DNA of 64,000 bases, taken from positions 1-64,000 of the forward strand of contig NZ_BPFZ01000002.1 of the NCBI RefSeq assembly GCF_030158815.1, given 5' to 3'. Below are positions 1-64,000 of this stretch, piece after piece; positions within the stretch are counted from its first letter, which is position 1; the number at the start of each line of letters is the position of its first letter. The DNA comes from Candidatus Phycosocius spiralis (GTDB lineage: Bacteria > Pseudomonadota > Alphaproteobacteria > Caulobacterales > Aquidulcibacteraceae). The notes under the pieces were generated by a model. The model had not been told where the DNA came from. It made no database searches and saw nothing but the letters and a program-made list of their open reading frames with translations. The translations under genes and the position numbers were made by a program.

Positions 1-792
1 ATTGAGAATAGCATCGCTAAAGCCCGTCTTATATCTCAAATGATTGTAAACACTGGCTGGGTCAGTCTTATCGCATTGGATTTAAAAACTGGACTGAACT
101 TAATTGCCAATCAGTCCATGGAATTGGTGATTTCTGACCTGATGCTACCTGATTCAAAAAATGGTGGTGCGATAGCGCAAATTCGTGCCGCGTCACCAAA
201 AGTTACTATCGCAGCCACAACTTCTAAGGGTGACCCTGCCATTTTTTCTAAATTGCTAGAGCGCGCTAAGGCGGATGGTGCCGAATTCATATTGCAAAAG
301 CCCTTCTCACAAGAGCGATTACAAGAATTGATGGACAAAGTCTCCTCGCGTTTGGACCTAGGCAATCGACGCCCCCATGTCTTGCTCATTGAAACCTCTG
401 CAGACCTCCATGCCATGTGCGAGATTGGGCTACAAACCAGCAATTACCGTGTTAGCGCTCAGTCGAATATTGAGGGTGCATTATTTGGTCAAGACAAACT
501 TGATTTGGATGCGGTGATTGTAGAAATCGATAGCGGCAATATCCATAGTGCAGCTTTGCTAGAGATATTGCGCGCTGAATATCCAGTAGCTGCGCTGATT
601 GCCATCTCCCAGCGGCCCAAAGGGGGTTCATCCCAGCGCATGTGGCTCAAATCACTTGAAACGGTTTCGGCAACAGCCTTGAATAAACCTTTTACCCCTG
701 CCGAATTAGTGCGGGCGGTAAACCAAGGCAGAGCGCTGGCTGCCGCCGCTTTGTTGGAGGCGGCCAACCAAGCCGCATCAAGTCACATTTAA
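1..792 (+). CDS. Tandem receiver-domain protein (5' partial)
   Basis: The reading frame is open from the first base, so the gene starts upstream of the window and the ATG at 40 is internal. Two receiver-like modules are visible. The first has the beta-3 phospho-acceptor context LVISDLMLP and the conserved lysine in ILQKPF. The second has AVIVEID, with Glu near the acceptor position, and ALNKPF, so it looks degenerate or constitutively acidic. No output domain follows: the protein ends shortly after the second module in an Ala-rich helix. It is probably a stand-alone phospho-relay or scaffold protein. The partner kinase is not in the window, and the function is inferred only from the fold. Confidence 0.6.
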   Translation: MENSIAKARLISQMIVNTGWVSLIALDLKTGLNLIANQSMELVISDLMLPDSKNGGAIAQIRAASPKVTIAATTSKGDPAIFSKLLERAKADGAEFILQKPFSQERLQELMDKVSSRLDLGNRRPHVLLIETSADLHAMCEIGLQTSNYRVSAQSNIEGALFGQDKLDLDAVIVEIDSGNIHSAALLEILRAEYPVAALIAISQRPKGGSSQRMWLKSLETVSATALNKPFTPAELVRAVNQGRALAAAALLEAANQAASSHI

Positions 793-812
793 TCGGGCAG
801 GTATAATGGGGT

Positions 813-2405
813 TTAGTTTGCCTTCTTTTTAGCTGGTTCAGTTTTGTTGACGGCAGGTTTTGAGACAGCAGGTTTAGAGAGAGCAGGCTTTTTGACAGCA
901 GGTTTAGAGACGGCAGGTTTATTTTCTGTGGGTTTAGAGACGTCTTTAGGCTTAGAAGCGGATGTGTCATTTTTACCCCTTTTGTGTGCAGTCTCAACGT
1001 GTGGGGCAATTTTCTTGACTTTGGCAGGAGCTTTATGAGAGGCCTTTTGAGTGGCTTTGACTTGGTTGACGAGAGGGGTTTCATCCTCGCTTTCTAGTTC
1101 GGCCCGGGAGACCTTCACATCGTTCACTTTGGCCATTTGCAACACAAAATCGACAACTTTTTCTTCATAAAGGGGTGCACGTAGGCTTGCAACTGCATTG
1201 GGGTTTTTTTGGAAGAACTCATAAACCTGACGCTCTTGACCCGGAAAACGGGCGGCTTCGGCCTGAACCGCGCGGGCAACTTCTTCATCTTTAACTTCGA
1301 CGCCATTGATTCGCCCGACTTCGGCTAGAACCAGACCTAAACGCACACGGCGTTCGGCAATTCTAGTATATTCGGCCTTAAGCTCATCTTCGGACTTTCC
1401 CGCATCTTCAGGGTCTTCATTGCCTGCGGCTTTGTCCTCGGCCACTTGCGCCCAAATGGCTTCAAACTCAGCAGCGAGCATTTTGGGCGGCAAATCAAAA
1501 CTATGGGTGTTGTCTAAGGCATCCAGTAAGGAACGCTTCGCCTTTTGCCTTGATAATTGGGCAAATTGGTCATGGATGTTCTTTTTGACAGCTTCTTTTA
1601 AGGTTGCAAGATCAGAGAGACCTATGGATTGTGCTAAAGCATCATCGATTTTGGAATCGACGGGTTTTTTAACTTCAGTAACCGTAACGTCGAAGGTCAC
1701 GGCCTTACCAGCTAAAGTCGCAACCCCGTAATCGGTTGGGAAGGTAACATTGAGGACTTTTTCATCTTCGGCTTTCACCCCGATCAATTGATCCTCAAAC
1801 CCTGGAATATAGCTATTGGAACCAAGAATGACGGTTGCTCCTTCAGCTTTACCCCCATCAAACTCAACGCCATTTAGTTTGCCCACAAAGTTACAAACAA
1901 CCGCGTCGCCATGGGTGGCCTTGCCTTTTTTGGCCTCAAAAGACTTCGCCTGCTTGGCAATCTCGGCCAATGCTTCCTCGATTTCTGCCTCGGTAGCTTC
2001 TGCGACTGGACGGGTTATTGACAAAGATTGGATATCTACAGGGGTAAAATCTGGCATGATGTCTAGCTCAACATCAAAGCTCAAATCGGCTTTACCGTCC
2101 ATTACTTCAGCCAAATTACCCAGATTTTTAACGTCTGGTTTGCTGGCCGCCCGGACCCCCTGATTGGTTATGGAACTTTCAACACCTTCTTGAACCAGTT
2201 CGTTTAATACATCACTCAATATGGACTTACCATACATACGCTTTACATGAACTATTGGAACCTTGCCTTTGCGAAAGCCCTTAATGTTCAATTGTGGGGC
2301 CAATTCTGCGATCTTGGCATCGGTGCGGCTGGCGATCATGGTGGCAGGAAAGGTAACACCATAAACACGGCAGAGGCCTTGAGCAGATTTTTCGACGATT
2401 TGCAT
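813..2405 (-). CDS. tig: Trigger factor, ribosome-associated chaperone/PPIase
   Basis: A 530-residue protein with the full trigger-factor layout. The N-terminal ribosome-binding domain carries the signature GFRKGKVP at residues 43-50. An FKBP-type PPIase domain lies around residues 160-245 (GDAVVCNFVGKLNGVEFDGG region), followed by the helical C-terminal chaperone arms. Trigger factor binds ribosomal protein L23 at the exit tunnel and shields nascent chains. This copy is longer than the ~430-450 residues usual elsewhere because of a basic Lys/Pro/Ala tail from about residue 450, ending in pentapeptide repeats. The gene is convergent with the receiver gene on its left. clpP and clpX, frequent neighbours, are absent. 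The ATG at 2405 fits the canonical MQIVEK start. Confidence 0.95.
   Translation of the reverse strand: MQIVEKSAQGLCRVYGVTFPATMIASRTDAKIAELAPQLNIKGFRKGKVPIVHVKRMYGKSILSDVLNELVQEGVESSITNQGVRAASKPDVKNLGNLAEVMDGKADLSFDVELDIMPDFTPVDIQSLSITRPVAEATEAEIEEALAEIAKQAKSFEAKKGKATHGDAVVCNFVGKLNGVEFDGGKAEGATVILGSNSYIPGFEDQLIGVKAEDEKVLNVTFPTDYGVATLAGKAVTFDVTVTEVKKPVDSKIDDALAQSIGLSDLATLKEAVKKNIHDQFAQLSRQKAKRSLLDALDNTHSFDLPPKMLAAEFEAIWAQVAEDKAAGNEDPEDAGKSEDELKAEYTRIAERRVRLGLVLAEVGRINGVEVKDEEVARAVQAEAARFPGQERQVYEFFQKNPNAVASLRAPLYEEKVVDFVLQMAKVNDVKVSRAELESEDETPLVNQVKATQKASHKAPAKVKKIAPHVETAHKRGKNDTSASKPKDVSKPTENKPAVSKPAVKKPALSKPAVSKPAVNKTEPAKKKAN
846..920 (-). repeat. Five tandem 15-bp units encoding KPA(V/L)x in the trigger factor tail
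   Basis: Residues 496-520 of trigger factor consist of five consecutive pentapeptides of the form KPAVS, KPAVK, KPALS, KPAVS and KPAVN. At DNA level the copies are near-identical and in frame. Such an array can change copy number by slippage without breaking the frame. The tail is positively charged and probably disordered, so it could contact rRNA or nascent chains; that role is inference. Confidence 0.8.
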
Positions 2406-2655
2406 GATATTGTCCCATTAAGGAAGCGGATTACGCGGGTTGATGGATGAGCGCTGGGGCCAAAGCCCGCAAGGTGGGCGGCTATGCCACGGAGGCGGGC
2501 AATTGTCTATGCCGGCGACAGCATGTGGTGCTGCTTCACGATAAAAAGCGTCCCTAAGATATAAGATACTTCAAGGTGCACCACATCCATTACTGAAATC
2601 AAGGTATACAAAGACGTGACACGCCAAGTGCGCCGGCTTATGTCTATTCTCAGCG
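2406..2655. other. Intergenic region between divergent tig and cobT
   Basis: About 250 bp lie between the divergent trigger factor and cobT starts. No tRNA cloverleaf, no convincing small ORF and no clear riboswitch was seen. Specifically, no cobalamin-riboswitch core could be recognised ahead of cobT. It presumably holds both promoters. Confidence 0.5.
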
Positions 2656-4614
2656 ATGACGAGTAAGGAAACCCCTCAGGATGTGTTTAAGCGTGTGGTG
2701 ACGCACACGGCGCGTGCTTTGTCGCGCACACCCGATGTGGAGGTCAGTTTTTCCGCGGACGGACCCACAGTGACAGAACATCGACTAAGCCTGCCCCATC
2801 CGGCACGTGCCTTGGGTGAGCAGGAAGTGGCACGGTTACGTGGCCATGCCGATGCGGCGGCCCTTCGCCTCGCCTATCATGATTTAGGAGCCCATGCCGC
2901 CGCCATGCCAGAGGGGCCACGGGCGCGTGCATTGTATGAAGTAGCCGAGAAAGCGCGCATTGAAGCCATAGGCGCTTTGGCGATGCCCGGTGTTGCGCAA
3001 AATCTAACCGCAGCCTTGGCCGAGACATGCGAAAAAATGGGCTATGCCCGTATGCTGGATCGCCAAACAGCACCTTTGGCCGATGCACTGGGGCTGTTAC
3101 TGCGTGAACGCTTAACGGGGCTAGTTCCCCCAGAAGCCGGTCAAGGCATTGCCGATCTGTGGCGCGACGAAGTGCTGACCAAAGCGGGCGATACGATCAA
3201 GCGCTTGCAAGAAACCTTAGACGATCAAAAAGCTTTTGCCGAAGTGGCGCATGACCTGATCCGCGATCTCGATCTAGGCGATGAATTGGGCAACAATCCT
3301 GACCCTGATGAGGGTGAGGGCGAAGAACCCGATGGGGCCGATCAACCACCCCCAGAGCCAAGTCACGATGAAACACAGGACCAAGAAGGCAGCGATCAGC
3401 AAGACAGCACCCAATCTGGTGACCAGCAGGGCAGCGAGCAAGAAGACGTGCAAGCTAGCATGGAAACCGACGATGCCGATAACACCGAAGAAGACGACAG
3501 CGATATAGATGAAGGAACCAATCCGGCGCGACCCAATTTCCGGGCCAGCGACGCCGATGGCTTTAGCTATAAAATCTATACCAAAGCCTTTGATGAAACC
3601 ATAGGGGCTGAAGAATTATGCGACGGAGAGGAGCTTACCCGGCTTCGCAGCTATCTTGATGTCCAATTGACCCAATTGCAGGGCGTGGTCGGGCGTTTGG
3701 CCAACCGATTGCAACGTCGCTTGATGGCCCAACAAAACCGCAGCTGGCAATTTGACTTGGAAGAAGGCGTGCTCGATGTGGCCCGGCTGTCACGCGTGGT
3801 CACTGAACCCTTGGCCCCCCTCACCTTCAAAATGGAAGACGATATCGATTTTCGCGATACAATTGTCACGCTTTTATTGGATAATTCAGGCTCAATGCGG
3901 GGTCGGCCTATCATGATCGCGGCCATCTGCGCCGATATTCTGGCGCGAACTTTAGAGCGCTGCGGCGTCAAGACCGAGATTTTAGGCTTCACAACCAAAG
4001 CTTGGAAAGGCGGGCAAGCACGCGATGCGTGGATGAAGGCGGGCAAGCCTGCCAATCCCGGGCGCTTAAACGATCTACGCCACATCATTTATAAAAGTGG
4101 GGATGCGCCTTGGCGCCGCGCCCGACGCAATTTGGGCCTGATGATGCGCGAAGGCTTGCTGAAAGAAAATATTGATGGCGAAGCGCTTGATTGGGCACAT
4201 GAACGTCTCTTGGGCCGGCCTGAACAGCGCCGAATTTTGATGGTGATCTCAGATGGTGCGCCGGTTGACGATAGCACGTTGTCGGTCAATTCAGGTGCCT
4301 ATTTAGAGCGCCATTTACGCGACACGATTGCCAAGATCCAAGATTATAGCCCGGTGGAGTTGATCGCGATTGGTATTGGACACGATGTTACACGCTATTA
4401 CCGCCGCGCGGTAACAATTGTGGATGCCGAACAATTGGGTGGAGCGATTGTTGATCAATTGGCCGAGCTTTTTGAAGAAGAACCTAAAGCAATGCGCTTG
4501 GCGCGTAGCTCAACTGGTCTGGCACGCAAGCCCAAAATCCCGCCCAGAAACCCGCCCAGAAACCCTCGAGGTGTTGAGGGTAAAATCGGCTCGCGCCCAG
4601 TTAGATCCAGCTAA
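2656..4614 (+). CDS. cobT: Cobaltochelatase-type CobT subunit, VWA domain protein
   Basis: A 652-residue CobT homologue. In aerobic cobalamin synthesis the CobN-CobS-CobT complex inserts cobalt into hydrogenobyrinate a,c-diamide; CobT pairs with the AAA+ protein CobS. The N-terminal helical CobT domain is followed by a strongly acidic Asp/Glu/Gln linker around residues 215-295. A C-terminal von Willebrand A domain carries the MIDAS motif DNSGSM near residue 409 and [10 protein letters not shown] later. After the usual end, a Pro/Arg-rich tail of about 40 residues (with PPRNPPRNP) is added. cobS and cobN are not nearby, so membership in a complete cobalt chelatase cannot be shown here. CobT/CobS pairs also occur in organisms without B12 synthesis. 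Confidence 0.85.
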
Positions 4615-4636
4615 ATCGTGTAAAATCCGATTGAGT

Positions 4637-5986
4637 TTAGTTGCGATAAGCCGGGCGCGCTGATCCGTCGGCGCGTGGCTTGTAGCGCGTAGCGAGTTCT
4701 GTTGAGCGGCTGGTCAAAGCTTGCGAAACCCCACCAATATAGACTGCACTTGGATAGCTTTGCCCTTCCATCGGATCGCCCGTCCACACCACCACATCAG
4801 CAATCTTGCCAGGCTCTAGGGAGCCTAAATCCTTGTCAACGCCCCATATTTTCGCGGGATTTAGGGTGATTGAGGCCAGTGCAGCCTGATAGGGCAGGCC
4901 GTGGGCCACGGCTGTTCCAGCATTCATGCGGCTTTGGCGTAAATTGTTATAATCACGGCTACCCATGATCGAGACCTTCACACCCGCCGCGTTTAAAGCG
5001 GCGGCATTGCCTAAATGGGTGCCCAAAGTCTCAAAACTTGACGGAAGAGCTGCTTGCGCATCGATCATAACGGGAATGTTTTGAGCCGCAATATCTTTTG
5101 CAACACGCCAGCCTTCCTCTGCACCTTCCAGCACCACCAACAGCTTTTCTTCGCGGGCAAGCTTGAGGATTTGACGAATATCATTAGCGCTCGACACCCG
5201 TACCAAAAGAGGGGTTTTGCCTTGAACCACTGGGATTAAAGCTTCAAGGTCGAGGCGGCGGGCCAAAAGCTCACGGCCTTCGCCGCGATCATAGGCGGCG
5301 CGATTAGCGATGAAGTGGCGCACATCGGCTAAAACCTGCTTGAGAATAATCAAAGAAGCGCCGCGCGATCCGCCAGCGGCAGCAGCCGCTGTTTCCCCAA
5401 ACTCTAACACCATCCCGGCATTGGACTTAAACACCATATCGGGTGCACCTGCGGCCAAGCTGATACCAATGCTTTGGCCAGCAAATAAAGTTGGGTCTTC
5501 TTCTTCATGCCCGCCAGCAGTTTGAAACGCGCTATCATCATGGGCATGGGCACCATTGCCACCCCGCCCCGCAACTGGGGTTAAAAAGGCGCGTGTGCTT
5601 CCATTTAACCTTGCAAGACCAATAGATGGGGCATCTGGATCAACCCCAGCAGCAGGATTAAAAGCGGCCCCAATCTGCCCACCGGCCCCATCATCACGCG
5701 TGGAGGGCACCTGCTCAATCTCAGAAATGCCCAAACTGGTGGACGCCAAAATCAAGCCGGGGGTGACGACCTTACCCTTGGCGTCGATAATCTGCGCATC
5801 GGCGGGCACTGTGACGCCGCTTCCAACCGCGACGATGCGGCCTTTGTCCATCACCAGCGTGCCTTGGCGGATTGAGCCTAATGGCCCTGCGGTTTCAATG
5901 CGGGCGTTGATAATCGCGATGGGTGCCGCATTTACCACGAGGGGTGAAGCGGTCATCAAGGCAAAGGAAAGAACTAAAGGTTTCAT
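4637..5986 (-). CDS. Amidohydrolase-fold protein lacking the HxH metal motif
   Basis: A 449-residue protein with a Sec-type signal peptide (MKPLVLSFALMTASPLVVNA) and the amidohydrolase composite beta-sandwich. It has the family phrases VVTPGLI and LGSLEPGKIADVVVWTGDP. Where active members have the HxH motif after GLID, this one reads GLILASTSLG, and the HSDDP position reads MGSRDYNN. The binuclear metal centre is therefore probably absent. The ATG overlaps the stop of the upstream amidohydrolase by four bases (ATGA), so the two are translationally coupled and probably form a periplasmic pair with one active and one inactive partner. Substrate unknown. Confidence 0.8.
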   Translation of the reverse strand: MKPLVLSFALMTASPLVVNAAPIAIINARIETAGPLGSIRQGTLVMDKGRIVAVGSGVTVPADAQIIDAKGKVVTPGLILASTSLGISEIEQVPSTRDDGAGGQIGAAFNPAAGVDPDAPSIGLARLNGSTRAFLTPVAGRGGNGAHAHDDSAFQTAGGHEEEDPTLFAGQSIGISLAAGAPDMVFKSNAGMVLEFGETAAAAAGGSRGASLIILKQVLADVRHFIANRAAYDRGEGRELLARRLDLEALIPVVQGKTPLLVRVSSANDIRQILKLAREEKLLVVLEGAEEGWRVAKDIAAQNIPVMIDAQAALPSSFETLGTHLGNAAALNAAGVKVSIMGSRDYNNLRQSRMNAGTAVAHGLPYQAALASITLNPAKIWGVDKDLGSLEPGKIADVVVWTGDPMEGQSYPSAVYIGGVSQALTSRSTELATRYKPRADGSARPAYRN

Positions 5987-7494
5987 GGCTTTGCCTCCAA
6001 GCTAGGACGGCCAAGATCAAAGTCAGAGCGGGCGTGGGTCGCAGGATCGGCCCGATCATAGGCAATGCCGCCATCGACAAATACGGTTTGAGCTAAAGCG
6101 AATGTGGAGAATGGGTCAGCGTCCCACACCACAATATCGGCCATTTTACCAACTTCTATAGTGCCGGTTTTGTTGCCAATACCCATGGCGCGGGCCGGAT
6201 TGGCCGTGATCCACTTAATCGCTTCAAGCCGCGAAACCGGAATGCCCGCGCGCGCCGCAGCCCCCATCGCCAAAGCAGCTTCTTGGTTGAGATGCTGGAT
6301 CATGGTCGGGTCATCGGAATGGATGATGGCGCAAGCCCCATAGGCTTGGACAATACCCGCATTTTCGGCAATGCCGTCGAGCGACTCCATCTTAAAGCCC
6401 TGCCAATCGGCCCAAGTTGCTGCACAAATGTCTGCCTCTCTAAGGGCAGGGGCCAGCTTATAAGCTTCAGAGGCATGGTGAAACGTGGTGATTTTATAGC
6501 CAAATTCCTTGGCCATATCTATCATCAACGCCATCTCGTCAGCCCTATAGCAATGATTTTGAACCAGAATATCGCCGTTGAGCACACCTGCTAAAGTTTC
6601 CAGTTTCAAATCGCGCTTGGGTGGGTCGCCATCCGCTTTACCCGCATTGGCCTTGGCGCGATATTCTGCCCATTTGCGGTTGTAATCGGCAGCATCAATC
6701 CAAGCCCGACGCGCAACTGCAATATTGCCCATCCTTGTCGATGGCGCACGTGTCCGAGACCCATAAACGCGCTTGGGGTTTTCCCCACACGCCATTTTTA
6801 GTCCGTAAGGGGCACCAGGAAATTTCATGCCCTGTATGGTTGTGGCCGGCACATTCTTCAATGTAACGGAGCGACCACCAAATAAGTTAGCCGAGCCTGG
6901 TAGGATCTGAAGGCTTGTGACTCCACCTTCGCGCGCACGGTTAAAGCCTGGATCTTGTGGCCACACCGAATGCTCCGCCCAAACTTCAGCAGTATTGGGA
7001 TCGGTTGCTTCGTTACCATCTGAATTGGCTTGCACGCCGGGGCTTGGGTAAACCCCTAAATGGGAGTGTATATCAATGAGGCCGGGCGTTACAAATTTAG
7101 CTTTCCCATCGATCCACTTAGCGCCTTCTGGGATGGCGATATCCTTGCCAACAGCCACGATTTTCCCGTCAGAGAAAACCACGCTGCCGCCTTCAATTTC
7201 TTGACCGGCCGCGGTCAAAATCGTGGCACCAACAATGGCTGTGGTCACACTGGGCAGCGGCTTATAGGTCGATGAAAAGGGATCTAGGCTGCCATTGCTA
7301 TCTAGGCCTTTGGCGATCGGCTTAGCGACCACCTTCGGCTTTGGCAGTGCCTCGGCTTTTGATTTGGACGTGGAAGCTTGCACAGAAAAGCTGGAACCTG
7401 TTGTCGAGCAGCCTGTTGCAAAAATGCTAACGCAAGCCAAAGCCAGAATAAGTACGCTGGCACGTGGTGTGATTTGAGCCAAATTAACCCCCAT
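5983..7494 (-). CDS. Secreted amidohydrolase, probable lipoprotein
   Basis: A 503-residue imidazolonepropionase-like amidohydrolase. The N-terminus has a hydrophobic stretch ending in FATGC, a plausible lipobox, so the enzyme is probably a lipoprotein. Metal-site motifs are intact: GLIDIHSHLG (HxH), the histidines in VQNHCYRA and TFHHASEA, and IIHSDDP with the catalytic Asp. The C-terminal IEVGKMADIVVWDADP is standard for the family. It is the upstream gene of a coupled pair with the metal-less paralogue. Peptide or amide hydrolysis is likely; the substrate cannot be read from sequence. Confidence 0.85.
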   Translation of the reverse strand: MGVNLAQITPRASVLILALACVSIFATGCSTTGSSFSVQASTSKSKAEALPKPKVVAKPIAKGLDSNGSLDPFSSTYKPLPSVTTAIVGATILTAAGQEIEGGSVVFSDGKIVAVGKDIAIPEGAKWIDGKAKFVTPGLIDIHSHLGVYPSPGVQANSDGNEATDPNTAEVWAEHSVWPQDPGFNRAREGGVTSLQILPGSANLFGGRSVTLKNVPATTIQGMKFPGAPYGLKMACGENPKRVYGSRTRAPSTRMGNIAVARRAWIDAADYNRKWAEYRAKANAGKADGDPPKRDLKLETLAGVLNGDILVQNHCYRADEMALMIDMAKEFGYKITTFHHASEAYKLAPALREADICAATWADWQGFKMESLDGIAENAGIVQAYGACAIIHSDDPTMIQHLNQEAALAMGAAARAGIPVSRLEAIKWITANPARAMGIGNKTGTIEVGKMADIVVWDADPFSTFALAQTVFVDGGIAYDRADPATHARSDFDLGRPSLEAKP

Positions 7495-7643
7495 TCAGAA
7501 CGAGTAAGCAACACGATTAAGTTGTTTCGCACAAGTGCCGGGATTGCTGCGATACAGTGACTTGGCGTAAATCCGATCAAGTGGGTGTGGATGCCCTGTA
7601 GGGAGAGCTTGACCTTGAGGGCCCATAGCCACAACTGCCGCTT

Positions 7644-9503
7644 ATGAGCAAAGACATTGTTATCCAACTCAAAAACATCGCTCTTAAACGCGGCGGCGCA
7701 CCGGTTTTTTCAGGTATTGATCTATGCCTGCGGCGAGGCGAACGCGCAGCCTTGGTTGGGGCCAATGGCGCGGGCAAGTCCACGTTAATGGCGATTATGA
7801 GTGGGCAATTGGAATTTGATGGAGGTGAGCGGGTGGTTTCTAAGGGCGTGCATGCCGCCACCCAATCCCAAGAGCCAGACTTTAGTTGTGCATCTTCCTT
7901 GCTCACTTGGGCCAGCCAAGACGTCCCCCATGACCGCGATGAAGCCGCTCGCCTTAACGCCGCCGCAAGGGCATTGCATGGTTTTGGCCTCTCGCCAGAA
8001 CAAAGCCTTGCTAGCCTGTCTGGGGGCGAAGCGCGCCGGGCTGCCTTAGCGCGCGCTTTTGCGGCGGATCCAGACCTTTTGATGCTGGATGAACCAACCA
8101 ATCACCTTGATTTTGCAGCAATTTTAGACTTGGAGCAGCGGCTTAAGCAATTTTCGGGCGCGGTTTTAGTCGTCAGCCACGACCGCGCTTTTTTGAGTGC
8201 CATCTCAACCAATTGTCTATGGCTACGCAATGGTCAGATGCGCCGCTTGGATGCCCCTTTCTCCAAATTTGAAGCTTGGGCCGCGAGCATTGAAGAACAA
8301 GACCGCAAGGCACTTGAAAAGCTGGATAAAACGCTTGAAGGTGAAACCCGATGGTTAGCACGCGGGGTTACGGCGCGGCGCACCCGCAACGAAGGCCGTT
8401 TGCGCCGCTTAATGCAAATGCGTGAGACCCGCAGAAGCCAAGCCGCCTTAATCCGAAAGGATGCCCCTGCTCTGCAAGCCGATATCGGTTCAAGCTCTGG
8501 TCAATTGGTGTTTGAGGCCAAAGGGGTTTCCAAGGGCTTTAAAGGTCGCGGCGACGTGATCAAGAATCTCGATTTACGCGTCGTACGTGGCGATCGTTTG
8601 GGCATTGTGGGGCCCAACGGAGCGGGAAAATCAACCCTGATTAAGCTCTTGGTCGGCGAATTGGCCCCCGATACGGGCACCACCCGCTTAGGCAATAATC
8701 TGACCCTTGCCTATCTTGATCAATCGCGCGCCGCCCTCGATCCTAAGGCGACTTTGTGGGACACGTTCGCGCCTGCTGGCGGTGATCAAATCATGGTGCG
8801 GGATCGACCCAAACATGTTGCCGCTTATGCACAGGACTTCTTGTTTGATGGCCGCCAATTACGCCAACCCTTGGGTTCTTTCTCAGGAGGGGAACGTAAC
8901 CGGGTTTTATTGGCTTTGACTTTAGCTAAACCCTCCAATGTCCTTGTCTTGGATGAGCCAACCAATGACCTTGATATGGAAACCCTGGACGTACTGGAAG
9001 ATATGTTGGCCGATTATCGAGGTACCGTTGTTCTGGTCAGCCATGATCGCGCCTTCCTAGACGGTGTTGTTACTGCGACTTTGGCCCCATGTGGCGATGG
9101 CACTTGGATCGAAACACCCGGTGGCTGGTCGGATTTATTGCGCCAAGGTGTCCCATTTCTTGCTAAGTCCAATGACCCAAAGCCAAAATCAACCAGTGAC
9201 CATTTAAACCAACCAAGACATAAAGCTGTCACAAAGCTCTCATTTAAAGATACGCATCGATTGGCTGAACTAGAGAGTTTGATCCCCAGACTGGAAGGTG
9301 ATCGCGCAGGCTTGGAGACGATATTGAATAAGCCTGACTTATACCAGAGTGAGCCCGCTCGATTTGAAACCCTGTCTCATCAATTGATGAAGCTTGTATC
9401 TGATTTAAATGCGCTAGAGGACGAGTGGATTGAATTGCTTGAACTGAAAGAATCTCTTGGTTCTGTGATGCTGGACGAAACACATAAATCATCTAATTCA
9501 TGA
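7644..9503 (+). CDS. uup: ABC-F family ATPase, Uup-like
   Basis: 619 residues with two ABC cassettes and no membrane segments. Cassette 1 has Walker A GANGAGKST, signature LSGGE and Walker B LLMLDEPTNHLDF. Cassette 2 has GPNGAGKST, FSGGERN and VLVLDEPTNDLDM. An Arg-rich interdomain linker and a C-terminal helical, coiled-coil-like extension (LAELESLIPRLEGDRAGLE region) match the Uup branch. ABC-F proteins act on the ribosome or on branched DNA intermediates rather than in transport. The Uup assignment rests on the C-terminal domain and overall length; other ABC-F subfamilies are possible. Confidence 0.8.
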   Translation: MSKDIVIQLKNIALKRGGAPVFSGIDLCLRRGERAALVGANGAGKSTLMAIMSGQLEFDGGERVVSKGVHAATQSQEPDFSCASSLLTWASQDVPHDRDEAARLNAAARALHGFGLSPEQSLASLSGGEARRAALARAFAADPDLLMLDEPTNHLDFAAILDLEQRLKQFSGAVLVVSHDRAFLSAISTNCLWLRNGQMRRLDAPFSKFEAWAASIEEQDRKALEKLDKTLEGETRWLARGVTARRTRNEGRLRRLMQMRETRRSQAALIRKDAPALQADIGSSSGQLVFEAKGVSKGFKGRGDVIKNLDLRVVRGDRLGIVGPNGAGKSTLIKLLVGELAPDTGTTRLGNNLTLAYLDQSRAALDPKATLWDTFAPAGGDQIMVRDRPKHVAAYAQDFLFDGRQLRQPLGSFSGGERNRVLLALTLAKPSNVLVLDEPTNDLDMETLDVLEDMLADYRGTVVLVSHDRAFLDGVVTATLAPCGDGTWIETPGGWSDLLRQGVPFLAKSNDPKPKSTSDHLNQPRHKAVTKLSFKDTHRLAELESLIPRLEGDRAGLETILNKPDLYQSEPARFETLSHQLMKLVSDLNALEDEWIELLELKESLGSVMLDETHKSSNS

Positions 9504-9522
9504 ATGTATCGAGGTTTAACCT

Positions 9523-9783
9523 ATGCGATTGATCCTGTCTCTTCTAGTCATTCTTGGCGTTTTGTTTTATTCAAACCCAACTGAGGAGCGTCTACGTGAA
9601 ATCATGCGAGAGCAAGATAAGCTCTCGCTATATGCCGCTAGCTTCTTGCCGATCAGGCGCACAAATTATTATTTAGTCTCAAAGTTTGAAATCTCTTATC
9701 TTTTAGGCACAACAACATGTTGGGGGGCGGCCTATTCCGTGATTATTTGCCCAGAACCCACTAAGTCTAAAGCTAAGTCCTAA
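9523..9783 (+). CDS. Small exported or membrane-anchored protein, DUF4359-like
   Basis: An 86-residue protein with one hydrophobic N-terminal segment (LILSLLVILGVLFYSNP) followed by a short polar domain and a Lys-rich end. A GAGG sequence lies just upstream of the ATG. The NP(T/S)-E motif after the hydrophobic segment and the length resemble DUF4359 proteins, but the resemblance is from memory. It starts 19 bp after the ABC-F gene and may be cotranscribed. Function unknown. Confidence 0.55.
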   Translation: MRLILSLLVILGVLFYSNPTEERLREIMREQDKLSLYAASFLPIRRTNYYLVSKFEISYLLGTTTCWGAAYSVIICPEPTKSKAKS

Positions 9784-9953
9784 TCTGGCCGAGTTCAGGC
9801 CGAGTTCAACCTCTTTTAGGCATAGGCAGCAAGACACATCGCGGACAAACCTGCTTCTGCGAATTGACTTATGACGCGCTGGCACGTATCAGCGCCGCTT
9901 TATTGCGTTGACGCTTAACAGCGCCCTGTGCGCGCCACCTTTGGAATACGAGC

Positions 9954-10079
9954 ATGAAAGTGAAGAGCTCTATCAAATCACTCAAGACCCGCCATGCTGC
10001 GTGTCAGGTCGTGCGCCGTAAAGGTCGGGTCTATGTCATCAACAAGGTTGACCCACGCTTCAAGGCCAAACAGGGCTAA
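9954..10079 (+). CDS. rpmJ: 50S ribosomal protein L36 (bL36)
   Basis: A 41-codon gene reading [14 protein letters not shown], then a central [14 protein letters not shown], and ending PRFKAKQG. This is a bL36 protein. It lacks the four-ligand Cys/His zinc site of the C+ form, keeping only a single Cys, so it is the zinc-independent type typical of alphaproteobacteria. bL36 binds 23S rRNA in the large subunit. It stands alone, outside any ribosomal protein operon, immediately before a HAD hydrolase gene. Confidence 0.93.
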
Positions 10080-10084
10080 GCGAC

Positions 10085-10702
10085 TTGTCTGCGCCCATCC
10101 GCGCAATACTCTATGATTATGGCAATGTCTTGGTGGGCTGGTCGCCGCGTTCTTTTTATGAACACATCATTTTAGACCCGGAGCGGTTAAATTTTTTCCT
10201 CGATCAAGTTTGCCCAATGTCATGGCACATGCTCCATGACCTAGGTCAGCCCATGGCCGTAACTATACCCAAACGTCAGGAGCTTTACCCAGAGTTTGCC
10301 CGTGAGATTGCGGCGTGGAAAACACATTTTGGGCAGATGATAACCGGCGAAATCACAGGCACTACCGCCTTGGTCGCGCATCTGGCCACATCGTCCATCC
10401 CCCAATATGTGCTGACCAATATGCCAAGTGAAATGGTTGAAACCTGCTTTGGTTCATTTGATTTTCCCAAATATTTTCAAGATGTCATCGTCTCTGGTGA
10501 TGAAAAAGCCGCCAAGCCAGAGCGGCTGATCTTTGATATCGCCCTTAAACGCATGGGCGGGCTCAAAGCTAAAGAAGTGTTTTTTACTGACGATTCGCCG
10601 GCCAATATTGATGCCGCGCGCTCTTTTGGTTTTGTCACCCATTTATTTGAGCGACCAGAAGGGCTAAAGATGGCGATGCAAGAAGTAGGCTTGCCGGTTT
10701 GA
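10085..10702 (+). CDS. HAD-superfamily hydrolase
   Basis: A 205-residue HAD hydrolase of the haloacid-dehalogenase/YihX type. Motif I is ILYDYGNVLVGW, with the nucleophilic Asp and Gly in place of the second Asp as in many FDxGGV-type members. Motif II is the Thr in YVLTNMP, motif III the Lys in EKAAKPE, and motif IV FFTDDSPANI. A helical cap lies between motifs I and II. The start is a TTG five bases after the rpmJ stop. Substrate unknown; phosphatase activity on small phosphoesters is likely. Confidence 0.85.
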   Translation: MSAPIRAILYDYGNVLVGWSPRSFYEHIILDPERLNFFLDQVCPMSWHMLHDLGQPMAVTIPKRQELYPEFAREIAAWKTHFGQMITGEITGTTALVAHLATSSIPQYVLTNMPSEMVETCFGSFDFPKYFQDVIVSGDEKAAKPERLIFDIALKRMGGLKAKEVFFTDDSPANIDAARSFGFVTHLFERPEGLKMAMQEVGLPV

Positions 10703-10733
10703 CGTTACCCCTCACTTGCGCGCATGATGAGAT

Positions 10734-11360
10734 ATGCGCGCACTACGATTTCTGCCATTTTTGTTCCTTCTGCCAGCTGGGGCGCTGCCGACCCAAATGG
10801 AACAACCCATGCACCCTCCAATCGATCAGGGTCAAGCCGATGCGCGGGTGACCGACCGGGGTGATTTAGATCTCACACCTGATCAAAACCTCAATCTCCT
10901 CTTTCAGGGGTTAGCGCGGAGTGGTTCTGCGGAAGAAGCGTCGCGCTATGAAGGTGAAATTATCTTGATCTTTAGCCGACATCCTTCACCGACTATTACC
11001 CTGTTAATGACTACGGCCGTCCACGCCGCGCAAATTGAAGATTACGAAACTGCGCGAAATGCTCTTCAATCGATTGGTGAGCTTGATCCCAATTTCTCAG
11101 AAGGTCAGGCGCGTCTGGCAGCCATTGCTTATCAAGATGGTGATCTTACCCAAGCCACCCTTTTGCTTCATAGGACTTTAGCTTTAGAGCCGCGTCATTT
11201 TGTGGCTTGGGCAGGGCTTGGTTTGGTTTTGGAAGATCAAGGCGATTACAAGGGTGCCGAACATGCCTATATGGAGGCATTGTTTTATCACCCCTATCTC
11301 GATAGCGCCAAACGCGGTCTGATGCGAATGGAAACTCAATTGGATGGGTTGTCGTTGTGA
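10734..11360 (+). CDS. Periplasmic tetratricopeptide-repeat protein
   Basis: 208 residues. An N-terminal signal peptide (LRFLPFLFLLPAGA) is followed by a polar linker and at least three TPR-like helical pairs between about residues 70 and 200, e.g. YETARNALQSIGELDPNFSE and ATLLLHRTLALEPRH. TPRs are protein-binding scaffolds. It overlaps the next gene by four bases (GTGA), implying co-translation with the alpha/beta hydrolase. Specific partner unknown. Confidence 0.75.
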   Translation: MRALRFLPFLFLLPAGALPTQMEQPMHPPIDQGQADARVTDRGDLDLTPDQNLNLLFQGLARSGSAEEASRYEGEIILIFSRHPSPTITLLMTTAVHAAQIEDYETARNALQSIGELDPNFSEGQARLAAIAYQDGDLTQATLLLHRTLALEPRHFVAWAGLGLVLEDQGDYKGAEHAYMEALFYHPYLDSAKRGLMRMETQLDGLSL

Positions 11361-12346
11361 TCCCTGAAATGATCGCCCGATTGGCACCACTTGGCGTGCT
11401 TTTGTTGTTGGTAGTTGTCTTTGGAATGACCTCGATTGCGTTGAGGCTTGCCCTGATCAATCGATCATGGCCGCCAATAGGGCGGTTTGTTGAAGCACGT
11501 GGCGTAAAAGCCCATGTGGTAGAACGTGGCGATGGACCTGAGATTTTATTGCTGCATGGCGCTGCGTCCAACGCCCGTGAGCTTTTCGCGGCTTTGGGTA
11601 ACAAACTCACTAATCTGCGCCTTATAGCCCCTGATAGACCAGGGCTAGGGCATTCAATGCGCCCCCCTAATGCCGCAAGCTTAGGTGAGCAAGCAGCTTT
11701 CATTGCCGATATCGTTAGACAATGTGCAAACGGCCCTGTGGTGGGCGTCGGGCATTCATGGGGTGCTGGCGTTTTGTTGCGACTGGCACTTGATCATCCA
11801 AACTTGGTCAAGGCTTTGGTTCTGATCGCGCCGGTGTCACATCCTTGGGAAAGCGCACCATCCTGGCATAATCGCATCATTGGTTGGCCGATTTTGGGTT
11901 CGCTTCTGACTTGGATCTTGCCCCCCTTTTTGGGCCCTAAATTGGCACCAAAGGGCATTGTAAACAGCTTTGCACCAGGCCCAGTACATCCAGCCGATTA
12001 CGGCGAAATCATCGGGACTCCTTTGATCTTTAGACCCCACGCTTATCAGGCCAATGCAGAAGATTTACGTGTAGGTAGTGTGCAAATGGGCCTGCAAGCA
12101 CCCCGTTATGGCGAACTTAAACTACCCGTCACCATTATTTCAGGGCAAGGTGATATCATTGTTGATAATTCCATTCATGCGGCCGGCCTCAAACGCGATA
12201 TACCTCATGCCCGAAGCTATCGCGTTGCACATGCTGGGCATATGCCCCATTGGGTGGACCCTGATTTAGTCGTGGGCATCATCCGCGCTTATGCCTATGA
12301 TACGGCCCATGAAGAGACTTCTACCCAATTTCGTGCAGAGGCGTGA
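11357..12346 (+). CDS. Membrane-anchored alpha/beta hydrolase
   Basis: 329 residues. The start is a GTG that overlaps the TPR gene stop; an ATG at 11369 is an alternative. A single hydrophobic segment near residues 8-30 (LGVLLLLVVVFGMTSIALRLAL) suggests membrane anchoring. The fold shows the oxyanion-hole stretch LLHGAASNAR, the nucleophile elbow GHSWGAG with catalytic Ser, and a late HAGHMPHWVDP supplying the catalytic His. Esterase- or lipase-like activity is likely; substrate unknown. Confidence 0.8.
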   Translation: MIPEMIARLAPLGVLLLLVVVFGMTSIALRLALINRSWPPIGRFVEARGVKAHVVERGDGPEILLLHGAASNARELFAALGNKLTNLRLIAPDRPGLGHSMRPPNAASLGEQAAFIADIVRQCANGPVVGVGHSWGAGVLLRLALDHPNLVKALVLIAPVSHPWESAPSWHNRIIGWPILGSLLTWILPPFLGPKLAPKGIVNSFAPGPVHPADYGEIIGTPLIFRPHAYQANAEDLRVGSVQMGLQAPRYGELKLPVTIISGQGDIIVDNSIHAAGLKRDIPHARSYRVAHAGHMPHWVDPDLVVGIIRAYAYDTAHEETSTQFRAEA

Positions 12347-12429
12347 TTGCGTGCATGATTAGGTCGGGTAAAACACAATCAACTAACTTCTCAGCAATCT
12401 CCCAATTTTGATGGCTTAAGGTTTCCTTT

Positions 12430-12714
12430 ATGTATGATCTTGATGATGACCACAAAAACGTTTCGTCCCCTCAATCCTTGACGTCCTCGTCGAAGGAAAA
12501 ACTACGCCAGTTTGTCGCGCGCATTGAAACCTTAGAGACCGAAAAATCCGAATTGGCAGAGCAGCTCAAAGAAGTTTATGGCGAAGCAAAAGCCTTGGGC
12601 TTTGATACCAAAGCGCTGCGCGCCGTGATCCGCCTACGCAAATTAGACGCCAATGACCGCGCAGAAGCCGAAATGATGCTGGACCTTTATTTGGAAGCTG
12701 TCGGCGAGATCTGA
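12430..12714 (+). CDS. gapR: GapR-like DUF2312 nucleoid-associated protein
   Basis: 94 residues with the DUF2312 sequence pattern: KEKLRQFVARIETLETEKSE, then EVYGEAKALGFDTKALRAVIRLRKL, then a short final helix. In Caulobacter the homologue GapR is an essential DNA-binding protein that forms a tetrameric clamp on overtwisted DNA ahead of replication forks and RNA polymerase. The length and the conserved basic helices match. It is followed after 7 bp by a basic protein gene on the same strand. Confidence 0.88.
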   Translation: MYDLDDDHKNVSSPQSLTSSSKEKLRQFVARIETLETEKSELAEQLKEVYGEAKALGFDTKALRAVIRLRKLDANDRAEAEMMLDLYLEAVGEI

Positions 12715-12721
12715 GGACGGC

Positions 12722-13084
12722 TTGGCACGTCGGATTGATCCTGCCCTAACAAAACGGGCTTTATTGGCGCTTAAGCGGGCGGCTGATAAAGCCAACTTAA
12801 GTCCTGAGGGCCTTTCAGAGTGGGAGACTGATTTTCTGAGCTCGGTAGAAGAGCGCCTCAAAAATTATGGAGCTGCGTTCGCCGATCCTGACAAAGGCCA
12901 ATTGAGCGCCCCTTTATCCTTGCGCCAAGGCCTAAAAGTGCGTCAAATCAATCGCAAGGGGCTTAAGAAGACGCACGCGGCACCCCATGACGGGAAGCAG
13001 CCACAACGAGAAATCAAGTTTAAGCCGAGAAAGCCCTTAAGCCGGAAGATAGGCCTGAAACCAACTAAATTTCGCCCAAAATAG
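12722..13084 (+). CDS. Basic hypothetical protein downstream of gapR
   Basis: 120 residues from a TTG codon 7 bp after gapR. The N-terminal half is helical and mixed-charge (ALLALKRAADKANLSPEGLSEWETDFLSS). The C-terminal third is strongly basic with K/R/P clusters ending KPTKFRPK, consistent with a disordered nucleic-acid-binding tail. No family is recognised with certainty. Tight linkage to gapR suggests cotranscription, and a chromatin or RNA role is only a guess. Confidence 0.6.
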   Translation: MARRIDPALTKRALLALKRAADKANLSPEGLSEWETDFLSSVEERLKNYGAAFADPDKGQLSAPLSLRQGLKVRQINRKGLKKTHAAPHDGKQPQREIKFKPRKPLSRKIGLKPTKFRPK

Positions 13085-13101
13085 GGATCAGCCCCCATGT
13101 T

Positions 13102-13701
13102 TCAGGGCATAGACGCTTGCTCCGTATCGGGTGTTTGCGCCCCAAAACCACAACTTCGCAGCGCCAAATCATGTGATTTGGCCCGCGCCTCGATGCGATA
13201 AGCCAATTGGCGCGAATGGGCAGAGGCGCCCCTTTGATAGCCACCCTCCCCTAATTTATAGGCTAGATAATGATTGGCGACATTATGGCGTGGGCTTTTG
13301 ATACGCCGCTCCATGGTCGCAAAGTGCCAGCCGACAAAATCAACCGCAAGCCCAAAGTCGGACCGTGAACCGCCAGCGCGTTTGGTATCGCGCAAAAACC
13401 AATTCCATGTTCTTAAATTGGCTTGGGTAAAGCCATAATTGCCCAAAGCCTTTTCTTCCCTTCCACCTTGGCCTTTGGCATCTGCGCGAAATCGGCTCTC
13501 ATAGTCAATCACAGCTAGGATTGCACCGGGGTTGACTTTCCACTTCACCGAAGCCGCGCGCAGGGCGTCCTCCCATCCGGGATTTTTGGCCAATAACTCA
13601 CACATGACAGATGTTGGTGTATGAGCCTGCGCATCGGATGCACAAAACCATAGACCTATCCCTAAAGCCCATCGACCAAAGCCCAACTTAACGCACCCCA
13701 C
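13102..13701 (-). CDS. Transglycosylase-SLT-like exported protein
   Basis: 199 residues from a GTG that gives a compact signal peptide (LGFGRWALGIGLWFCASDAQA). A longer start at 13752 would deeply overlap moeB and adds no recognisable domain. The mature part resembles lysozyme-like lytic transglycosylases: the candidate catalytic Glu sits in AVIDYESRFRADAKG, followed by ALGNYGFTQANLRTW. The C-terminus is not typical, so assignment to a named transglycosylase family is uncertain. It overlaps the 3' end of moeB by 14 bp. Confidence 0.6.
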   Translation of the reverse strand: MGCVKLGFGRWALGIGLWFCASDAQAHTPTSVMCELLAKNPGWEDALRAASVKWKVNPGAILAVIDYESRFRADAKGQGGREEKALGNYGFTQANLRTWNWFLRDTKRAGGSRSDFGLAVDFVGWHFATMERRIKSPRHNVANHYLAYKLGEGGYQRGASAHSRQLAYRIEARAKSHDLALRSCGFGAQTPDTEQASMP

Positions 13702-14461
13702 AGCATGAACAGGCAGGGTCAGCCTCCAGCACAATTGTTCGACTAGAACCACTTAAGCCATCCATGATCCAAATCTTCCCCACTAAGGGACTGCCCGCGC
13801 GGGTAATCCACTTAATCGCCTCTAAGGCCATCATGGATCCAATGATTCCGGTTAACGCACCAACAATCCCTAGTTGAGCGCAACTTTCCGCGTCAGGGGG
13901 TATATGTGGAATAAAACAGCGATAGCAAGGCCAAACAGGACCATGTGGATAGGACTTACTGATACCTGACGCAAATAGACCAACCTGCCCATCCCATCGA
14001 CCTACAGCGCCCGAAACCAATGGAATGGCCAAAGCATGACAGGCCGCATTGACGGCAAACCGCGTTTCAAAATTATCGCTGCCATCCAAAACGATGTCAG
14101 CGCCAGCAATCAATCGTTCAGCATTGGTGGCGTCCAAGCGCTGCACCAAGGCCTCCACACCAATCGCTGGGTCAAGCGCTTGAAGATTGGTTTGCCCTGC
14201 GCGCGCTTTATCAACCCCCACATCCTCGGTGCGAAATAGGATTTGGCGCTGGAGGTTAGTAAGCTCCACCACATCTGGATCAATCAGGATAATCCGCCCT
14301 ACTCCAGCTGCTGCCAAATAAAGGGCAGCAGGCGCGCCTAGACCCCCGACCCCGATCATGGCCACGGTGGCACCGGCTAAACGCGTTTGCCCAGGTCCCC
14401 CGATTTCCTTAAGTAGGATGTGGCGGGCATGCCGATCAAGGCGGACGGATCCAGTTTTCAT
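13688..14461 (-). CDS. moeB: MoeB/ThiF/HesA-family adenylyltransferase
   Basis: 257 residues if started at ATG 14461, which gives the standard RLDRHARHILLKEIGGPGQ opening; a GTG at 14524 would add 21 residues. The nucleotide-binding loop is GVGGLGAPAAL. DPDVVELTNLQRQ contains the conserved Asp and Arg, and a CxxC-type zinc site is formed by WPCYRC and the terminal ACSCC. These enzymes adenylate the C-terminal Gly of small ubiquitin-like sulfur carriers such as MoaD or ThiS. No moaD or thiS is adjacent, so the partner cannot be told from context. Confidence 0.85.
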   Translation of the reverse strand: MKTGSVRLDRHARHILLKEIGGPGQTRLAGATVAMIGVGGLGAPAALYLAAAGVGRIILIDPDVVELTNLQRQILFRTEDVGVDKARAGQTNLQALDPAIGVEALVQRLDATNAERLIAGADIVLDGSDNFETRFAVNAACHALAIPLVSGAVGRWDGQVGLFASGISKSYPHGPVWPCYRCFIPHIPPDAESCAQLGIVGALTGIIGSMMALEAIKWITRAGSPLVGKIWIMDGLSGSSRTIVLEADPACSCCGVR

Positions 14462-14534
14462 GCCGTCATGATGACGGTGTGTGGCCGCCAATGCAAGATC
14501 AGCGCTTTGAAGGCGCTTGGACACAAACTTGCTC

Positions 14535-14840
14535 CTATCCGGCGTGAAGGCGTTCTAGGGCTTCACTTAATTCATCAATCATTGCCTGCCTCGCGGCGCG
14601 CACAGCGGTGGCGCGTTGAGCATCATCCATTTCCAAGTCCCAATCAAGTTCTTGGAGATAATCCAGCAATTCAAGATAGGCTTTGGCTTCGAGGGCTTCC
14701 CCCGTTCTAGCCGCGTCAATCAAGCGCTGACTTAAGACTTTCAATAACCCATCACGCCCCAACTCATGGGTGTCTGGCTGCGCTGAAGTTGAGATTTTGT
14801 CGGGTGTTGAGGTGGATGGATCATTGGGCGTACGTTTCAT
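14535..14840 (-). CDS. Small helical hypothetical protein
   Basis: 101 residues. A polar Ser/Thr/Pro-rich N-terminus is followed by an acidic helical part (LLKVLSQRLIDAARTGEALEAK and onward). No motif is recognised. It lies just upstream of moeB in the same orientation, with a ~74-bp gap to the next gene upstream. Confidence 0.5.
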   Translation of the reverse strand: MKRTPNDPSTSTPDKISTSAQPDTHELGRDGLLKVLSQRLIDAARTGEALEAKAYLELLDYLQELDWDLEMDDAQRATAVRAARQAMIDELSEALERLHAG

Positions 14841-14914
14841 GAAGCCACACTAGCCCGCTGCGCCATTCGGTCGCAGAATTATACCAAAGCTATGATCTCA
14901 TCAGGCCCGAACAT

Positions 14915-15358
14915 CTAAAGTTTCAGCATTTTAAAGCGATCGTGAATTTGGCGATCCAAGGCATCACGAACCTCACGATAAGCATCAAGCTGGCTCAGCC
15001 GACTGCCTTCAGTAGCTGAAGGGTCCATCGTTGGCCAATACTCCACCTCGACAGCTAAATGACGCGTGTATTCCAAAGCGCGGTGGTGCGCTTGAGGTGC
15101 TAAGGAGATGATGAGATCAAAACTATCGTCTTCAAGGTCTGCAAATGTCTTGGGCCGATGCTTGATGATATCCACCCCCCATTCATCCATCACCATTACA
15201 GCCATTGGGTCTATGACCTCTGCCTTACGCAGCCCGCACGAGTCGACAAAGACGCGGGTGCCAAAGCGCCGCTTCATGAGGCCTTCTGCTATGGGTGAGC
15301 GAATGGCATTCATCGTGCAACAAAATAAAACCGACTGAGGCGGACGAACAAAATCCAC
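14915..15358 (-). CDS. Low-molecular-weight protein tyrosine phosphatase-like protein
   Basis: 147 residues from a GTG. The LMW-PTP/ArsC signature CX5R is present as CTMNAIRS near residue 14, and the Asp-Pro acid in YWPTMDPS near the C-terminus. Such enzymes dephosphorylate tyrosine or reduce arsenate. Position after UPF0262 and hisD in the murA operon is a conserved alphaproteobacterial arrangement, which argues for a housekeeping role rather than arsenic resistance. Confidence 0.8.
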   Translation of the reverse strand: MDFVRPPQSVLFCCTMNAIRSPIAEGLMKRRFGTRVFVDSCGLRKAEVIDPMAVMVMDEWGVDIIKHRPKTFADLEDDSFDLIISLAPQAHHRALEYTRHLAVEVEYWPTMDPSATEGSRLSQLDAYREVRDALDRQIHDRFKMLKL

Positions 15359-15363
15359 CTGTC

Positions 15364-15837
15364 TTAGAGCCTAACGTGTAAAGCGCAGATCAAGGTGAAC
15401 AAACGCCGCGCGGTATCAAAATCAAGCTTTACCTTGCCTTCTAAGCGCGCTTCCAACAGACGTGACCCTTCATTATGTAGGCCGCGACGCCCCATATCGA
15501 TGGCTTCAATTTGGGTAGGTGTGGCTTGGCGAATGGCCTGATGGTAGCTCTCACATATGATAAAATAGTCGCGCACCACCCGCTTGAAAGGTGATAAGGA
15601 GAGCATAAAAATACGCACATCGGTACCATCCATGAGCTTCACATCAAAAATCAGCTTTTGATCGACCACCGATAAATGTAAGGCATAGGGGCCATCGGGG
15701 CCGTCAATCACATCAAAGCTATTAGCTTCTAACAAATCAAAAATAGCGACTCGACGTTCGTGTTCACCATCGGCGGTTTGGGCAGACAAAGAAGCTTCAT
15801 CGAGGCGAACATCGACGAGATGGCGATTGTGGGTCAT
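15364..15837 (-). CDS. UPF0262 family protein
   Basis: 157 residues starting at ATG 15837, preceded by AAGGAT as ribosome-binding site; a TTG at 15852 is less likely. The sequence ([11 protein letters not shown]-like start, ER(R)[41 protein letters not shown]) is that of UPF0262, a small alphaproteobacterial family of unknown function. It is consistently located between hisD and a phosphatase gene, as here. Confidence 0.85.
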
Positions 15838-15875
15838 AGGCGATCCTTGCAAGAGCTGCCAGTAGGTTCAAGACC

Positions 15876-17180
15876 TTATGTCCCGTCAACTGCCTTTAAG
15901 CGTAATGCAATGCTAGCTGCATGGGCAGGTAGCCCTTCGGCTTGTGCTAATGTGACACCAGAAGGCCCAAGTGCGCGTAGACCCTCAATCCCCGTGCCCA
16001 TCAACGTCGTGCGTTTCATAAACATATGGGTGCTTAAGCCCGAAGCCCAGCGCGCACGCCCACCAGTTGGCAAAACGTGATTGGGACCCGCAAGATAATC
16101 GCCCAAAGCTTCAGGGGCCAGCCGGCCCATAAAAATCGCCCCAGCGTGTCGGATTTTCTTGGCCAAAGCTTCTGGATTGTGTGTGGCAATCTGCACATGC
16201 TCTGGCGCGCCAAGATCGCTTAAGGTGATCGCTTGATCGAGATGATTTACAATAATCACTGCGCCATAGGCCAGCCAAGAGATCTTAGCCTCAGGTCCCG
16301 TTTGGCCTGCTTCAATCATCGTGGCAACGGCATCGAGCACCTTTTGACCAAAATTTGCATCATCGGTGAACAAGATCGACTGGGCCAAACCATCATGCTC
16401 GGCTTGGGCCATTAAATCAGCAGCGATGATGGCTGGGTCGTTGTCTGCGTCAGCTATGATAAAAACTTCCGATGGACCCGCCACGGAATCGATACCAACA
16501 TGCCCAAACACCAGTTTCTTTGCAGTCGATACCCAAGCGTTACCAGGCCCTGCGATCACGTCCACAGGGGCAATCGGATCAGCACCATACGCCATGGCTG
16601 CAATGGCTTGCGCACCACCAACCCCATAAATCTCGTCTATGCCCGCAATTTTGGCGGCAGCCAGAATGGCTGGATTCTCATGCATTCGCCCTGGAGGGGT
16701 CATCATCACCACGCGGGCAACCCCTGCAGCCTTGGCCGGCAATGCATTCATGAGAACCGAAGACGGATAAGCCGCCATGCCGCCTGGTGCATAGAGGCCC
16801 GCAGCATCAACTGGCGTCCAGCGCCAACCTAACGTGACGCCTTGCGCATCCACCCATATGTCATCGCTTGGCTTTGAGCGTTGGTGGTAGTCTGTGATAC
16901 GCTGAGCCGCTCGTTCTAGAGAAGCGATCACTTTAGGGTCACATGCTGCCATCGCAGCATTCAACTGGGCTTGTGTGACCCGAACGCTTTGTGGCGATAA
17001 ACCAACCCCGTCAATCTTTTGGCTCCAAGCGTCCAGTGCAGCAAAGCCCCCGGCCTTAATATCGGCCAGAATTGCACGAGCGCGGTCCTCAACCCCATCC
17101 ACGGCCTCTCCTCGGCCCAATAGGAGCGCTTTATATTCGGCGTTAAAGTGAGGGGTGGATGCAAACAACAATCGGGTCAT
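15876..17180 (-). CDS. hisD: Histidinol dehydrogenase
   Basis: 434 residues matching HisD, the zinc- and NAD-dependent enzyme that oxidises L-histidinol to L-histidine in the last two steps of histidine synthesis. Seen motifs are YAPGGMAAYPSSVLMNALPAK-type glycine-rich loops (GLYAPGGMAAYPSS), the DVIAGPGNAWV stretch, GPSEVFIIAD, and the C-terminal LPTGGRARWASGLS. hisD lies inside the murA cluster rather than with other his genes, which is usual in alphaproteobacteria. Confidence 0.95.
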   Translation of the reverse strand: MTRLLFASTPHFNAEYKALLLGRGEAVDGVEDRARAILADIKAGGFAALDAWSQKIDGVGLSPQSVRVTQAQLNAAMAACDPKVIASLERAAQRITDYHQRSKPSDDIWVDAQGVTLGWRWTPVDAAGLYAPGGMAAYPSSVLMNALPAKAAGVARVVMMTPPGRMHENPAILAAAKIAGIDEIYGVGGAQAIAAMAYGADPIAPVDVIAGPGNAWVSTAKKLVFGHVGIDSVAGPSEVFIIADADNDPAIIAADLMAQAEHDGLAQSILFTDDANFGQKVLDAVATMIEAGQTGPEAKISWLAYGAVIIVNHLDQAITLSDLGAPEHVQIATHNPEALAKKIRHAGAIFMGRLAPEALGDYLAGPNHVLPTGGRARWASGLSTHMFMKRTTLMGTGIEGLRALGPSGVTLAQAEGLPAHAASIALRLKAVDGT

Positions 17181-17254
17181 GGCTTAGATCTTAACCCTTA
17201 GCGGGCAATTTTGGGAGGCTATGGGTACATGGATGTTGTGCAAGATAAGAGGGA

Positions 17255-17710
17255 TCAGGTCTCAAGTTCGTGATCAGGCTTAGCGACCGCGTCACGAGGC
17301 GGGCTCAAATCGACCAAAACCGCGTCAATACATTCCAGTTGCAGCAGGATTTCCCCGCCATCGGCTAAGGACAAGGTGAGTTTTCCGCCCGGAGCCTCAC
17401 CGGGCTCAAACGCCAATGACAATAGACTGGCAAATGCTTCACGGCGGCTTTGCGCCACTTTCTTAGCTTGGACAGATAAAACCCCTTCAAACGCCAAAGC
17501 AGCCCACACACGTTGGCCGTGGATGGGTTTACCCTTCCCGTTCGCCATCTCATCAGTTTGCACAAACCGCTGAAGCCGCAGCGTGAAGCGGCGCTTATTT
17601 GGCAACCAAAGAGCATCAGAGACTTTAAAGATGGCATCTTGAACCGCAGCTGAGACGATCAAAAGATCATCTGCATCTTCAGCCAATAATCGTAAGCCAG
17701 CTATCGCCAC
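17255..17710 (-). CDS. DUF2948 family protein
   Basis: 151 residues. The N-terminal LRLLAEDADDLLIVSAAVQDA is characteristic of DUF2948, a family found between murA and hisD in alphaproteobacteria. Its GTG start follows the murA stop codon directly. The function is unknown; the sequence suggests a compact alpha/beta domain with no membrane segment. The acidic C-terminus (VDLSPP, KPDHELET) is variable. Confidence 0.8.
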   Translation of the reverse strand: MAIAGLRLLAEDADDLLIVSAAVQDAIFKVSDALWLPNKRRFTLRLQRFVQTDEMANGKGKPIHGQRVWAALAFEGVLSVQAKKVAQSRREAFASLLSLAFEPGEAPGGKLTLSLADGGEILLQLECIDAVLVDLSPPRDAVAKPDHELET

Positions 17711-18988
17711 TTAATCCTCCGATCCCGAAATACGTCGTATATTGGCACCACAGCCCGACAATTTGGCTTCCAATCGCTCAAACCCACGGTCCAAATGATA
17801 GACACGCGATATGATGGTTTCCCCTTCGGCCATCAAGCCTGCAATGATTAAAGACACTGAGGCACGCAAGTCCGTGGCCATAACCGGCGCACCGCGCAAG
17901 GTTTCAACGCCGCGAACCACCGCTTCTGAACCACGCACGGATATGTCCGCACCTAAACGGCGCAATTCTGGAGCATGCATATAGCGGTTCTCAAAGATGT
18001 TTTCGCGAAAGATGGATGCGCCGTTTGCCCGCGTCATCAGGGCCATCACTTGGGCCTGGGTATCGGTCGGAAAGCCCGGATAAGGCTGGGTATCAATATC
18101 GACAGACTTAATTGGTTTATGAGGATCGCGGGTGATCTTTACCCAATCCTCGCCAACAACCACATCCACCCCGGCACGCTGAAGCACATCGATGAGGGAC
18201 GAGATGGTTTCAGGTACCATATTGGTCAATGTAACCTCGCCCCCCGCCGCCGCGACACAACAGGCATAAGAGCCCGCTTCAATGCGATCGGGAATGACTG
18301 ACCATCTTGCACCTGTTAACTCATCGACCCCTTGTATGCGCAACGTTGAGGAGCCAATGCCTTCGATCTTAGCGCCCATGGCCAATAAGCAATTGGCAAT
18401 ATCGCTGATCTCTGGTTCGCGCGCCGCATTTTCAAGCACAGTCTCACCTTTGGCCAAAGTAGCGGCTAAAAGTGCATGTTCGGTGGCACCGACCGAAACG
18501 AATGGAAAGATGATCTTAGCACCCTTAAGGCCGCGAAGCGCTGCCGCTTTGACATAGCCACCTTCGATCACAATATCCGCACCCATCGCCTCAAAGGCTT
18601 TCAGATGCAGATCAACCGGTCGCGCACCGATCGCGCATCCCCCCGGCAAAGATACCGTCGCATGGCCAACGCGGGCCAAAAGGGGGCCAAGAACATTAAA
18701 AGTCGCGCGCATTTTTCGCACAAGATCATAGGGCGCGATCGTGCTGGTCAAATCCTCTGCATGCATCGACAAGCGGCCAGAACCCTTGGGCCAAAAACAG
18801 GTGACACCCAATTGCTCCAAAAGCTCAATCATAAAACGCGTATCGGCCAATTCTGGCATATTGGTGAGAACCAGAGGTTCTTGGGTAAGCAAGCTTGCAG
18901 CTTGTAATTTCAAAGCAGAGTTTTTGGCGCCGGAGATTGGTATCGAACCTTTCAGCTCTATCCCGCCGACAAGGGCAATACGATCCAT
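17711..18988 (-). CDS. murA: UDP-N-acetylglucosamine 1-carboxyvinyltransferase
   Basis: 425 residues from the ATG at 18988 (MDRIALVGG); a GTG at 19021 would extend it by 11 residues. MurA transfers enolpyruvate from PEP to UDP-GlcNAc, the first committed step of peptidoglycan synthesis. The fosfomycin-target Cys is present in [32 protein letters not shown] at the N-terminus and [10 protein letters not shown] in the middle are diagnostic. It heads the operon murA-DUF2948-hisD-UPF0262-phosphatase on the minus strand. Confidence 0.95.
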
Positions 18989-19222
18989 GGTTGTTCTTTT
19001 CAGGCCCGATGATGTGGTCACACGCTTATGACAAGCTCTAAGGTTTTTTCAAGGCAATTGGGTGTAAGGCATCTTGCCTGAATGGAAATAGATACACCAA
19101 GCCGACCTGATCAAACAAAGCTGCACAAGGTCACTGTGTAACAAGTCCTTTATAAATTTTTATTGGAAGCTTTGCCGATCTGTTATGAATGCGTCGCAGA
19201 AGTCTCCTAAGTCGCCATCTCC

Positions 19223-19241
19223 ACCCACTTCGCTTGTGGGT
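19223..19241 (+). promoter_or_regulatory. Small hairpin just upstream of the TonB receptor RBS
   Basis: ACCCAC, loop TTCGCTT, GTGGGT form a perfect 6-bp stem that ends 14 bases before the receptor ATG, next to the purine-rich AGGGGA ribosome-binding site. It may influence translation; that is inference. Confidence 0.35.
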
Positions 19242-19255
19242 ATCAGGGGACGAAT

Positions 19256-21586
19256 ATGACTTTTAAACACCTATTGAGGATCTCAGCATGCGTCGCTTCT
19301 TTGTGTGCAGCTTCAAGCGCGCTGGGCCAGACTGTTGCGGCACCAACACCCAGCGAGAGTGCCAGCCAAGAAGTAGAAACCATTGTCGTTTATGGCGTTT
19401 CTGGCGCACGTCAAACCCAAACTGTAACGGCCGCAGCGATCGCGCTTTCTTCACCGGGCACCAGCCCGATCAAAGCGATTGAGCGCTTGCCAGGTGTAAA
19501 CTTCCAATCCGCCGACGCTTTGGGTAATTATGAGTGGTCAACCCGCATTTCCGTGCGCGGCTTTAATCAAAACCAATTAGGTTTCACCTTAGATGGTGTG
19601 CCATTGGGCGATATGAGCTACGGCAACCATAACGGCCTGCATGTATCGCGCGCCATCATCTCTGAAAACATTGGCCGCGTAGAGCTTAGCCAAGGTGCAG
19701 GTGGACTTGGGACCAATTCAACGTCGAACTTGGGCGGTACAGTTCAATTTATGTCGCGCAAGCCAAGTGAGGGTTTTGGCGGACAAGTGAATCTGTCAAC
19801 AGGTTCAGATGCTTTGCAACGCGCTTTCGTTCGCCTCGATAGCGGCACGTTAGAAGGCTTTGGCGGCGGCCGTGGCAGCTTGTCCTATGCATCAAGCAAA
19901 ACCGACAAGTGGAAGGGCGTGGGCGAGCAAAACCACGACCAAGTCAATTTCAAATATGTTCAGCCCATTGGTGAAGCTGAAATCACCGCCGCCTATAATT
20001 GGTCGGATCGGGCAGAAAATGACTATCAAGATCTGAGCCTCGAGCAGATTAAGCGTTTGGGATACAAGTGGGACAACATCTCTGGCAATTACCCGCTTGC
20101 CGTGGCATTAGCCGACATTTATCAAGCTGGCGGCTCCTTCCCCAAGCCATTTACCAGCGTAGATGATGCTTATTATGATGCCTCAGGCCTACGCAAAGAT
20201 AAATTGGGTTACATCAGTCTTGAAGCCCCATTAACCAGCAAAGTCAGTCTGAAAGCTAGCATTTATAATCATGCCAATGAAGGCCAAGGAACATGGTATA
20301 CCCCTTATGTCCCAACGCCTAAAGGCGCGCCTGACGCTTCTGGTATCCTAATTAATGACCCTGCCCCGATTTCGGTTCGAACCACAGAATATGAAATATC
20401 ACGCACGGGTTGGTTTGGAACCTTAGCGATTGACGGGGGCCAGCATCAAGTCACTGCCGGCTTGTGGATGGAAGATAACAAGTTCAATCAGGCACGTCGG
20501 TTTTACGGCTTGGCGCGTGCCGCTAACAACCGCCCATCCCTAAAGTTCATGACCAACCCATTTTTCACCCAATGGGCATATAAGTTTGACACCTCTACCT
20601 TGCAGTTTTTCGTGCAGGACAATTGGAGTGTCAGCGATGCTTTGTCGATCAATTTGGGCTTTAAATCGTTGAAAGTTACCAATGAGGTCAAAACCCTAAC
20701 CATCAACAATGACGCACCGACCCCTGCCAATAGCTTGACTGGCAAACTCGACACCAATGCCAGCTTCTTGCCCCAAGTTGGGTTCAAATATGAATTGAGC
20801 GAAACCAGTCAAATCTTTGGTACTTTATCGCAAAACGTTGCCGCTTACGTATCTGCGGCAACCGCCGGGCCATTTGCATCGCGTAGCCAATCCAATGTCG
20901 ATGAAGTCGCGCGGACTTTGGATCCAGAAGAATCCACCACCGCAGAACTTGGCTGGCGCACACGCGGCGACAAATTTGAATTAGCCGCGGCAGGCTATCT
21001 GGTGCGCTTTGACAATCGTTTGCTGGGCGTCTCCCAAGGAGCCGGCATCGTAGGGAACGCGCCTATCCTTTCCAACGTGGGCGGTGTTAACACGATTGGT
21101 GCAGAATTTGTGGGTCGCTATCAATTGACCAAGGAATTCGACATATTTGGCTCGTTTACCTATAACAAGTCTGAATATGCCGATAACGTCACCGACCGTT
21201 CTGGAAAAATCGTAACCCCCACCAAGGGCAAAACAACGGTCAATACGCCTGAATTCTTGTTCAAGGGTGAGCTCACCTATGACAATGGCAGCTTGTTTGC
21301 CAAATTGGGTGCCTCCTATACGGGCGAGCGCTATTTCACATATCTCAATGATGATGTGAACGGCAAAGTCGATGCCTATACTTTGACGGAGATCACCCTG
21401 GGTTACCGCTTTGGCGGCAATGACTTCCTGAACGGTTTGGAAGCCCAACTCAATGTCACCAATGCCACCGACGAGGCCTATGTCTCGACCATCGGATCGA
21501 ATGGTTTTGGCAATACGGGCGACAATCAAACCCTATTAGCTGGTGCGCCGCAACAAATGGTCTTCACCTTGAAGAAAGCCTTCTAA
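19256..21586 (+). CDS. TonB-dependent outer-membrane receptor
   Basis: 776 residues with a signal peptide (LRISACVASLCAASSALG), a TonB-box-like stretch VETIVVYG and a plug domain (PIKAIERLPGVNFQ, ISVRGFNQNQLGFTLDGVPLG). A 22-strand beta-barrel follows, ending in the outer-membrane terminal aromatic (VFTLKKAF). It imports a ligand across the outer membrane using TonB energy. The gene immediately downstream encodes a PhoD-like phosphatase, so a phosphorylated organic ligand is possible, but no ligand can be read from sequence. Two hairpins, one terminator-like, separate the two genes. Confidence 0.9.
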   Translation: MTFKHLLRISACVASLCAASSALGQTVAAPTPSESASQEVETIVVYGVSGARQTQTVTAAAIALSSPGTSPIKAIERLPGVNFQSADALGNYEWSTRISVRGFNQNQLGFTLDGVPLGDMSYGNHNGLHVSRAIISENIGRVELSQGAGGLGTNSTSNLGGTVQFMSRKPSEGFGGQVNLSTGSDALQRAFVRLDSGTLEGFGGGRGSLSYASSKTDKWKGVGEQNHDQVNFKYVQPIGEAEITAAYNWSDRAENDYQDLSLEQIKRLGYKWDNISGNYPLAVALADIYQAGGSFPKPFTSVDDAYYDASGLRKDKLGYISLEAPLTSKVSLKASIYNHANEGQGTWYTPYVPTPKGAPDASGILINDPAPISVRTTEYEISRTGWFGTLAIDGGQHQVTAGLWMEDNKFNQARRFYGLARAANNRPSLKFMTNPFFTQWAYKFDTSTLQFFVQDNWSVSDALSINLGFKSLKVTNEVKTLTINNDAPTPANSLTGKLDTNASFLPQVGFKYELSETSQIFGTLSQNVAAYVSAATAGPFASRSQSNVDEVARTLDPEESTTAELGWRTRGDKFELAAAGYLVRFDNRLLGVSQGAGIVGNAPILSNVGGVNTIGAEFVGRYQLTKEFDIFGSFTYNKSEYADNVTDRSGKIVTPTKGKTTVNTPEFLFKGELTYDNGSLFAKLGASYTGERYFTYLNDDVNGKVDAYTLTEITLGYRFGGNDFLNGLEAQLNVTNATDEAYVSTIGSNGFGNTGDNQTLLAGAPQQMVFTLKKAF

Positions 21587-21608
21587 AGCGCCTCGCTTTA
21601 ACACTTAG

Positions 21609-21646
21609 GGTCTGTCTGGTTTTACCCGTCAAAAACGAGACAGACC
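21609..21646 (+). promoter_or_regulatory. Long hairpin in the receptor-phoD spacer
   Basis: GGTCTGTCT and AGACAGACC form a perfect 9-bp inverted repeat. With one mismatch the stem continues inward through TTTT and AAAA. No T-run follows, so it is more likely an mRNA-stabilising or processing structure than a terminator. Confidence 0.55.
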
Positions 21647-21673
21647 AAGCCCCATGTCCCCCCGGACCCTTGC

Positions 21674-21722
21674 GGGGCTCAAGTCTGACGATTTGCGCTT
21701 GCACTTGAGCCCCTCATTTTTT
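21674..21722 (+). terminator. Rho-independent terminator after the TonB receptor
   Basis: GGGGCTCAAGT (21674-21684) and ACTTGAGCCCC (21703-21713) form a perfect 11-bp stem, and a T6 run follows at 21717-21722. The T-run ends 13 bases before the phoD ATG at 21736. The phosphatase must therefore be expressed by read-through, by attenuation control or from a processed transcript. Confidence 0.8.
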
Positions 21723-21735
21723 GTGGAGAGCCCCT

Positions 21736-22860
21736 ATGCATACGACACGACGCGACGCATTGATTCTTGGGGCAGCGATGGCTGCACCCGTGGCCAGCCA
21801 TGCCTCAGACTGGCATGCTTTATCGGGAAAAAGACTGAATAAAATTGCCTATGGGTCATGTGCGCACCAAGATAAGGATCAGCCGATCTGGGACGCAATC
21901 GTGGCGGAAAAACCCGATTTATTTCTGTTTTTGGGCGATAATGTCTATCTCGACACCCGCGACGTTTCAGAAATGAAGGCCAAATATGCCAAGTTAGCGG
22001 CCAAGCCCGGCTTCCAAAAGCTGCGCGAAACCACGCCCATTATCGCCATGTGGGACGATCATGATTTTGGTGAAAATGATGCCGGCGTGGAATATCCCAA
22101 AAAAAACGAAGCCCGCCAGTTGTTTTGTGACTTCTGGGGCGAAGCGGCCACCAGCCCACGTCGCACGCGCGAGGGTATTTATACGTCTTTTGTCTTTGGC
22201 CCAGCGGGGCAACGGGTTCAGATCATCCTGCCCGACCTACGCTTTAATCGCTCTGAAATCATCAAACTTGATTTGGGGGGCAAGCCCTATGACGTTTGGG
22301 CCAAGGAATTAGAAAAAGCGGGCCAAATGGTACCTGGCCCCTATGCGCGCAACCCTGACTTGAAGGCCTCCATGCTGGGTGAAGCCCAGTGGCAATGGCT
22401 GGAGGCACAATTGCGCGAACCAGCCGATGTGCGGATTTTTGCCAGCTCCTTGCAAGTTCTCGCCGACTTTGCAGGCTGGGAGGGCTGGATCAATTATGCC
22501 CAAGATCATCAGCGCCTTATCAGCACGATCCGTAAAACCAAAGCCAATGGCCTAATCTGCCTATCCGGCGACACCCATTATGCGGAGGTCTCACGCCTTG
22601 ATACCAATGTGCCTTATCCAATCTGGGACTTTACCTCATCGGGACTAACCGAAGTATGGCCCGTGTTGCCGCCAAATGCGCTGCGGGTTGGTGACGTCTA
22701 TCGCGCGCGTAACTTTGGCCTCATTACCTTTGATTGGGCGAAACGTCCTAAGCCTAGCCTTACCGTTGAAATCCGGGGCGAACAAGGACAAGTCGCGATC
22801 AGCCAAATCGTTTCAGTCGCTGACTTGCAAGTCAACAACAGCTCATCACCGCATGGTTAG
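21736..22860 (+). CDS. PhoD-like metallophosphoesterase, Tat-exported
   Basis: 374 residues from ATG 21736, preceded by GGAG; an in-frame TTG at 21721 is rejected. The twin-arginine signal is TTRRDALILGAAMAAP. PhoD-type metal ligands are visible in YGSCAHQ, LFLFLGDNVYLD, MWDDHDFGEND and LSGDTHYAEVSR. The enzyme is probably a periplasmic phosphodiesterase/phosphomonoesterase. Pairing with a TonB receptor suggests uptake and hydrolysis of an organic phosphate. Confidence 0.85.
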   Translation: MHTTRRDALILGAAMAAPVASHASDWHALSGKRLNKIAYGSCAHQDKDQPIWDAIVAEKPDLFLFLGDNVYLDTRDVSEMKAKYAKLAAKPGFQKLRETTPIIAMWDDHDFGENDAGVEYPKKNEARQLFCDFWGEAATSPRRTREGIYTSFVFGPAGQRVQIILPDLRFNRSEIIKLDLGGKPYDVWAKELEKAGQMVPGPYARNPDLKASMLGEAQWQWLEAQLREPADVRIFASSLQVLADFAGWEGWINYAQDHQRLISTIRKTKANGLICLSGDTHYAEVSRLDTNVPYPIWDFTSSGLTEVWPVLPPNALRVGDVYRARNFGLITFDWAKRPKPSLTVEIRGEQGQVAISQIVSVADLQVNNSSSPHG

Positions 22861-23009
22861 GGCAGATCCCGCTTTCTGGCCGCTTCTTTGCGCCGTTTGA
22901 GATTATCACGTAAAGCCGCCTTAAGGCGCTCTTCTTGCGTCGCCTTGTGAGTGGGTTGTTGTAGCGAGGCTTTTGTTGGCGGGTTTGACGGTGGTATGGT
23001 TTCGTTCAT
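22857..23009 (-). CDS. Small basic conserved protein
   Basis: 50 residues from ATG 23009. A polar N-terminus is followed by a highly charged helix ERLKAALRDNLKRRKEAARK, a pattern seen in short alphaproteobacterial proteins of unknown function. The stop codons of this gene and the convergent phoD overlap by three bases. A longer frame to 23093 exists but reaches almost to the tRNA. Confidence 0.5.
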   Translation of the reverse strand: MNETIPPSNPPTKASLQQPTHKATQEERLKAALRDNLKRRKEAARKRDLP

Positions 23010-23101
23010 TTCAAGAAGATATGCGACAACCCTCTTTTCATAAAGAGGTAAGCGGGCTATCAGCGCGCCACAAACACAAAATGGGTGCTTCACACCTTAC
23101 A

Positions 23102-23176
23102 GCCGCAGTAGCTCAGTGGTAGAGCGCATCATTGGTAATGATGAGGTCGCGAGTTCAATCCTCGCCTGTGGCACCA
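23102..23176 (+). tRNA. tRNA-Thr (anticodon GGT)
   Basis: The acceptor stem GCCGCAG pairs with CTGTGGC, with one G-U pair. The D-arm is GCTCAGTGGTAGAGC and the anticodon loop TTGGTAA reads GGT. The T-loop is TTCAATC, and CCA is encoded at the 3' end. Confidence 0.95.
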
Positions 23177-23186
23177 GTTTTTAGCC

Positions 23187-24404
23187 TCATCCTTCTGCGG
23201 AAGGCTTATCCACCACATTTCTAAGCTTCGCCAATTGCGGTGTCACCATGGGAATGCTAAGCATCGTGCTGGCGACCGCCATCAAGAGTGCGGCCGTAAA
23301 GGTTTGATTTGAAATGATTCCTTTATCCAGAAGCACATTGACGAAAATGATCATGATGAGTGCTTTGGTTTGAAGCAGCCAGCCAATCACATGGGCTTCC
23401 CCTTTCGGCCAGTTTAGAATGCGCCCAGCCAAGTGCACACCGACAAGTTTACCACTCACCGCCGCCACCAGTAAGATTGCTGCCGCGCCAAACACCACAA
23501 GTCCACCTACGTCCCAATTGGTACGAAGTCCTGTGCTAAGGAAAAAGACCGGCATGATGGCGAGCAAGACGTGGTCGCGAAACCGATCAAGCTTTGTGCG
23601 ATCAAACAAGTCAGCGTCCAGCACTACGCCAGCTAAAAATGCACCCACCATATAATGCAGGCCCGACCAATCGGCCGCAAAGCCGACGACAGCAAGCCAA
23701 ATCAACCCTAAATACCAGCGATCACTTTCCTTGACTGCGCGCATGAGTTTCAAGATGGCAACGGCACTGATAAAAAAGGCTAAGAGGAACATGGCTTGAC
23801 GGCCCACACGCCCCCAGTCCAGCAAAATGATGGCCAAAACACCCCAGATCGCGATATCGTCTAAGCTTGCAAATCGTAAAATGCGTTGACCCAAGGGTTG
23901 GCGAAGTATTTCAAGCTTTTCGAGAAACAAGACCAAAATCGGTAAGGCCGTGACCGCGCACGCCATCCCAATTCCAACAATAAATTGCCAATCATGGCCC
24001 TTTGGGCCGATCCAACCGCCGCTAAAATTCAACAGCACAATCCCGGCACCACAGCCAAATACCAAGGGCATGATCATCGCAAGACCAGCGGTTACCCCGG
24101 TCTCAAGCCGGTTTGTCCAAGCACTCTTTAAGTCCAGTTCAATGCCAGCGATCCAAACAAAGATCATCACCGCCCACCACGCTATCCCGTTGAGCGATTG
24201 GATCACCGCTGGTGTAAAAATAAAGTCGTAATAAGCTGGGAATACTGCCCCAAGGATGCCTGGACCTAACACAATGCCGCCAATGATCTGCACCACTGCC
24301 AACGGCGCGTAATAATCTGTCTTCAATACACGCCAAAAAAGATAGGGTATCGTAAAAATGATCACCATGGCGATCAAGAAAAGTTCTGTCGTAGGTATCG
24401 TCAT
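23187..24404 (-). CDS. CPA2-family cation:proton antiporter
   Basis: 405 residues with about 11-12 membrane segments and no cytoplasmic TrkA-N domain. The family features are GGIVLGPGILGAVFP in an early segment, IAGIELDL, RFASLDDIAIWG with the paired Asp residues of the ion site, and GAFLAGVVL. It probably exchanges Na+ or K+ for H+ across the inner membrane. Its start lies 18 bp after the pyrC stop on the same strand, so the two may be cotranscribed. Confidence 0.85.
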   Translation of the reverse strand: MTIPTTELFLIAMVIIFTIPYLFWRVLKTDYYAPLAVVQIIGGIVLGPGILGAVFPAYYDFIFTPAVIQSLNGIAWWAVMIFVWIAGIELDLKSAWTNRLETGVTAGLAMIMPLVFGCGAGIVLLNFSGGWIGPKGHDWQFIVGIGMACAVTALPILVLFLEKLEILRQPLGQRILRFASLDDIAIWGVLAIILLDWGRVGRQAMFLLAFFISAVAILKLMRAVKESDRWYLGLIWLAVVGFAADWSGLHYMVGAFLAGVVLDADLFDRTKLDRFRDHVLLAIMPVFFLSTGLRTNWDVGGLVVFGAAAILLVAAVSGKLVGVHLAGRILNWPKGEAHVIGWLLQTKALIMIIFVNVLLDKGIISNQTFTAALLMAVASTMLSIPMVTPQLAKLRNVVDKPSAEG

Positions 24405-24422
24405 AAAAGCAAGGATCCAAAA

Positions 24423-25508
24423 TTAATGCGAAGTTTGACCTTGAAAAGTCCAGTTCAAGGTTTGGCCAGCATGAAAAGGAACAACATGGTTACCAGCTAT
24501 GTCCAAATGGGGCGGTATCGCTTGGGCAGTTTTTTCAAGCACGATATGATTTTGATTGCTGGGTAAACCATAAAATCTTGGGCCAAACTGACTGGCAAAC
24601 CCTTCCAGCCTATCAAGTGCGCCTTCTTCTTCAAAAACCTTTGCATAGCTTTCAAGCGCGTAAGGCGCATTATAAATCCCCGCACAGCCGCACGCTGATT
24701 CCTTAGCACCTACCGTATGGGGTGCAGAATCGGTTCCCAAAAAAAACTTGGGGGAACCTGAAATGGCGGCGCGTCGCAAGGCCAGACGATGAACTTCACG
24801 TTTGGCGACAGGTAAACAATAAAAATGGGGACGAATGCCTCCCTCAAACATGGCGTTTCGATTAAACTCAAGATGATGAGGCGTAATGGTAGCAGCAATG
24901 GGATGGGTACTGGCTTCCACAAAATCGACAGCTTCAGAGGTGGTGATGTGTTCAAACACGATTTTAAGGGCAGGGAAATCGCGCATGATCTGCGAAAGGA
25001 TCTGCTCAATAAACACTGCTTCGCGGTCAAAAATATCAATATGGGATTGGGTTACTTCCCCATGCACTAAAAGTGGCATGGCAATCTTCTCCATAGCCGC
25101 AAAAACGCGGTAAAGATTGGTAAAATCGGTAACGCCATGACTTGAATTGGTGGTGGCATGGGCAGGATACAGTTTGGCAGCCGTGAATATCCCCACTTTA
25201 AAGCCATAGGTGATGTCTTCAGGATCGCTGTCGTCCGTTAGATAACAAGTCATAAGGGGGGTGAAGTCTAGCCCGGTCTCCACCGCTGCCAGTATACGGC
25301 TTCGGTAAGCATCGGCGGCAGCAGCTTTTGTCACTGGAGGCACTAGATTGGGCATCACGATCGCGCGCGCAAATTGACGCGCCGTCGCATTGACAACACC
25401 TGCAAGCATTGCCCCATCACGCAAATGCACATGCCAATCATCGGGTCTATGGATCACCAAACGTGTCAAAGGCTGTTCCAGTTTTCCCTGGGCACCCAAC
25501 AAATTCAT
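24423..25508 (-). CDS. pyrC: Dihydroorotase
   Basis: 361 residues of the class II (E. coli PyrC) type. The enzyme cyclises carbamoyl-aspartate to dihydroorotate in pyrimidine synthesis. The metal motif HVHLRDG lies near residue 27. PNLVPPVT, HGEVTQ, TITPHHLEFNR and FFLGTDSAPH supply further metal and substrate ligands. The N-terminal dozen residues (MNLLGAQGKLEQ) are outside the usual start and may be over-called. Confidence 0.93.
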   Translation of the reverse strand: MNLLGAQGKLEQPLTRLVIHRPDDWHVHLRDGAMLAGVVNATARQFARAIVMPNLVPPVTKAAAADAYRSRILAAVETGLDFTPLMTCYLTDDSDPEDITYGFKVGIFTAAKLYPAHATTNSSHGVTDFTNLYRVFAAMEKIAMPLLVHGEVTQSHIDIFDREAVFIEQILSQIMRDFPALKIVFEHITTSEAVDFVEASTHPIAATITPHHLEFNRNAMFEGGIRPHFYCLPVAKREVHRLALRRAAISGSPKFFLGTDSAPHTVGAKESACGCAGIYNAPYALESYAKVFEEEGALDRLEGFASQFGPRFYGLPSNQNHIVLEKTAQAIPPHLDIAGNHVVPFHAGQTLNWTFQGQTSH

Positions 25509-25674
25509 GCAATTACTCCAAAGCCATTCTTGTTCTATTGCTGGCTCTTGAACTAGAACTATGCCACGTGCGCGTCAAATCATTGCAGTTCCGGCCCTTT
25601 GAGTTTCACCATCCTTATTGACCAAAAGCGCCACTTATCCTCTACCTCCAAGCAAACAAGATCAGGAGCGGAAA

Positions 25675-26352
25675 ATGAGTGCTTCACTCACAATAGACCA
25701 TGAGGTTGCGATCGTGCGGATGGACGATGGCAAGGCCAATGTGATCAATCTGGCAATGATTGAAGCCTTGCATTGGACGCTGGATGAAGCCGAAGCCAAA
25801 GCCAAAGCCATCGTGTTAGCAGGCCGTGAAGGACGCTTTTCTGGTGGGTTTGACTTGCTCGCTTTAACAGGATCGGGTCAAGAGGCCGCTGTGCAGCTAC
25901 TCGTTCAGGGTGGTCAATTACTGGTTCGCCTCTATGGTAGCCCCTTGCCTGTTGTGGCCGCTTGCACAGGTCATGCGATTGCGATGGGCGTGTTCCTGCT
26001 CCATGCATGCGACACCCGTTTTGGTGCTGCAGGACCTTATAAAATTGGTGCCAATGAAACCACCAATGGCATGGTCTTGCCAACTTTTGCAATTGAGCTA
26101 TCGCGGGATCGCCTGAACCCGTCTCATATGACCAAGGCGTTGATCCAAGCCTTTATCTATGATCCAGAAGGGGCGGTGGCAGCAGGCTATATAGACCACG
26201 TGGTCCCACTGGATCAGGTTGAAACTCAAGCCTTTGAACATGCTCGCCATTTGGCGCAACTACCCGGTCATGCTTATCACGGTAATAAATTAGCGATCCG
26301 GGGCGCAACCCTAGAACGCATTAAGGCCAGCCTTGCGAGTCATAGGCTGTAA
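25675..26352 (+). CDS. Enoyl-CoA hydratase/isomerase family protein
   Basis: 225 residues from ATG 25675, which has a good AGGAG ribosome-binding site; a TTG at 25618 is rejected. The crotonase fold is shown by ANVINLAMIEAL, the oxyanion-hole phrase GREGRFSGGFDL and ACTGHAIAMGVFLLHACDTRFG. The catalytic Glu pair of true hydratases is not obvious, so the reaction (hydratase, isomerase or hydrolase) is left open. Confidence 0.8.
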   Translation: MSASLTIDHEVAIVRMDDGKANVINLAMIEALHWTLDEAEAKAKAIVLAGREGRFSGGFDLLALTGSGQEAAVQLLVQGGQLLVRLYGSPLPVVAACTGHAIAMGVFLLHACDTRFGAAGPYKIGANETTNGMVLPTFAIELSRDRLNPSHMTKALIQAFIYDPEGAVAAGYIDHVVPLDQVETQAFEHARHLAQLPGHAYHGNKLAIRGATLERIKASLASHRL

Positions 26353-26370
26353 TAGATATAGAGGTAGTTT

Positions 26371-26742
26371 TTAACCTTTAATCTCTAAAGTACATGTTTC
26401 TCCTAAGGATGGTCTTGCAATTGCAACACGGCACAAATTAGGTAGGATTGGCTGCAATTGCTTGGCCACCCACACACTGATGTTTTCCAAAGTAGGGGTT
26501 TCTAGACCTGCAACTTCATTCAAAAAAGCATGATCTAACACATCGCGTACTGTTGTGATGGCATCACTTAAATCAGCAAAATCTGCCACCCATTGATCCT
26601 TGTCATCGGCTTCCCCTTCTATGGAAACATCCAATCGGAATGAATGGCCATGCAAACGGCGATAAGGGTGGCTCTCATCGCCTTGATGGAGCTGATGGGC
26701 CGCGTCGAAGGTTACACTTTTGGTCAAAAGGCAGCGGGTCAC
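26371..26742 (-). CDS. queD: QueD-family 6-carboxytetrahydropterin synthase, catalytic Cys replaced
   Basis: 123 residues in the PTPS/QueD family. QueD converts dihydroneopterin triphosphate to 6-carboxytetrahydropterin on the way to preQ0 and queuosine. Zinc ligands are present: His16 (FDAAH) and His31/His33 (LHGHSF). The usual catalytic Cys27 (E. coli numbering, in KCGRLHGH) is Tyr27 here (HPYRRLHGH). The Asp-His pair VLDHAFLN and the Glu in GETCTLEI are present. The operon context with queE and queC supports the QueD role despite the substitution. Its start overlaps the queE stop by four bases. Confidence 0.85.
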   Translation of the reverse strand: MTRCLLTKSVTFDAAHQLHQGDESHPYRRLHGHSFRLDVSIEGEADDKDQWVADFADLSDAITTVRDVLDHAFLNEVAGLETPTLENISVWVAKQLQPILPNLCRVAIARPSLGETCTLEIKG

Positions 26743-27374
26743 GGGATTCCAAGCAATTTATGGGTTTGCAGGCTCAATCGCCATTGTGGGTTAGCAAGAC
26801 AATAGGCAACTACAGCGGCCGTATAGTCATCTTTTTGGGGCCCATCCATGGGTTGTAGAAAATAGTGCTTAAAATCCAAATTGTTGAAACGATCTGGCAT
26901 AGCGTTTGGCTGTGGATAGACGAGTTTTAGCTCATGGCCAGTCCGCTGTACAAAGTCGGCCCCAGCTTTTGGGCTTACACAAATCCAGTCAATACCCGAT
27001 GGAACCATCAAAGTGCCATTCGTCTCGACCCCAATTTCAAAGCCTGACCGATGCAGCGCATTAATCAATGGGGTGTCAAGCTGCAACAGTGGCTCACCAC
27101 CTGTACACACGACATAGGCCTGACCTTGGCCACTGCGTGGCCACTTGTGTGCAACAACAGATGCAAGCTCCTCGGCAGTCTCAAACTTACCACCGCCCTC
27201 CCCATGCATGCCAACAAAATCGGTATCACAAAACTGGCAGATTGCACTTGATCGATCCTGCTCGCGCCCACTCCATAAGTTGCAGCCCGCGAAACGCAAA
27301 AAGACCGCAGCGCGCCCAGCTTGGGCACCCTCACCCTGCAACGTATAGAAACACTCCTTAACCATATAGGTCAT
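26739..27374 (-). CDS. queE: 7-carboxy-7-deazaguanine synthase
   Basis: 211 residues, a radical-SAM enzyme that contracts 6-carboxytetrahydropterin to 7-carboxy-7-deazaguanine. The QueE-specific cluster motif CX14CX2C is present (AGCNLW ... ICQFCDTDF), together with [19 protein letters not shown] upstream and [12 protein letters not shown] for SAM binding. It overlaps queC and queD by four bases on each side, giving a coupled queC-queE-queD operon. Confidence 0.95.
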
Positions 27375-28108
27375 GATCGTTGTTCAATCTGGCTAAAATC
27401 CTGCCGTTGCGCCTGCCATGCTGCCCAACCAGAAGCGCGCAACGCACACGCCGGGCAGATGCCACAGCCATAGCCCCACCCATGGCGTTGGTCTCGTTCG
27501 CCCTGATAGCAGGTATGGCTATGTTCCACAGTTATCTCCACCAAATCATCCCCGCCCAAATCATGCATCAGCGCCCAAGTCTGCGCCTTTGTCAGATCCA
27601 TGAGGGGGCTAGCCAGCTCATAATGCACATCCATACCAAGGTTGAGCGCTGTCTCCATGGCGTCTAAAGTAGAGCGTCTACAATCGGGATAGCCAGAATA
27701 GTCCGTCTCACACATGCCGCCTACCAAAATCCCCAATCCGCGCCGATAGGCCAATGCAGCTGCAAAGGTTAGAAAAAGCAAGTTACGCCCGGGAACAAAG
27801 GTTGTTGGCAGGCCGGTTTCAGCCATAGAAATGGCGGTATCGCGGGTTAAAGCTGTTTCAGATATCTGGCCTAATAGCGTGAGATCTAAGAGATGATCAT
27901 CGCCAAGCTTAGGCCGCCAAGACGGGAAATTCGTGCGCATAGCATCAATGACCACCAAGCGCTGATCAAGCTCTATCCTATGACGCTGACCATAGTCAAA
28001 ACCAACCGTCTCCACATGGTCATAGCGATCTAACGCCCATGCTAAGCAGGCGGTTGAATCTTGACCACCAGAAAATAAAACAAGCGCTTGATTAGGCTTT
28101 AACACCAC
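27371..28108 (-). CDS. queC: 7-cyano-7-deazaguanine (preQ0) synthase
   Basis: 245 residues. QueC turns 7-carboxy-7-deazaguanine into preQ0 using ammonia and ATP. The PP-loop is [16 protein letters not shown] and the C-terminal zinc site is C[12 protein letters not shown]. [12 protein letters not shown] is also diagnostic. The start is a GTG at 28108 or the following GTG. It is the first gene of the que operon; queA and tgt, for later queuosine steps, are elsewhere. Confidence 0.95.
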
Positions 28109-28402
28109 TAGATTCTCAACAGGCCAAGGACATTGTGCATGGTGTCAATAACCGATTTAGATGTGAACTGAAACCAGCCTTGCTGATGGCCAGTCGTCGT
28201 TGAGCATCAAGCTGCAACAGCTTGCCCCCTACATTAATGGTACCAGCCTTCAATAGAGTCGATGATCCATTCAATATGTCAAAGTTAAGAGCCAGTATGA
28301 ATAGTAGTAACAAAATGAAATCACCCTTTAACCATCAGACAATACTCATGGGTTATACTAAAACGCTTAAATGAAATAGACTATTGTCCAAAAAGGTGAT
28401 AA
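28109..28402. other. Intergenic region between divergent queC and the pentapeptide gene
   Basis: About 294 bp. A 65-codon minus-strand frame (28116-28313) ends 7 bp before queC but has no recognisable family. No preQ1 riboswitch core could be identified ahead of queC. The region probably carries the two divergent promoters. Confidence 0.4.
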
Positions 28403-29656
28403 GTGAGTAGTTTCGTTTCATACGTCAAAATAGATCCAGATACACTCGAAAATGTGATACTCCTACATGAGCGCTACGTCAGCGGCATACCGGGGGGCAA
28501 ACGGGCTGTGTTGCGCAATGTGGATTTGTCACGGGTCGATTTGTCAGGGCGCAACCTCGCCGAAGCAGATTTGACGGGTTGTATTTTTGAACTTGCACGG
28601 CTGATCAAAACCAATTGTGAACGTGCCAATCTTTTTGGCTGTGACTTTAGAAAAGCGGATTTGCGTGGCGCTCGCTTGACCAAGGCTGACATGCGCGGTG
28701 CAAATCTGCGTGGTGCCGATCTATCCTATTGTGATCTAACCCAATCGGACTGCCGTGAAGGTGAGCACACCCAAGCCGAAATGAAGGGCGGCAAGATGAC
28801 GATCAAGCAGCGCACGCGCCATGGCGATGCGGAAGGAGCCACTTTTATCGGTGCGACTTTGGATGGCTCTCAATTCAATGGCATTCATGCTAAGGGCGCT
28901 GACTTCCAAGATTGTTCCATGAAAGGTATCGTTTTATCGGGTGCCATTTTAAAAGATTGCAATCTCGCTGGCGCTAATCTGCAAGGTGCAAATCTTATTG
29001 GTGCCAAGTTGGAGGGTGCGAAGTTTGAAGATGCAATCCTCACCGGGGTGGAACTTGGATATTCCAAAATCGACCCTGCCCAAGCGATCGGTGCCCTTGG
29101 TGATCCAACTGACGGGGCCAAGATACGTGCGGTCACACTGGAAAATATGGCCAGTGAGCACGAGGCTTGGTGGGAAAGCAATGGTACAGCGGGCCAGCAT
29201 GCTACTTTTGATGGTGAGGATTTGCGGCCGATGTCGGCCATGTTCAAAGGCATGCGTTTGACTGCATTGTCTGCGGTCAATTGTAATGGGGTCGGGGTTA
29301 CCTTTATGGCAACTCAATTACAGGGCGCAAATTTTTCCAACGCGGATTTACGTGGGGCATGCTTTTCTGGCGCTGATTTACGCGGTGCAAGTTTTTCCCA
29401 TGCCCGCCTGAAAAACGCAGACTTCCGCAATGCAAATTTGGGGCCATTGCGCATTAGTGCCCGTAAAACCAAACCAACCGATTTTACCGGGGCCGATGTA
29501 CGTTATGCAAATTTCGACCAAGCCGATATTCGCGATGCATTGTTTTATGATGCCAACTTACATGGTACATCGTTTAAAGGTGCCCTATCAGCTGGGGTTA
29601 AACGCAGCGATCCCTCCTTGCCACACCCTAGATTGACTAAAGTGAATGCGGCCTAA
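28403..29656 (+). CDS. Pentapeptide-repeat protein
   Basis: 417 residues from a GTG with AAGGTGAT upstream. An N-terminal ~35-residue segment is followed by blocks of A(D/N)LXX repeats at about residues 40-120, 145-225 and 300-390 (e.g. ADLRGARLTKADMRGANLRGA). A non-repeat insert around residues 235-290 separates the blocks. The repeats form a right-handed quadrilateral beta-helix. Some such proteins mimic DNA and inhibit gyrase, but nothing here points to a target. No signal peptide is seen. Confidence 0.85.
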   Translation: MSSFVSYVKIDPDTLENVILLHERYVSGIPGGKRAVLRNVDLSRVDLSGRNLAEADLTGCIFELARLIKTNCERANLFGCDFRKADLRGARLTKADMRGANLRGADLSYCDLTQSDCREGEHTQAEMKGGKMTIKQRTRHGDAEGATFIGATLDGSQFNGIHAKGADFQDCSMKGIVLSGAILKDCNLAGANLQGANLIGAKLEGAKFEDAILTGVELGYSKIDPAQAIGALGDPTDGAKIRAVTLENMASEHEAWWESNGTAGQHATFDGEDLRPMSAMFKGMRLTALSAVNCNGVGVTFMATQLQGANFSNADLRGACFSGADLRGASFSHARLKNADFRNANLGPLRISARKTKPTDFTGADVRYANFDQADIRDALFYDANLHGTSFKGALSAGVKRSDPSLPHPRLTKVNAA

Positions 29657-29689
29657 AGAATTACTCAAAAATCGATTATAGTGAACCGA

Positions 29690-29766
29690 TGGTGGCGGGA
29701 GAGAGACTCGAACTCTCGACCTCACGATTATGAGTCGTGCGCTCTAACCAGCTGAGCTACCCAGCC
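29690..29766 (-). tRNA. tRNA-Met (anticodon CAT)
   Basis: 77 nt on the minus strand. The D-arm is GCTCAGCTGGTTAGAGC, the anticodon stem-loop CACGA-CTCATAA-TCGTG reads CAT, the T-arm is GAGAG-TTCGAGT-CTCTC, and CCA is encoded. It resembles elongator tRNA-Met rather than initiator tRNA. The acceptor stem GGCTGGG against TCCCGCC contains a U4/C69 mismatch and a terminal G-U. Positions 8-10 (TAG) also serve as the stop codon of the adjacent oxidoreductase gene. An Ile2 tRNA with a lysidine-modified CAT anticodon is not excluded. Confidence 0.85.
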
Positions 29767-32700
29767 AACACATCGGGAGCCGTCATGTAGTGCGCATCGT
29801 TTGAGCGAGCAAGCCCTTGGGTCAGTTGGCCCATCAAGGTGTCACGCCTGCGCATCGCTTTGACCATACTGGCCTCCTTGACATGGCCAAACCCACGTAC
29901 ATCTTCGGGCAAAAGGGCAAGTTCAAGGGCGATCGCATGGGTCGCGGCTGAAAGATGCGTGATCACAACTTCTAAGTCGGCCAGATATTGGTCGCGATAG
30001 TGCCGCTCATTTACCCGTTCAGCGGTTTGCCCAAAAGGATCCAGTGGCCCCCCGCGCAGTACTTTACCGTAACGAAGGACTTTGAATAGGGTCAGCACCC
30101 ATGACCCGAAGGCAAGTTTTTTGGGAATACCTGTAACGGGGTCTTTAGGTGCCAAGAATGGTGGTGCCAACCATATTTTGACAGATTTTCGACCACTTAA
30201 TGTGGCGTTAAGTCCCTCTAGATAGGCTTTATCGGCATAAAGCCGCGCGACTTCATATTCATCTTTATAGGCCATGACTTTAGCCAGATTAACCCCAACA
30301 GCGCGCGTGAGATCTAAGCCAAGCCCAAGATTGGTTTCTGTGGCCCGCACTTTGTCAATCATATCAACATAACGGCGGGCATAAGCGGCGTTTTGATAAC
30401 CTTGCAGATGGGCTGCTCGATGAGCAATAACTTCGTCGAGCGATTTGGGTGGTGGCGGCTCCCGTACCGGAACCATGGCCTTCAAGCGCCCAGGATCAAA
30501 AGCGGCAAGGCGACCTAGATCAAAGGCCAACACATTCTCATCAATGGCAACACCATTAAGCTTGATGGCTCTGTAAAGTCCGCGAAGAGAAACCGGAACC
30601 AGCCCACGTTGCCACGCGAAACCCAACAGGATCATGTTGGAATAAAGACCGTCATACAGATATTCCTCGGCAAGACCTTCAGCATGGATCACACCGAGTT
30701 CCGCCACGGCTTCTGCAAACAGATCGACCTTTGGCTGCCCGCGAAAGCTACGCTTGGGGTTTTGAATGAAATCAACAGTGGGATGAATATCAAAGTTAGC
30801 CACGGCACGGGTGGTGGCCCTACATACCAACTCCAAGGCATCCAAATTGGTGGCTACAATCAGATCGCCAGCAATCATCACGTCGGCTGAAGCAGGCGGC
30901 ACTCGGCCGGAGCGTATGTCACTGGGCTTAGCCGCAATGCGTACATGGCTTAGGACTTGACCACCCTTTTGGGCAAGGCCCGTCATATCTAAAATCGAAG
31001 ATGCGTGACCATCGACATGGGCCGCCATTCCAACAATGGCTGAAACGGTGGTAACCCCTGTACCGCCAACGCCTGTGAAGACGATTGAACGTGGGCGATC
31101 CAAACTCATGGGCTCAGGCAATGGAATATTGGTGGCATCAAAAGACGGACGCGCCCGCTCGCGTTTGGCATTATGGCTGCCCTCTACTGTGACGAAGGAG
31201 GGACAAAATCCTTCAACGCAACGCAGGTCTTGATTGCACGACGATTGGTCAATCTGGCGCTTGGTGCCAAATTCAGTCTCCAAGGGATGGATGGATAGGC
31301 AGTTTGATTTTTTTGAACAATCTCCACATCCCTCGCACACAGCTGGGTTAATGTAAGCGCGGGTGGTCGTTGGCTTTAAAAGCTTGCGTTTGATGCGACG
31401 ACGCTTTTCAGTTGCGCATATTTGGTCATAGATAATCACTGTGACGCCCTTGGTTTCACGCAGTCGGCGCTGAATAGAATCCAGCTCTGAGCGTGGATAG
31501 ACGCGCACAGAAGGCTCCAAGGTCATTGTGGCATAGCGGGTGGGATCATCGGCCACGATTACCACTTCACGCACACCTTCACCCAGCAATTGCTTAGAAA
31601 TCTGGGGTGTGGTTTGGCCGCTCTCCGTTGATTGCCCACCAGTCATTGCAACGGCATCATTATACAACAACTTATAAGTAACATTGACCTTAGCGGTCAC
31701 AGCAGCGCGGATCGCCAGAGAGCCTGAATGTGAATAGGTACCGTCACCTAAGTTCACAAAGACATGCGTTTCATCGGTGAAGGGCGCTTGACCAATCCAG
31801 CCAATGCCTTCCCCACCCATTTGGCTTGTCATATCGGTTTGCCGGTCGGGCATGAAAGTAGCCATATAGTGGCAGCCAATGCCTGCCAAAGCCCGCGACC
31901 CCTCTGGCACCAAAGTAGACGTATTATGCGGGCAGCCCGAGCAGAAATGAGGCTTGCGATGCGCATCCCCTTCAAGGGTTTTTGCCCGCTCCTGGCTTTG
32001 AGTAACCCTAGCCAGATAGGCCAAAGCCTGCGCCCGATGGGGGCCGTGGGGAACAAGGTCAAACAAAGTCTGAGCAAGGTCGGGAATGGAAATAGAGCCA
32101 ACTTGGGACAATAGAGGCTGCCCATCTAATCCCTTTTTCCCTATCACACGTGGACGTTGCCCATCGGGAACTTCATAAAGGGCTTCTTTGATCTGGGGTT
32201 CGATTAAGGCGCGCTTATGTTCAACCACCAACAATGTTTCTAAACCCACGGCAAACCCACGAAGGCTGTAGGGCTCTAGCGGCCAAGGCATAGCAACTTT
32301 GTAAATGGCAATACCAAGTTCAGCAGCAAGCTCAGGGCTGATCCCTAGGGCATCTAATGCTTCATAAATATCGCGGGTAGCTTGGCCTGTTGCAACCAAG
32401 CCAATCTTACGTTTTGGACTGCTTAAAATCTCTTGATCTAAACCATTCGCACGTACAAAGGCTTGCGCTGCGGGAAGCTTAAAGTGGCGCAAGCGCGCTT
32501 CCTTCGCCATAGGATCATCGCCCCGGCGTAGGCTCAATCCCGTTTCTGGCATCTCAAAATCTGTCGGGCTTACAATAGAAAGCCGGTGGGTACCAACATC
32601 AATGACCGCACCAGAATCCATGGTGTCGGCGAGTGCAATTAAGCCGGTCCAAGCGCCACAAAAGCGAGATAAGGCGATGCCATAGAGGCCATAGTCCAAC

Positions 32701-33236
32701 ACATCTTGGATCGAAGATGGCGACAAAACAGGCATTTCAGCATCAATAAATGCAAATTCAGACTGGCTCGGCAAGGTAGAGCTTTTACAAACATGGTCAT
32801 CACCTGCAATGGCGATTGCGCCGCCAAATTTCGATGTTCCAGCAAAATTGGCATGCTTAAACACGTCGCCAGTCCGATCAACGCCTGGGGCCTTTCCATA
32901 CCAAATGCCAAACACCCCATCATAGCGAGCACCATCAAACTGGCCCAATTGCTGACTGCCCCAAACCGCAGTTGCCCCTAAATCCTCATTCAGACCCGGC
33001 CAGAATACAATGTCGTGTGATGATAAAAACTGACTTGCACGCTCTAATTGCATATCATAGCCACCGAGCGGGGAACCACGGTAGCCAGATATAAAGCCTG
33101 CCGATTTAATACCCTGCATCCTATCGCGGCGTTTTTGATCCAAGGGCAACCGCACAAGGGCTTGGATACCTGTCAGAAAAGCCCTACCCTCGGTGAGTTC
33201 GTATTTGTCGGTCAGTAAAACTTCGCGATGCAACAT
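29757..33236 (-). CDS. Indolepyruvate ferredoxin oxidoreductase, fused subunits
   Basis: A 1159-residue fusion of IorA- and IorB-like parts. The enzyme oxidatively decarboxylates aryl- or branched-chain 2-oxoacids with TPP and iron-sulfur clusters. Seen are the N-terminal pyrimidine-binding part (SGYRGSPLGGYD), the TPP/Mg site GDGTYSHSGSLAIRAA with YNDAVAMTGGQ, a cysteine cluster NPAVCEGCGDCSKKSNC, and the gamma-type domain FTGVGGTGVTTVSAIVGMAA near residue 720. The Lrp-type gene facing it is probably its regulator. The last codons lie within the tRNA-Met gene. Confidence 0.9.
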   Translation of the reverse strand: MLHREVLLTDKYELTEGRAFLTGIQALVRLPLDQKRRDRMQGIKSAGFISGYRGSPLGGYDMQLERASQFLSSHDIVFWPGLNEDLGATAVWGSQQLGQFDGARYDGVFGIWYGKAPGVDRTGDVFKHANFAGTSKFGGAIAIAGDDHVCKSSTLPSQSEFAFIDAEMPVLSPSSIQDVLDYGLYGIALSRFCGAWTGLIALADTMDSGAVIDVGTHRLSIVSPTDFEMPETGLSLRRGDDPMAKEARLRHFKLPAAQAFVRANGLDQEILSSPKRKIGLVATGQATRDIYEALDALGISPELAAELGIAIYKVAMPWPLEPYSLRGFAVGLETLLVVEHKRALIEPQIKEALYEVPDGQRPRVIGKKGLDGQPLLSQVGSISIPDLAQTLFDLVPHGPHRAQALAYLARVTQSQERAKTLEGDAHRKPHFCSGCPHNTSTLVPEGSRALAGIGCHYMATFMPDRQTDMTSQMGGEGIGWIGQAPFTDETHVFVNLGDGTYSHSGSLAIRAAVTAKVNVTYKLLYNDAVAMTGGQSTESGQTTPQISKQLLGEGVREVVIVADDPTRYATMTLEPSVRVYPRSELDSIQRRLRETKGVTVIIYDQICATEKRRRIKRKLLKPTTTRAYINPAVCEGCGDCSKKSNCLSIHPLETEFGTKRQIDQSSCNQDLRCVEGFCPSFVTVEGSHNAKRERARPSFDATNIPLPEPMSLDRPRSIVFTGVGGTGVTTVSAIVGMAAHVDGHASSILDMTGLAQKGGQVLSHVRIAAKPSDIRSGRVPPASADVMIAGDLIVATNLDALELVCRATTRAVANFDIHPTVDFIQNPKRSFRGQPKVDLFAEAVAELGVIHAEGLAEEYLYDGLYSNMILLGFAWQRGLVPVSLRGLYRAIKLNGVAIDENVLAFDLGRLAAFDPGRLKAMVPVREPPPPKSLDEVIAHRAAHLQGYQNAAYARRYVDMIDKVRATETNLGLGLDLTRAVGVNLAKVMAYKDEYEVARLYADKAYLEGLNATLSGRKSVKIWLAPPFLAPKDPVTGIPKKLAFGSWVLTLFKVLRYGKVLRGGPLDPFGQTAERVNERHYRDQYLADLEVVITHLSAATHAIALELALLPEDVRGFGHVKEASMVKAMRRRDTLMGQLTQGLARSNDAHYMTAPDVLAG

Positions 33237-33398
33237 CTGGCTTTGCCTTCGGATTTGGATTTGGGAAACCGTGTGAACTTGATCTTACCTAAAAGGGCAT
33301 CATCTTCTGTTTTAATGGAAAAAGCTTGCCCTTTTTTTCAAAACTTTCTATGATCTGCGCAAGATTCTTGGCAACTTTGTCGTAGTTGAGGAAATTTC

Positions 33399-33887
33399 GT
33401 GTCTGAAGAACTTGATGTCGTTGATCGACGCATATTAGATCTCATCCAAGAGGATGCCACCCTTTCTGTTGCCGAAATAGCTGATAAGGTTGGACTATCT
33501 TCCAGCCCATGTTGGCGGCGAATCAAACGCTTGGAAGAAATCGGTGTGATTACAAAGCGCGTCACCATTTTGGACCGCGCTGCACTTGGGCTGGAGTTTG
33601 AAGTGATGGCCAGCGTGAAGCTGGCTTTGCCTAATCGAGAAAACCTAGAGAAATTTGAAGCCGCAGTGGAAACTTGGCAAGAAGTGGTTGATTGTGCCAC
33701 TGTGACAGGGGCTGTGGATTATATGATCCACGTGGTTACAACAGACATGCATGCCTATGATGGCTTTCTACGCGACAAGCTTTTGGGGCAAGGTCTGGTA
33801 TCAGACGTGCAGTCGCGGATCGTAATCCGGGTAACCAAACGTACCACGTCCATCCCTTTGAGCTTAAGTCAGATTAAGCGTCGTTAA
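33399..33887 (+). CDS. Lrp/AsnC-family transcriptional regulator
   Basis: 162 residues from a GTG. The N-terminal helix-turn-helix (LDVVDRRILDLIQEDATLSVAEIADKVGLSSSPCWRRIKRLEE) and the C-terminal RAM ligand domain (VTGAVDYMIHVVTTDMHAYDGFL) are intact. It diverges from the indolepyruvate oxidoreductase across 162 bp, the usual arrangement for a specific Lrp regulator that responds to amino acids, so it likely controls that gene. Its 3' end overlaps the convergent metC by 14 bp. Confidence 0.9.
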   Translation: MSEELDVVDRRILDLIQEDATLSVAEIADKVGLSSSPCWRRIKRLEEIGVITKRVTILDRAALGLEFEVMASVKLALPNRENLEKFEAAVETWQEVVDCATVTGAVDYMIHVVTTDMHAYDGFLRDKLLGQGLVSDVQSRIVIRVTKRTTSIPLSLSQIKRR

Positions 33888-35082
33888 GGACGCTAAATCC
33901 ATGCTCCAAATCGGCCAGTAAATCTTCTGGGGCTTCAAGCCCGATCGCATAACGCATCAATGGCCCTTGTGCGTGCTGGCTTGGGAAACGACGTTTGACA
34001 TTCAACGAACTTGGCAGCGCCAAACTCTCATAGCCACCCCAAGAAAAGCCCATAGAAAAAAGTCGATAAGCCTCGCACATCGCGTGGACTTTAGCCGTTG
34101 CAACAGGCTTTAGGACCACGCTAAATACACCCCCAGCCCCCGTAAAGTCACGCTGCCACAGGGCGTGATCGGGATGTGATGGTAAGGCTGGGTGGAGGAC
34201 TTGAGCCACTTCAGATCGGGCCTCGAGCCAGGCTGCGATCTGGCGCGCCACTTTGTCTTGATGGGCCATACGAAGTCCCATAGTGCGGAGCCCCCGTAAC
34301 GTCAGCCAAGCTTCTTCTGCGGCTGTTCCGATACCGAGCATTTGATGCATGGATTTGAGCTTAGCAAGCCATTTAGGGCTATGGGTGATCAGCGCACCGG
34401 CCAAGACATCGGCATGGCCACTTTGATATTTGGTCAAAGCCTGCATAGAGATATCCACGCCCAATTCAAAGGGTTTCATATAAAGACCAGCAGACCAAGT
34501 ATCATCGATTAAAGTGGCAATCTGGTGGGCCTTAGCAACGGCTGTAATGGCGGGAATATCCTGGATTTCAAAGGTCAGCGAGCCAGGGCTTTCTAAAATG
34601 ATCAAGCTGGTATTGGGCTGGATCAGGGCTTCGATCCCAGCTCCAATGCGGGGGTCATATATTTCAGTTTCAACACCGTATGGACCAAGAACCTCACGAC
34701 AAAACCGCCGCGTTGGGCCATAACTGGAATCAGTCAGTAACACATGATCGCCACCCTTAGTCGTGGCCATCAACGCCAAAGTCAAAGCCTGTAAGCCCGA
34801 CGAGGCCAATACAGCACCCATACCGCGTGAGATTTGGGTTAACGCTTCACACAATCGATCTTGCGTGGACAAGCCTTCAAGACCATAGCCCTTGATGGGC
34901 TGGTTTGGGCCTGCATGATACAAATCTGCTGCCTGGTCAAACAGTAAGGTTGAACCACGCTGGATAGGGGGGTTGACTGCACGCTCATGACTCATGGGGT
35001 CACGACCCAGCTGCACAAGCTCTGTCTCCGGCTGCACGCAATGGCTTTGGCTGACCTGCTTTGAATCGGTAGGAATAGTCAT
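33874..35082 (-). CDS. metC: Cystathionine beta-lyase, PLP-dependent
   Basis: 402 residues from ATG 35082, eight bases after the sseA stop; a longer start at 35127 overlaps sseA. Cys/Met-metabolism PLP fold: SGLQALTLALMA, DDTWSAGLYMKPFELGVDISMQALTKYQSGHADV with the PLP-binding Lys in ALTKYQSGH, and SWGGYESL, typical of MetC. It cleaves cystathionine to homocysteine, pyruvate and ammonia. The pairing with a sulfurtransferase gene suggests joint handling of sulfur released from cysteine derivatives. Confidence 0.88.
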   Translation of the reverse strand: MTIPTDSKQVSQSHCVQPETELVQLGRDPMSHERAVNPPIQRGSTLLFDQAADLYHAGPNQPIKGYGLEGLSTQDRLCEALTQISRGMGAVLASSGLQALTLALMATTKGGDHVLLTDSSYGPTRRFCREVLGPYGVETEIYDPRIGAGIEALIQPNTSLIILESPGSLTFEIQDIPAITAVAKAHQIATLIDDTWSAGLYMKPFELGVDISMQALTKYQSGHADVLAGALITHSPKWLAKLKSMHQMLGIGTAAEEAWLTLRGLRTMGLRMAHQDKVARQIAAWLEARSEVAQVLHPALPSHPDHALWQRDFTGAGGVFSVVLKPVATAKVHAMCEAYRLFSMGFSWGGYESLALPSSLNVKRRFPSQHAQGPLMRYAIGLEAPEDLLADLEHGFSVLNDA

Positions 35083-35090
35083 GATTGTCC

Positions 35091-35945
35091 TTACGGCAAA
35101 ATTGCGGCATGCGGGTCTGAAGCCCACTCACACCATGCACCGTCATAGACCGGGACATCCCATACCCCAAGTCTGGCAAGTGCAAGTGCCACAATACAAG
35201 CACTAACCCCTGATCCACAGGTAGTCACGATCGGCCGACGCAAATCAACACCAGCTGCTTGAAAAACGTCTGCCAGCGCTGCGCTGTCTTTCAGGGTGCC
35301 GTCTGGGTTCAAAACCGTCGTATAGGGTAAATTGAGTGATCCTGGCATATGGCCGCTACGCAAGCCAGCGCGCGGCTCCGACATTGTGCCTTCAAATCGT
35401 CCGGCCGGGCGCGCGTCAACAATTTGGGCAGATCGGGTTTCTAATTTGCGGACGATTTGAGTTTTATCGCGGATCAAATCTGCGCGCCGGCGCACCGTAA
35501 AGTGGCGCTCTCGGGCCACAGGCAAGCCGTCATCGAGCGGGCGACCTTCTGCGTGCCATTTTCGTAAGCCACCATCAAGGACAACAACATCCTCATGACC
35601 CATTGTGCGAAACATCCACCATACACGAGCGGACGAAAACACCCCTAGACTGTCATAAATAACCAATCGCAAACCATCCCCAAGCCCCAAACGCTGCACC
35701 CGGCTTGTGAATTTCTCAGGACTAGGCATCATATGAGGATAGGGACTGTCTGTGTCGGCGATTTCATCAATATCAAAAAAAACTGCACCCTCAATATGTC
35801 CTCTTAAATACTCCTGCCTGCCATCCCGATTGATATCAGGCATATGCCAAGAAGCATCAACGACACGAATATCGGGCGCATCAAGCTTATCAGCCAGCCA
35901 TTGCGTTGACACTAAAGGATCATTTGAACTGTCAGGTACCGCCAT
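35091..35945 (-). CDS. sseA: 3-mercaptopyruvate/thiosulfate sulfurtransferase
   Basis: 284 residues with two rhodanese domains. The N-terminal domain is inactive (no Cys in the loop around VIYDSLGVFSSAR). The C-terminal domain has the active-site loop TTCGSGVSACIVALAL, the CGSGV(T/S)A form typical of 3-mercaptopyruvate sulfurtransferases. It is the upstream gene of an sseA-metC operon and is divergent from the ChrR-like gene. Confidence 0.9.
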   Translation of the reverse strand: MAVPDSSNDPLVSTQWLADKLDAPDIRVVDASWHMPDINRDGRQEYLRGHIEGAVFFDIDEIADTDSPYPHMMPSPEKFTSRVQRLGLGDGLRLVIYDSLGVFSSARVWWMFRTMGHEDVVVLDGGLRKWHAEGRPLDDGLPVARERHFTVRRRADLIRDKTQIVRKLETRSAQIVDARPAGRFEGTMSEPRAGLRSGHMPGSLNLPYTTVLNPDGTLKDSAALADVFQAAGVDLRRPIVTTCGSGVSACIVALALARLGVWDVPVYDGAWCEWASDPHAAILP

Positions 35946-36151
35946 CTATTGTGCCTCTCCATGGCATGAGACCTCCTCACAACCCATTGACCAGCCTGAA
36001 AACGTTCAAACGCCCATATGCAGATCGCCAGATGCAGTTTGAAGGAAGCCTTTGTGATCCACTCATGTCAATTGTGCGTAACTTACACACGTTTTCTTTC
36101 CATCTGGCAATCTTTCCCTCTGGCGAACATACCTATCTGGCATCTAGCATT

Positions 36152-36787
36152 ATGACCTACAACCAATCGGCCTATCAACTCGATCATGAGCAGCGTTACC
36201 AAGCTGTGCTGCTTGATTATGTCGCGGGCAATCTTCCACGTGGGCCAGCTTTTGTTGTAGCGGCGCATTTAGCGCTTCAGCCCCATGCTTGCGCTTACAC
36301 CCAAATCTTCGATAGTACCGGGGGCGCATTGTTAGATGCGCTAGAACCTGTCGCCATCTCTGCGCCCAATTGGTTGGAAAGCGACACCACTCATGACAAC
36401 TCAATGCATGCTTTGCGCCCACAAAATGATGTTGCTCATGTTTTGTCTTCCATCGATCAAGGCCGTTGGCGGCGGAATCTTACCGGCATGCTGACCATGC
36501 AATTGACAGGGCCATTATCGGATTGTGACGTTGAACTCCTCAAACTTGAAGCCGGGCGCAAGGTTCCAGAACACGGGCATCAGGGCCTGGAATTAACCCT
36601 GGTGTTGACGGGGTCATTAGATGATGGGGGCCAGATTTATCGGCGCGGGCATTTGCTGGTCCATGATGAGGGCAGTGAGCACCAACCTGGTGCCGAAGCT
36701 GGAAGCGATTGTATTTGCCTCATTGCCCAAACCGCGCCGATCAGACTGATAGGCCCCTTGGGTTGGCTCATAAACCGCTTCTCATGA
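36152..36787 (+). CDS. ChrR-like anti-sigma/cupin protein with altered zinc site
   Basis: 211 residues from ATG 36152; the longer frame from 35906 overlaps sseA and has no conserved content. The N-terminal part (LLDYVAGNLPRGPAFVVAAHLAL) matches the anti-sigma domain of ChrR, which binds the ECF sigma factor RpoE in the singlet-oxygen response. The ChrR zinc ligands C35 and C38 are not conserved: the sequence is HLALQPHACAY. The C-terminal cupin keeps EHGHQGLELTLVL and GSEHQP metal ligands. No ECF sigma gene is adjacent, so it may be an orphan or act by another mechanism. Confidence 0.75.
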   Translation: MTYNQSAYQLDHEQRYQAVLLDYVAGNLPRGPAFVVAAHLALQPHACAYTQIFDSTGGALLDALEPVAISAPNWLESDTTHDNSMHALRPQNDVAHVLSSIDQGRWRRNLTGMLTMQLTGPLSDCDVELLKLEAGRKVPEHGHQGLELTLVLTGSLDDGGQIYRRGHLLVHDEGSEHQPGAEAGSDCICLIAQTAPIRLIGPLGWLINRFS

Positions 36788-36835
36788 CCAAGGTTGGTTC
36801 TATGATCTCATGCCCGCCTTAGGATAACAAAGATT

Positions 36836-37510
36836 ATGGCACATTCGCTCCCTCACGTGCTTTGCACAACCTATTTAATCGCGCTAAGTTTAGTCTGGCT
36901 GCCAAGCCAAACCTCGGCGAGCGTGGCAGGGCGCACCGAGTTTGAAATATTGATGAATGGTAAGCCTGTGGGCCGCCATAGTGTCAGTGTTTCTAGAGCG
37001 AACGATCTCACCACTGTACGCATCGCAGTTGATATGGCAGGAAAAATTGGCCCAATCGGGTTCACCTATAGCCATCGGTGTGAAGAAACTTGGCGCGGGC
37101 AACAATTAACCAGTCTTGACTGCACAGACAAAGAAAATCGTACCATTAAATCGGTGGAAGCCAAGTTCTCTGGCGATCAATTAGTGGTGAATGGCAGTGG
37201 CTTTAAAGGCAAAGCACCTACGGGCATTGTGCCATCGAGTTGGTGGCGGCGCAGTACGGTTAACCAAGCCCGCCTGTTAGACAGCCGAGACGGCAAGCTA
37301 TCACGGGTGAACGTCGATCGCATTGGCTCCGATATTGTTCTTATCAATGGCAATGCTGTTCAGACCAACCATTATCGTCTGCGCGGCACAGTCAATAAAG
37401 ACATTTGGTATGACAATGCTGGGAGATGGGTGCGAACAGCATTTAAAATCGCTGGACAAAGATTTGATTACCGCAAACTAACACCTTTAGCAGCCTCGCC
37501 GCACGAATGA
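36836..37510 (+). CDS. DUF6134-like exported protein
   Basis: 224 residues with a signal peptide (LCTTYLIALSLVWLPSQTSA). The mature part has the pattern FEILMNGKPVGRHSVSV ... HYRLRGTVNKDIWYDNAGRWVRTAFK, typical of a small beta-rich family (DUF6134) often found near ChrR/ECF-regulated genes. It directly follows the ChrR-like gene with a 48-bp gap. Function unknown; a periplasmic location is likely. Confidence 0.65.
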   Translation: MAHSLPHVLCTTYLIALSLVWLPSQTSASVAGRTEFEILMNGKPVGRHSVSVSRANDLTTVRIAVDMAGKIGPIGFTYSHRCEETWRGQQLTSLDCTDKENRTIKSVEAKFSGDQLVVNGSGFKGKAPTGIVPSSWWRRSTVNQARLLDSRDGKLSRVNVDRIGSDIVLINGNAVQTNHYRLRGTVNKDIWYDNAGRWVRTAFKIAGQRFDYRKLTPLAASPHE

Positions 37511-37676
37511 TGCATTCATCATGATTTCGCCCTTACCAAGTCTTCCATACTGGTTAGGCTGAACACCAGGCTAACCCATTCTGCCTTGTCCTATGGACAC
37601 TGATTACACTCCTTCTTAAAATGTGTGAAATTCGCACATTTTTGTATGTGTAAGATTTGCACGCGATAGATTGTTT

Positions 37677-38624
37677 ATGCCGCTTCAAGGTCGGAAATTT
37701 GTGATTGTGGGCGGTGCCGGCCTGATTGGCAGTGCGGTGGCACGTCAATTGGCGGAAGATGGAAGTGCTGATGTCATCATTTGTGACACCATTGGCCCAG
37801 TCTGTGCTGAAAAATGGACATGCCTTCCGGCAAACTTATATGATATTTGGACACCGCAAGATTTGTTGCCACACTTAGAACGGGCGTGGCGCGATGTTGG
37901 GGCAATTATGCTTTTTGCTGATGCTGGCCATCGCCAAGGTGATGGTGATGCTTTGTTTGAAACCGCTTATCATTTGCCTCGCCGGCTCTGGGATTTTGCC
38001 GCTGCAAAGCAACGCCCGATCTGCTGGGCTTCCACAAGCCAAGTCTATGGCGATAGACAAAGTGATGGGCGCGCAGACCCACATGTCATCGCCACTTTCA
38101 AACCAACAACACCTTTTGGCAGGGCCAAACAAGCCTTTGATTTGTTTGCTGCGCGGCAGGGGTACAGTCCCAATGCGCCCCCGATTAGCACTGGCTTTCG
38201 GCTTTCGTCTGTCTATGGTGCTGGAGAGGACCACAAGGGTGATTGGGCTAGTTTACCAACGCGCGCCTTAAACGCAGCCCGCAATGCAAACAAACTTGGC
38301 ATATGGGATTTAAGCAGCTTGAGCGATGTAGCAGGTGCGCGCGACTGGGTTCATGTTGAAGATGCGGCTTCGGCCATCGTCCAAGTCACGTTGCAAGGGC
38401 ATGGTGGCTTCTTTGATATTGGCAGCGGCACGCTTTATGCGCCATCACAGCTCCTTTGTTCCGTGGAGGCCATGACCGGTAAGCCTGTCCATATTGACCC
38501 CATTGCCCCACCCCGTGCGAGCCAAGTCTCGCCTTTGCCTGCGGCCGATCTATCTCACTTAGAAGCGTGTGGGATTAAGGTAGCATTTTGTGAACTTGCC
38601 GCAGGTTTGAACAGGCAGCCTTGA
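37677..38624 (+). CDS. NAD-dependent epimerase/dehydratase-like protein
   Basis: 315 residues from ATG 37677. The Rossmann motif is VIVGGAGLIGSAVARQL. The active-site Ser is kept in WASTSQVYGD, but the usual YxxxK reads FGRAK, so the catalytic Tyr is Phe. Overall the sequence resembles the RfaD/ADP-heptose-epimerase branch. NAD binding is likely; normal epimerase chemistry is doubtful. No sugar-nucleotide genes are nearby. Confidence 0.7.
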   Translation: MPLQGRKFVIVGGAGLIGSAVARQLAEDGSADVIICDTIGPVCAEKWTCLPANLYDIWTPQDLLPHLERAWRDVGAIMLFADAGHRQGDGDALFETAYHLPRRLWDFAAAKQRPICWASTSQVYGDRQSDGRADPHVIATFKPTTPFGRAKQAFDLFAARQGYSPNAPPISTGFRLSSVYGAGEDHKGDWASLPTRALNAARNANKLGIWDLSSLSDVAGARDWVHVEDAASAIVQVTLQGHGGFFDIGSGTLYAPSQLLCSVEAMTGKPVHIDPIAPPRASQVSPLPAADLSHLEACGIKVAFCELAAGLNRQP

Positions 38625-38648
38625 TACCCAACACCAGAAAATGGGGGG

Positions 38649-38849
38649 GTGAACGTGCTTAAAGTGGACGAAATCTACCATGCAGCACGCCTGCTTCAGG
38701 GTCATTACGGGGAAGATGGTGCTGTGATTGCAGTGATGCGCGCATCAGAAGCAACGGCATTAGGCGATCGTGATTTAGCCGATTATTGGCAAGCGGTGGC
38801 CGAAGCCATTGACTCCAACAAGGCCCCCGATCCCTATGCGCTCAATTAA
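38649..38849 (+). CDS. Small conserved hypothetical protein
   Basis: 66 residues from a GTG with a G-rich ribosome-binding site. Helical throughout: YHAARLLQGHYGEDGAVIAVMRASEATALGDRDLADYWQAVAEAI, a type of short alphaproteobacterial protein with an 'A-R-L-hydrophobic' start. It lies 24 bp after the epimerase-like gene and may be cotranscribed. Function unknown. Confidence 0.6.
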   Translation: MNVLKVDEIYHAARLLQGHYGEDGAVIAVMRASEATALGDRDLADYWQAVAEAIDSNKAPDPYALN

Positions 38850-38986
38850 GGTGCCACCCAACTTCATTAACCCAATATCGGGCAAACCAGTTGCGCGGAA
38901 CCTTCTATGGTTTAAAACAAGGTCAGCTCATTGGTTAGGCTTATGCAGCCCACGCACGTCCGTTATATCCAGCTTTGAGGGTCTAG

Positions 38987-40006
38987 ATGCCCAAGTTTGA
39001 TCGTGATCGCTTTATCAGTGGCCTGCCTAAGGCAGAATTGCACTTACATCTAGAGGGATCGCTGGAACCAGAACTGATGTTCGCATTGGCGCAACGCAAT
39101 CACATCGCGATCCCGTTTCAGACTATTGAAGAGGTGCGCGCCGCCTACAGCTTTTCAAATTTGCAAGATTTCCTTGATATTTATTATCAAGGGGCCAGCG
39201 TTTTGCAGGTCGAGCAAGACTTTTATGACCTCACCATGGCCTATCTGCGCCATGTGGCGAGTGATGCGTGCCGTCATGTCGAAGTATTCTTTGACCCCCA
39301 AACCCATACCGATCGTGGCATAGATATAGGTGTGGTGATTGGCGGGATCTCACGGGCTTTAGCCGATGGGCAAACCCAATTGGGGATTAGTTCTAAGCTA
39401 ATCTTATGCTTCTTGCGCCATTTAGATGAAGCCGCCGCCTTTGCGACCTTAAGGGCAGCTGAACCTTATCTTGATAAGATATTTGGTGTTGGGCTTGATT
39501 CCAGCGAAGTCGGCCACCCGCCATCAAAATTTGCGCGCGTCTTTGAAGCGGCCCGCAACAAGGGTCTGCATCTGTTCGCCCATGCCGGAGAAGAAGGCCC
39601 GCCGGAATATGTATGGGAAGCATTAGACGTGCTTAAGATTGACCGCATCGATCATGGCAACCGCGCGCTTGAAGATAAAGCCTTGGTTGAACGCATCGTC
39701 CAAAATGGCCTTACTTTGACCGTCTGCCCATTATCCAATTTATCCTTATGTGTGGTAGACAATCTTGCCAATCACCCTTTGCGAACCATGTTAAATTTGG
39801 GCCTCAAAGCAACGATTAATTCTGATGATCCAGCCTATTTTGGCGGCTATCTCAATGCCAATTGGCGCGCAATTGCGGAGGCGCTTAACCTCACTAAGGA
39901 AGAATTGGTTACCCTCGCCCATAATAGTTTTGCGGGCAGCTATCTAACCCAGGCCGAAAAGCAAACCCATCACGACGCAATCGATGCTTGGGCAGCGCGG
40001 TTTTAG
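38987..40006 (+). CDS. Adenine deaminase of the adenosine-deaminase family
   Basis: 339 residues. Metal and catalytic motifs: [39 protein letters not shown] and [11 protein letters not shown]. The phrases [11 protein letters not shown] and EEGPPEY separate the adenine-deaminase (Aah1-like) group from true adenosine deaminases, so adenine to hypoxanthine is the more likely reaction. It has its own short upstream gap and no purine genes beside it. Confidence 0.88.
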
Positions 40007-40114
40007 GGGGGCATATGGATCCAATTTCCACGTTTTGGAGTGATATGGGCCTTTAACGTTTTATTCTTTTCAACCTTATTCTTGTTGGATTAAGAAGACC
40101 GTAGTTCAGGGTGA

Positions 40115-41320
40115 TTAATTTGGGTCAGCGCCTTCGCTTAAAATGTCGAGATAGGCGCTGTATTGCCACAAACGGTCTCGCAAGCGACCTGTGATTTCAC
40201 GTACGATTCCCAGCCTCTCTAGCGCTTCAAGCGCGCGTGCGATCGATGGGATGGTAAGGCCCGTAGCTTGTTTTAATCGCACGGTCGATACAATCGGGTT
40301 TGCTTGTAAGGCCACATGAACACGTAAAACCGATGAGGCAGGGCGACCCAACGCCTCAATCTGGGCTCTATCATGGGCAAAGACCGCAAGGATGCGACCT
40401 GCAGCCTCAGTTGACTGTATGGCAATCTCAAGCACACCTTCGAGAAAAAAGGTCAGCCATTCTTCCCAAGCGCCCTCTTTGCGCACTTTGGTGAGGAGTT
40501 CATAATAGCGCTCCCGATGTGTCTTTAGGTAAAGCGACAGATAGAGCACGGGTTGGCTCAAAGCCTTTTCAGAGCAAAGGAGCAGGGTCACCAGCAGGCG
40601 ACCAAGCCGACCATTACCATCCAAGAAGGGGTGGATCGTCTCGAACTGAACATGCAGGAGTGCAGCGCGCACCAGCAGTGGCAGATTTTGGCCTTGGCCA
40701 TGCAACCAGACTTCCGCCTGCCCCATTAAGGCAACGACATCTTGGGCGGGCGGGGGTACAAAAGTAGCGTTGCCAGGCCGTGTACCCCCGATCCAGTTCT
40801 GGGTGGTGCGAAAGGTTCCGGGCTGCTTGCCTGCCCCGCGGCCACCTCGCAGCAAGATCGCATGCATCTCGCAAATCATACGCAGCGAAATCGGAAAGCC
40901 TTCTTTAAGGCGGGAAAGCCCATGTTGAATAGCGGCCACATAGTTTGAGACCTCTTCGACATCATCAAGGCCAAACCGCGTTGTTCGATCATTTTCATGC
41001 AGCAATAAATCGGTGAAGGAGCTTTGCGTACCCTCAATCTGAGACGACACCAAGGCCTCTTTGCGCACATAGAAATAGAGGAACAATTTGGTATCCGGCA
41101 GAAGGGCGCTCATCCCATCCAGTCGCCCCAGAGCTTGATTAGCCCGGTCCAATAAGGCGAACAGGGGCTCCAACTGAAGCGGCGGATTGGGCGGTAAGGG
41201 CGGCGGAATAAAGGCGCGCACCACTTCCCCGCCAGCGACCGTTTCACGGTGTTGGCCCAGCCGATTTGAAGGGCTAATATCAAATGATGCGGAGGTTGGA
41301 CTATTCACACACGCGTTCAT
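40115..41320 (-). CDS. Fic-family AMP transferase, class II autoinhibited
   Basis: 401 residues. The Fic motif HPFLDGNGRLGR is complete. Upstream, SSQIEG matches the inhibitory helix (S/T)xxxE(G/N), placing it in class II, where the inhibitor is on the same chain N-terminal to the Fic core. The C-terminal part (STVRLKQATGLTIPSIARALEALERLGIV) is a winged-helix module, suggesting DNA or ligand binding. No separate antitoxin gene is adjacent. Target proteins are unknown. Confidence 0.88.
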   Translation of the reverse strand: MNACVNSPTSASFDISPSNRLGQHRETVAGGEVVRAFIPPPLPPNPPLQLEPLFALLDRANQALGRLDGMSALLPDTKLFLYFYVRKEALVSSQIEGTQSSFTDLLLHENDRTTRFGLDDVEEVSNYVAAIQHGLSRLKEGFPISLRMICEMHAILLRGGRGAGKQPGTFRTTQNWIGGTRPGNATFVPPPAQDVVALMGQAEVWLHGQGQNLPLLVRAALLHVQFETIHPFLDGNGRLGRLLVTLLLCSEKALSQPVLYLSLYLKTHRERYYELLTKVRKEGAWEEWLTFFLEGVLEIAIQSTEAAGRILAVFAHDRAQIEALGRPASSVLRVHVALQANPIVSTVRLKQATGLTIPSIARALEALERLGIVREITGRLRDRLWQYSAYLDILSEGADPN

Positions 41321-41593
41321 AGCGAAAGTCGTTATTAAAGGAAAGCAGCTTTTACGTTATTAGGAAAGGCACATTGTAGAGATATCGAAACAACTCAAAC
41401 CGAACACAATGGAATGTAAATACCAAACATGCGCCACAATGCCCGTTTGCTAACCATAATCTGGTGGTCACTGCTGCTACCACTGCAGAAAAAAGTTGTT
41501 CCAGATCATTCCGTTAGGTTTTTGGCATTTGGTAGCAAATGGGAAGCAGAACCCGGCGGGGTATGACTTGCTCATGGTAAAAAAAGCAATGCG
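41321..41593. other. Intergenic region between the Fic gene and tRNA-Arg
   Basis: About 270 bp with no supported ORF. Several imperfect direct repeats of CTGCTACCACTGCAG type were noticed, but no attachment site or promoter can be argued. Confidence 0.4.
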
Positions 41594-41670
41594 TGGCGCG
41601 CCCGGAGCGATTCGAACGCCCGACCCTCAGATTCGTAGTCTGATGCTCTATCCAGCTGAGCTACGGGCGC
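41594..41670 (-). tRNA. tRNA-Arg (anticodon ACG)
   Basis: On the minus strand the acceptor GCGCCCG pairs fully with CGGGCGC. The D-arm is GCTCAGCTGGATAGAGC, the anticodon loop CTACGAA reads ACG, the T-loop is TTCGAAT, and CCA is encoded. A34 is expected to be deaminated to inosine so that CGN codons can be read. Confidence 0.95.
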
Positions 41671-41707
41671 GCTGAGGCGGCGGTGTTAGACGGGGCTGTG
41701 ACGAAGA

Positions 41708-42694
41708 TCAAGCGTCTTTGGCTGCATATACCCCTCGCATAACAGCCCGTGCCAGACAATCCGCAGCCAAAGCACCAATCCGGGTGATGGTCAATTGACT
41801 AGGCTCGGCCAAAGGCTGATGGGCTGTGGACAAGGCAAAAACCACATCGCCGTCAAAGGGGGCAAAAACGGGTCGGATTGCGCGGGCAAGGCCTGCACTG
41901 GCCATTTGCGCCATACGTTTGGCTTGTGCGGGGGTGAGTGCCACATCGGTTGCCACACAAGCGATTGTGGTATTGGTGCGGCCCATCGCGCCCGATGGAT
42001 CAGCTTTTGCGGCACCCCAATCATCGCCGTCCACAGTCAAGCTGGGGTCTGGGCGATACCCACCGGCCTCGCCATTTTGTTCAAGTGGCCAGGCCCAAAA
42101 GGCGTCGGTGCCCGGCATGATAACACTGCCAAAGCAATTGACCGCGACGATGGCACCCACATGAATTCCCTCTGAGGTGCGCTGACTTGCAGAGCCCAAT
42201 CCGCCACGCAATTGCCCTGCGCGTGCCCCGATGCCAGCTCCAACTGCACCCAATGCAAATTCAACAGTAACACGATCCAAAGCAGCCTTGCCAAGCTCGT
42301 AATAGGGCGGTGTCACACCCCAATCTTTTTGGCCGCCATTGGCCAAATCATAAAGAATTGCTGCTGGCACCACTGGGGAGCGTGGAATATCTGGCAAATC
42401 CATCAAGCGAAAACCCCGACCCAACGCCCCCAATTTGGCCACAACACCATCAGCTGCACCAAGTCCATACACAGAACCACCAGAGAGCACCAAGGCATCA
42501 ATCGCATCGACTAAATTTTCAGGAGCCAGCGCATCAGTTTCACGGGTGCCTGGTCCACCACCACGCATATCAACCCCGCACACGGCTGGGGCATCTGGAT
42601 AAATGACCGTGACCCCAGTCAAAGCACGCACGTCTTCAGCATGGCCGATTCTTAAGCCCGGAACATCGGTAATGCGGTTGTGAAGCTGGTCCAT
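41708..42694 (-). CDS. P1-family peptidase (DmpA/NylC type), self-cleaving
   Basis: 328 residues from ATG 42694 (MDQLHNRITDVPGLRIGH); a start at 42808 overlaps the divergent gene. P1/S58 N-terminal nucleophile hydrolases mature by autocleavage before a Thr or Ser. Here TNTTIACVATD places the cleavage between Asn241 and Thr242. GVDMRGGGPGTRETDAL and LSGGSVYGLGAADGV are family features. It is probably an aminopeptidase or amide hydrolase; substrate unknown. Confidence 0.85.
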   Translation of the reverse strand: MDQLHNRITDVPGLRIGHAEDVRALTGVTVIYPDAPAVCGVDMRGGGPGTRETDALAPENLVDAIDALVLSGGSVYGLGAADGVVAKLGALGRGFRLMDLPDIPRSPVVPAAILYDLANGGQKDWGVTPPYYELGKAALDRVTVEFALGAVGAGIGARAGQLRGGLGSASQRTSEGIHVGAIVAVNCFGSVIMPGTDAFWAWPLEQNGEAGGYRPDPSLTVDGDDWGAAKADPSGAMGRTNTTIACVATDVALTPAQAKRMAQMASAGLARAIRPVFAPFDGDVVFALSTAHQPLAEPSQLTITRIGALAADCLARAVMRGVYAAKDA

Positions 42695-42806
42695 GACAGA
42701 ACTATATCGTTTTACCCTGCATTGGCCTATAGGGGCGGCGGTGATTGGTGGCTTAAGTATGGAAACTCTGAAGTCCTTGATGGCATCATATGGAATGAGA
42801 TCGACC

Positions 42807-43646
42807 ATGAGTTTCTACTGTTGTTCGTTTCGTTCTGTTGGTGCCCTTTGGCTGGCTTATGTGGTCGCATTGGGGATGACGGTATGTGCGACAAAGGCTT
42901 TAGCTGGCAATCTTGAGGTGGCTCAACACGTCGTGCCTGCGCCTGCTGAGCCACGCAGTGAAAAGCACTTATTCCAGACCACAATTCCAGTCACCTCAAT
43001 TGGAGCCGCAGCCATTGAGCGGACCCGCCAACGCTTAAGCTTTGCATATTCGGATTTGGGGCTAAACTTAGGCGCACCGCTTTATCTGCGTCTCATTCGC
43101 GATCAATCCAAGCTAGAAGTTTGGGCAAAGCCTGCCCAGCAGCGCGCTTATATTCGGCTACGTACCGTCAAATTATGCGGCAAAAATGGCATGATTGGCC
43201 CAAGGCAATCGGCTAATTCGGGTCAAGCCGAGGGATTTTACGCGATCACGCCAAACCAGCTACGCCCAGCGGGTGTGACCTATCTGGGTCTTGGGTTTGG
43301 GTGGCCCAATGCGTTTGACCAAAAGCGTGGGTGGAAAGGGGCACCAAGCTTGCTGCAAGCTGGTTGCACAACTGGGCGACATTATGGTCTTACCGATCAG
43401 GATATGGAAGAAGTGTACACCATGGTGTATTTCGCCCTAAGAGCAGGCCAAGCCAGTGTGCCTTTGCATATTTTCCCATTTCAAATGAGCCCGTTTAGAA
43501 TGCTGCAAGTTGGCAAAGGTGCAAAAGCCAATTTCTGGAAAGAGCTTGAGCCAGCGTGGCAAGCGTTTGAACGCACAAAAACGCCGCCTCATGTAAGTGT
43601 GCAAGGGCGGCGTTATCGTATCATCGAAGCCGAGCAAGCCGATTAG
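42807..43646 (+). CDS. YafK-type L,D-transpeptidase homologue without catalytic residues
   Basis: 279 residues from ATG 42807; an ATG at 42795 is also possible, and 42693 overlaps the divergent peptidase. The N-terminus is a signal peptide or membrane anchor. The domain matches YafK/DpaA: PLYLRLIRDQSKLEVWAK, LCGKNGMIGPRQ, AEGFYAITPNQLRP, GFGWPNAFD and LHIFPFQMSPFRM. Where active enzymes read HGxxxSxGCYAMTD, this protein reads QAGCTTGRHYGLTD. His is Gln184 and the catalytic Cys is His192. It is probably a non-catalytic cell-wall-binding paralogue. Confidence 0.8.
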   Translation: MSFYCCSFRSVGALWLAYVVALGMTVCATKALAGNLEVAQHVVPAPAEPRSEKHLFQTTIPVTSIGAAAIERTRQRLSFAYSDLGLNLGAPLYLRLIRDQSKLEVWAKPAQQRAYIRLRTVKLCGKNGMIGPRQSANSGQAEGFYAITPNQLRPAGVTYLGLGFGWPNAFDQKRGWKGAPSLLQAGCTTGRHYGLTDQDMEEVYTMVYFALRAGQASVPLHIFPFQMSPFRMLQVGKGAKANFWKELEPAWQAFERTKTPPHVSVQGRRYRIIEAEQAD

Positions 43647-43674
43647 AATTGTCCGGGCTTAGGCAGGATAAATC

Positions 43675-44481
43675 CTATTCTGGATCGTAATCGCCCATGT
43701 CGGGTTGATCATCGCTCTCGCTACCAGGTGCTGCGGCAGGACGCGCAGTGCCACCGGGCGATGGCCCATCCAATAGAGACAAATTGATCGCTTTTGGGCC
43801 TTTGCCAAATCGATCTGGCAAAGTTTGAAAGGCGATGCGTTGATCGGGCTCTAAAGCTTCAAAGCCCGAACGTTGCACGGCTGAAATGTGCACAAACACA
43901 TCGGCACCACCGCCATCGGGGGTAATGAAACCAAAACCACGCTCACCATTGAAGAACTTCACAGTGCCTTCATGGTTTTCCAGTGGCTCTCTTGGCGCGC
44001 GATCTTCAAAATTGCGCGGACCACGGTCACCACCGCCGCCACCGCCAAAGTCACGGCGTGGCAGACGGTCGCCAAAACCTGAATTGCCACCCTTTGGCCG
44101 ATCGCCATATTGGCGTGGCGGGCGGTCATTAAACGGACGCGATGGGCGGTCGCCAAAGCCACCCCCACTTTGAGGACGATCATTAAATTGTCTAGGCGGG
44201 CGCTCACTAAAACCACCAATTTGTGGCCGGTCGTTGAAAGGCCGAGCAGGGCGGTCTCCAAACCCACCACCGCCAAGAGGTCGGTCCTTAAAGGATCTAG
44301 GCGGGCGGTCTCCAAAACCACCGCCAAAGCCGCTGCCACCATAATCACGACGTGATCCACGCTCGTTGAAAGAAGGTGTTGGTGCGTCGAAGGAAGGTTC
44401 TTCCATGCCACGTGCACGCTCACGTGGCTTCTTCTTCTTGTCGCCTGGCTTGATATCTTCGTCGTCGTCGTCGAAACGCAT
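43675..44481 (-). CDS. Cold-shock-domain protein with Gly/Arg/Asp-rich repeats
   Basis: 268 residues. The cold-shock domain is C-terminal to a long tail, around residues 170-235: GTVKFFNGERGFGFITPD carries both RNP motifs and DVFVHISAV follows. Residues ~45-155 form a low-complexity repeat of FGDRPxRxFNDRP type (RGG/FG-like). An acidic-basic leader (DDDDEDIKPGDKKKKPRERARG) precedes it. Such architecture suggests an RNA-binding protein that can form condensates. Most bacterial Csp proteins are only ~70 residues; this resembles expanded alphaproteobacterial CSD proteins. Confidence 0.85.
   Translation of the reverse strand: MRFDDDDEDIKPGDKKKKPRERARGMEEPSFDAPTPSFNERGSRRDYGGSGFGGGFGDRPPRSFKDRPLGGGGFGDRPARPFNDRPQIGGFSERPPRQFNDRPQSGGGFGDRPSRPFNDRPPRQYGDRPKGGNSGFGDRLPRRDFGGGGGGDRGPRNFEDRAPREPLENHEGTVKFFNGERGFGFITPDGGGADVFVHISAVQRSGFEALEPDQRIAFQTLPDRFGKGPKAINLSLLDGPSPGGTARPAAAPGSESDDQPDMGDYDPE
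44090..44350 (-). repeat. Degenerate repeats encoding GFGDRPxRxFNDRP
   Basis: Several imperfect ~50-bp units in the cold-shock gene encode phrases such as GFGDRPARPFNDRPQ, GGFSERPPRQFNDRPQ and GGFGDRPSRPFNDRP. Nucleotide identity between units is high enough for recombination-driven length change. Confidence 0.65.
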
Positions 44482-44685
44482 GTAATTCCCCGGGAACCGA
44501 CGGAGCAGGGTTGCGCCGCCACAGGGTTATTTCGTCTAAAACAAACCAACACACGATGAACATCGGTTGGTCAAGCACGCAAAGAATGGGGCGTGAGCGA
44601 CCAAAAGAAGGGTCGGTGCGGTTGTATCAGCTGTTGAAACAAACCTGCTATTGTCTTATGCGCGAGAGTGGCGCGAGAAGCAACC

Positions 44686-45516
44686 TCACCAGCGGCCAGA
44701 AATTTGAGCGATTTCAGCCTTTGACACACTTCCACGTGAAAAAAGTGCTGCAAGATAGGCTCCAGCCTCCTTCAAAGCGTCCTCCAAACCAAATGGGGGG
44801 TTGGCTATGGTCAGTCCGCAACTGACTAATCCTACCCCCTCATGAGGCGCGGCCACCTGCAAGTCCGCGCCTAAAAGTCGTGCCCCTGTCTGCGCTAAGG
44901 CTGCGCGATAGTGTCTTGTTTGATCGCGATCCTTATCGGCGTGCCAAAGGATATAGGTGCCGGTGGCCCAGCGCTCAAGCCCGTCATTTAGAGCTTGCAC
45001 CAGTCGAGCAAACTCACCCTTTTGCTCAAAGGGTGGGTCGATCAGGACCAAGCCGCGCCGCTCAATCGGGGGCAAATGCGCGCGGATTGCCTCCCAACCA
45101 TCACGACATTCAATTTTAAGATTGCGGGAGGACGAAAAATAAAGCGTCAAGGCTTGAAAATCTTCTGGGTGCAGCTCACAAAAAAGACCTTTATCCTGCC
45201 TACGTAGCCCTTGGGCGATCAAAGCGGGGGAGCCTGGATATGTCATCGGTCCATCACCTGCACTAACGACGGCTTCAAGGTAGCGCCGCACAACAGGGGG
45301 GGCTTCAGCGGCCCATAGACGGCCAATCCCATCTTGCCATTCGGGGCTGCGCTGGGCTTCATCGCTTTTAAGATCATAACATCCAATGCCAGCAAACACA
45401 TCCAACACGCGAAACGGCGCTTCCTTCAAAGCCAAGTGATCAAGGCAGAAAACAAGGGCTAGATGTTTCCAAACATCGGCAAAATTGCCTGCATGATACG
45501 CATGGCGATAATTCAT
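44686..45516 (-). CDS. rlmJ: 23S rRNA adenine-2030 N6-methyltransferase
   Basis: 276 residues matching RlmJ, which methylates A2030 of 23S rRNA. The start MNYRHAYHAGNFADVWKH is diagnostic. SAM binding is by VLDVFAGIGCYDL, and the catalytic DPPF motif is in VLIDPPFEQKGEF. The gene overlaps the upstream membrane-protein gene by four bases (ATGA) and belongs to an mnmA-(membrane protein)-rlmJ run. Confidence 0.92.
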   Translation of the reverse strand: MNYRHAYHAGNFADVWKHLALVFCLDHLALKEAPFRVLDVFAGIGCYDLKSDEAQRSPEWQDGIGRLWAAEAPPVVRRYLEAVVSAGDGPMTYPGSPALIAQGLRRQDKGLFCELHPEDFQALTLYFSSSRNLKIECRDGWEAIRAHLPPIERRGLVLIDPPFEQKGEFARLVQALNDGLERWATGTYILWHADKDRDQTRHYRAALAQTGARLLGADLQVAAPHEGVGLVSCGLTIANPPFGLEDALKEAGAYLAALFSRGSVSKAEIAQISGRW

Positions 45517-46034
45517 CGCGACGCGCTTTCATCCTCAAGATCGCAGACCATCCCTGCCTCAATCAATTCCCGCCTTGTGGTGCGCATGAACAGACCCCAA
45601 GTCAATACAGCTAGGCCGATCGGCAGACCCACCAAATAATCAAGATACTCAAACACCACTTGGGCCTCAAGCGAGCGCCCTGACTTCCAAACAATACGCG
45701 CTTGATGAGGAATAGCTGCTTGCTTTAAATAGACCCGATTACCGCGGACAGCGACCAACCTATTGGTTTCATCCTTGAATAAATAGACCCCTACCAGCCT
45801 TGATTGTGAGTTGGCACGATAGGGCACCACGGCAACCAAACTGGCTTTGACTTGTTGTTTGCCGATACGTTTATAAAGATCATGGCAATTAGGCCAAGCG
45901 CATGTCAGAGTAATCGCGAGGCCTATGATCACAACCAAGCTTCCCAATTCGCGGGGATTATCGGGAATGATTAACTTGCGTCGCAGAATAGGCGGGAGCA
46001 CACTTAGGTGTTTGGGTTGGTGATATTGGACCAT
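45513..46034 (-). CDS. Two-span membrane protein of unknown function
   Basis: 173 residues with hydrophobic segments near residues 32-50 (LVVIIGLAITLTCAW) and 133-150 (LVGLPIGLAVLTWGLFM). A soluble beta-rich middle lies between them, an arrangement resembling DUF3592-type proteins. It lies between mnmA (8-bp gap) and rlmJ (4-bp overlap), so it is cotranscribed with RNA-modification genes, but nothing links it to RNA. Confidence 0.6.
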   Translation of the reverse strand: MVQYHQPKHLSVLPPILRRKLIIPDNPRELGSLVVIIGLAITLTCAWPNCHDLYKRIGKQQVKASLVAVVPYRANSQSRLVGVYLFKDETNRLVAVRGNRVYLKQAAIPHQARIVWKSGRSLEAQVVFEYLDYLVGLPIGLAVLTWGLFMRTTRRELIEAGMVCDLEDESASR

Positions 46035-46042
46035 AGATTGGC

Positions 46043-47248
46043 TTAACCTAGAAGATGAGAAACTTCTATCTGGTTAGATGTGATGCCAATCCACCCCCCC
46101 CCTAAAACACGGTCGCCACCGTCTCGCAGGTCGTAAAAGACGCACGCTTGGCCCGGTGCAACCCCTTCTTCTGGTTCGTCTAACTCAACTGACCAGCCTG
46201 CGCCAATGAGCAAGGTAGCCGGTACTGGGGGACGGGTCGAGCGCACACGCGCCAAAATGCGCCGTCCATGCAATGCATCTTCGCCCTGCACTGGTTCGCC
46301 AATCCAATTCACATCGGTGAGTGTCATGCGCTTGATCGCCAAACTGGCACGCGGGCCTACCACAACTTCTTTGGTTTCAGCGTTGATCTTCACCACAAAC
46401 AATGGCTCCCCCGTTGCTATCCCAAGGCCACGGCGCTGCCCGACGGTGAAATGAATAACCCCTTCATGCTCCCCCAACACACCTCCATTGACATGAATGA
46501 TCTGACCAGGCTCGCTCGCTCCAGGGCGCAACTTGGCAACGACCTCTGAATATTTTCCATTGGGGACAAAGCAGATGTCTTGACTGTCAGGCTTAACCGC
46601 AACTGGCAGATTTAGGATCGCTGCGATCTCACGCACAGCACTTTTTGATAAGCCCGCTAAGGGAAAGCGCAAATAATCCAATTGCTCACGCGTGGTCGCA
46701 AACAGAAAATAGGACTGATCGCGCGAAGCATCCGCTGCGCGGCGCATCTCACTACCTTGAGGGCCATCCACCCGCGCCACATAATGGCCTGTCGCCAAGC
46801 AATCAGCGCCAAGATCCTTGGCAGTTTCTAACAAGTCTTTAAACTTGACACTTTGATTACACCGCACACATGGGATTGGGGTAAAGCCTGCTAGATAGGT
46901 ATCGGCGAAATGATTGATCACTGCTTCTTTAAAGCGGCTTTCATAATCAAGGACATAATGGGCAATACCGATTTGATCAGCGACACGACGGGCGTCATAT
47001 ATATCTTGCCCGGCACAACATGCCCCTTGCTTTTTGACTGCTGCGCCATGGTCATAAAGCTGTAAGGTGATGCCGATGGTTTCATAGCCTGAAGCTTGCA
47101 CCAATGCAGCCACCACGGAAGAATCAACCCCGCCAGACATAGCAACCACCACACGGGTGTTCTGCCGCGGCTTATCGATACCCAGCTCGATATCTGGAAT
47201 GGAGTGAGAAACTGCGCCATCACGCAGGATGGTGGTAGCATCGGTCAT
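46043..47248 (-). CDS. mnmA: tRNA 2-thiouridine synthetase MnmA
   Basis: 401 residues. MnmA thiolates U34 of tRNA-Lys, -Glu and -Gln. The PP-loop is [17 protein letters not shown]. The first catalytic Cys lies in [11 protein letters not shown], and the second in SQDICFVP. It heads a three-gene minus-strand run. Around 35 residues precede the canonical start region, slightly longer than usual. Confidence 0.93.
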
Positions 47249-47368
47249 GACATCTCCTTCGAGACAGGTTCAAGGTCTGTCGCGAACTTAGAAGCCCTAG
47301 CACAATGGATCCTATGCTCATAGAGTGGCACCTTCCATCAAGACAATTACAATTGTCACAAACACAAT

Positions 47369-48292
47369 CTAGCGTAGGTAGAGCAGTAGATTGAGATCCT
47401 TCACTTGCGCAAAGACTTCAGCAGAAGCCCGATATTGGGTCTGAGCCGCCGCCAAACGGGTTGCGACTTCAGCTAAATTGACGTTCTCTTGTCCACCAAT
47501 CGTGGCAAGCAGCGTATCGCGCCGATCATCATTAGTATCGGCTGCTACCTCCAGTTGCTTGGCCGTAATGCCCGCTGTTGCTGACTTGTCGATTAAGCCT
47601 TTTTCAACCGATGCGATGATGGGCAACAGATTTTGCACATAGGTCTGCTGATCTGTCGTCAGTTTACCAGACAAGGGGGCATTGGCATTTTCCCAAACCC
47701 GAATGGAGCGTATAAAATCAACAAATGGTCGAAACAATTCCTTAGCATTAGCACTAAGTTCAATTGCGCGATTATCCTCAATCATCACGGTGCGATTGCG
47801 TCCAGTATCGAGCCAATAGGCGTCAGTATTGGGTTGTGCAGCCAAAGTATCGAGACTGGCTGGTACAAGAGGATCATTGAAACCCTGTTCGCCCCCAAAG
47901 ATCGATTCCCCATTATACTTGATATTGGCGGACGTAATGATCACGCTCAAAGCCTGCTCCAACGTGGCTTTGAGACCAACGCCACTTTGCAAAGCAAAAG
48001 CTTGGGTTAGCCCTTCACGAACCTTTTTAACCGCCGCTTGTGCAGCTTCTAAGGCCGAAGATTCAATCTCAGCTCGTGCATTTAGACCTTTGAGAATCTC
48101 TGCACGAGTGTCTAGGCGTTCAGCATAGGTTTTGGCCGACAATAAGCGACCCGCTTCAATCCCAAAGCCTTGCAAATCATTGCTGACTTTTTGGGTGGAG
48201 GTTTGTTGTTGTGCCTTGGCCATATTGGCCTGGCCGGTAGCCATGCCCGCCGCACTCCCAACATACTGATTATAGGTCGCTACTCGTGTCAT
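47369..48292 (-). CDS. flgL: Flagellar hook-filament junction protein FlgL
   Basis: 307 residues with flagellin-like N- and C-terminal helical ends: STQKVSNDLQGFGIEAGRLLSAKTYAERLDTRAE near the start and VNLAEVATRLAAAQTQYRASAEVFAQVKDLNLLLYLR at the end. FlgL joins FlgK to the filament. It lies 39 bp after flgK in the same direction and would share its sigma-54 promoter. Confidence 0.85.
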   Translation of the reverse strand: MTRVATYNQYVGSAAGMATGQANMAKAQQQTSTQKVSNDLQGFGIEAGRLLSAKTYAERLDTRAEILKGLNARAEIESSALEAAQAAVKKVREGLTQAFALQSGVGLKATLEQALSVIITSANIKYNGESIFGGEQGFNDPLVPASLDTLAAQPNTDAYWLDTGRNRTVMIEDNRAIELSANAKELFRPFVDFIRSIRVWENANAPLSGKLTTDQQTYVQNLLPIIASVEKGLIDKSATAGITAKQLEVAADTNDDRRDTLLATIGGQENVNLAEVATRLAAAQTQYRASAEVFAQVKDLNLLLYLR

Positions 48293-48331
48293 GGGTGACT
48301 CTCCTTTGATCTTGATTAGTTCCAGTAAGAC

Positions 48332-50476
48332 CTAGACCGCCTGCAACAGCGTATCATACATTTCATCGACTGCTTTGATCATCCGCGCTGCGGCAGAATA
48401 GGCTTGTTGAAACGTGGTCAGTTTCACTAATTCTTCGTCCAGATTGACACCTTCCACATTGGCGCGCCGCGCATCGGCCTCGTCTTTAAAACTATCGGCC
48501 GTTTCCTTGTCCGATTTAGCTTGACTGGCCACGCGGCCAATGTCGCCGCCGACTGAGGAGGTGAAGTCGGCAAGTGTCATAAAGCGTGGTTCGCCATTGG
48601 GTGTCTCTAGGAAGGAAAGCTTAGTTTTAGAGGTGTCAAACAAGGCTTGCGCCCCACGGCTATCGGCTAAGCCCACCGCCAGTCCACCGACTAAGACGTT
48701 TGTGACATCCGGGCGGGCAAATCCCAGCTTGTTTGGATCGGCAACAATGGCTGGGTTTACCGCGATACTCTGCGCCCGCAGTTCACGCGATTTGGACGAA
48801 ATACCAAAAAGAGCGCCAAAGCTAAGACTGGTTGTACCACGTGGGCCGACATCCTCAGTCAGTTCCAAGCGTAACTCACTTTGTCCCGGACTTGGTACCC
48901 ATTTCATTGCGCCTTGGTTATCAAGAACGAAGCTTCCATATAGGCCTAGACCCGTGTTTGGATCGTTCAGGGCTGCCATGACATCGCCAATATTGCCAGG
49001 TGGGATGGTGATTGATTTTTGGGTGGTCAAGCCGCCATTAGGACTAACCAATTGCATTTTGATAACGCTACCTGCGACAAAGCCATGAGCGTCTGTTGCC
49101 CTAAGGCCCGTGACATAATTCACTGGATTTCCTGATTGCACCAGATCATTGAGGCCAAAGAAATGGGCAAATGCCCGATTTCCACGCTTGCTACCTCCTG
49201 TTTCTGGTTCGTCAAACACAAATCCATTGGGCTTGCTTGTTGCTGGCACAGGGGGAGCAGCTTCCAATTGCAACCGACCGTTGATAAAGGTGGCTGTGCC
49301 ATTGGAGCCGAGCGCTGCGTTAAGGGCGGTAACGAAGGAGCCAATAGTCGTTCCAGTTGATCCTGAAGGCACACCATTGACGGTGATGGCACCGGTGTCG
49401 AAATCAATCTCGACCTTGCTGACCAATAGACCGTCGGCATTGACCACGGCAATGGTGGTCTTACCCGTAAAACCTAAGGCATCTGTCGACATAAGTCCTG
49501 TGTCGGCTCCCTTGGCCGATGACAAAGGGGGCAAAGTAGCATTTTGATTGTGCACGGCATTAAGTGCGTCAGTGAAGCCCCCTGCTAATTCACCTAAACT
49601 ATGGGCGATCTTGCCTAAATCTCGATCGCGTACATCGAGCAAACCACGTAATGAGCCACTTTGTAGATCAGGCTCAAACTCCCGCAAAGTTGGGTCAGAG
49701 CCATATTGAATCTTTATGCGATCAAAAATGTTTGAGCCAGTGCCTGAAGGCGTAAAGCTGAGTTTAGCGGCATCATGGCCTGCCAGCAACAAACCACTGC
49801 TGGTTCTAATTTCAGAGGTTCCCTCCGGACGCTGAATGACTTTTACATCCACATAGGTGGACAATTCTTGGATCATATCAGCTTGGCGCTGTTGAATGCC
49901 AGTCGCGTCGCCAACAGCGATGGCACGCGAAATTTCGCTATTGGCGGCCGCGATATCTTCCAATAATTTGTTGACGCGTTGAACTTGATCACTCACGCGC
50001 TGGTCGGCATCAACGCGTGCCGCATCAACGGTTTGGCTGATCGTGCTCACCCGCGAGAGAAAATTCTGTAACTCTGAAATGGCACCACGACGTGCAGAAG
50101 TAGAACCAGGATTTAAAACACCGGTTTCAAAGGCTTTGAGGGTTCGGTTTAAGGACGCAAAAATTGATCCTGAACTGGTAGGGTCCCCGAACGCGGCCTG
50201 GACATTTTCAAGATAACTTGATCGCCCCCCCGCATTGCCAGCGCTGCTGGAGGCGGCCAATGCGGCAGCGGCTAAAAAGCGGTCTGCCGCACGCGTCACC
50301 AATCCCGTTTCCACACCTTGGCCAGTCCCGCCAATCTCACGAATGTATTGATTATGTTGAAGGCGCACATAGCCTGGCGTATTCACATTGGAAACGTTTT
50401 GCGTGACTGTGCGAATACCTTTTTGACTTGTGAAGAGGCCACTGGTGGCGATGTGCATAATCGTGTTGAGCGACAT
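48332..50476 (-). CDS. flgK: Flagellar hook-associated protein FlgK
   Basis: 714 residues. The N-terminal MSLNTIMHIATSGLFTSQKGIRTVTQNVSNVNTPGYVR and the C-terminal GVNLDEELVKLTTFQQAYSAAARMIKAVDEMYDTLL are the conserved FlgK rod/hook-type ends. The middle is variable surface domain. FlgK is the first junction protein at the hook tip. A sigma-54 promoter lies about 210 bp upstream on the minus strand. Confidence 0.95.
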   Translation of the reverse strand: MSLNTIMHIATSGLFTSQKGIRTVTQNVSNVNTPGYVRLQHNQYIREIGGTGQGVETGLVTRAADRFLAAAALAASSSAGNAGGRSSYLENVQAAFGDPTSSGSIFASLNRTLKAFETGVLNPGSTSARRGAISELQNFLSRVSTISQTVDAARVDADQRVSDQVQRVNKLLEDIAAANSEISRAIAVGDATGIQQRQADMIQELSTYVDVKVIQRPEGTSEIRTSSGLLLAGHDAAKLSFTPSGTGSNIFDRIKIQYGSDPTLREFEPDLQSGSLRGLLDVRDRDLGKIAHSLGELAGGFTDALNAVHNQNATLPPLSSAKGADTGLMSTDALGFTGKTTIAVVNADGLLVSKVEIDFDTGAITVNGVPSGSTGTTIGSFVTALNAALGSNGTATFINGRLQLEAAPPVPATSKPNGFVFDEPETGGSKRGNRAFAHFFGLNDLVQSGNPVNYVTGLRATDAHGFVAGSVIKMQLVSPNGGLTTQKSITIPPGNIGDVMAALNDPNTGLGLYGSFVLDNQGAMKWVPSPGQSELRLELTEDVGPRGTTSLSFGALFGISSKSRELRAQSIAVNPAIVADPNKLGFARPDVTNVLVGGLAVGLADSRGAQALFDTSKTKLSFLETPNGEPRFMTLADFTSSVGGDIGRVASQAKSDKETADSFKDEADARRANVEGVNLDEELVKLTTFQQAYSAAARMIKAVDEMYDTLLQAV

Positions 50477-50521
50477 GTGGTTTTTGCCTTTTCTTTCTTC
50501 TTCTCGCTTGCTCCGCTTTTA

Positions 50522-50540
50522 CCCGGCAAATTTTACCGGG
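50522..50540 (-). promoter_or_regulatory. Inverted repeat in the flgK leader, candidate FlbD site
   Basis: CCCGG and CCGGG arms are separated by 9 bases, and the core contains GGCAAATTTTACCG. It lies about 140 bp downstream of the predicted sigma-54 start of flgK, similar to the placement of Caulobacter enhancer (ftr) sites. FlbD binding is inferred. Confidence 0.45.
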
Positions 50541-50687
50541 CGGAACCGTGATTATTTCCTACTCATACCCCCCTTGTCCGCACGCCCCACATGATCATTT
50601 TGCTAGAAAATCTATATTTTTCATGATCTTAAGTTTGATTATGGCGTGTCTTTCGGGATTGAGCTATTGCAAACTGACTTAAGCTAA

Positions 50688-50702
50688 GCAATGTCTGGGC
50701 CA
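50688..50702 (-). promoter_or_regulatory. Sigma-54 promoter for flgK-flgL
   Basis: On the minus strand the sequence TGGCCC-AGACA-TTGC matches the -24/-12 consensus TGGCNC-N5-TTGC at every conserved position. It points towards flgK. Confidence 0.75.
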
Positions 50703-50810
50703 CATGTGTTACTTGATGACTAGGTGTGGCCGTTTAGGGAGATGACCCCCAGCCATACTCAGCACTGCTCTATGGCGGATCTGCCAATGACCCTATCGCA
50801 CCCACGACTG

Positions 50811-50824
50811 GGCAAACTGTGCCG
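50811..50824 (+). promoter_or_regulatory. GGCAAA-N4-RCCG motif between the two sigma-54 promoters
   Basis: GGCAAACTGTGCCG sits roughly equidistant (~100 bp) from both sigma-54 promoters, an ideal place for a shared enhancer-binding site. Identity as an FlbD site is inferred from the motif recurring at other flagellar promoters. Confidence 0.4.
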
Positions 50825-50919
50825 CCGCCCTGACACAATTGACGGCTTTACACGGTGTTTACCAATATTAAGACCATATTTTTCAATTAGTTGAAAGTAA
50901 ACCCTATCCCTAACCCGTC

Positions 50920-50934
50920 TGGCACAGCAATTGC
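50920..50934 (+). promoter_or_regulatory. Sigma-54 promoter for fliK-flgD-flgE
   Basis: TGGCAC-AGCAA-TTGC is a perfect -24/-12 element on the plus strand, about 235 bp upstream of the fliK start. The long leader between them carries a duplicated hairpin. Confidence 0.8.
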
Positions 50935-51016
50935 TTGCCTGTGTGAGAAGGCCATACGAAACCTAAGGATAACCTTGGGGCTTTGTAGTGAAGGCAGAGG
51001 GTCTGGAGACCTAAAT

Positions 51017-51090
51017 TGCGTTTGGTTCTGAAAGAGCCAAACCGCGCGTCACTTAAAACTTGAATGCGTTTGGTTCTGAAAGCTCCAACG
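51017..51090 (+). repeat. Duplicated hairpin-forming element in the fliK leader
   Basis: The 18-base sequence TGCGTTTGGTTCTGAAAG occurs at 51017-51034 and again at 51065-51082, 48 bp apart. In the first copy GTTTGGTTCT pairs with AGAGCCAAAC across a GAA loop, with one G-U. The second copy has a diverged right arm. Neither is followed by a T-run. Confidence 0.7.
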
Positions 51091-51170
51091 TACATGCCAC
51101 CCTTGGCTTATCGGAGCCATAAAGCTGATTAGATCCTAAACATGGGTTGGGACATTCATTGGGGGAAAGA

Positions 51171-52844
51171 GTGTTGGAAGTTGGGGGAAGGATGTTGGAT
51201 ACAGTGGATGGGTCGAACCAATCGCGGCGCGCCAAGCCTGTTTCGCGTCCAAATTCCGATAGCAACGATCAAGAAGCCCCAAGCTTTGCAAATACCATGA
51301 TTGGCTTGGCCCAGCCCACCCAAACCCCTGCCCACAATCAAGAACCACGCACCCCTGATGAAGGGGCTAGCCAGCCAGAGACAAATGCATCGAAGGGTAA
51401 TGGGACAGGTATGGTCTCTTCAGATGCCGCACATTATGCCAACCAAACCGATGGCGCGCAGTCTCATGAGGCTGGTGAAACACGCAGTCTAGCTCCGCCG
51501 GATGGTCTCAGCACTCCCACCACGCCAACGCCACCACTTGCGCCCGCCTTGACCGAGCAGGGGGTAAGCAAGGGGCCGCAAGCGGGTACCAAATCCGATG
51601 ATCTTGCATTGATGGCCATGCTTGCTGGGCTTGGTTTGCAGACTATGAGCCCAGAGCCAGCCACTCAAACAACAGATGCGGCCCAATTGTCGCTGCTTCA
51701 ATCCCTCCAAACGCCAATTGCTGATGGAGCAAAGGCCCTATTCCCAACCCACATAAGTGCCCAGGCAAATACTCAATCAAATAATCTGGCGAATGCTCAG
51801 GCCGCGGTGGTGTCCAACCCCTTTCAAGGGGCTGATGCCAATGCTTGGAGTAAAATGAGTGCCCAATTGCATGAACAACAGATAGGGGGTGGATATCTTT
51901 CCGAACCACCTTCCCCACCAGCCGCCACATTTGTGTCTGGGACCGATTCTTACTCCAGCCCAGGAACCAAACAAATCGACGCTATAGGCCTTAAGCTTGA
52001 AATCGGGGGTGAAGCCAAGGGGCCTGGTGCTCAGCGTGCTGGCGAGATGATCAACTCGCACGTGAACGCACTCAAAGGGAATGGATCGGCTGGTTGGACC
52101 ATCAATACTGGCACCCAAGGAGGCCCGAGTGGAACCAACACGCCTACCCCTGATCCTAGCCTCTTGCAAACGACCAACTCAGGACAAGCTATGGGATTAG
52201 CGACGGGTGCTTTGATTGGGTCAACCCCCAAGTCAGGCCCGAAAGATAGCCAAAGTAAGGTTGAAGGCATAGAGAGTATAGCATCTTCTGCTCCATTGAT
52301 CGGATCTGGCGACGGGGTTACCACGGCGAGCAGAAGTGACGCTCTTAACGTAGTGGCTGGGGGTGATGTTTCCCACAAACCACCAAGCCTTGGGCCCCAA
52401 ACCATTCCCCTTTTGGCAGCCGCAATGATGAGGCGATACAATAATGGGATGAAGGAATTCACATTGCGCCTTGACCCCCCTGAATTGGGGCGAGTCGATG
52501 TTCGCCTGACAGTCAGTGCCAATAAAAAAGTTCGCGCTGTCGTCAGTACCGACCGAGCTGAAGCCCTCAATGACCTTACCCGGTCGGCGCGAGACTTAGC
52601 GCGCGCCCTGATGGACTCAGGTCTGGAGCTAGAGGAAAATGGCTTGTCATTTTCTATGAGCGATCAAGGCCATGCACAGCACCAGCATGGGGGGGAACAG
52701 TCGGCACCTCAACCACAAACCCTTACCCCAGACAAACTTGATTCAGCCGATGCTGCGCGTGTGGATATAGAGCGCGAGACCAAGCAAAGAGCCTTTAGTC
52801 CAGTTGAAATATGGCAACGCACCCGCATCGCTTTAACTGCATAA
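51171..52844 (+). CDS. fliK: Flagellar hook-length control protein FliK
   Basis: About 557 residues. The long N-terminal region is low-complexity, rich in Gln, Pro, Thr, Ser and Asn, as expected of the FliK ruler. The C-terminal FliK domain is clear: MKEFTLRLDPPELGRVDVRLTVSANKKVRAVV and onward to residues before the end. It measures hook length and switches FlhB specificity. The start is uncertain: GTG 51171 has a GGGGGAAAG site, ATG 51192 is also possible, and TTG 51147 is the longest. flgD follows after 15 bp. Confidence 0.85.
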   Translation: MLEVGGRMLDTVDGSNQSRRAKPVSRPNSDSNDQEAPSFANTMIGLAQPTQTPAHNQEPRTPDEGASQPETNASKGNGTGMVSSDAAHYANQTDGAQSHEAGETRSLAPPDGLSTPTTPTPPLAPALTEQGVSKGPQAGTKSDDLALMAMLAGLGLQTMSPEPATQTTDAAQLSLLQSLQTPIADGAKALFPTHISAQANTQSNNLANAQAAVVSNPFQGADANAWSKMSAQLHEQQIGGGYLSEPPSPPAATFVSGTDSYSSPGTKQIDAIGLKLEIGGEAKGPGAQRAGEMINSHVNALKGNGSAGWTINTGTQGGPSGTNTPTPDPSLLQTTNSGQAMGLATGALIGSTPKSGPKDSQSKVEGIESIASSAPLIGSGDGVTTASRSDALNVVAGGDVSHKPPSLGPQTIPLLAAAMMRRYNNGMKEFTLRLDPPELGRVDVRLTVSANKKVRAVVSTDRAEALNDLTRSARDLARALMDSGLELEENGLSFSMSDQGHAQHQHGGEQSAPQPQTLTPDKLDSADAARVDIERETKQRAFSPVEIWQRTRIALTA

Positions 52845-52859
52845 GAATAAGGAAATACG

Positions 52860-53540
52860 ATGACCACCTCAAATATCTCGAACACAAACAACCAGCTTAC
52901 AAATGTTAACACTACGAACCAGAATTCAAAAGCGTCCTTGGCGAAAAATTTTGAGACTTTTTTGACTTTGTTGACTGCACAGCTACAAAATCAAGACCCG
53001 CTTTCCCCTTTAGATACTAAAGACTTCACCAATCAATTAGTGCAATTTTCTGGCGTAGAACAACAGCTCAAAACCAATGAATTGTTAACGTCGCTCACCG
53101 ATGCCACCAAATTAAGCGTTGGCGCTACGGCTGTTGCTTATCTGGGCAAAGAAGCCACCGCAATCTGGCCATCAACAAATTTAACAACCGGGGGGGAAGC
53201 CAAATGGACGTATGAATTGCCGCGCGCTTCATCCAGTACCACCATTCGGGTTCTCGATTCGAGTGGCCGAGTTGTGTTTACATCAACTGGGGAAACCTCC
53301 GTTGGCGAAAAATCCTTTACTTGGAATGGTAAAGATATGTCTGGCAATAATGCACCCAGTGGCACGTATCGATTGGAAGTTGTGGGTATAGGCGGCGATG
53401 GAAAACCCATTGCAGGTACGATCAAACAAAAGGGCATTATTTCTGGTGTCGATCTATCAGGGACAACGCCTAGGATCACAATTAATGGGGTTCCCCTTCC
53501 TTTGTCCACGGTTCTTAAAATCGGACTGCAATCATCCTAA
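52860..53540 (+). CDS. flgD: Flagellar hook-capping protein FlgD
   Basis: 226 residues. The N-terminal signature FETFLTLLTAQLQNQDPLSPLDTKDFTNQLVQFSGVEQQLK is typical of FlgD. A C-terminal FlgD Ig/tudor-like part follows (TIRVLDSSGRVV, SFTWNGKDMSGNNAPSGTYRLEV). FlgD caps the growing hook and is needed for FlgE assembly. It is cotranscribed with fliK and precedes flgE. Confidence 0.95.
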   Translation: MTTSNISNTNNQLTNVNTTNQNSKASLAKNFETFLTLLTAQLQNQDPLSPLDTKDFTNQLVQFSGVEQQLKTNELLTSLTDATKLSVGATAVAYLGKEATAIWPSTNLTTGGEAKWTYELPRASSSTTIRVLDSSGRVVFTSTGETSVGEKSFTWNGKDMSGNNAPSGTYRLEVVGIGGDGKPIAGTIKQKGIISGVDLSGTTPRITINGVPLPLSTVLKIGLQSS

Positions 53541-53627
53541 TCATTTAAATCAACATACAGCATAACATATAAAATCAACGAAAAATCAATACTTGGGTCT
53601 GATAATACGGACTTAAGTGGTTGGGCA

Positions 53628-53662
53628 GAATGCTCCTAACATAAACACGACCAGGAGCATTC
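53628..53662 (+). promoter_or_regulatory. Perfect inverted repeat sequestering the flgE Shine-Dalgarno
   Basis: GAATGCTCCT (53628-53637) and AGGAGCATTC (53653-53662) are exact reverse complements around a 15-base loop. The right arm contains the flgE ribosome-binding site AGGAG and ends two bases before the ATG at 53664. In mRNA the stem would hide the site, so flgE translation is probably controlled through this hairpin. Confidence 0.8.
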
Positions 53663-53663
53663 A

Positions 53664-55055
53664 ATGTCGATCTCTAGTGCCATGTTGGCGGGGGTTTCCT
53701 CCCTGCTGGCCAATTCCACCGCCATGTCTGTGGTTTCAGATAATATTGCAAACTCAAACACCACAGCCTTTAAACGCAATAGAAGCGATTTTACCCGTCT
53801 CGTGAATGTCCAAAGCACAAGCATCCCTTATTCGGCTGGTGGGGTTACTACAAGAACACGACAGCTGATCACTGCGCAAGGTAGTTTAAACTCAACTGGC
53901 ACCGTGACAGATTTAGCAATCAGCGGGCAAGGATTTTTTGTAGTTTCTCCCAACAAGCCAGTAGGATCAGCTGCTGATGATGTCGCCTTCACGCGTGTGG
54001 GTTCTTTTACCCCTGATGATGATGGCAATCTTGTCAATCAGGCGGGATTTTATCTCCAAGGCTGGCGGGTAAAATCAAATGGGGATCTAACAACCAGCCC
54101 AACCGATCTTACGCTCCTTGAAACGGTTAACATTAATTCTGTCTCAGGTACAGCTACGCCTTCAACCATAGCCAAAATAAACGGCAATCTGAAGTCCACA
54201 ACACCAACCAACCCAAATATAACCAACAACACATATAATGTTGCAACCAACAATATGGCCTCTGGCGCGGTAAAGCCAGATGTTGCTTGGACGTTTCAAA
54301 TTTATGACAGTCTGGGAGGGTTAAAAACGTTCACCCTAGGTATGCTTAAAAGTGCGACTGCCAATCAATGGACAACTGAAATCTATGCCTCCCCTGCCAG
54401 CAATATTGCTGCTGGTGCACCCTTAGTTAATGGTCAGATCGCGGTAGGCACTTTAGCATTTACCCCCAACGGCCGTATTGATACCACCAATACAACGGCT
54501 GCCCTATTAGGTGCCTTTAACATTGGGGCAGCAACGGCAAATCCACCAGCTCCGGGTACTGTCAGTTGGGCCCCAAGTACAGGTCTTGCGGCACAAAGTT
54601 TTAGACTTGACCTTGGTCAGATCTCTCCTGAAGGTGGGGTCACTCAATTTGATAGCGCAACCTCAATCAGCAGTACGACGACCGACGGTGCCCTGTTTAG
54701 TGAAGTTCGTGGCATTGAAGTCAGTAAGGATGGATTTGTCACCGCGCTGTTCAATAATGGTGTCACCCGAAAGCTATACAAACTGCCCATAGGCACTTTT
54801 GTTAATCCCGAAGGGCTTCGTCCAGGCAGTGGTGGAATTTATCGGCCAGGAGATAATTCAGGAAACTATAATCTCAAACAAGCTGGAGAGGGTGGTGCCG
54901 GTCAAGTGAACTCATCAAGTTTAGAAGCCTCTACCGTGGATTTGGCACTGGAATTTACCAATATGATCAGTGTGCAACGCGCCTATAGTGCGTCATCCAA
55001 AATCATCACGACGGCCGATGAAATGCTCGACGAAGTGATTCGCATGAAGCGTTAA
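53664..55055 (+). CDS. flgE: Flagellar hook protein FlgE
   Basis: 463 residues. The N-terminal rod/hook motif (SSAMLAGVSSLLANSTAMSVVSDNIANSNTTAFK) and the C-terminal SLEASTVDLALEFTNMISVQRAYSASSKIITTADEMLDEVIRMK are conserved. GQGFFVV lies near residue 88. FlgE polymerises into the hook. The start codon follows directly on a perfect SD-masking inverted repeat. A stem ATCAGAA-AAA-TTCTGAT lies 30 bp after the stop (55086-55102), a weak terminator candidate without a T-run. Confidence 0.95.
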   Translation: MSISSAMLAGVSSLLANSTAMSVVSDNIANSNTTAFKRNRSDFTRLVNVQSTSIPYSAGGVTTRTRQLITAQGSLNSTGTVTDLAISGQGFFVVSPNKPVGSAADDVAFTRVGSFTPDDDGNLVNQAGFYLQGWRVKSNGDLTTSPTDLTLLETVNINSVSGTATPSTIAKINGNLKSTTPTNPNITNNTYNVATNNMASGAVKPDVAWTFQIYDSLGGLKTFTLGMLKSATANQWTTEIYASPASNIAAGAPLVNGQIAVGTLAFTPNGRIDTTNTTAALLGAFNIGAATANPPAPGTVSWAPSTGLAAQSFRLDLGQISPEGGVTQFDSATSISSTTTDGALFSEVRGIEVSKDGFVTALFNNGVTRKLYKLPIGTFVNPEGLRPGSGGIYRPGDNSGNYNLKQAGEGGAGQVNSSSLEASTVDLALEFTNMISVQRAYSASSKIITTADEMLDEVIRMKR

Positions 55056-55128
55056 GACGACTAGCTTAACCCAATTCATGTGGCGATCAGAAAAATTCTG
55101 ATGACTTAAATCATTCAAAATTAAGCCT

Positions 55129-55143
55129 GTCGCTTAGGGCGAC
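55129..55143 (+). promoter_or_regulatory. Short hairpin in the sciP leader
   Basis: GTCGC, loop TTAGG, GCGAC: a perfect 5-bp stem 15 bases before the larger sciP dyad. Confidence 0.35.
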
Positions 55144-55157
55144 CTTAAATCGAAAGG

Positions 55158-55183
55158 CATATCTTCTCGCACGAGAAGATATG
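55158..55183 (+). promoter_or_regulatory. Perfect 12-bp dyad abutting the sciP ribosome-binding site
   Basis: CATATCTTCTCG and CGAGAAGATATG are exact reverse complements with a two-base centre (CA). The right arm runs into GGAGGTGAG, the sciP Shine-Dalgarno. It could be a dimeric repressor operator, for example autoregulation, or an RNA hairpin controlling translation. Confidence 0.75.
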
Positions 55184-55194
55184 GAGGTGAGCAC

Positions 55195-55464
55195 ATGGTG
55201 CACGCCATGCAACGAGAATTATCTGTAACAGGGCCAGAGGGAACACCTCTTACCCTATCGAGTTTACCGCCGCCAAATACGGCGCGCTGGGTTGCCCGTC
55301 GGAAGGCAGAAGTTGTCGCGGCTGTCAAAGGGGGTTTGTTGAGCTTTGAAGATGCTTGCACGCGTTATCGTATCACAACTGAGGAATTCCTAGGTTGGCA
55401 AAGACAAGTAGATCGCCATGGTTTACCAGGCCTTCGTGTAACACGCCTACAAAATTATCGATAA
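55195..55464 (+). CDS. sciP: SciP, CtrA-inhibitory protein (DUF1153)
   Basis: 89 residues with the DUF1153 sequence: LSVTGPEGTPLTLSSLPPPNTARWVARRKAEVVAAVKGGLLS and then EEFLGWQRQVDRHGLPGLRVTR. In Caulobacter SciP binds CtrA in G1 cells and blocks its recruitment of RNA polymerase, and it also touches DNA. The basic helical region ARWVARRKAEVV is intact. A strong GGAGG ribosome-binding site lies seven bases before ATG 55195. It lies between flgE and fliF, as in Caulobacter. Confidence 0.93.
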   Translation: MVHAMQRELSVTGPEGTPLTLSSLPPPNTARWVARRKAEVVAAVKGGLLSFEDACTRYRITTEEFLGWQRQVDRHGLPGLRVTRLQNYR

Positions 55465-55487
55465 GTTTACAGGCTTATGGGCCAAAA

Positions 55488-55502
55488 TTAACTTATTTTT
55501 TA
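55488..55502 (+). promoter_or_regulatory. Candidate CtrA site upstream of fliF
   Basis: TTAA-N7-TTTA matches the CtrA consensus TTAA-N7-TTAA at 7 of 8 positions, about 190 bp before fliF, a gene that CtrA activates in Caulobacter. The TT-rich context makes chance plausible. Confidence 0.3.
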
Positions 55503-55530
55503 CCTAACACCGGGAAAAAGCTGCCTAGCA

Positions 55531-55544
55531 GGCAAAAATGACCG
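55531..55544 (+). promoter_or_regulatory. GGCAAA-N4-ACCG motif upstream of fliF
   Basis: GGCAAAAATGACCG resembles the elements in the flgK-fliK control region and lies next to a small dyad TGCCT-AGC-AGGCA (55522-55534). It is a candidate FlbD-binding site for fliF control; inference. Confidence 0.35.
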
Positions 55545-55698
55545 AGTGGTCTGCATGGGCCACTTGGTTATCTTGCCTTCACGCCTGAGCCAATTCATGT
55601 CGTCAATGACTTGGTAAATGGTTGAGTAGCGTTAGAATGTCAGGCGGAAACGCTATCAAATCCGCCGGTTTGATGGCTCGTCTTGGAGGGTGTGGGTT

Positions 55699-57300
55699 TT
55701 GGATCGGTTGCTCAGTCTTCTTAAATCAGCAGGACCGGTCAAACTGATCGCCGCCTTTGGGGTAACTGCTTTGGTTGCAGTAGCCCTTTTTGCGATTATG
55801 TTTCGTGTTGGCGCTGAAGAGCGTGCCTTATTGTATTCTGATTTATCGCCCAAAGACGCAGCGGCAATCTCTGAAAGCCTCACTGCCGCCAATGTCGACT
55901 TTCAAATGTCGCCGGAAGGCTCGAGCATTTTTGTTCCCCGCTCAAAAGTGGCTGAAGCGCGTATGCGTTTGGCGGCTGACGGTCTGCCGGGCCAAGGATC
56001 CATTGGTTATGAAATCTTTGACAAACAAGATGCACTCGGTGCCACTACCTTTGTGCAAAATGTCAATAAATTACGCGCTTTGGAAGGGGAATTGGCACGC
56101 TCTATTGATAGCTTAGAAACCGTAAAATCGGCCAGGGTTCATTTGGTTATCCCTGAAAAGGCCTTGTTTGAAACTGATCGTCAACCGCCCACGGCTTCTA
56201 TCGTCGTTGGCCTGGAACGTGGCTCTTTGTCTGAAAAGCAAACTGCGGCAATCCGAAGCCTCGTTGCTGCCGCTGTGCAGGGTCTCTCCCCTGATAAAGT
56301 GACTATTCTTGACGAGCGGGGTGAGCTTTTGGCAGGGGCCAGTATCGGGGCTGATGCCGCTTCTGCGGCGATGGATGACCGCACAACCCAATATGAGGAG
56401 CGATTACGCCGCCGCTTACAAGAGATCGTTGAAGGCATTGTTGGGGCTGGGGGCGCTCGGGTTCAAGTCACAGCTGACCTTGATTTCTCTCAAGTCACAA
56501 CCACGCAAGAAAACTTCAATCCAGACCAAGTAGCACCTCGTTCAACGCGCACAATTGAAGAAGTCGCTGCCGACAGAAGTACAGATCAAGGCGTAACCCA
56601 AGCGCAAAATGTTCCTGACGGGCAGAATCCAGGCGATGCAGGGGGCAATGCTTCCAACTCCAACCGAACCGACGAGACGGTTAATTATGAAATTTCAAAG
56701 AGCACGCGCACCGAAATCGTTACACCTGGCAAAGTAACCCGCTTGTCCGTCGCTGTTGCCGTAGACGGGGTCACGACACCGGCAGCAAAAGCTGGCAGTG
56801 CTCCAACTTGGTCGCCACGTCCGCAAGCCGAAATGCAGCAAATCACAGCCCTTGTTAGTTCCGCAGCAGGGATTAACCCTGAACGGGGCGATAAGATTGA
56901 AGTTGTGAATGTGCGCTTTGCCAAATCTCCAAATGATATAGGTTCAACTGCGCCTGGGCCATTTGCCTTTGATAAGAATGACATCTTGCGTGCCGCAGAA
57001 ATCCTGGCCATGACCTTAGTAGCAGCGGCCTTGTTATTCTTTGTCGCGCGGCCGATGATCAAAGGTCTATTTGAGCCTCCTAAACCTGCTACAGGTCCGA
57101 TGGGCGTTCTTGGCGTCGTTGGCCCTGATGGGTCGATTGCCTTGACCGAGGATGGGGAGATTGACGAAGATCGAATTGATATCGCGCGCATTCAAGGCTC
57201 GCTCAATGCGAATGCCATGAAGCAGGTTTCTGATATGGTTAAAGAAAATCCTGATCAGACCGTTTCTGTCATTCGTTCATGGTTGCAGGAAGATAAGTAG
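55699..57300 (+). CDS. fliF: Flagellar MS-ring protein FliF
   Basis: 533 residues from TTG 55699 ([12 protein letters not shown]), which lies at a proper distance from the GGAGGG site; the GTG at 55690 would be too close to it. N-terminal ([20 protein letters not shown]) and C-terminal ([20 protein letters not shown]) membrane segments flank the periplasmic ring-building domains ([29 protein letters not shown]). The C-terminal tail binds FliG. It heads fliF-fliG-fliH-fliN-flbD-flhA-flhF. Confidence 0.95.
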
Positions 57301-57305
57301 CCGTC

Positions 57306-58313
57306 ATGATCACTTCCATTAATCAACTCAAAGGTGCGGAAAAAGCAGCGGTCTTCCTACTCGTGCTTGGCGATGAGCATAAAAATCTGTGGGAATTGCT
57401 CGACGATGATGAAATCAAAGAGATTTCTCAAGCCATGTCCAATTTGGGCAATGTTCAGGCCTCCGCAGTCGAAGAATTGATGGTTGATTTTGTTGGCCGC
57501 ATGTCGGCAACGGGCGCGGTAATGGGCTCTTATGAGCAGACCCAAAGGCTTCTGCAATCCATTCTCCCGGCAGACAAAGTCGATGCCATTATGGAAGAAA
57601 TCCGTGGCCCCGCTGGACGTACCATGTGGGATAAATTGGGTAATGTCGCTGAAACCACGCTCGCCAATTATCTTAAGAACGAATATCCCCAAACTGTCGC
57701 AGTCGTGCTTTCCAAGGTTAAACCAGACCATGCAGCGCGGGTATTATCAGCCTTGCCAGACGATTTCGCACTCGAATGCATTAATCGTATGCTGCACATG
57801 GAGCCGATCCAACGTGATATATTGGAAAAAATTGAAATCACATTGCGCAATGAGTTTATGAGTAATCTGGCTCGCACCTCCAAACGTGATAGCCATGAGC
57901 TTATGGCCGAAATATTCAATAATTTCGACCGTGCTACCGAAAACCGCTTTATTGGTGCTCTTGAAGAGCGCAATCGAGAAGCAGCTGAGCGTATCCGCTC
58001 TTTGATGTTTGTGTTTGAAGATCTTAAGAAACTCGATCCCGGTGGTGTTCAAACCCTTCTGCGTGCTGTGGAAAAATCCCAATTGGCTTTAGCCCTCAAA
58101 GCGGCTTCAGACGAATTGCGCAATTTGTTTTTCAGCAATATGTCAGAGCGTGCATCTAAAATCATGCGGGAAGATATGGCCAGTATGGGGCCAGTACGCT
58201 TAAAAGATGTCGATGGCGCTCAGGCAGCCATGGTACAAATTGCAAAAGACCTCGCCCAACGCGGCGAAATCATGCTGGCAGAAGGCGGGCGTGAGGACGA
58301 GCTGATCTATTGA
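57306..58313 (+). CDS. fliG: Flagellar motor switch protein FliG
   Basis: 335 residues. Conserved FliG phrases: [44 protein letters not shown] (middle domain) and the C-terminal charged motor helix [29 protein letters not shown]. FliG couples MotA to rotor torque and binds FliF. It starts five bases after fliF. Confidence 0.95.
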
Positions 58314-58323
58314 GGTGGTCGAC

Positions 58324-58974
58324 ATGATTTTACACAACAAATACAGTTTTGAGCCGATGTTTACCAAGGCCGGTGACAAGCCAAAAGTCAAAGCAAACCA
58401 GCGTAAATTAATTACCGATGAAGATATTGCAGAAGCCCATGCATCTGGATTTGAGCAGGGACGTCAAGACGAGTTGGTGAAACTAGAAGCCTCAATTGCA
58501 GATATACTGACTAATATTGCTCAAGCTATACATCATGTGCAGGGCCAATTGGCCGAAGAGATCCATTCCCTAAGACAAGACGCGGCTGAAGTTGCCATCA
58601 CAGCGGCGCGCAGTGTGGCGGGCTCAGCGCTGGATGCTTATGGGCATGAAAGGGCTGTTGAGGTTGTTGCCGAAGCGGTCAGCCAGCTGCGCGATGTCCC
58701 ACGAATTATAGTGCGCGTTCCACCGCAATTGGCACAATCCATCGAAGAGCGACTAATCAGTTGCGCTCGCGAAGCGGGATTTAGCGGCGAACTTGCAGTT
58801 AGACCTGATCCGGAGGCTTTGATGGGGGATTGTGCATTGGACTGGGGCGACGGCCTCATCGTCCATGACCGCATGGCAGCTTTTGCCGCGATCGAGGCGG
58901 CTTCACAAAAATGGATAGCCTCGGCACATGCCGAAGGGATAATCGACCAAATAGCCAGACCTGAGGAGGCCTGA
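58324..58974 (+). CDS. fliH: Flagellar export regulator FliH (FlbE type)
   Basis: 216 residues from ATG 58324 with GAGGTGG upstream; a GTG at 58315 is in frame. Helical coiled-coil region EAHASGFEQGRQDELVKLEAS, then an FliH/V-ATPase E-like C-terminal domain (EVVAEAVSQLRDVPRIIVRVPPQLA, DCALDWGDGLIVHD). It regulates the FliI export ATPase. The sequence is divergent from enterobacterial FliH, and in Caulobacter the gene at this position is called flbE/fliH. Confidence 0.8.
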   Translation: MILHNKYSFEPMFTKAGDKPKVKANQRKLITDEDIAEAHASGFEQGRQDELVKLEASIADILTNIAQAIHHVQGQLAEEIHSLRQDAAEVAITAARSVAGSALDAYGHERAVEVVAEAVSQLRDVPRIIVRVPPQLAQSIEERLISCAREAGFSGELAVRPDPEALMGDCALDWGDGLIVHDRMAAFAAIEAASQKWIASAHAEGIIDQIARPEEA

Positions 58975-58975
58975 A

Positions 58976-59332
58976 ATGGACGAAGATACAGAGTCCTACG
59001 AAATGCCGGACCTCGATGAACTTGAGGACCTCCCACCTGAGTCTCCCCCTTCTGAGGAACCGCCTCAATACACACGCTCAGCGACAGATCTTGCTCCAGT
59101 CTTTGATGTACCGGTGAATATTAAGGCCGTACTTGGTCGTGCCACGATGGATGTTGCCTCTTTGCTTAAACTTGCACGGGGCTCTCTGATCGAACTGGAT
59201 CGACGCGTCGGTGAGGCCATCGATATTTACGTGAACAATCGCCTAGTTGCTCGCGGTGAGTTGGTGGTTGTTGATGAGCGCTTAGGCGTCACTATGACAG
59301 AAATTATCAAAGACAATGACAGTTCAAGCTAG
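58976..59332 (+). CDS. fliN: Flagellar motor switch protein FliN
   Basis: 118 residues. An acidic, Pro-rich N-terminal ~40 residues precede the SpoA domain VFDVPVNIKAVLGRATMDVASLLKLARGSLIELDRRVGEAIDIYVNNRLVARGELVVVDERLGV, which forms the C-ring. The start is one base after the fliH stop. The length and core are typical. Confidence 0.92.
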   Translation: MDEDTESYEMPDLDELEDLPPESPPSEEPPQYTRSATDLAPVFDVPVNIKAVLGRATMDVASLLKLARGSLIELDRRVGEAIDIYVNNRLVARGELVVVDERLGVTMTEIIKDNDSSS

Positions 59333-59404
59333 AAATCCACGAACTTACTTTGCATGCGCGAGCACGCAACATAGACAACATGCTTCGGCATGGGGAGACG
59401 ACAG

Positions 59405-60796
59405 ATGCGCGTGATGATCATTGGCAATATGAGCGGGCAACTCTCCGTCGCATCTAAGATTGCGATGGATCGCGGGGCCAAAGTATGCCAAGTCGACACC
59501 ATTGAACAGGCGACGGTGGCCTTGCGCAATGGTAAGGGTGCTGACTTGCTTTTGGTTGATGTCAGTCATGATATTGCGGCATTAATTGCTCAAAATATAG
59601 CCGAACATATCATGGTTCCGGTGGTAGCGTGTGGGGTCTCGACTGACCCCAGAACGGCTGCCAATGCCATTCGCCAAGGCGCGCAAGAATTCTTGCCTCT
59701 GCCCCCTGATCCTGAACTGATTGCTGCCGTTTTGGCGGCCATCACCGATGATAATCGCCCAATCATCGCCCATGACCCCGCCATGAAATCAGTTTTAGGC
59801 TTGGCCGAGCAAATCGCGCCTTCAGATGCCAGTGTGCTGATTACTGGGGAAAGTGGGGTCGGCAAAGAAGTGATGGCCCGCTATGTCCACCAGCATTCGC
59901 GCCGCAAGGATAAAGCCTTCATCAGCGTCAATTGCGCAGCCATTCCTGACAATCTGCTTGAATCTGAGCTTTTTGGGCATGAAAAAGGGGCTTTCACGGG
60001 CGCTTTAGCGCGCCGGATTGGCAAGTTTGAAGAAGCCGATGGCGGGACACTTTTGCTCGATGAAATCAGCGAGATGGATATTAGACTGCAAGCTAAATTG
60101 CTCCGCGCCATCCAAGAAAGGGTCATTGACCGCGTGGGTGGCTCCAAGCCCGTACCCGTCAATATTCGTATCTTGGCAACCTCAAACCGCAACCTTCAGG
60201 AGGAAGTGCGCGACGGAAAATTCCGCGAAGACCTTTATTATCGCCTCAATGTTGTGAACCTATGCATTCCACCATTACGCGATCGGCCGGGTGATTTGGT
60301 AGCACTTTGTACCTATTTTATAAAAAAATATACTGCCGCAAACGGGATGAAGCCAAAAGGCATTACCAACCAGGCCTTAGAAGCGATCAAGGCCACTCAC
60401 TGGCGTGGCAATGTTCGTGAACTCGAAAATGCGATGCATCGGGCGGTACTGCTTTCGGGTGGTGTTGAAATTGAAATCCATGACATTCGCCTGCCCGATG
60501 GCTCAATCCTCAACCAAGGTCCAAGTGGAAACTCGATCGCTTTGGCGGGGCAAGCCATGCTGGCCGCCCAAACCGTGCAAGCCGCGTCCGCCAATCTAGT
60601 TGGGCGAACCATTGAAGCAGTGGAGCAGGAGATGATCCTTGATACGCTTAAACATTGCTATGGCAATCGAACCCATGCCGCACAAATCCTTGGTATCTCA
60701 ATTAGAACCCTGCGCAATAAGTTAAAACAATATCTTGATGCAGGTATTGAAGTGCCAGCGCCCGGCACAAATGAAACACGTTTTGTATACGGTTAA
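59405..60796 (+). CDS. flbD: FlbD-type sigma-54 transcriptional activator
   Basis: 463 residues from ATG 59405 with GGGAGA upstream. A receiver-like domain (residues 1-115) lacks the paired acidic residues after beta-1 and the conserved Lys (LPLPPD), as in Caulobacter FlbD. The AAA+ domain has ITGESGVGKEVMARYVH, GHEKGAFTGA for sigma-54 contact and LLLDEISEMD. A Fis-type HTH follows (RTHAAQILGISIRTLRNKL). It activates sigma-54 hook and filament genes and represses early genes such as fliF. Confidence 0.93.
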   Translation: MRVMIIGNMSGQLSVASKIAMDRGAKVCQVDTIEQATVALRNGKGADLLLVDVSHDIAALIAQNIAEHIMVPVVACGVSTDPRTAANAIRQGAQEFLPLPPDPELIAAVLAAITDDNRPIIAHDPAMKSVLGLAEQIAPSDASVLITGESGVGKEVMARYVHQHSRRKDKAFISVNCAAIPDNLLESELFGHEKGAFTGALARRIGKFEEADGGTLLLDEISEMDIRLQAKLLRAIQERVIDRVGGSKPVPVNIRILATSNRNLQEEVRDGKFREDLYYRLNVVNLCIPPLRDRPGDLVALCTYFIKKYTAANGMKPKGITNQALEAIKATHWRGNVRELENAMHRAVLLSGGVEIEIHDIRLPDGSILNQGPSGNSIALAGQAMLAAQTVQAASANLVGRTIEAVEQEMILDTLKHCYGNRTHAAQILGISIRTLRNKLKQYLDAGIEVPAPGTNETRFVYG

Positions 60797-60805
60797 AGGC
60801 TCTCA

Positions 60806-62947
60806 ATGACCGACACATCTGCAGCCATAGATACAACCATAGATAAAGCCATAAATTCTGGCCCAAAGGCACCCCAATTGAACCTCAAGGCCTTAATGGG
60901 CGGGGTTATGACCGGTCAGGTCTTGATGGGTGTGGGTATTGTCGGTTTGGTGGTCTTGCTGATCATTCCATTGCCACCATTCATGCTGGACTTTTTATTG
61001 GCGGTTTCGGTCACAGGTTCGGTGCTTATATTGATGACCGCTCTCTTCATAAGAAAGCCCCTTGAGTTTAGTGCCTTCCCTGCTGTGTTGCTGGTTGCAA
61101 CCATGTTTCGGCTTGGATTGAATATTGCTTCTACTCGGCTGATTCTCAGCAATGGGCATCAAGGCCCAGATGCAGCGGGGGAGATCATTGCTGCCTTTGG
61201 TGATTTTATCATGGGTGGCAATTTTGTGATTGGGATTATCGTTTTTATCATTTTGGTGATTGTGAACTTTGTCGTCATCACTAAGGGTTCAACCCGTATT
61301 GCCGAAGTTGCAGCCCGTTTTAGCTTGGACGCTATGCCTGGTAAGCAAATGGCAGTGGATGCTGATTTGTCGGCGGGTTTGATCAATGAGGAAGAAGCGA
61401 GAAGAAGACGCAAAGAATTGGAAGGGGAAAGCAATTTCTTCGGGGCGATGGATGGTGCGTCCAAATTCGTTCGTGGCGATGCGGTGGCCGGTCTGATTAT
61501 CACGTCTATCAACATCATTGGTGGTATCATTATCGGGATCGCGCAAGAAGGCCTAAGCTTTTCTGAGGCTGGAAAAACTTATACCCAATTAACCATTGGT
61601 GATGGTTTGATCAGTCAGATTCCCGCTTTGATCATCTCGCTTGCCGCGGGTATGTTGGTCGCCAAAGCAGGCGTTGATGAAGCCGCTGAAACGGCGATTG
61701 CCCGTCAACTCGCCGGCAGTCCTCAAGCTCTAGGCATGGTCGCGGCAACTGCATTTATCGCAGGCATTCTGCCTGGCATGCCGATGATTGCTTTCTGGTT
61801 GATTGGAGCTGGTGCGGCTTATTTAGCCTATAAATTATGGAAAGCTGAAGCCGACAAACAATTTGGCTTAGATACCGCTGCCCAAGAGGCTGCAAATGCA
61901 CTTCCAACCACCGAAGAAGACGAACCCATTGCCACCGCGCTCAGCATTGATGAGCTTAAGATTGAATTGGGCTATGGCCTCTTGGCACTCGTCAATGATG
62001 TGCAAGGCAAACGCATTACCGATCAAATCAAAGCACTGCGCCGCCAAATTGCGCAAGAACTAGGCTTTATCATGCCAGCCGTACGCATTCTCGACAATAT
62101 GACCATACCCAATAATGGCTATTCTATTCGGGTGAAGGAGATGGAGGCCGGGGAAGGTGAGTTAAGGATTGGCCAATTATTGGTTATGGACCCATCGGGC
62201 GAAACACCCAATCTGCCCGGTGAACCTTGCCAAGAGCCTGCATTTGGCTTGCCTGCTGCATGGGTGAGTGAAAGCTTACGGGAAGAAGCTGCGTTTAAAG
62301 GCTATACGATTGTAGATCCTGCAACCGTACTGACCACGCATCTAACCGAAGTCGTCAAAGATAATATGCCAGACCTGCTCTCGATTGCCGAAGTGCAACG
62401 CCTGACCAAGGAATTGTCCAAAGAGCATCAAAAACTGGTGGAAGATACTATTCCAAGCCAAGTTTCCTGGGCGACTGTGCAGCGTGTCTTGCAAAGTCTA
62501 TTGCGCGAAAGGGTATCCATCCGCGATCTGGCCTCGATCGTGGAAGCCATTTCAGAAGGAACATCTATGGATGCTGTTGCCTTGGTTGAGCATGTACGGG
62601 CCCGTCTATCACGCCAAATCTGCTTTCAAAACAGAAGCTCGGATGGATCCCTGCCCATTGTTGCTTTGTCCCCTCATTGGGAGCAAGCGTTTGCTGAAGC
62701 CATTGTGGGTGAACGTGGCGACCGTCAATTGGCCTTAGCACCTAGCCAAGTGCATGAGTTTGTGCAGGCGGTACGAGTCGCTTTAGATCGTGCAGCCCAG
62801 GGTGGCGAAATACCAGTCATCCTAACGTCAGGGGGTATCAGACCCTATGTGCGTTCTCTGATTGAGCGATTCCGCGCTCAGACCATGGTGATGAGCCAAA
62901 ACGAAATTCACCCTAAAGCGAAACTTCGCACCTTGGGTAGTGTTTAG
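60806..62947 (+). CDS. flhA: Flagellar export gate protein FlhA
   Basis: 713 residues. The N-terminal half has about eight membrane segments with the conserved FHIPEP-type block (ALFIRKPLEFSAFPAVLLVATMFRLGLNIASTRLIL). The cytoplasmic half is docking domain ending in the VILTSGGIRPYVRSLIERF region. FlhA forms the nonameric ring of the export gate and uses proton motive force. It starts nine bases after flbD. Confidence 0.95.
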   Translation: MTDTSAAIDTTIDKAINSGPKAPQLNLKALMGGVMTGQVLMGVGIVGLVVLLIIPLPPFMLDFLLAVSVTGSVLILMTALFIRKPLEFSAFPAVLLVATMFRLGLNIASTRLILSNGHQGPDAAGEIIAAFGDFIMGGNFVIGIIVFIILVIVNFVVITKGSTRIAEVAARFSLDAMPGKQMAVDADLSAGLINEEEARRRRKELEGESNFFGAMDGASKFVRGDAVAGLIITSINIIGGIIIGIAQEGLSFSEAGKTYTQLTIGDGLISQIPALIISLAAGMLVAKAGVDEAAETAIARQLAGSPQALGMVAATAFIAGILPGMPMIAFWLIGAGAAYLAYKLWKAEADKQFGLDTAAQEAANALPTTEEDEPIATALSIDELKIELGYGLLALVNDVQGKRITDQIKALRRQIAQELGFIMPAVRILDNMTIPNNGYSIRVKEMEAGEGELRIGQLLVMDPSGETPNLPGEPCQEPAFGLPAAWVSESLREEAAFKGYTIVDPATVLTTHLTEVVKDNMPDLLSIAEVQRLTKELSKEHQKLVEDTIPSQVSWATVQRVLQSLLRERVSIRDLASIVEAISEGTSMDAVALVEHVRARLSRQICFQNRSSDGSLPIVALSPHWEQAFAEAIVGERGDRQLALAPSQVHEFVQAVRVALDRAAQGGEIPVILTSGGIRPYVRSLIERFRAQTMVMSQNEIHPKAKLRTLGSV

Positions 62948-62959
62948 AAAGTTTGATTG

Positions 62960-64000
62960 ATGCGCGTCTCCACCTTCTTTGCAGCAACCTTGCCTGAAGC
63001 CATCGCAGTGGTGCGCAAAGAACTTGGCCCAAAAGCAGTGGTTTTGAGCTGGCGTAATACACGCGGCGGCATTGAAATCAGTGCATCTGGCGAACCCCAA
63101 AAGCCCGAACGCCAAACTCAGCGCCAACAAACGCTTAAGTCTGATCAGCACATGCCGGGAAGATCTTCACGCAATGATCTACAAGATGAACCTGTTCGCA
63201 GCCACGCGCGCGTTAAACCGATCCCATTTGAGTCTAAGTCAGAAACCCTGTCCCAACATTTTAAACCTGAAGATTTTGCCTATGACGCCCCAAAACCTGT
63301 ACAATGGTCAAAAGAAGCACCTAAAACAAAACCTCCCCCGATTGTGGGTCGTGGGACTGAAGCTTTACTGACAAAACAAGGTCTGATCAAAAAACCTGAC
63401 TTGGCGACTAGACCTGAACCAAACACACGCAATCAATCAGCCCCTGCCACCCCGTCAGCCCGTCCAAACCGGCATGATCCATCACAATCAGAAGGCAGTA
63501 CAACCTCCCCCCCCTTCTCGGCACAACCAGCCAAAGCCAGCGACATACCATTCACCAAACCTGCTCCCTCTCGTCTTACTCAGCTATGGCTGCGCGCAGG
63601 CCTAACCCCCCAACAGGCAGCGACTTGGACGATCAGTGACGATCCCCAACTACGCATAGCCTTAACCCAGACGCTCGAACAACGCATGCGGTTTGAACCC
63701 ATTGAGGCTGCCCCAACCCAACCCTTAGTATTGGTCGGGCCACCGGGTTCTGGTAAGTCAGCTGCGGTAGCTAAGCTTGCGACCCGCGCTTTGGCTGTAG
63801 GCTATGAAACCTTAATGATTTCAGCTGATAGTGAGCGCTGTGGCGGAGCTGAACAATTGTGCGCTTTGGCGCAGCGCTTGGGGGCACACTTTGCAACCAG
63901 CACCACTGTGCAAGATCTGAACCGCCTAACCAAGGAAGCTAGAAAATCAGGTCAATGCATTCTTGTCGATGCCGCCGCCGCCAGCCCGCTACAGCCTTCC
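62960..64000 (+). CDS. flhF: FlhF-like SRP-type GTPase (3' partial, altered G motifs)
   Basis: 347 codons are visible before the window ends, open throughout. The N-terminal FlhF B domain is clear (MRVSTFFAATLPEAIAVVRKELGPKAVVLS). A Pro/Thr/Ser/Lys-rich linker to about residue 200 and an N-domain-like helix (LWLRAGLTPQQAATW) follow. The G domain has a P-loop GPPGSGKS (260-267), but the usual GKTT is GKSA. The DTxR position reads DSER, and the DTAGR motif reads DAAAA (337-341). Its position after flhA is typical. GTP hydrolysis is doubtful. Confidence 0.8.
   Translation, partial: MRVSTFFAATLPEAIAVVRKELGPKAVVLSWRNTRGGIEISASGEPQKPERQTQRQQTLKSDQHMPGRSSRNDLQDEPVRSHARVKPIPFESKSETLSQHFKPEDFAYDAPKPVQWSKEAPKTKPPPIVGRGTEALLTKQGLIKKPDLATRPEPNTRNQSAPATPSARPNRHDPSQSEGSTTSPPFSAQPAKASDIPFTKPAPSRLTQLWLRAGLTPQQAATWTISDDPQLRIALTQTLEQRMRFEPIEAAPTQPLVLVGPPGSGKSAAVAKLATRALAVGYETLMISADSERCGGAEQLCALAQRLGAHFATSTTVQDLNRLTKEARKSGQCILVDAAAASPLQPS

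Follow-up and report, generated by a model that had tools for sequence, protein, structure and literature searches.

A conserved leader upstream of the hook gene flgE of Caulobacterales is predicted to mask its Shine-Dalgarno sequence

Results

Genes and putative transcription unit around the flgE leader

The window, a 64,000 nt stretch from Candidatus Phycosocius spiralis (order Caulobacterales), carries the gene order fliK, flgD, flgE, sciP. The first three genes are on the forward strand: fliK for hook-length control (positions 51,147–52,844; PF02120, with a mechanically assigned start codon), flgD for the hook cap (52,860–53,540) and flgE for the 463 aa flagellar hook protein (53,664–55,055), the product of which is 71% identical to FlgE from Candidatus Phycosocius bacilliformis; sciP, the gene for an inhibitor of CtrA (55,195–55,464), directly follows flgE. 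A sigma54-like promoter (TGGCACAGCAATTGCT, 50,920–50,935, forward strand) precedes fliK. Of 21 loci scanned, 19 (the window and 18 of 20 relatives; the exceptions are L340 and L341) have a site of this type close to the 5′ end of the fliK frame, and none has one at the flgE leader. From this distribution we infer that flgE is probably transcribed within a polycistronic mRNA, the flgD-flgE gap being its leader.

Downstream of the sigma54-like site, the leader of fliK contains a 9-bp hairpin (51,020–51,042; GUUUGGUUC/GAGCCAAAC, loop UGAAA), followed from about position 51,068 by a partial direct repeat that folds differently. This was considered as a second regulatory site and discarded: a C-UGAAA-G hairpin occurs once in the window and in 0 of the 20 relatives scanned.

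The flgE leader contains three hairpins, one of which buries the Shine-Dalgarno sequence

The original prediction of a perfect hairpin masking the ribosome-binding site of flgE was borne out at the level of predicted structure. The exact 10-base complements GAATGCTCCT (53,628–53,637) and AGGAGCATTC (53,653–53,662), with 15 nt between them, form a stem on the forward strand that we designate P2 (53,628–53,662); its right arm contains the Shine-Dalgarno (SD) sequence AGGAG of flgE (53,653–53,657), which the stem buries, and a single base separates this arm from the ATG at 53,664. Folding assigns −14.7 kcal/mol to P2 alone and leaves the SD bases nearly all paired in the window, with probabilities of being unpaired of at most 0.07. 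The transcript around the leader, folded over 181 nt, had a z-score of −3.55 relative to its shuffles, one in 200 of which was as good, and when the upstream segment was dinucleotide-shuffled 20,000 times, the 10-mer complement never appeared.

Two further hairpins on the same strand, absent from the original prediction, lie upstream of or overlap with P2. Hairpin P1 (53,590–53,619) pairs 53,590–53,601 with 53,608–53,619, in a stem of 12 bp with loop AUAAUA. Hairpin PA (53,623–53,635) pairs GGGC (53,623–53,626) with GCUC (53,632–53,635) around the loop AGAAU (53,627–53,631). PA shares the 5′ arm of P2, and its formation competes with SD masking. The PA loop of the window fits the type C-N[A/G]AA(Y)-G that is shared with flagellin leaders (see below), whereas the P1 loop does not.

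Conservation of the leader in relatives

Families and genera are labeled here f1–f5 and g1–g43. Family f1 comprises 37 genomes, including that of the window, and the start of flgE is readable in 36 of them (G013 is without that end). The SD-masking core of P2, GCUCC/GGAGC with at least 5 contiguous bp, is present in 28 of these 36 leaders, and L121 has the core with a bulge, as judged by inspection. The AGAA(N) hairpin with GCAGAA occurs in 31 of the 36, plus L122 as a CCAGAAC variant; it was kept in L029 and L118, which miss the P2 core. Four of the 36 are without PA, L120, L124 and L125 having no GCAGAA and L024 having GCAGAA but no hairpin. In family f4, the leader is present in three representatives of genera g17 and g19 and absent in two of g24. 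Two named Caulobacteraceae loci were also read: GCAGAA is missing from L034 and present in L035, where no P2 is evident. Neither GCAGAA nor PA was found in any of six f3 flgE leaders, although this family possesses both FlbT and flagellin hairpins. G197, from family f2, keeps the AGAA hairpin while its 8-bp P2 is wholly changed (GCUACUUC/GGGAGUAGC, 5′ of flgE), and the SD is again buried.

Hairpins were also seen near flgE in two other loci: in L376 (G052, family f5) GGC-AGAA-GCC abuts the ATG, and L341/L020 (G050, family f3) carries CGGCGCC-UGAAC-GGCGCCG at about −86, with no GCAGAA.

The two-part motif GCAGAA...GGAGC has its sole match in the window's own genome at flgE and, by inspection, is missing from the flagellin leaders of that genome. 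Across the genomes of relatives, the bare pattern GCAGAA..CTYC..GGAGC was about as frequent as its reversed control, so that by itself it is not specific. Two covariance models, R1 and R2, were searched over 398 genomes of the order (E-value of 0.01 or better, with stricter filters). Together they gave 67 matches in the 398 genomes, one per genome and with no overlap between R1 and R2 genomes: 62 are at the start of flgE, two follow flgD at contig ends and three are false. R1 matched in 28 genomes (26 at the flgE start and two at contig ends beyond the flgD sequence) and R2 in 39 (36 at flgE and three elsewhere, in G217, G219 and G346). Among the five weakest R2 matches fetched at flgE, L387 and L388 retain P2 with a bulged base, the SD of L389 is buried by a different fold, and L386 keeps PA with no P2 seen and an SD that is 0.48 unpaired; the fifth is the leader of G197 described above.

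For a finer comparison we parsed 57 distinct leaders from 13 genera; 25 of the 57 are from genus g11 and the counts are thus not independent. PA has a stem of at least 3 bp in all 57, the first pair being built in because selection of the set required CAGAA and, after it, GC, NGC or CGG; its loops are of 4–5 nt, AGAA(N), and its third pair varies among C-G, A-U, G-U and G-C. In 48 of the 57 leaders, the best upstream hairpin (P1), sought without any rule on its loop, precedes the PA loop by 14–22 nt, with just one at 14.

P2 could be parsed in 56 leaders. Its core pairs are nearly invariant and offer little proof by themselves. The inner pairs, however, were paired in 42 and 33 leaders, against shuffle means of 24.6 and 20.6 and above all 500 partner shuffles, and both A-U and U-A occur at these positions within genus g11; among the other flanking positions only −4 comes close (4 of 500 shuffles as high). 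Pairing between the arm and the SD is maintained across loops of 13–50 nt. SD masking is thus kept in relatives and its inner pairs covary, contrary to the lack of covariation that had been named as the outcome speaking against it. The other such outcome, a transcription start inside the P2 loop, appears unlikely from the sequences compared, since conservation includes the left arm and the AGAA loop, which can pair with bases to either side, and since the sigma54-like sites of the 21 loci scanned occur near the 5′ end of fliK and not at flgE.

Predicted accessibility of the SD and competition between PA and P2

Over 55 leaders, the SD was unpaired with a mean probability of 0.10, compared to 0.37 in shuffled sequences, and it was masked (mean below 0.2) in 43 of them; in g12, g10 and g2, with one leader each, the real SD was not less accessible than the shuffled one. 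With PA forced, 26 of the 55 leaders gained more than 0.3 in SD access. Coexistence of PA with part of P2 is feasible in GC-rich genera, where forced PA opens the SD only partly (mean 0.28 in g11), and in g12 and g2 access falls when PA is forced. The PA and P2 folds are 0–3 kcal/mol apart in 8 of 12 genera, and the gap amounts to 5 kcal/mol in g2, 6.5 in g13 and about 9 in g4 and in the window's genus, where the masking fold P2 is the favoured one. According to these energy models, the putative switch seems to be poised in some genera, and in that of the window its default state is strongly closed.

Hairpins of the same type in flagellin leaders

The comparison set comprises 63 flagellin leaders from the f1, f3 and f4 loci fetched, a few of which are alternative starts or doubtful. 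The loop consensus C-N[A/G]AA(Y)-G is a feature defined here, not in the literature, and it was drawn after both gene sets had been seen. C-G-closed N[A/G]AA(Y) hairpins number 68 in the 63 flagellin leaders, about 40-fold over the shuffle mean of 1.65, with at least one in 43 leaders and at least two in 21; the 57 flgE leaders hold 71 (shuffle mean, 1.5), and 44 of the 57 have one with a stem of at least 4 bp. When stems of at least 5 bp were sought whatever their loops, such loops capped 24 of the 41 stems of the P1 zone and, among flagellin leaders, 32 of 177, against 33 of 3,468 elsewhere in the same flgE loci.

Flagellin leaders from f1, f3 and f4 often show two of these hairpins with 12–14 nt between their loops (e.g., L248, L255, L263, L270, L284, and L291). 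The tandem is a candidate FlbT site, and the loci tested for it gave no match to Rfam. This tight tandem does not occur in flgE leaders, with their spacing of 14–22 nt in 48 of 57. Ten flagellin leaders have an AGAA hairpin 17–20 nt, between loops, after the preceding hairpin, and in 11 of the 63 the 3′ arm of the AGAA hairpin holds the likely SD, as in GUCC-AGAA-GGAC. In the f3 flagellin leader L277, GGGGC-AGAAC-GCUCC sits within an 11-bp stem, and its motif is identical to PA of flgE. A model built from the flagellin tandem only (R3) gave many of its stronger matches at flagellin places in 39 genomes and failed to find flgE leaders (best, 13.8 bits, E-value of 1.2, in 45 loci), indicating that flagellin and flgE leaders are alike in parts and not as a whole. 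Outside the set of 63, four flagellin leaders from f2, f5 and g24 of f4 were inspected by eye and had no C-G-closed hairpin of the type; one of them, L253, has a U-A-closed AAAAU loop.

The genomes of genus g1 (G000–G008) contain 6–16 flagellin-domain matches each, above most of the family.

FlbT as candidate RNA-binding protein

FlbT is present in 58 of 61 relatives. Matches were strong (E-value of about 1e-40 or better) in f1, f3, genera g17 and g19 of f4 and two f5 genomes, and weaker in f2, the remaining f5 genomes and g24 of f4; of the 61 relatives searched, only G022, G034 and G059 gave no match. Of 11 flgE leaders read from genomes with only the weaker FlbT, ten are without GCAGAA within 100 nt, an association that is confounded by ancestry, and the remaining one, L131, has GCAGAA at −91 with no hairpin. 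A CsrA match was found in 0 of the 61 genomes. We also observed that the flgE leaders of G022 and G034 keep the AGAA hairpin despite the lack of an FlbT match in these assemblies.

In Caulobacter crescentus, FlbT reportedly bound to flagellin (fljK-type) mRNA leaders in work by Anderson and Gober from 2000. Excerpts of two reviews state that FlbT binds flagellin 5′ UTRs; they list no recognition site and describe the mechanism as unresolved (PMC3930126; PMC4347634). According to reviews, the protein represses or destabilises flagellin mRNA in Caulobacter and is a proposed activator in Brucella (PMC3930126; PMC4347634; PMC8781033), its binding promotes decay of the target mRNAs in Caulobacter (PMC4347634), and relief follows secretion of its flagellin partner FljJ (PMC7591256).

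The N-terminus of FlbT resembles CsrA by eye, a relationship that we discarded: hhalign gave a probability of 1.1%, compared to 9.2% reached by 50 column-shuffled controls, Pfam returned FlbT and one sub-threshold match (ApoM), and Foldseek with a predicted FlbT model (mean pLDDT, 88.8) yielded no PDB match below an E-value of 2.

Discussion

The hairpins are conserved, the inner pairs of P2 covary, the SD is predicted to be masked, the models match once per genome, and the loops are of the flagellin type. On balance, we favour the view that positions 53,590–53,662 are a conserved cis-acting leader that gates the translation of flgE and that is read by the regulator of flagellin leaders, probably FlbT. 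By default, P2 would pair GCUCC with GGAGC and hide the SD of flgE; alternatively, the 5′ part would fold as PA, taking bases from the P2 arm and exposing the SD. P1, upstream of PA at a near-constant distance, and PA itself would be the most likely sites for a protein that reads flagellin-leader hairpins, presumably FlbT. As to direction, a protein bound to PA would open the hook mRNA, whereas on the AGAA hairpin of a flagellin leader it would shut off the SD, the likely signal being completion of the hook-basal body. Gating of flgE had originally been ascribed to, among others, an RNA-binding factor or coupling to ribosomes leaving flgD. The flagellin-type hairpins and the presence of FlbT argue for the former; the latter is not supported in the window, where 88 nt separate the flgD stop (53,540) from the left arm of P2, too great a distance for a terminating ribosome to cover this arm in this genome.

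The far greater stability of P2 than of PA in the window's genus, together with SD masking that is widely kept (below 0.2 unpaired in 43 of 55 leaders), would also fit a fixed attenuator, in which P2 lowers flgE initiation for hook-protein stoichiometry with no ligand and PA and P1 are by-products. We regard this as unlikely, if worth keeping in mind, because the left arm of PA varies together with its right arm beyond the needs of P2, as seen in the third pair, and because the loop type and distance of P1 are preserved in most leaders. The position of the hairpins between flgD and flgE, with P1 shortly past the flgD stop, could instead indicate an intercistronic processing or stability element that steers RNase cleavage or protects flgE mRNA and thereby separates the expression of flgE from that of fliK-flgD. 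Control of decay could indeed contribute, given that FlbT is described as promoting decay of its mRNA targets in Caulobacter (PMC4347634), but as the whole explanation such an element is quite improbable: it does not account for pairing between the arm and the SD across loops of 13–50 nt.

Short palindromes 5′ of a gene, with the gene for a CtrA inhibitor (sciP) coming next, might also be expected of a DNA operator that binds a transcription factor, with an internal promoter driving flgE. That is very improbable, however: a scan of 21 loci for promoters of the sigma54 type found none at the flgE leader, and the loops are constant while stems vary and the P2 arms covary over variable spacing, both of them signatures of RNA. 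Even less probable is a small RNA that would pair with the conserved AGAAnGCUCC and free the SD; a conserved stretch does lie opposite the SD, but the motif sits in hairpins with changing stems, a better fit to a protein. The chance that the inverted repeat is fortuitous is practically nil, as nothing but the view from a single genome speaks for it, against conservation in a dozen genera and covarying inner pairs.

If the leader is read by FlbT, as we favour, a further step may be tentatively considered, namely that FlbT acts through AGAA hairpins as a reciprocal switch between hook and filament synthesis. PA of flgE ties up the anti-SD, and in some flagellin leaders the AGAA hairpin contains the SD itself, so a single protein could drive the two in opposite directions. 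With the hook-basal body unfinished, FlbT on the AGAA hairpins would keep the flgE SD open and the flagellin SDs closed; upon its withdrawal, hook translation would go off and flagellin translation on. Such a switch, if true, would be the translational counterpart of the export-specificity switch. That flagellin waits for the hook in Caulobacter-type bacteria rests on FlbT, by a mechanism that an excerpt of PMC4347634 calls unresolved. C-N[A/G]AA(Y)-G hairpins are proposed here as a concrete FlbT recognition element, extended from flagellins to the hook gene, and the opposite wiring of hook and flagellin leaders predicts opposite responses.

Comparison with known systems

The flgE leader (P1-PA-P2) is apparently undescribed: among the literature matches listed (titles and the beginnings of abstracts, with few subscription journals) there was no description of a structured flgE leader in Alphaproteobacteria, nor of a recognition hairpin for FlbT. 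No Rfam 15 family matched the leaders at gathering score; the single sub-threshold match was RF01072 (E-value of 0.37), downstream of flgE. The flg-Rhizobiales motif (RF01736), presented as a candidate cis-regulatory RNA of Rhizobiales in an excerpt of PMC2864571, is flagellar by name but does not match flgE leaders at gathering score. Likewise, no Rfam 15 family, RF01736 included, matched at gathering score when 12 flgE loci from other Alphaproteobacteria, the majority of them Rhizobiales, were searched.

The tandem hairpins of ANTAR targets have hexanucleotide loops with A1 and G4, whereas PA loops are of 4–5 nt and not hexanucleotide. Control of flagellin by CsrA and FliW is known from Bacillus subtilis and Campylobacter. 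In those bacteria, according to an excerpt of PMC4894983, a leader-binding protein ties flagellar translation to assembly. The flgE leaders differ in that CsrA is found in none of the 61 genomes and their loops are not GGA loops, the GGA being in the stem.

The closest parallel is with the FlbT-bound flagellin leaders of Caulobacter crescentus, which belong to the same order and organelle; the flagellin leaders compared here are those of relatives and not of C. crescentus itself. Both kinds of leader contain hairpins with C-N[A/G]AA(Y)-G loops, and the spacing of 17–20 nt between the AGAA hairpin and the preceding one in ten flagellin leaders resembles that of flgE, mostly 16–22 nt. The flgE leader differs in preceding the hook gene, in being intergenic rather than at its own promoter and in lacking the tight tandem (12–14 nt); the sequence held in its AGAA hairpin is the anti-SD rather than the SD, and masking of the SD is predicted to fall to a separate helix.
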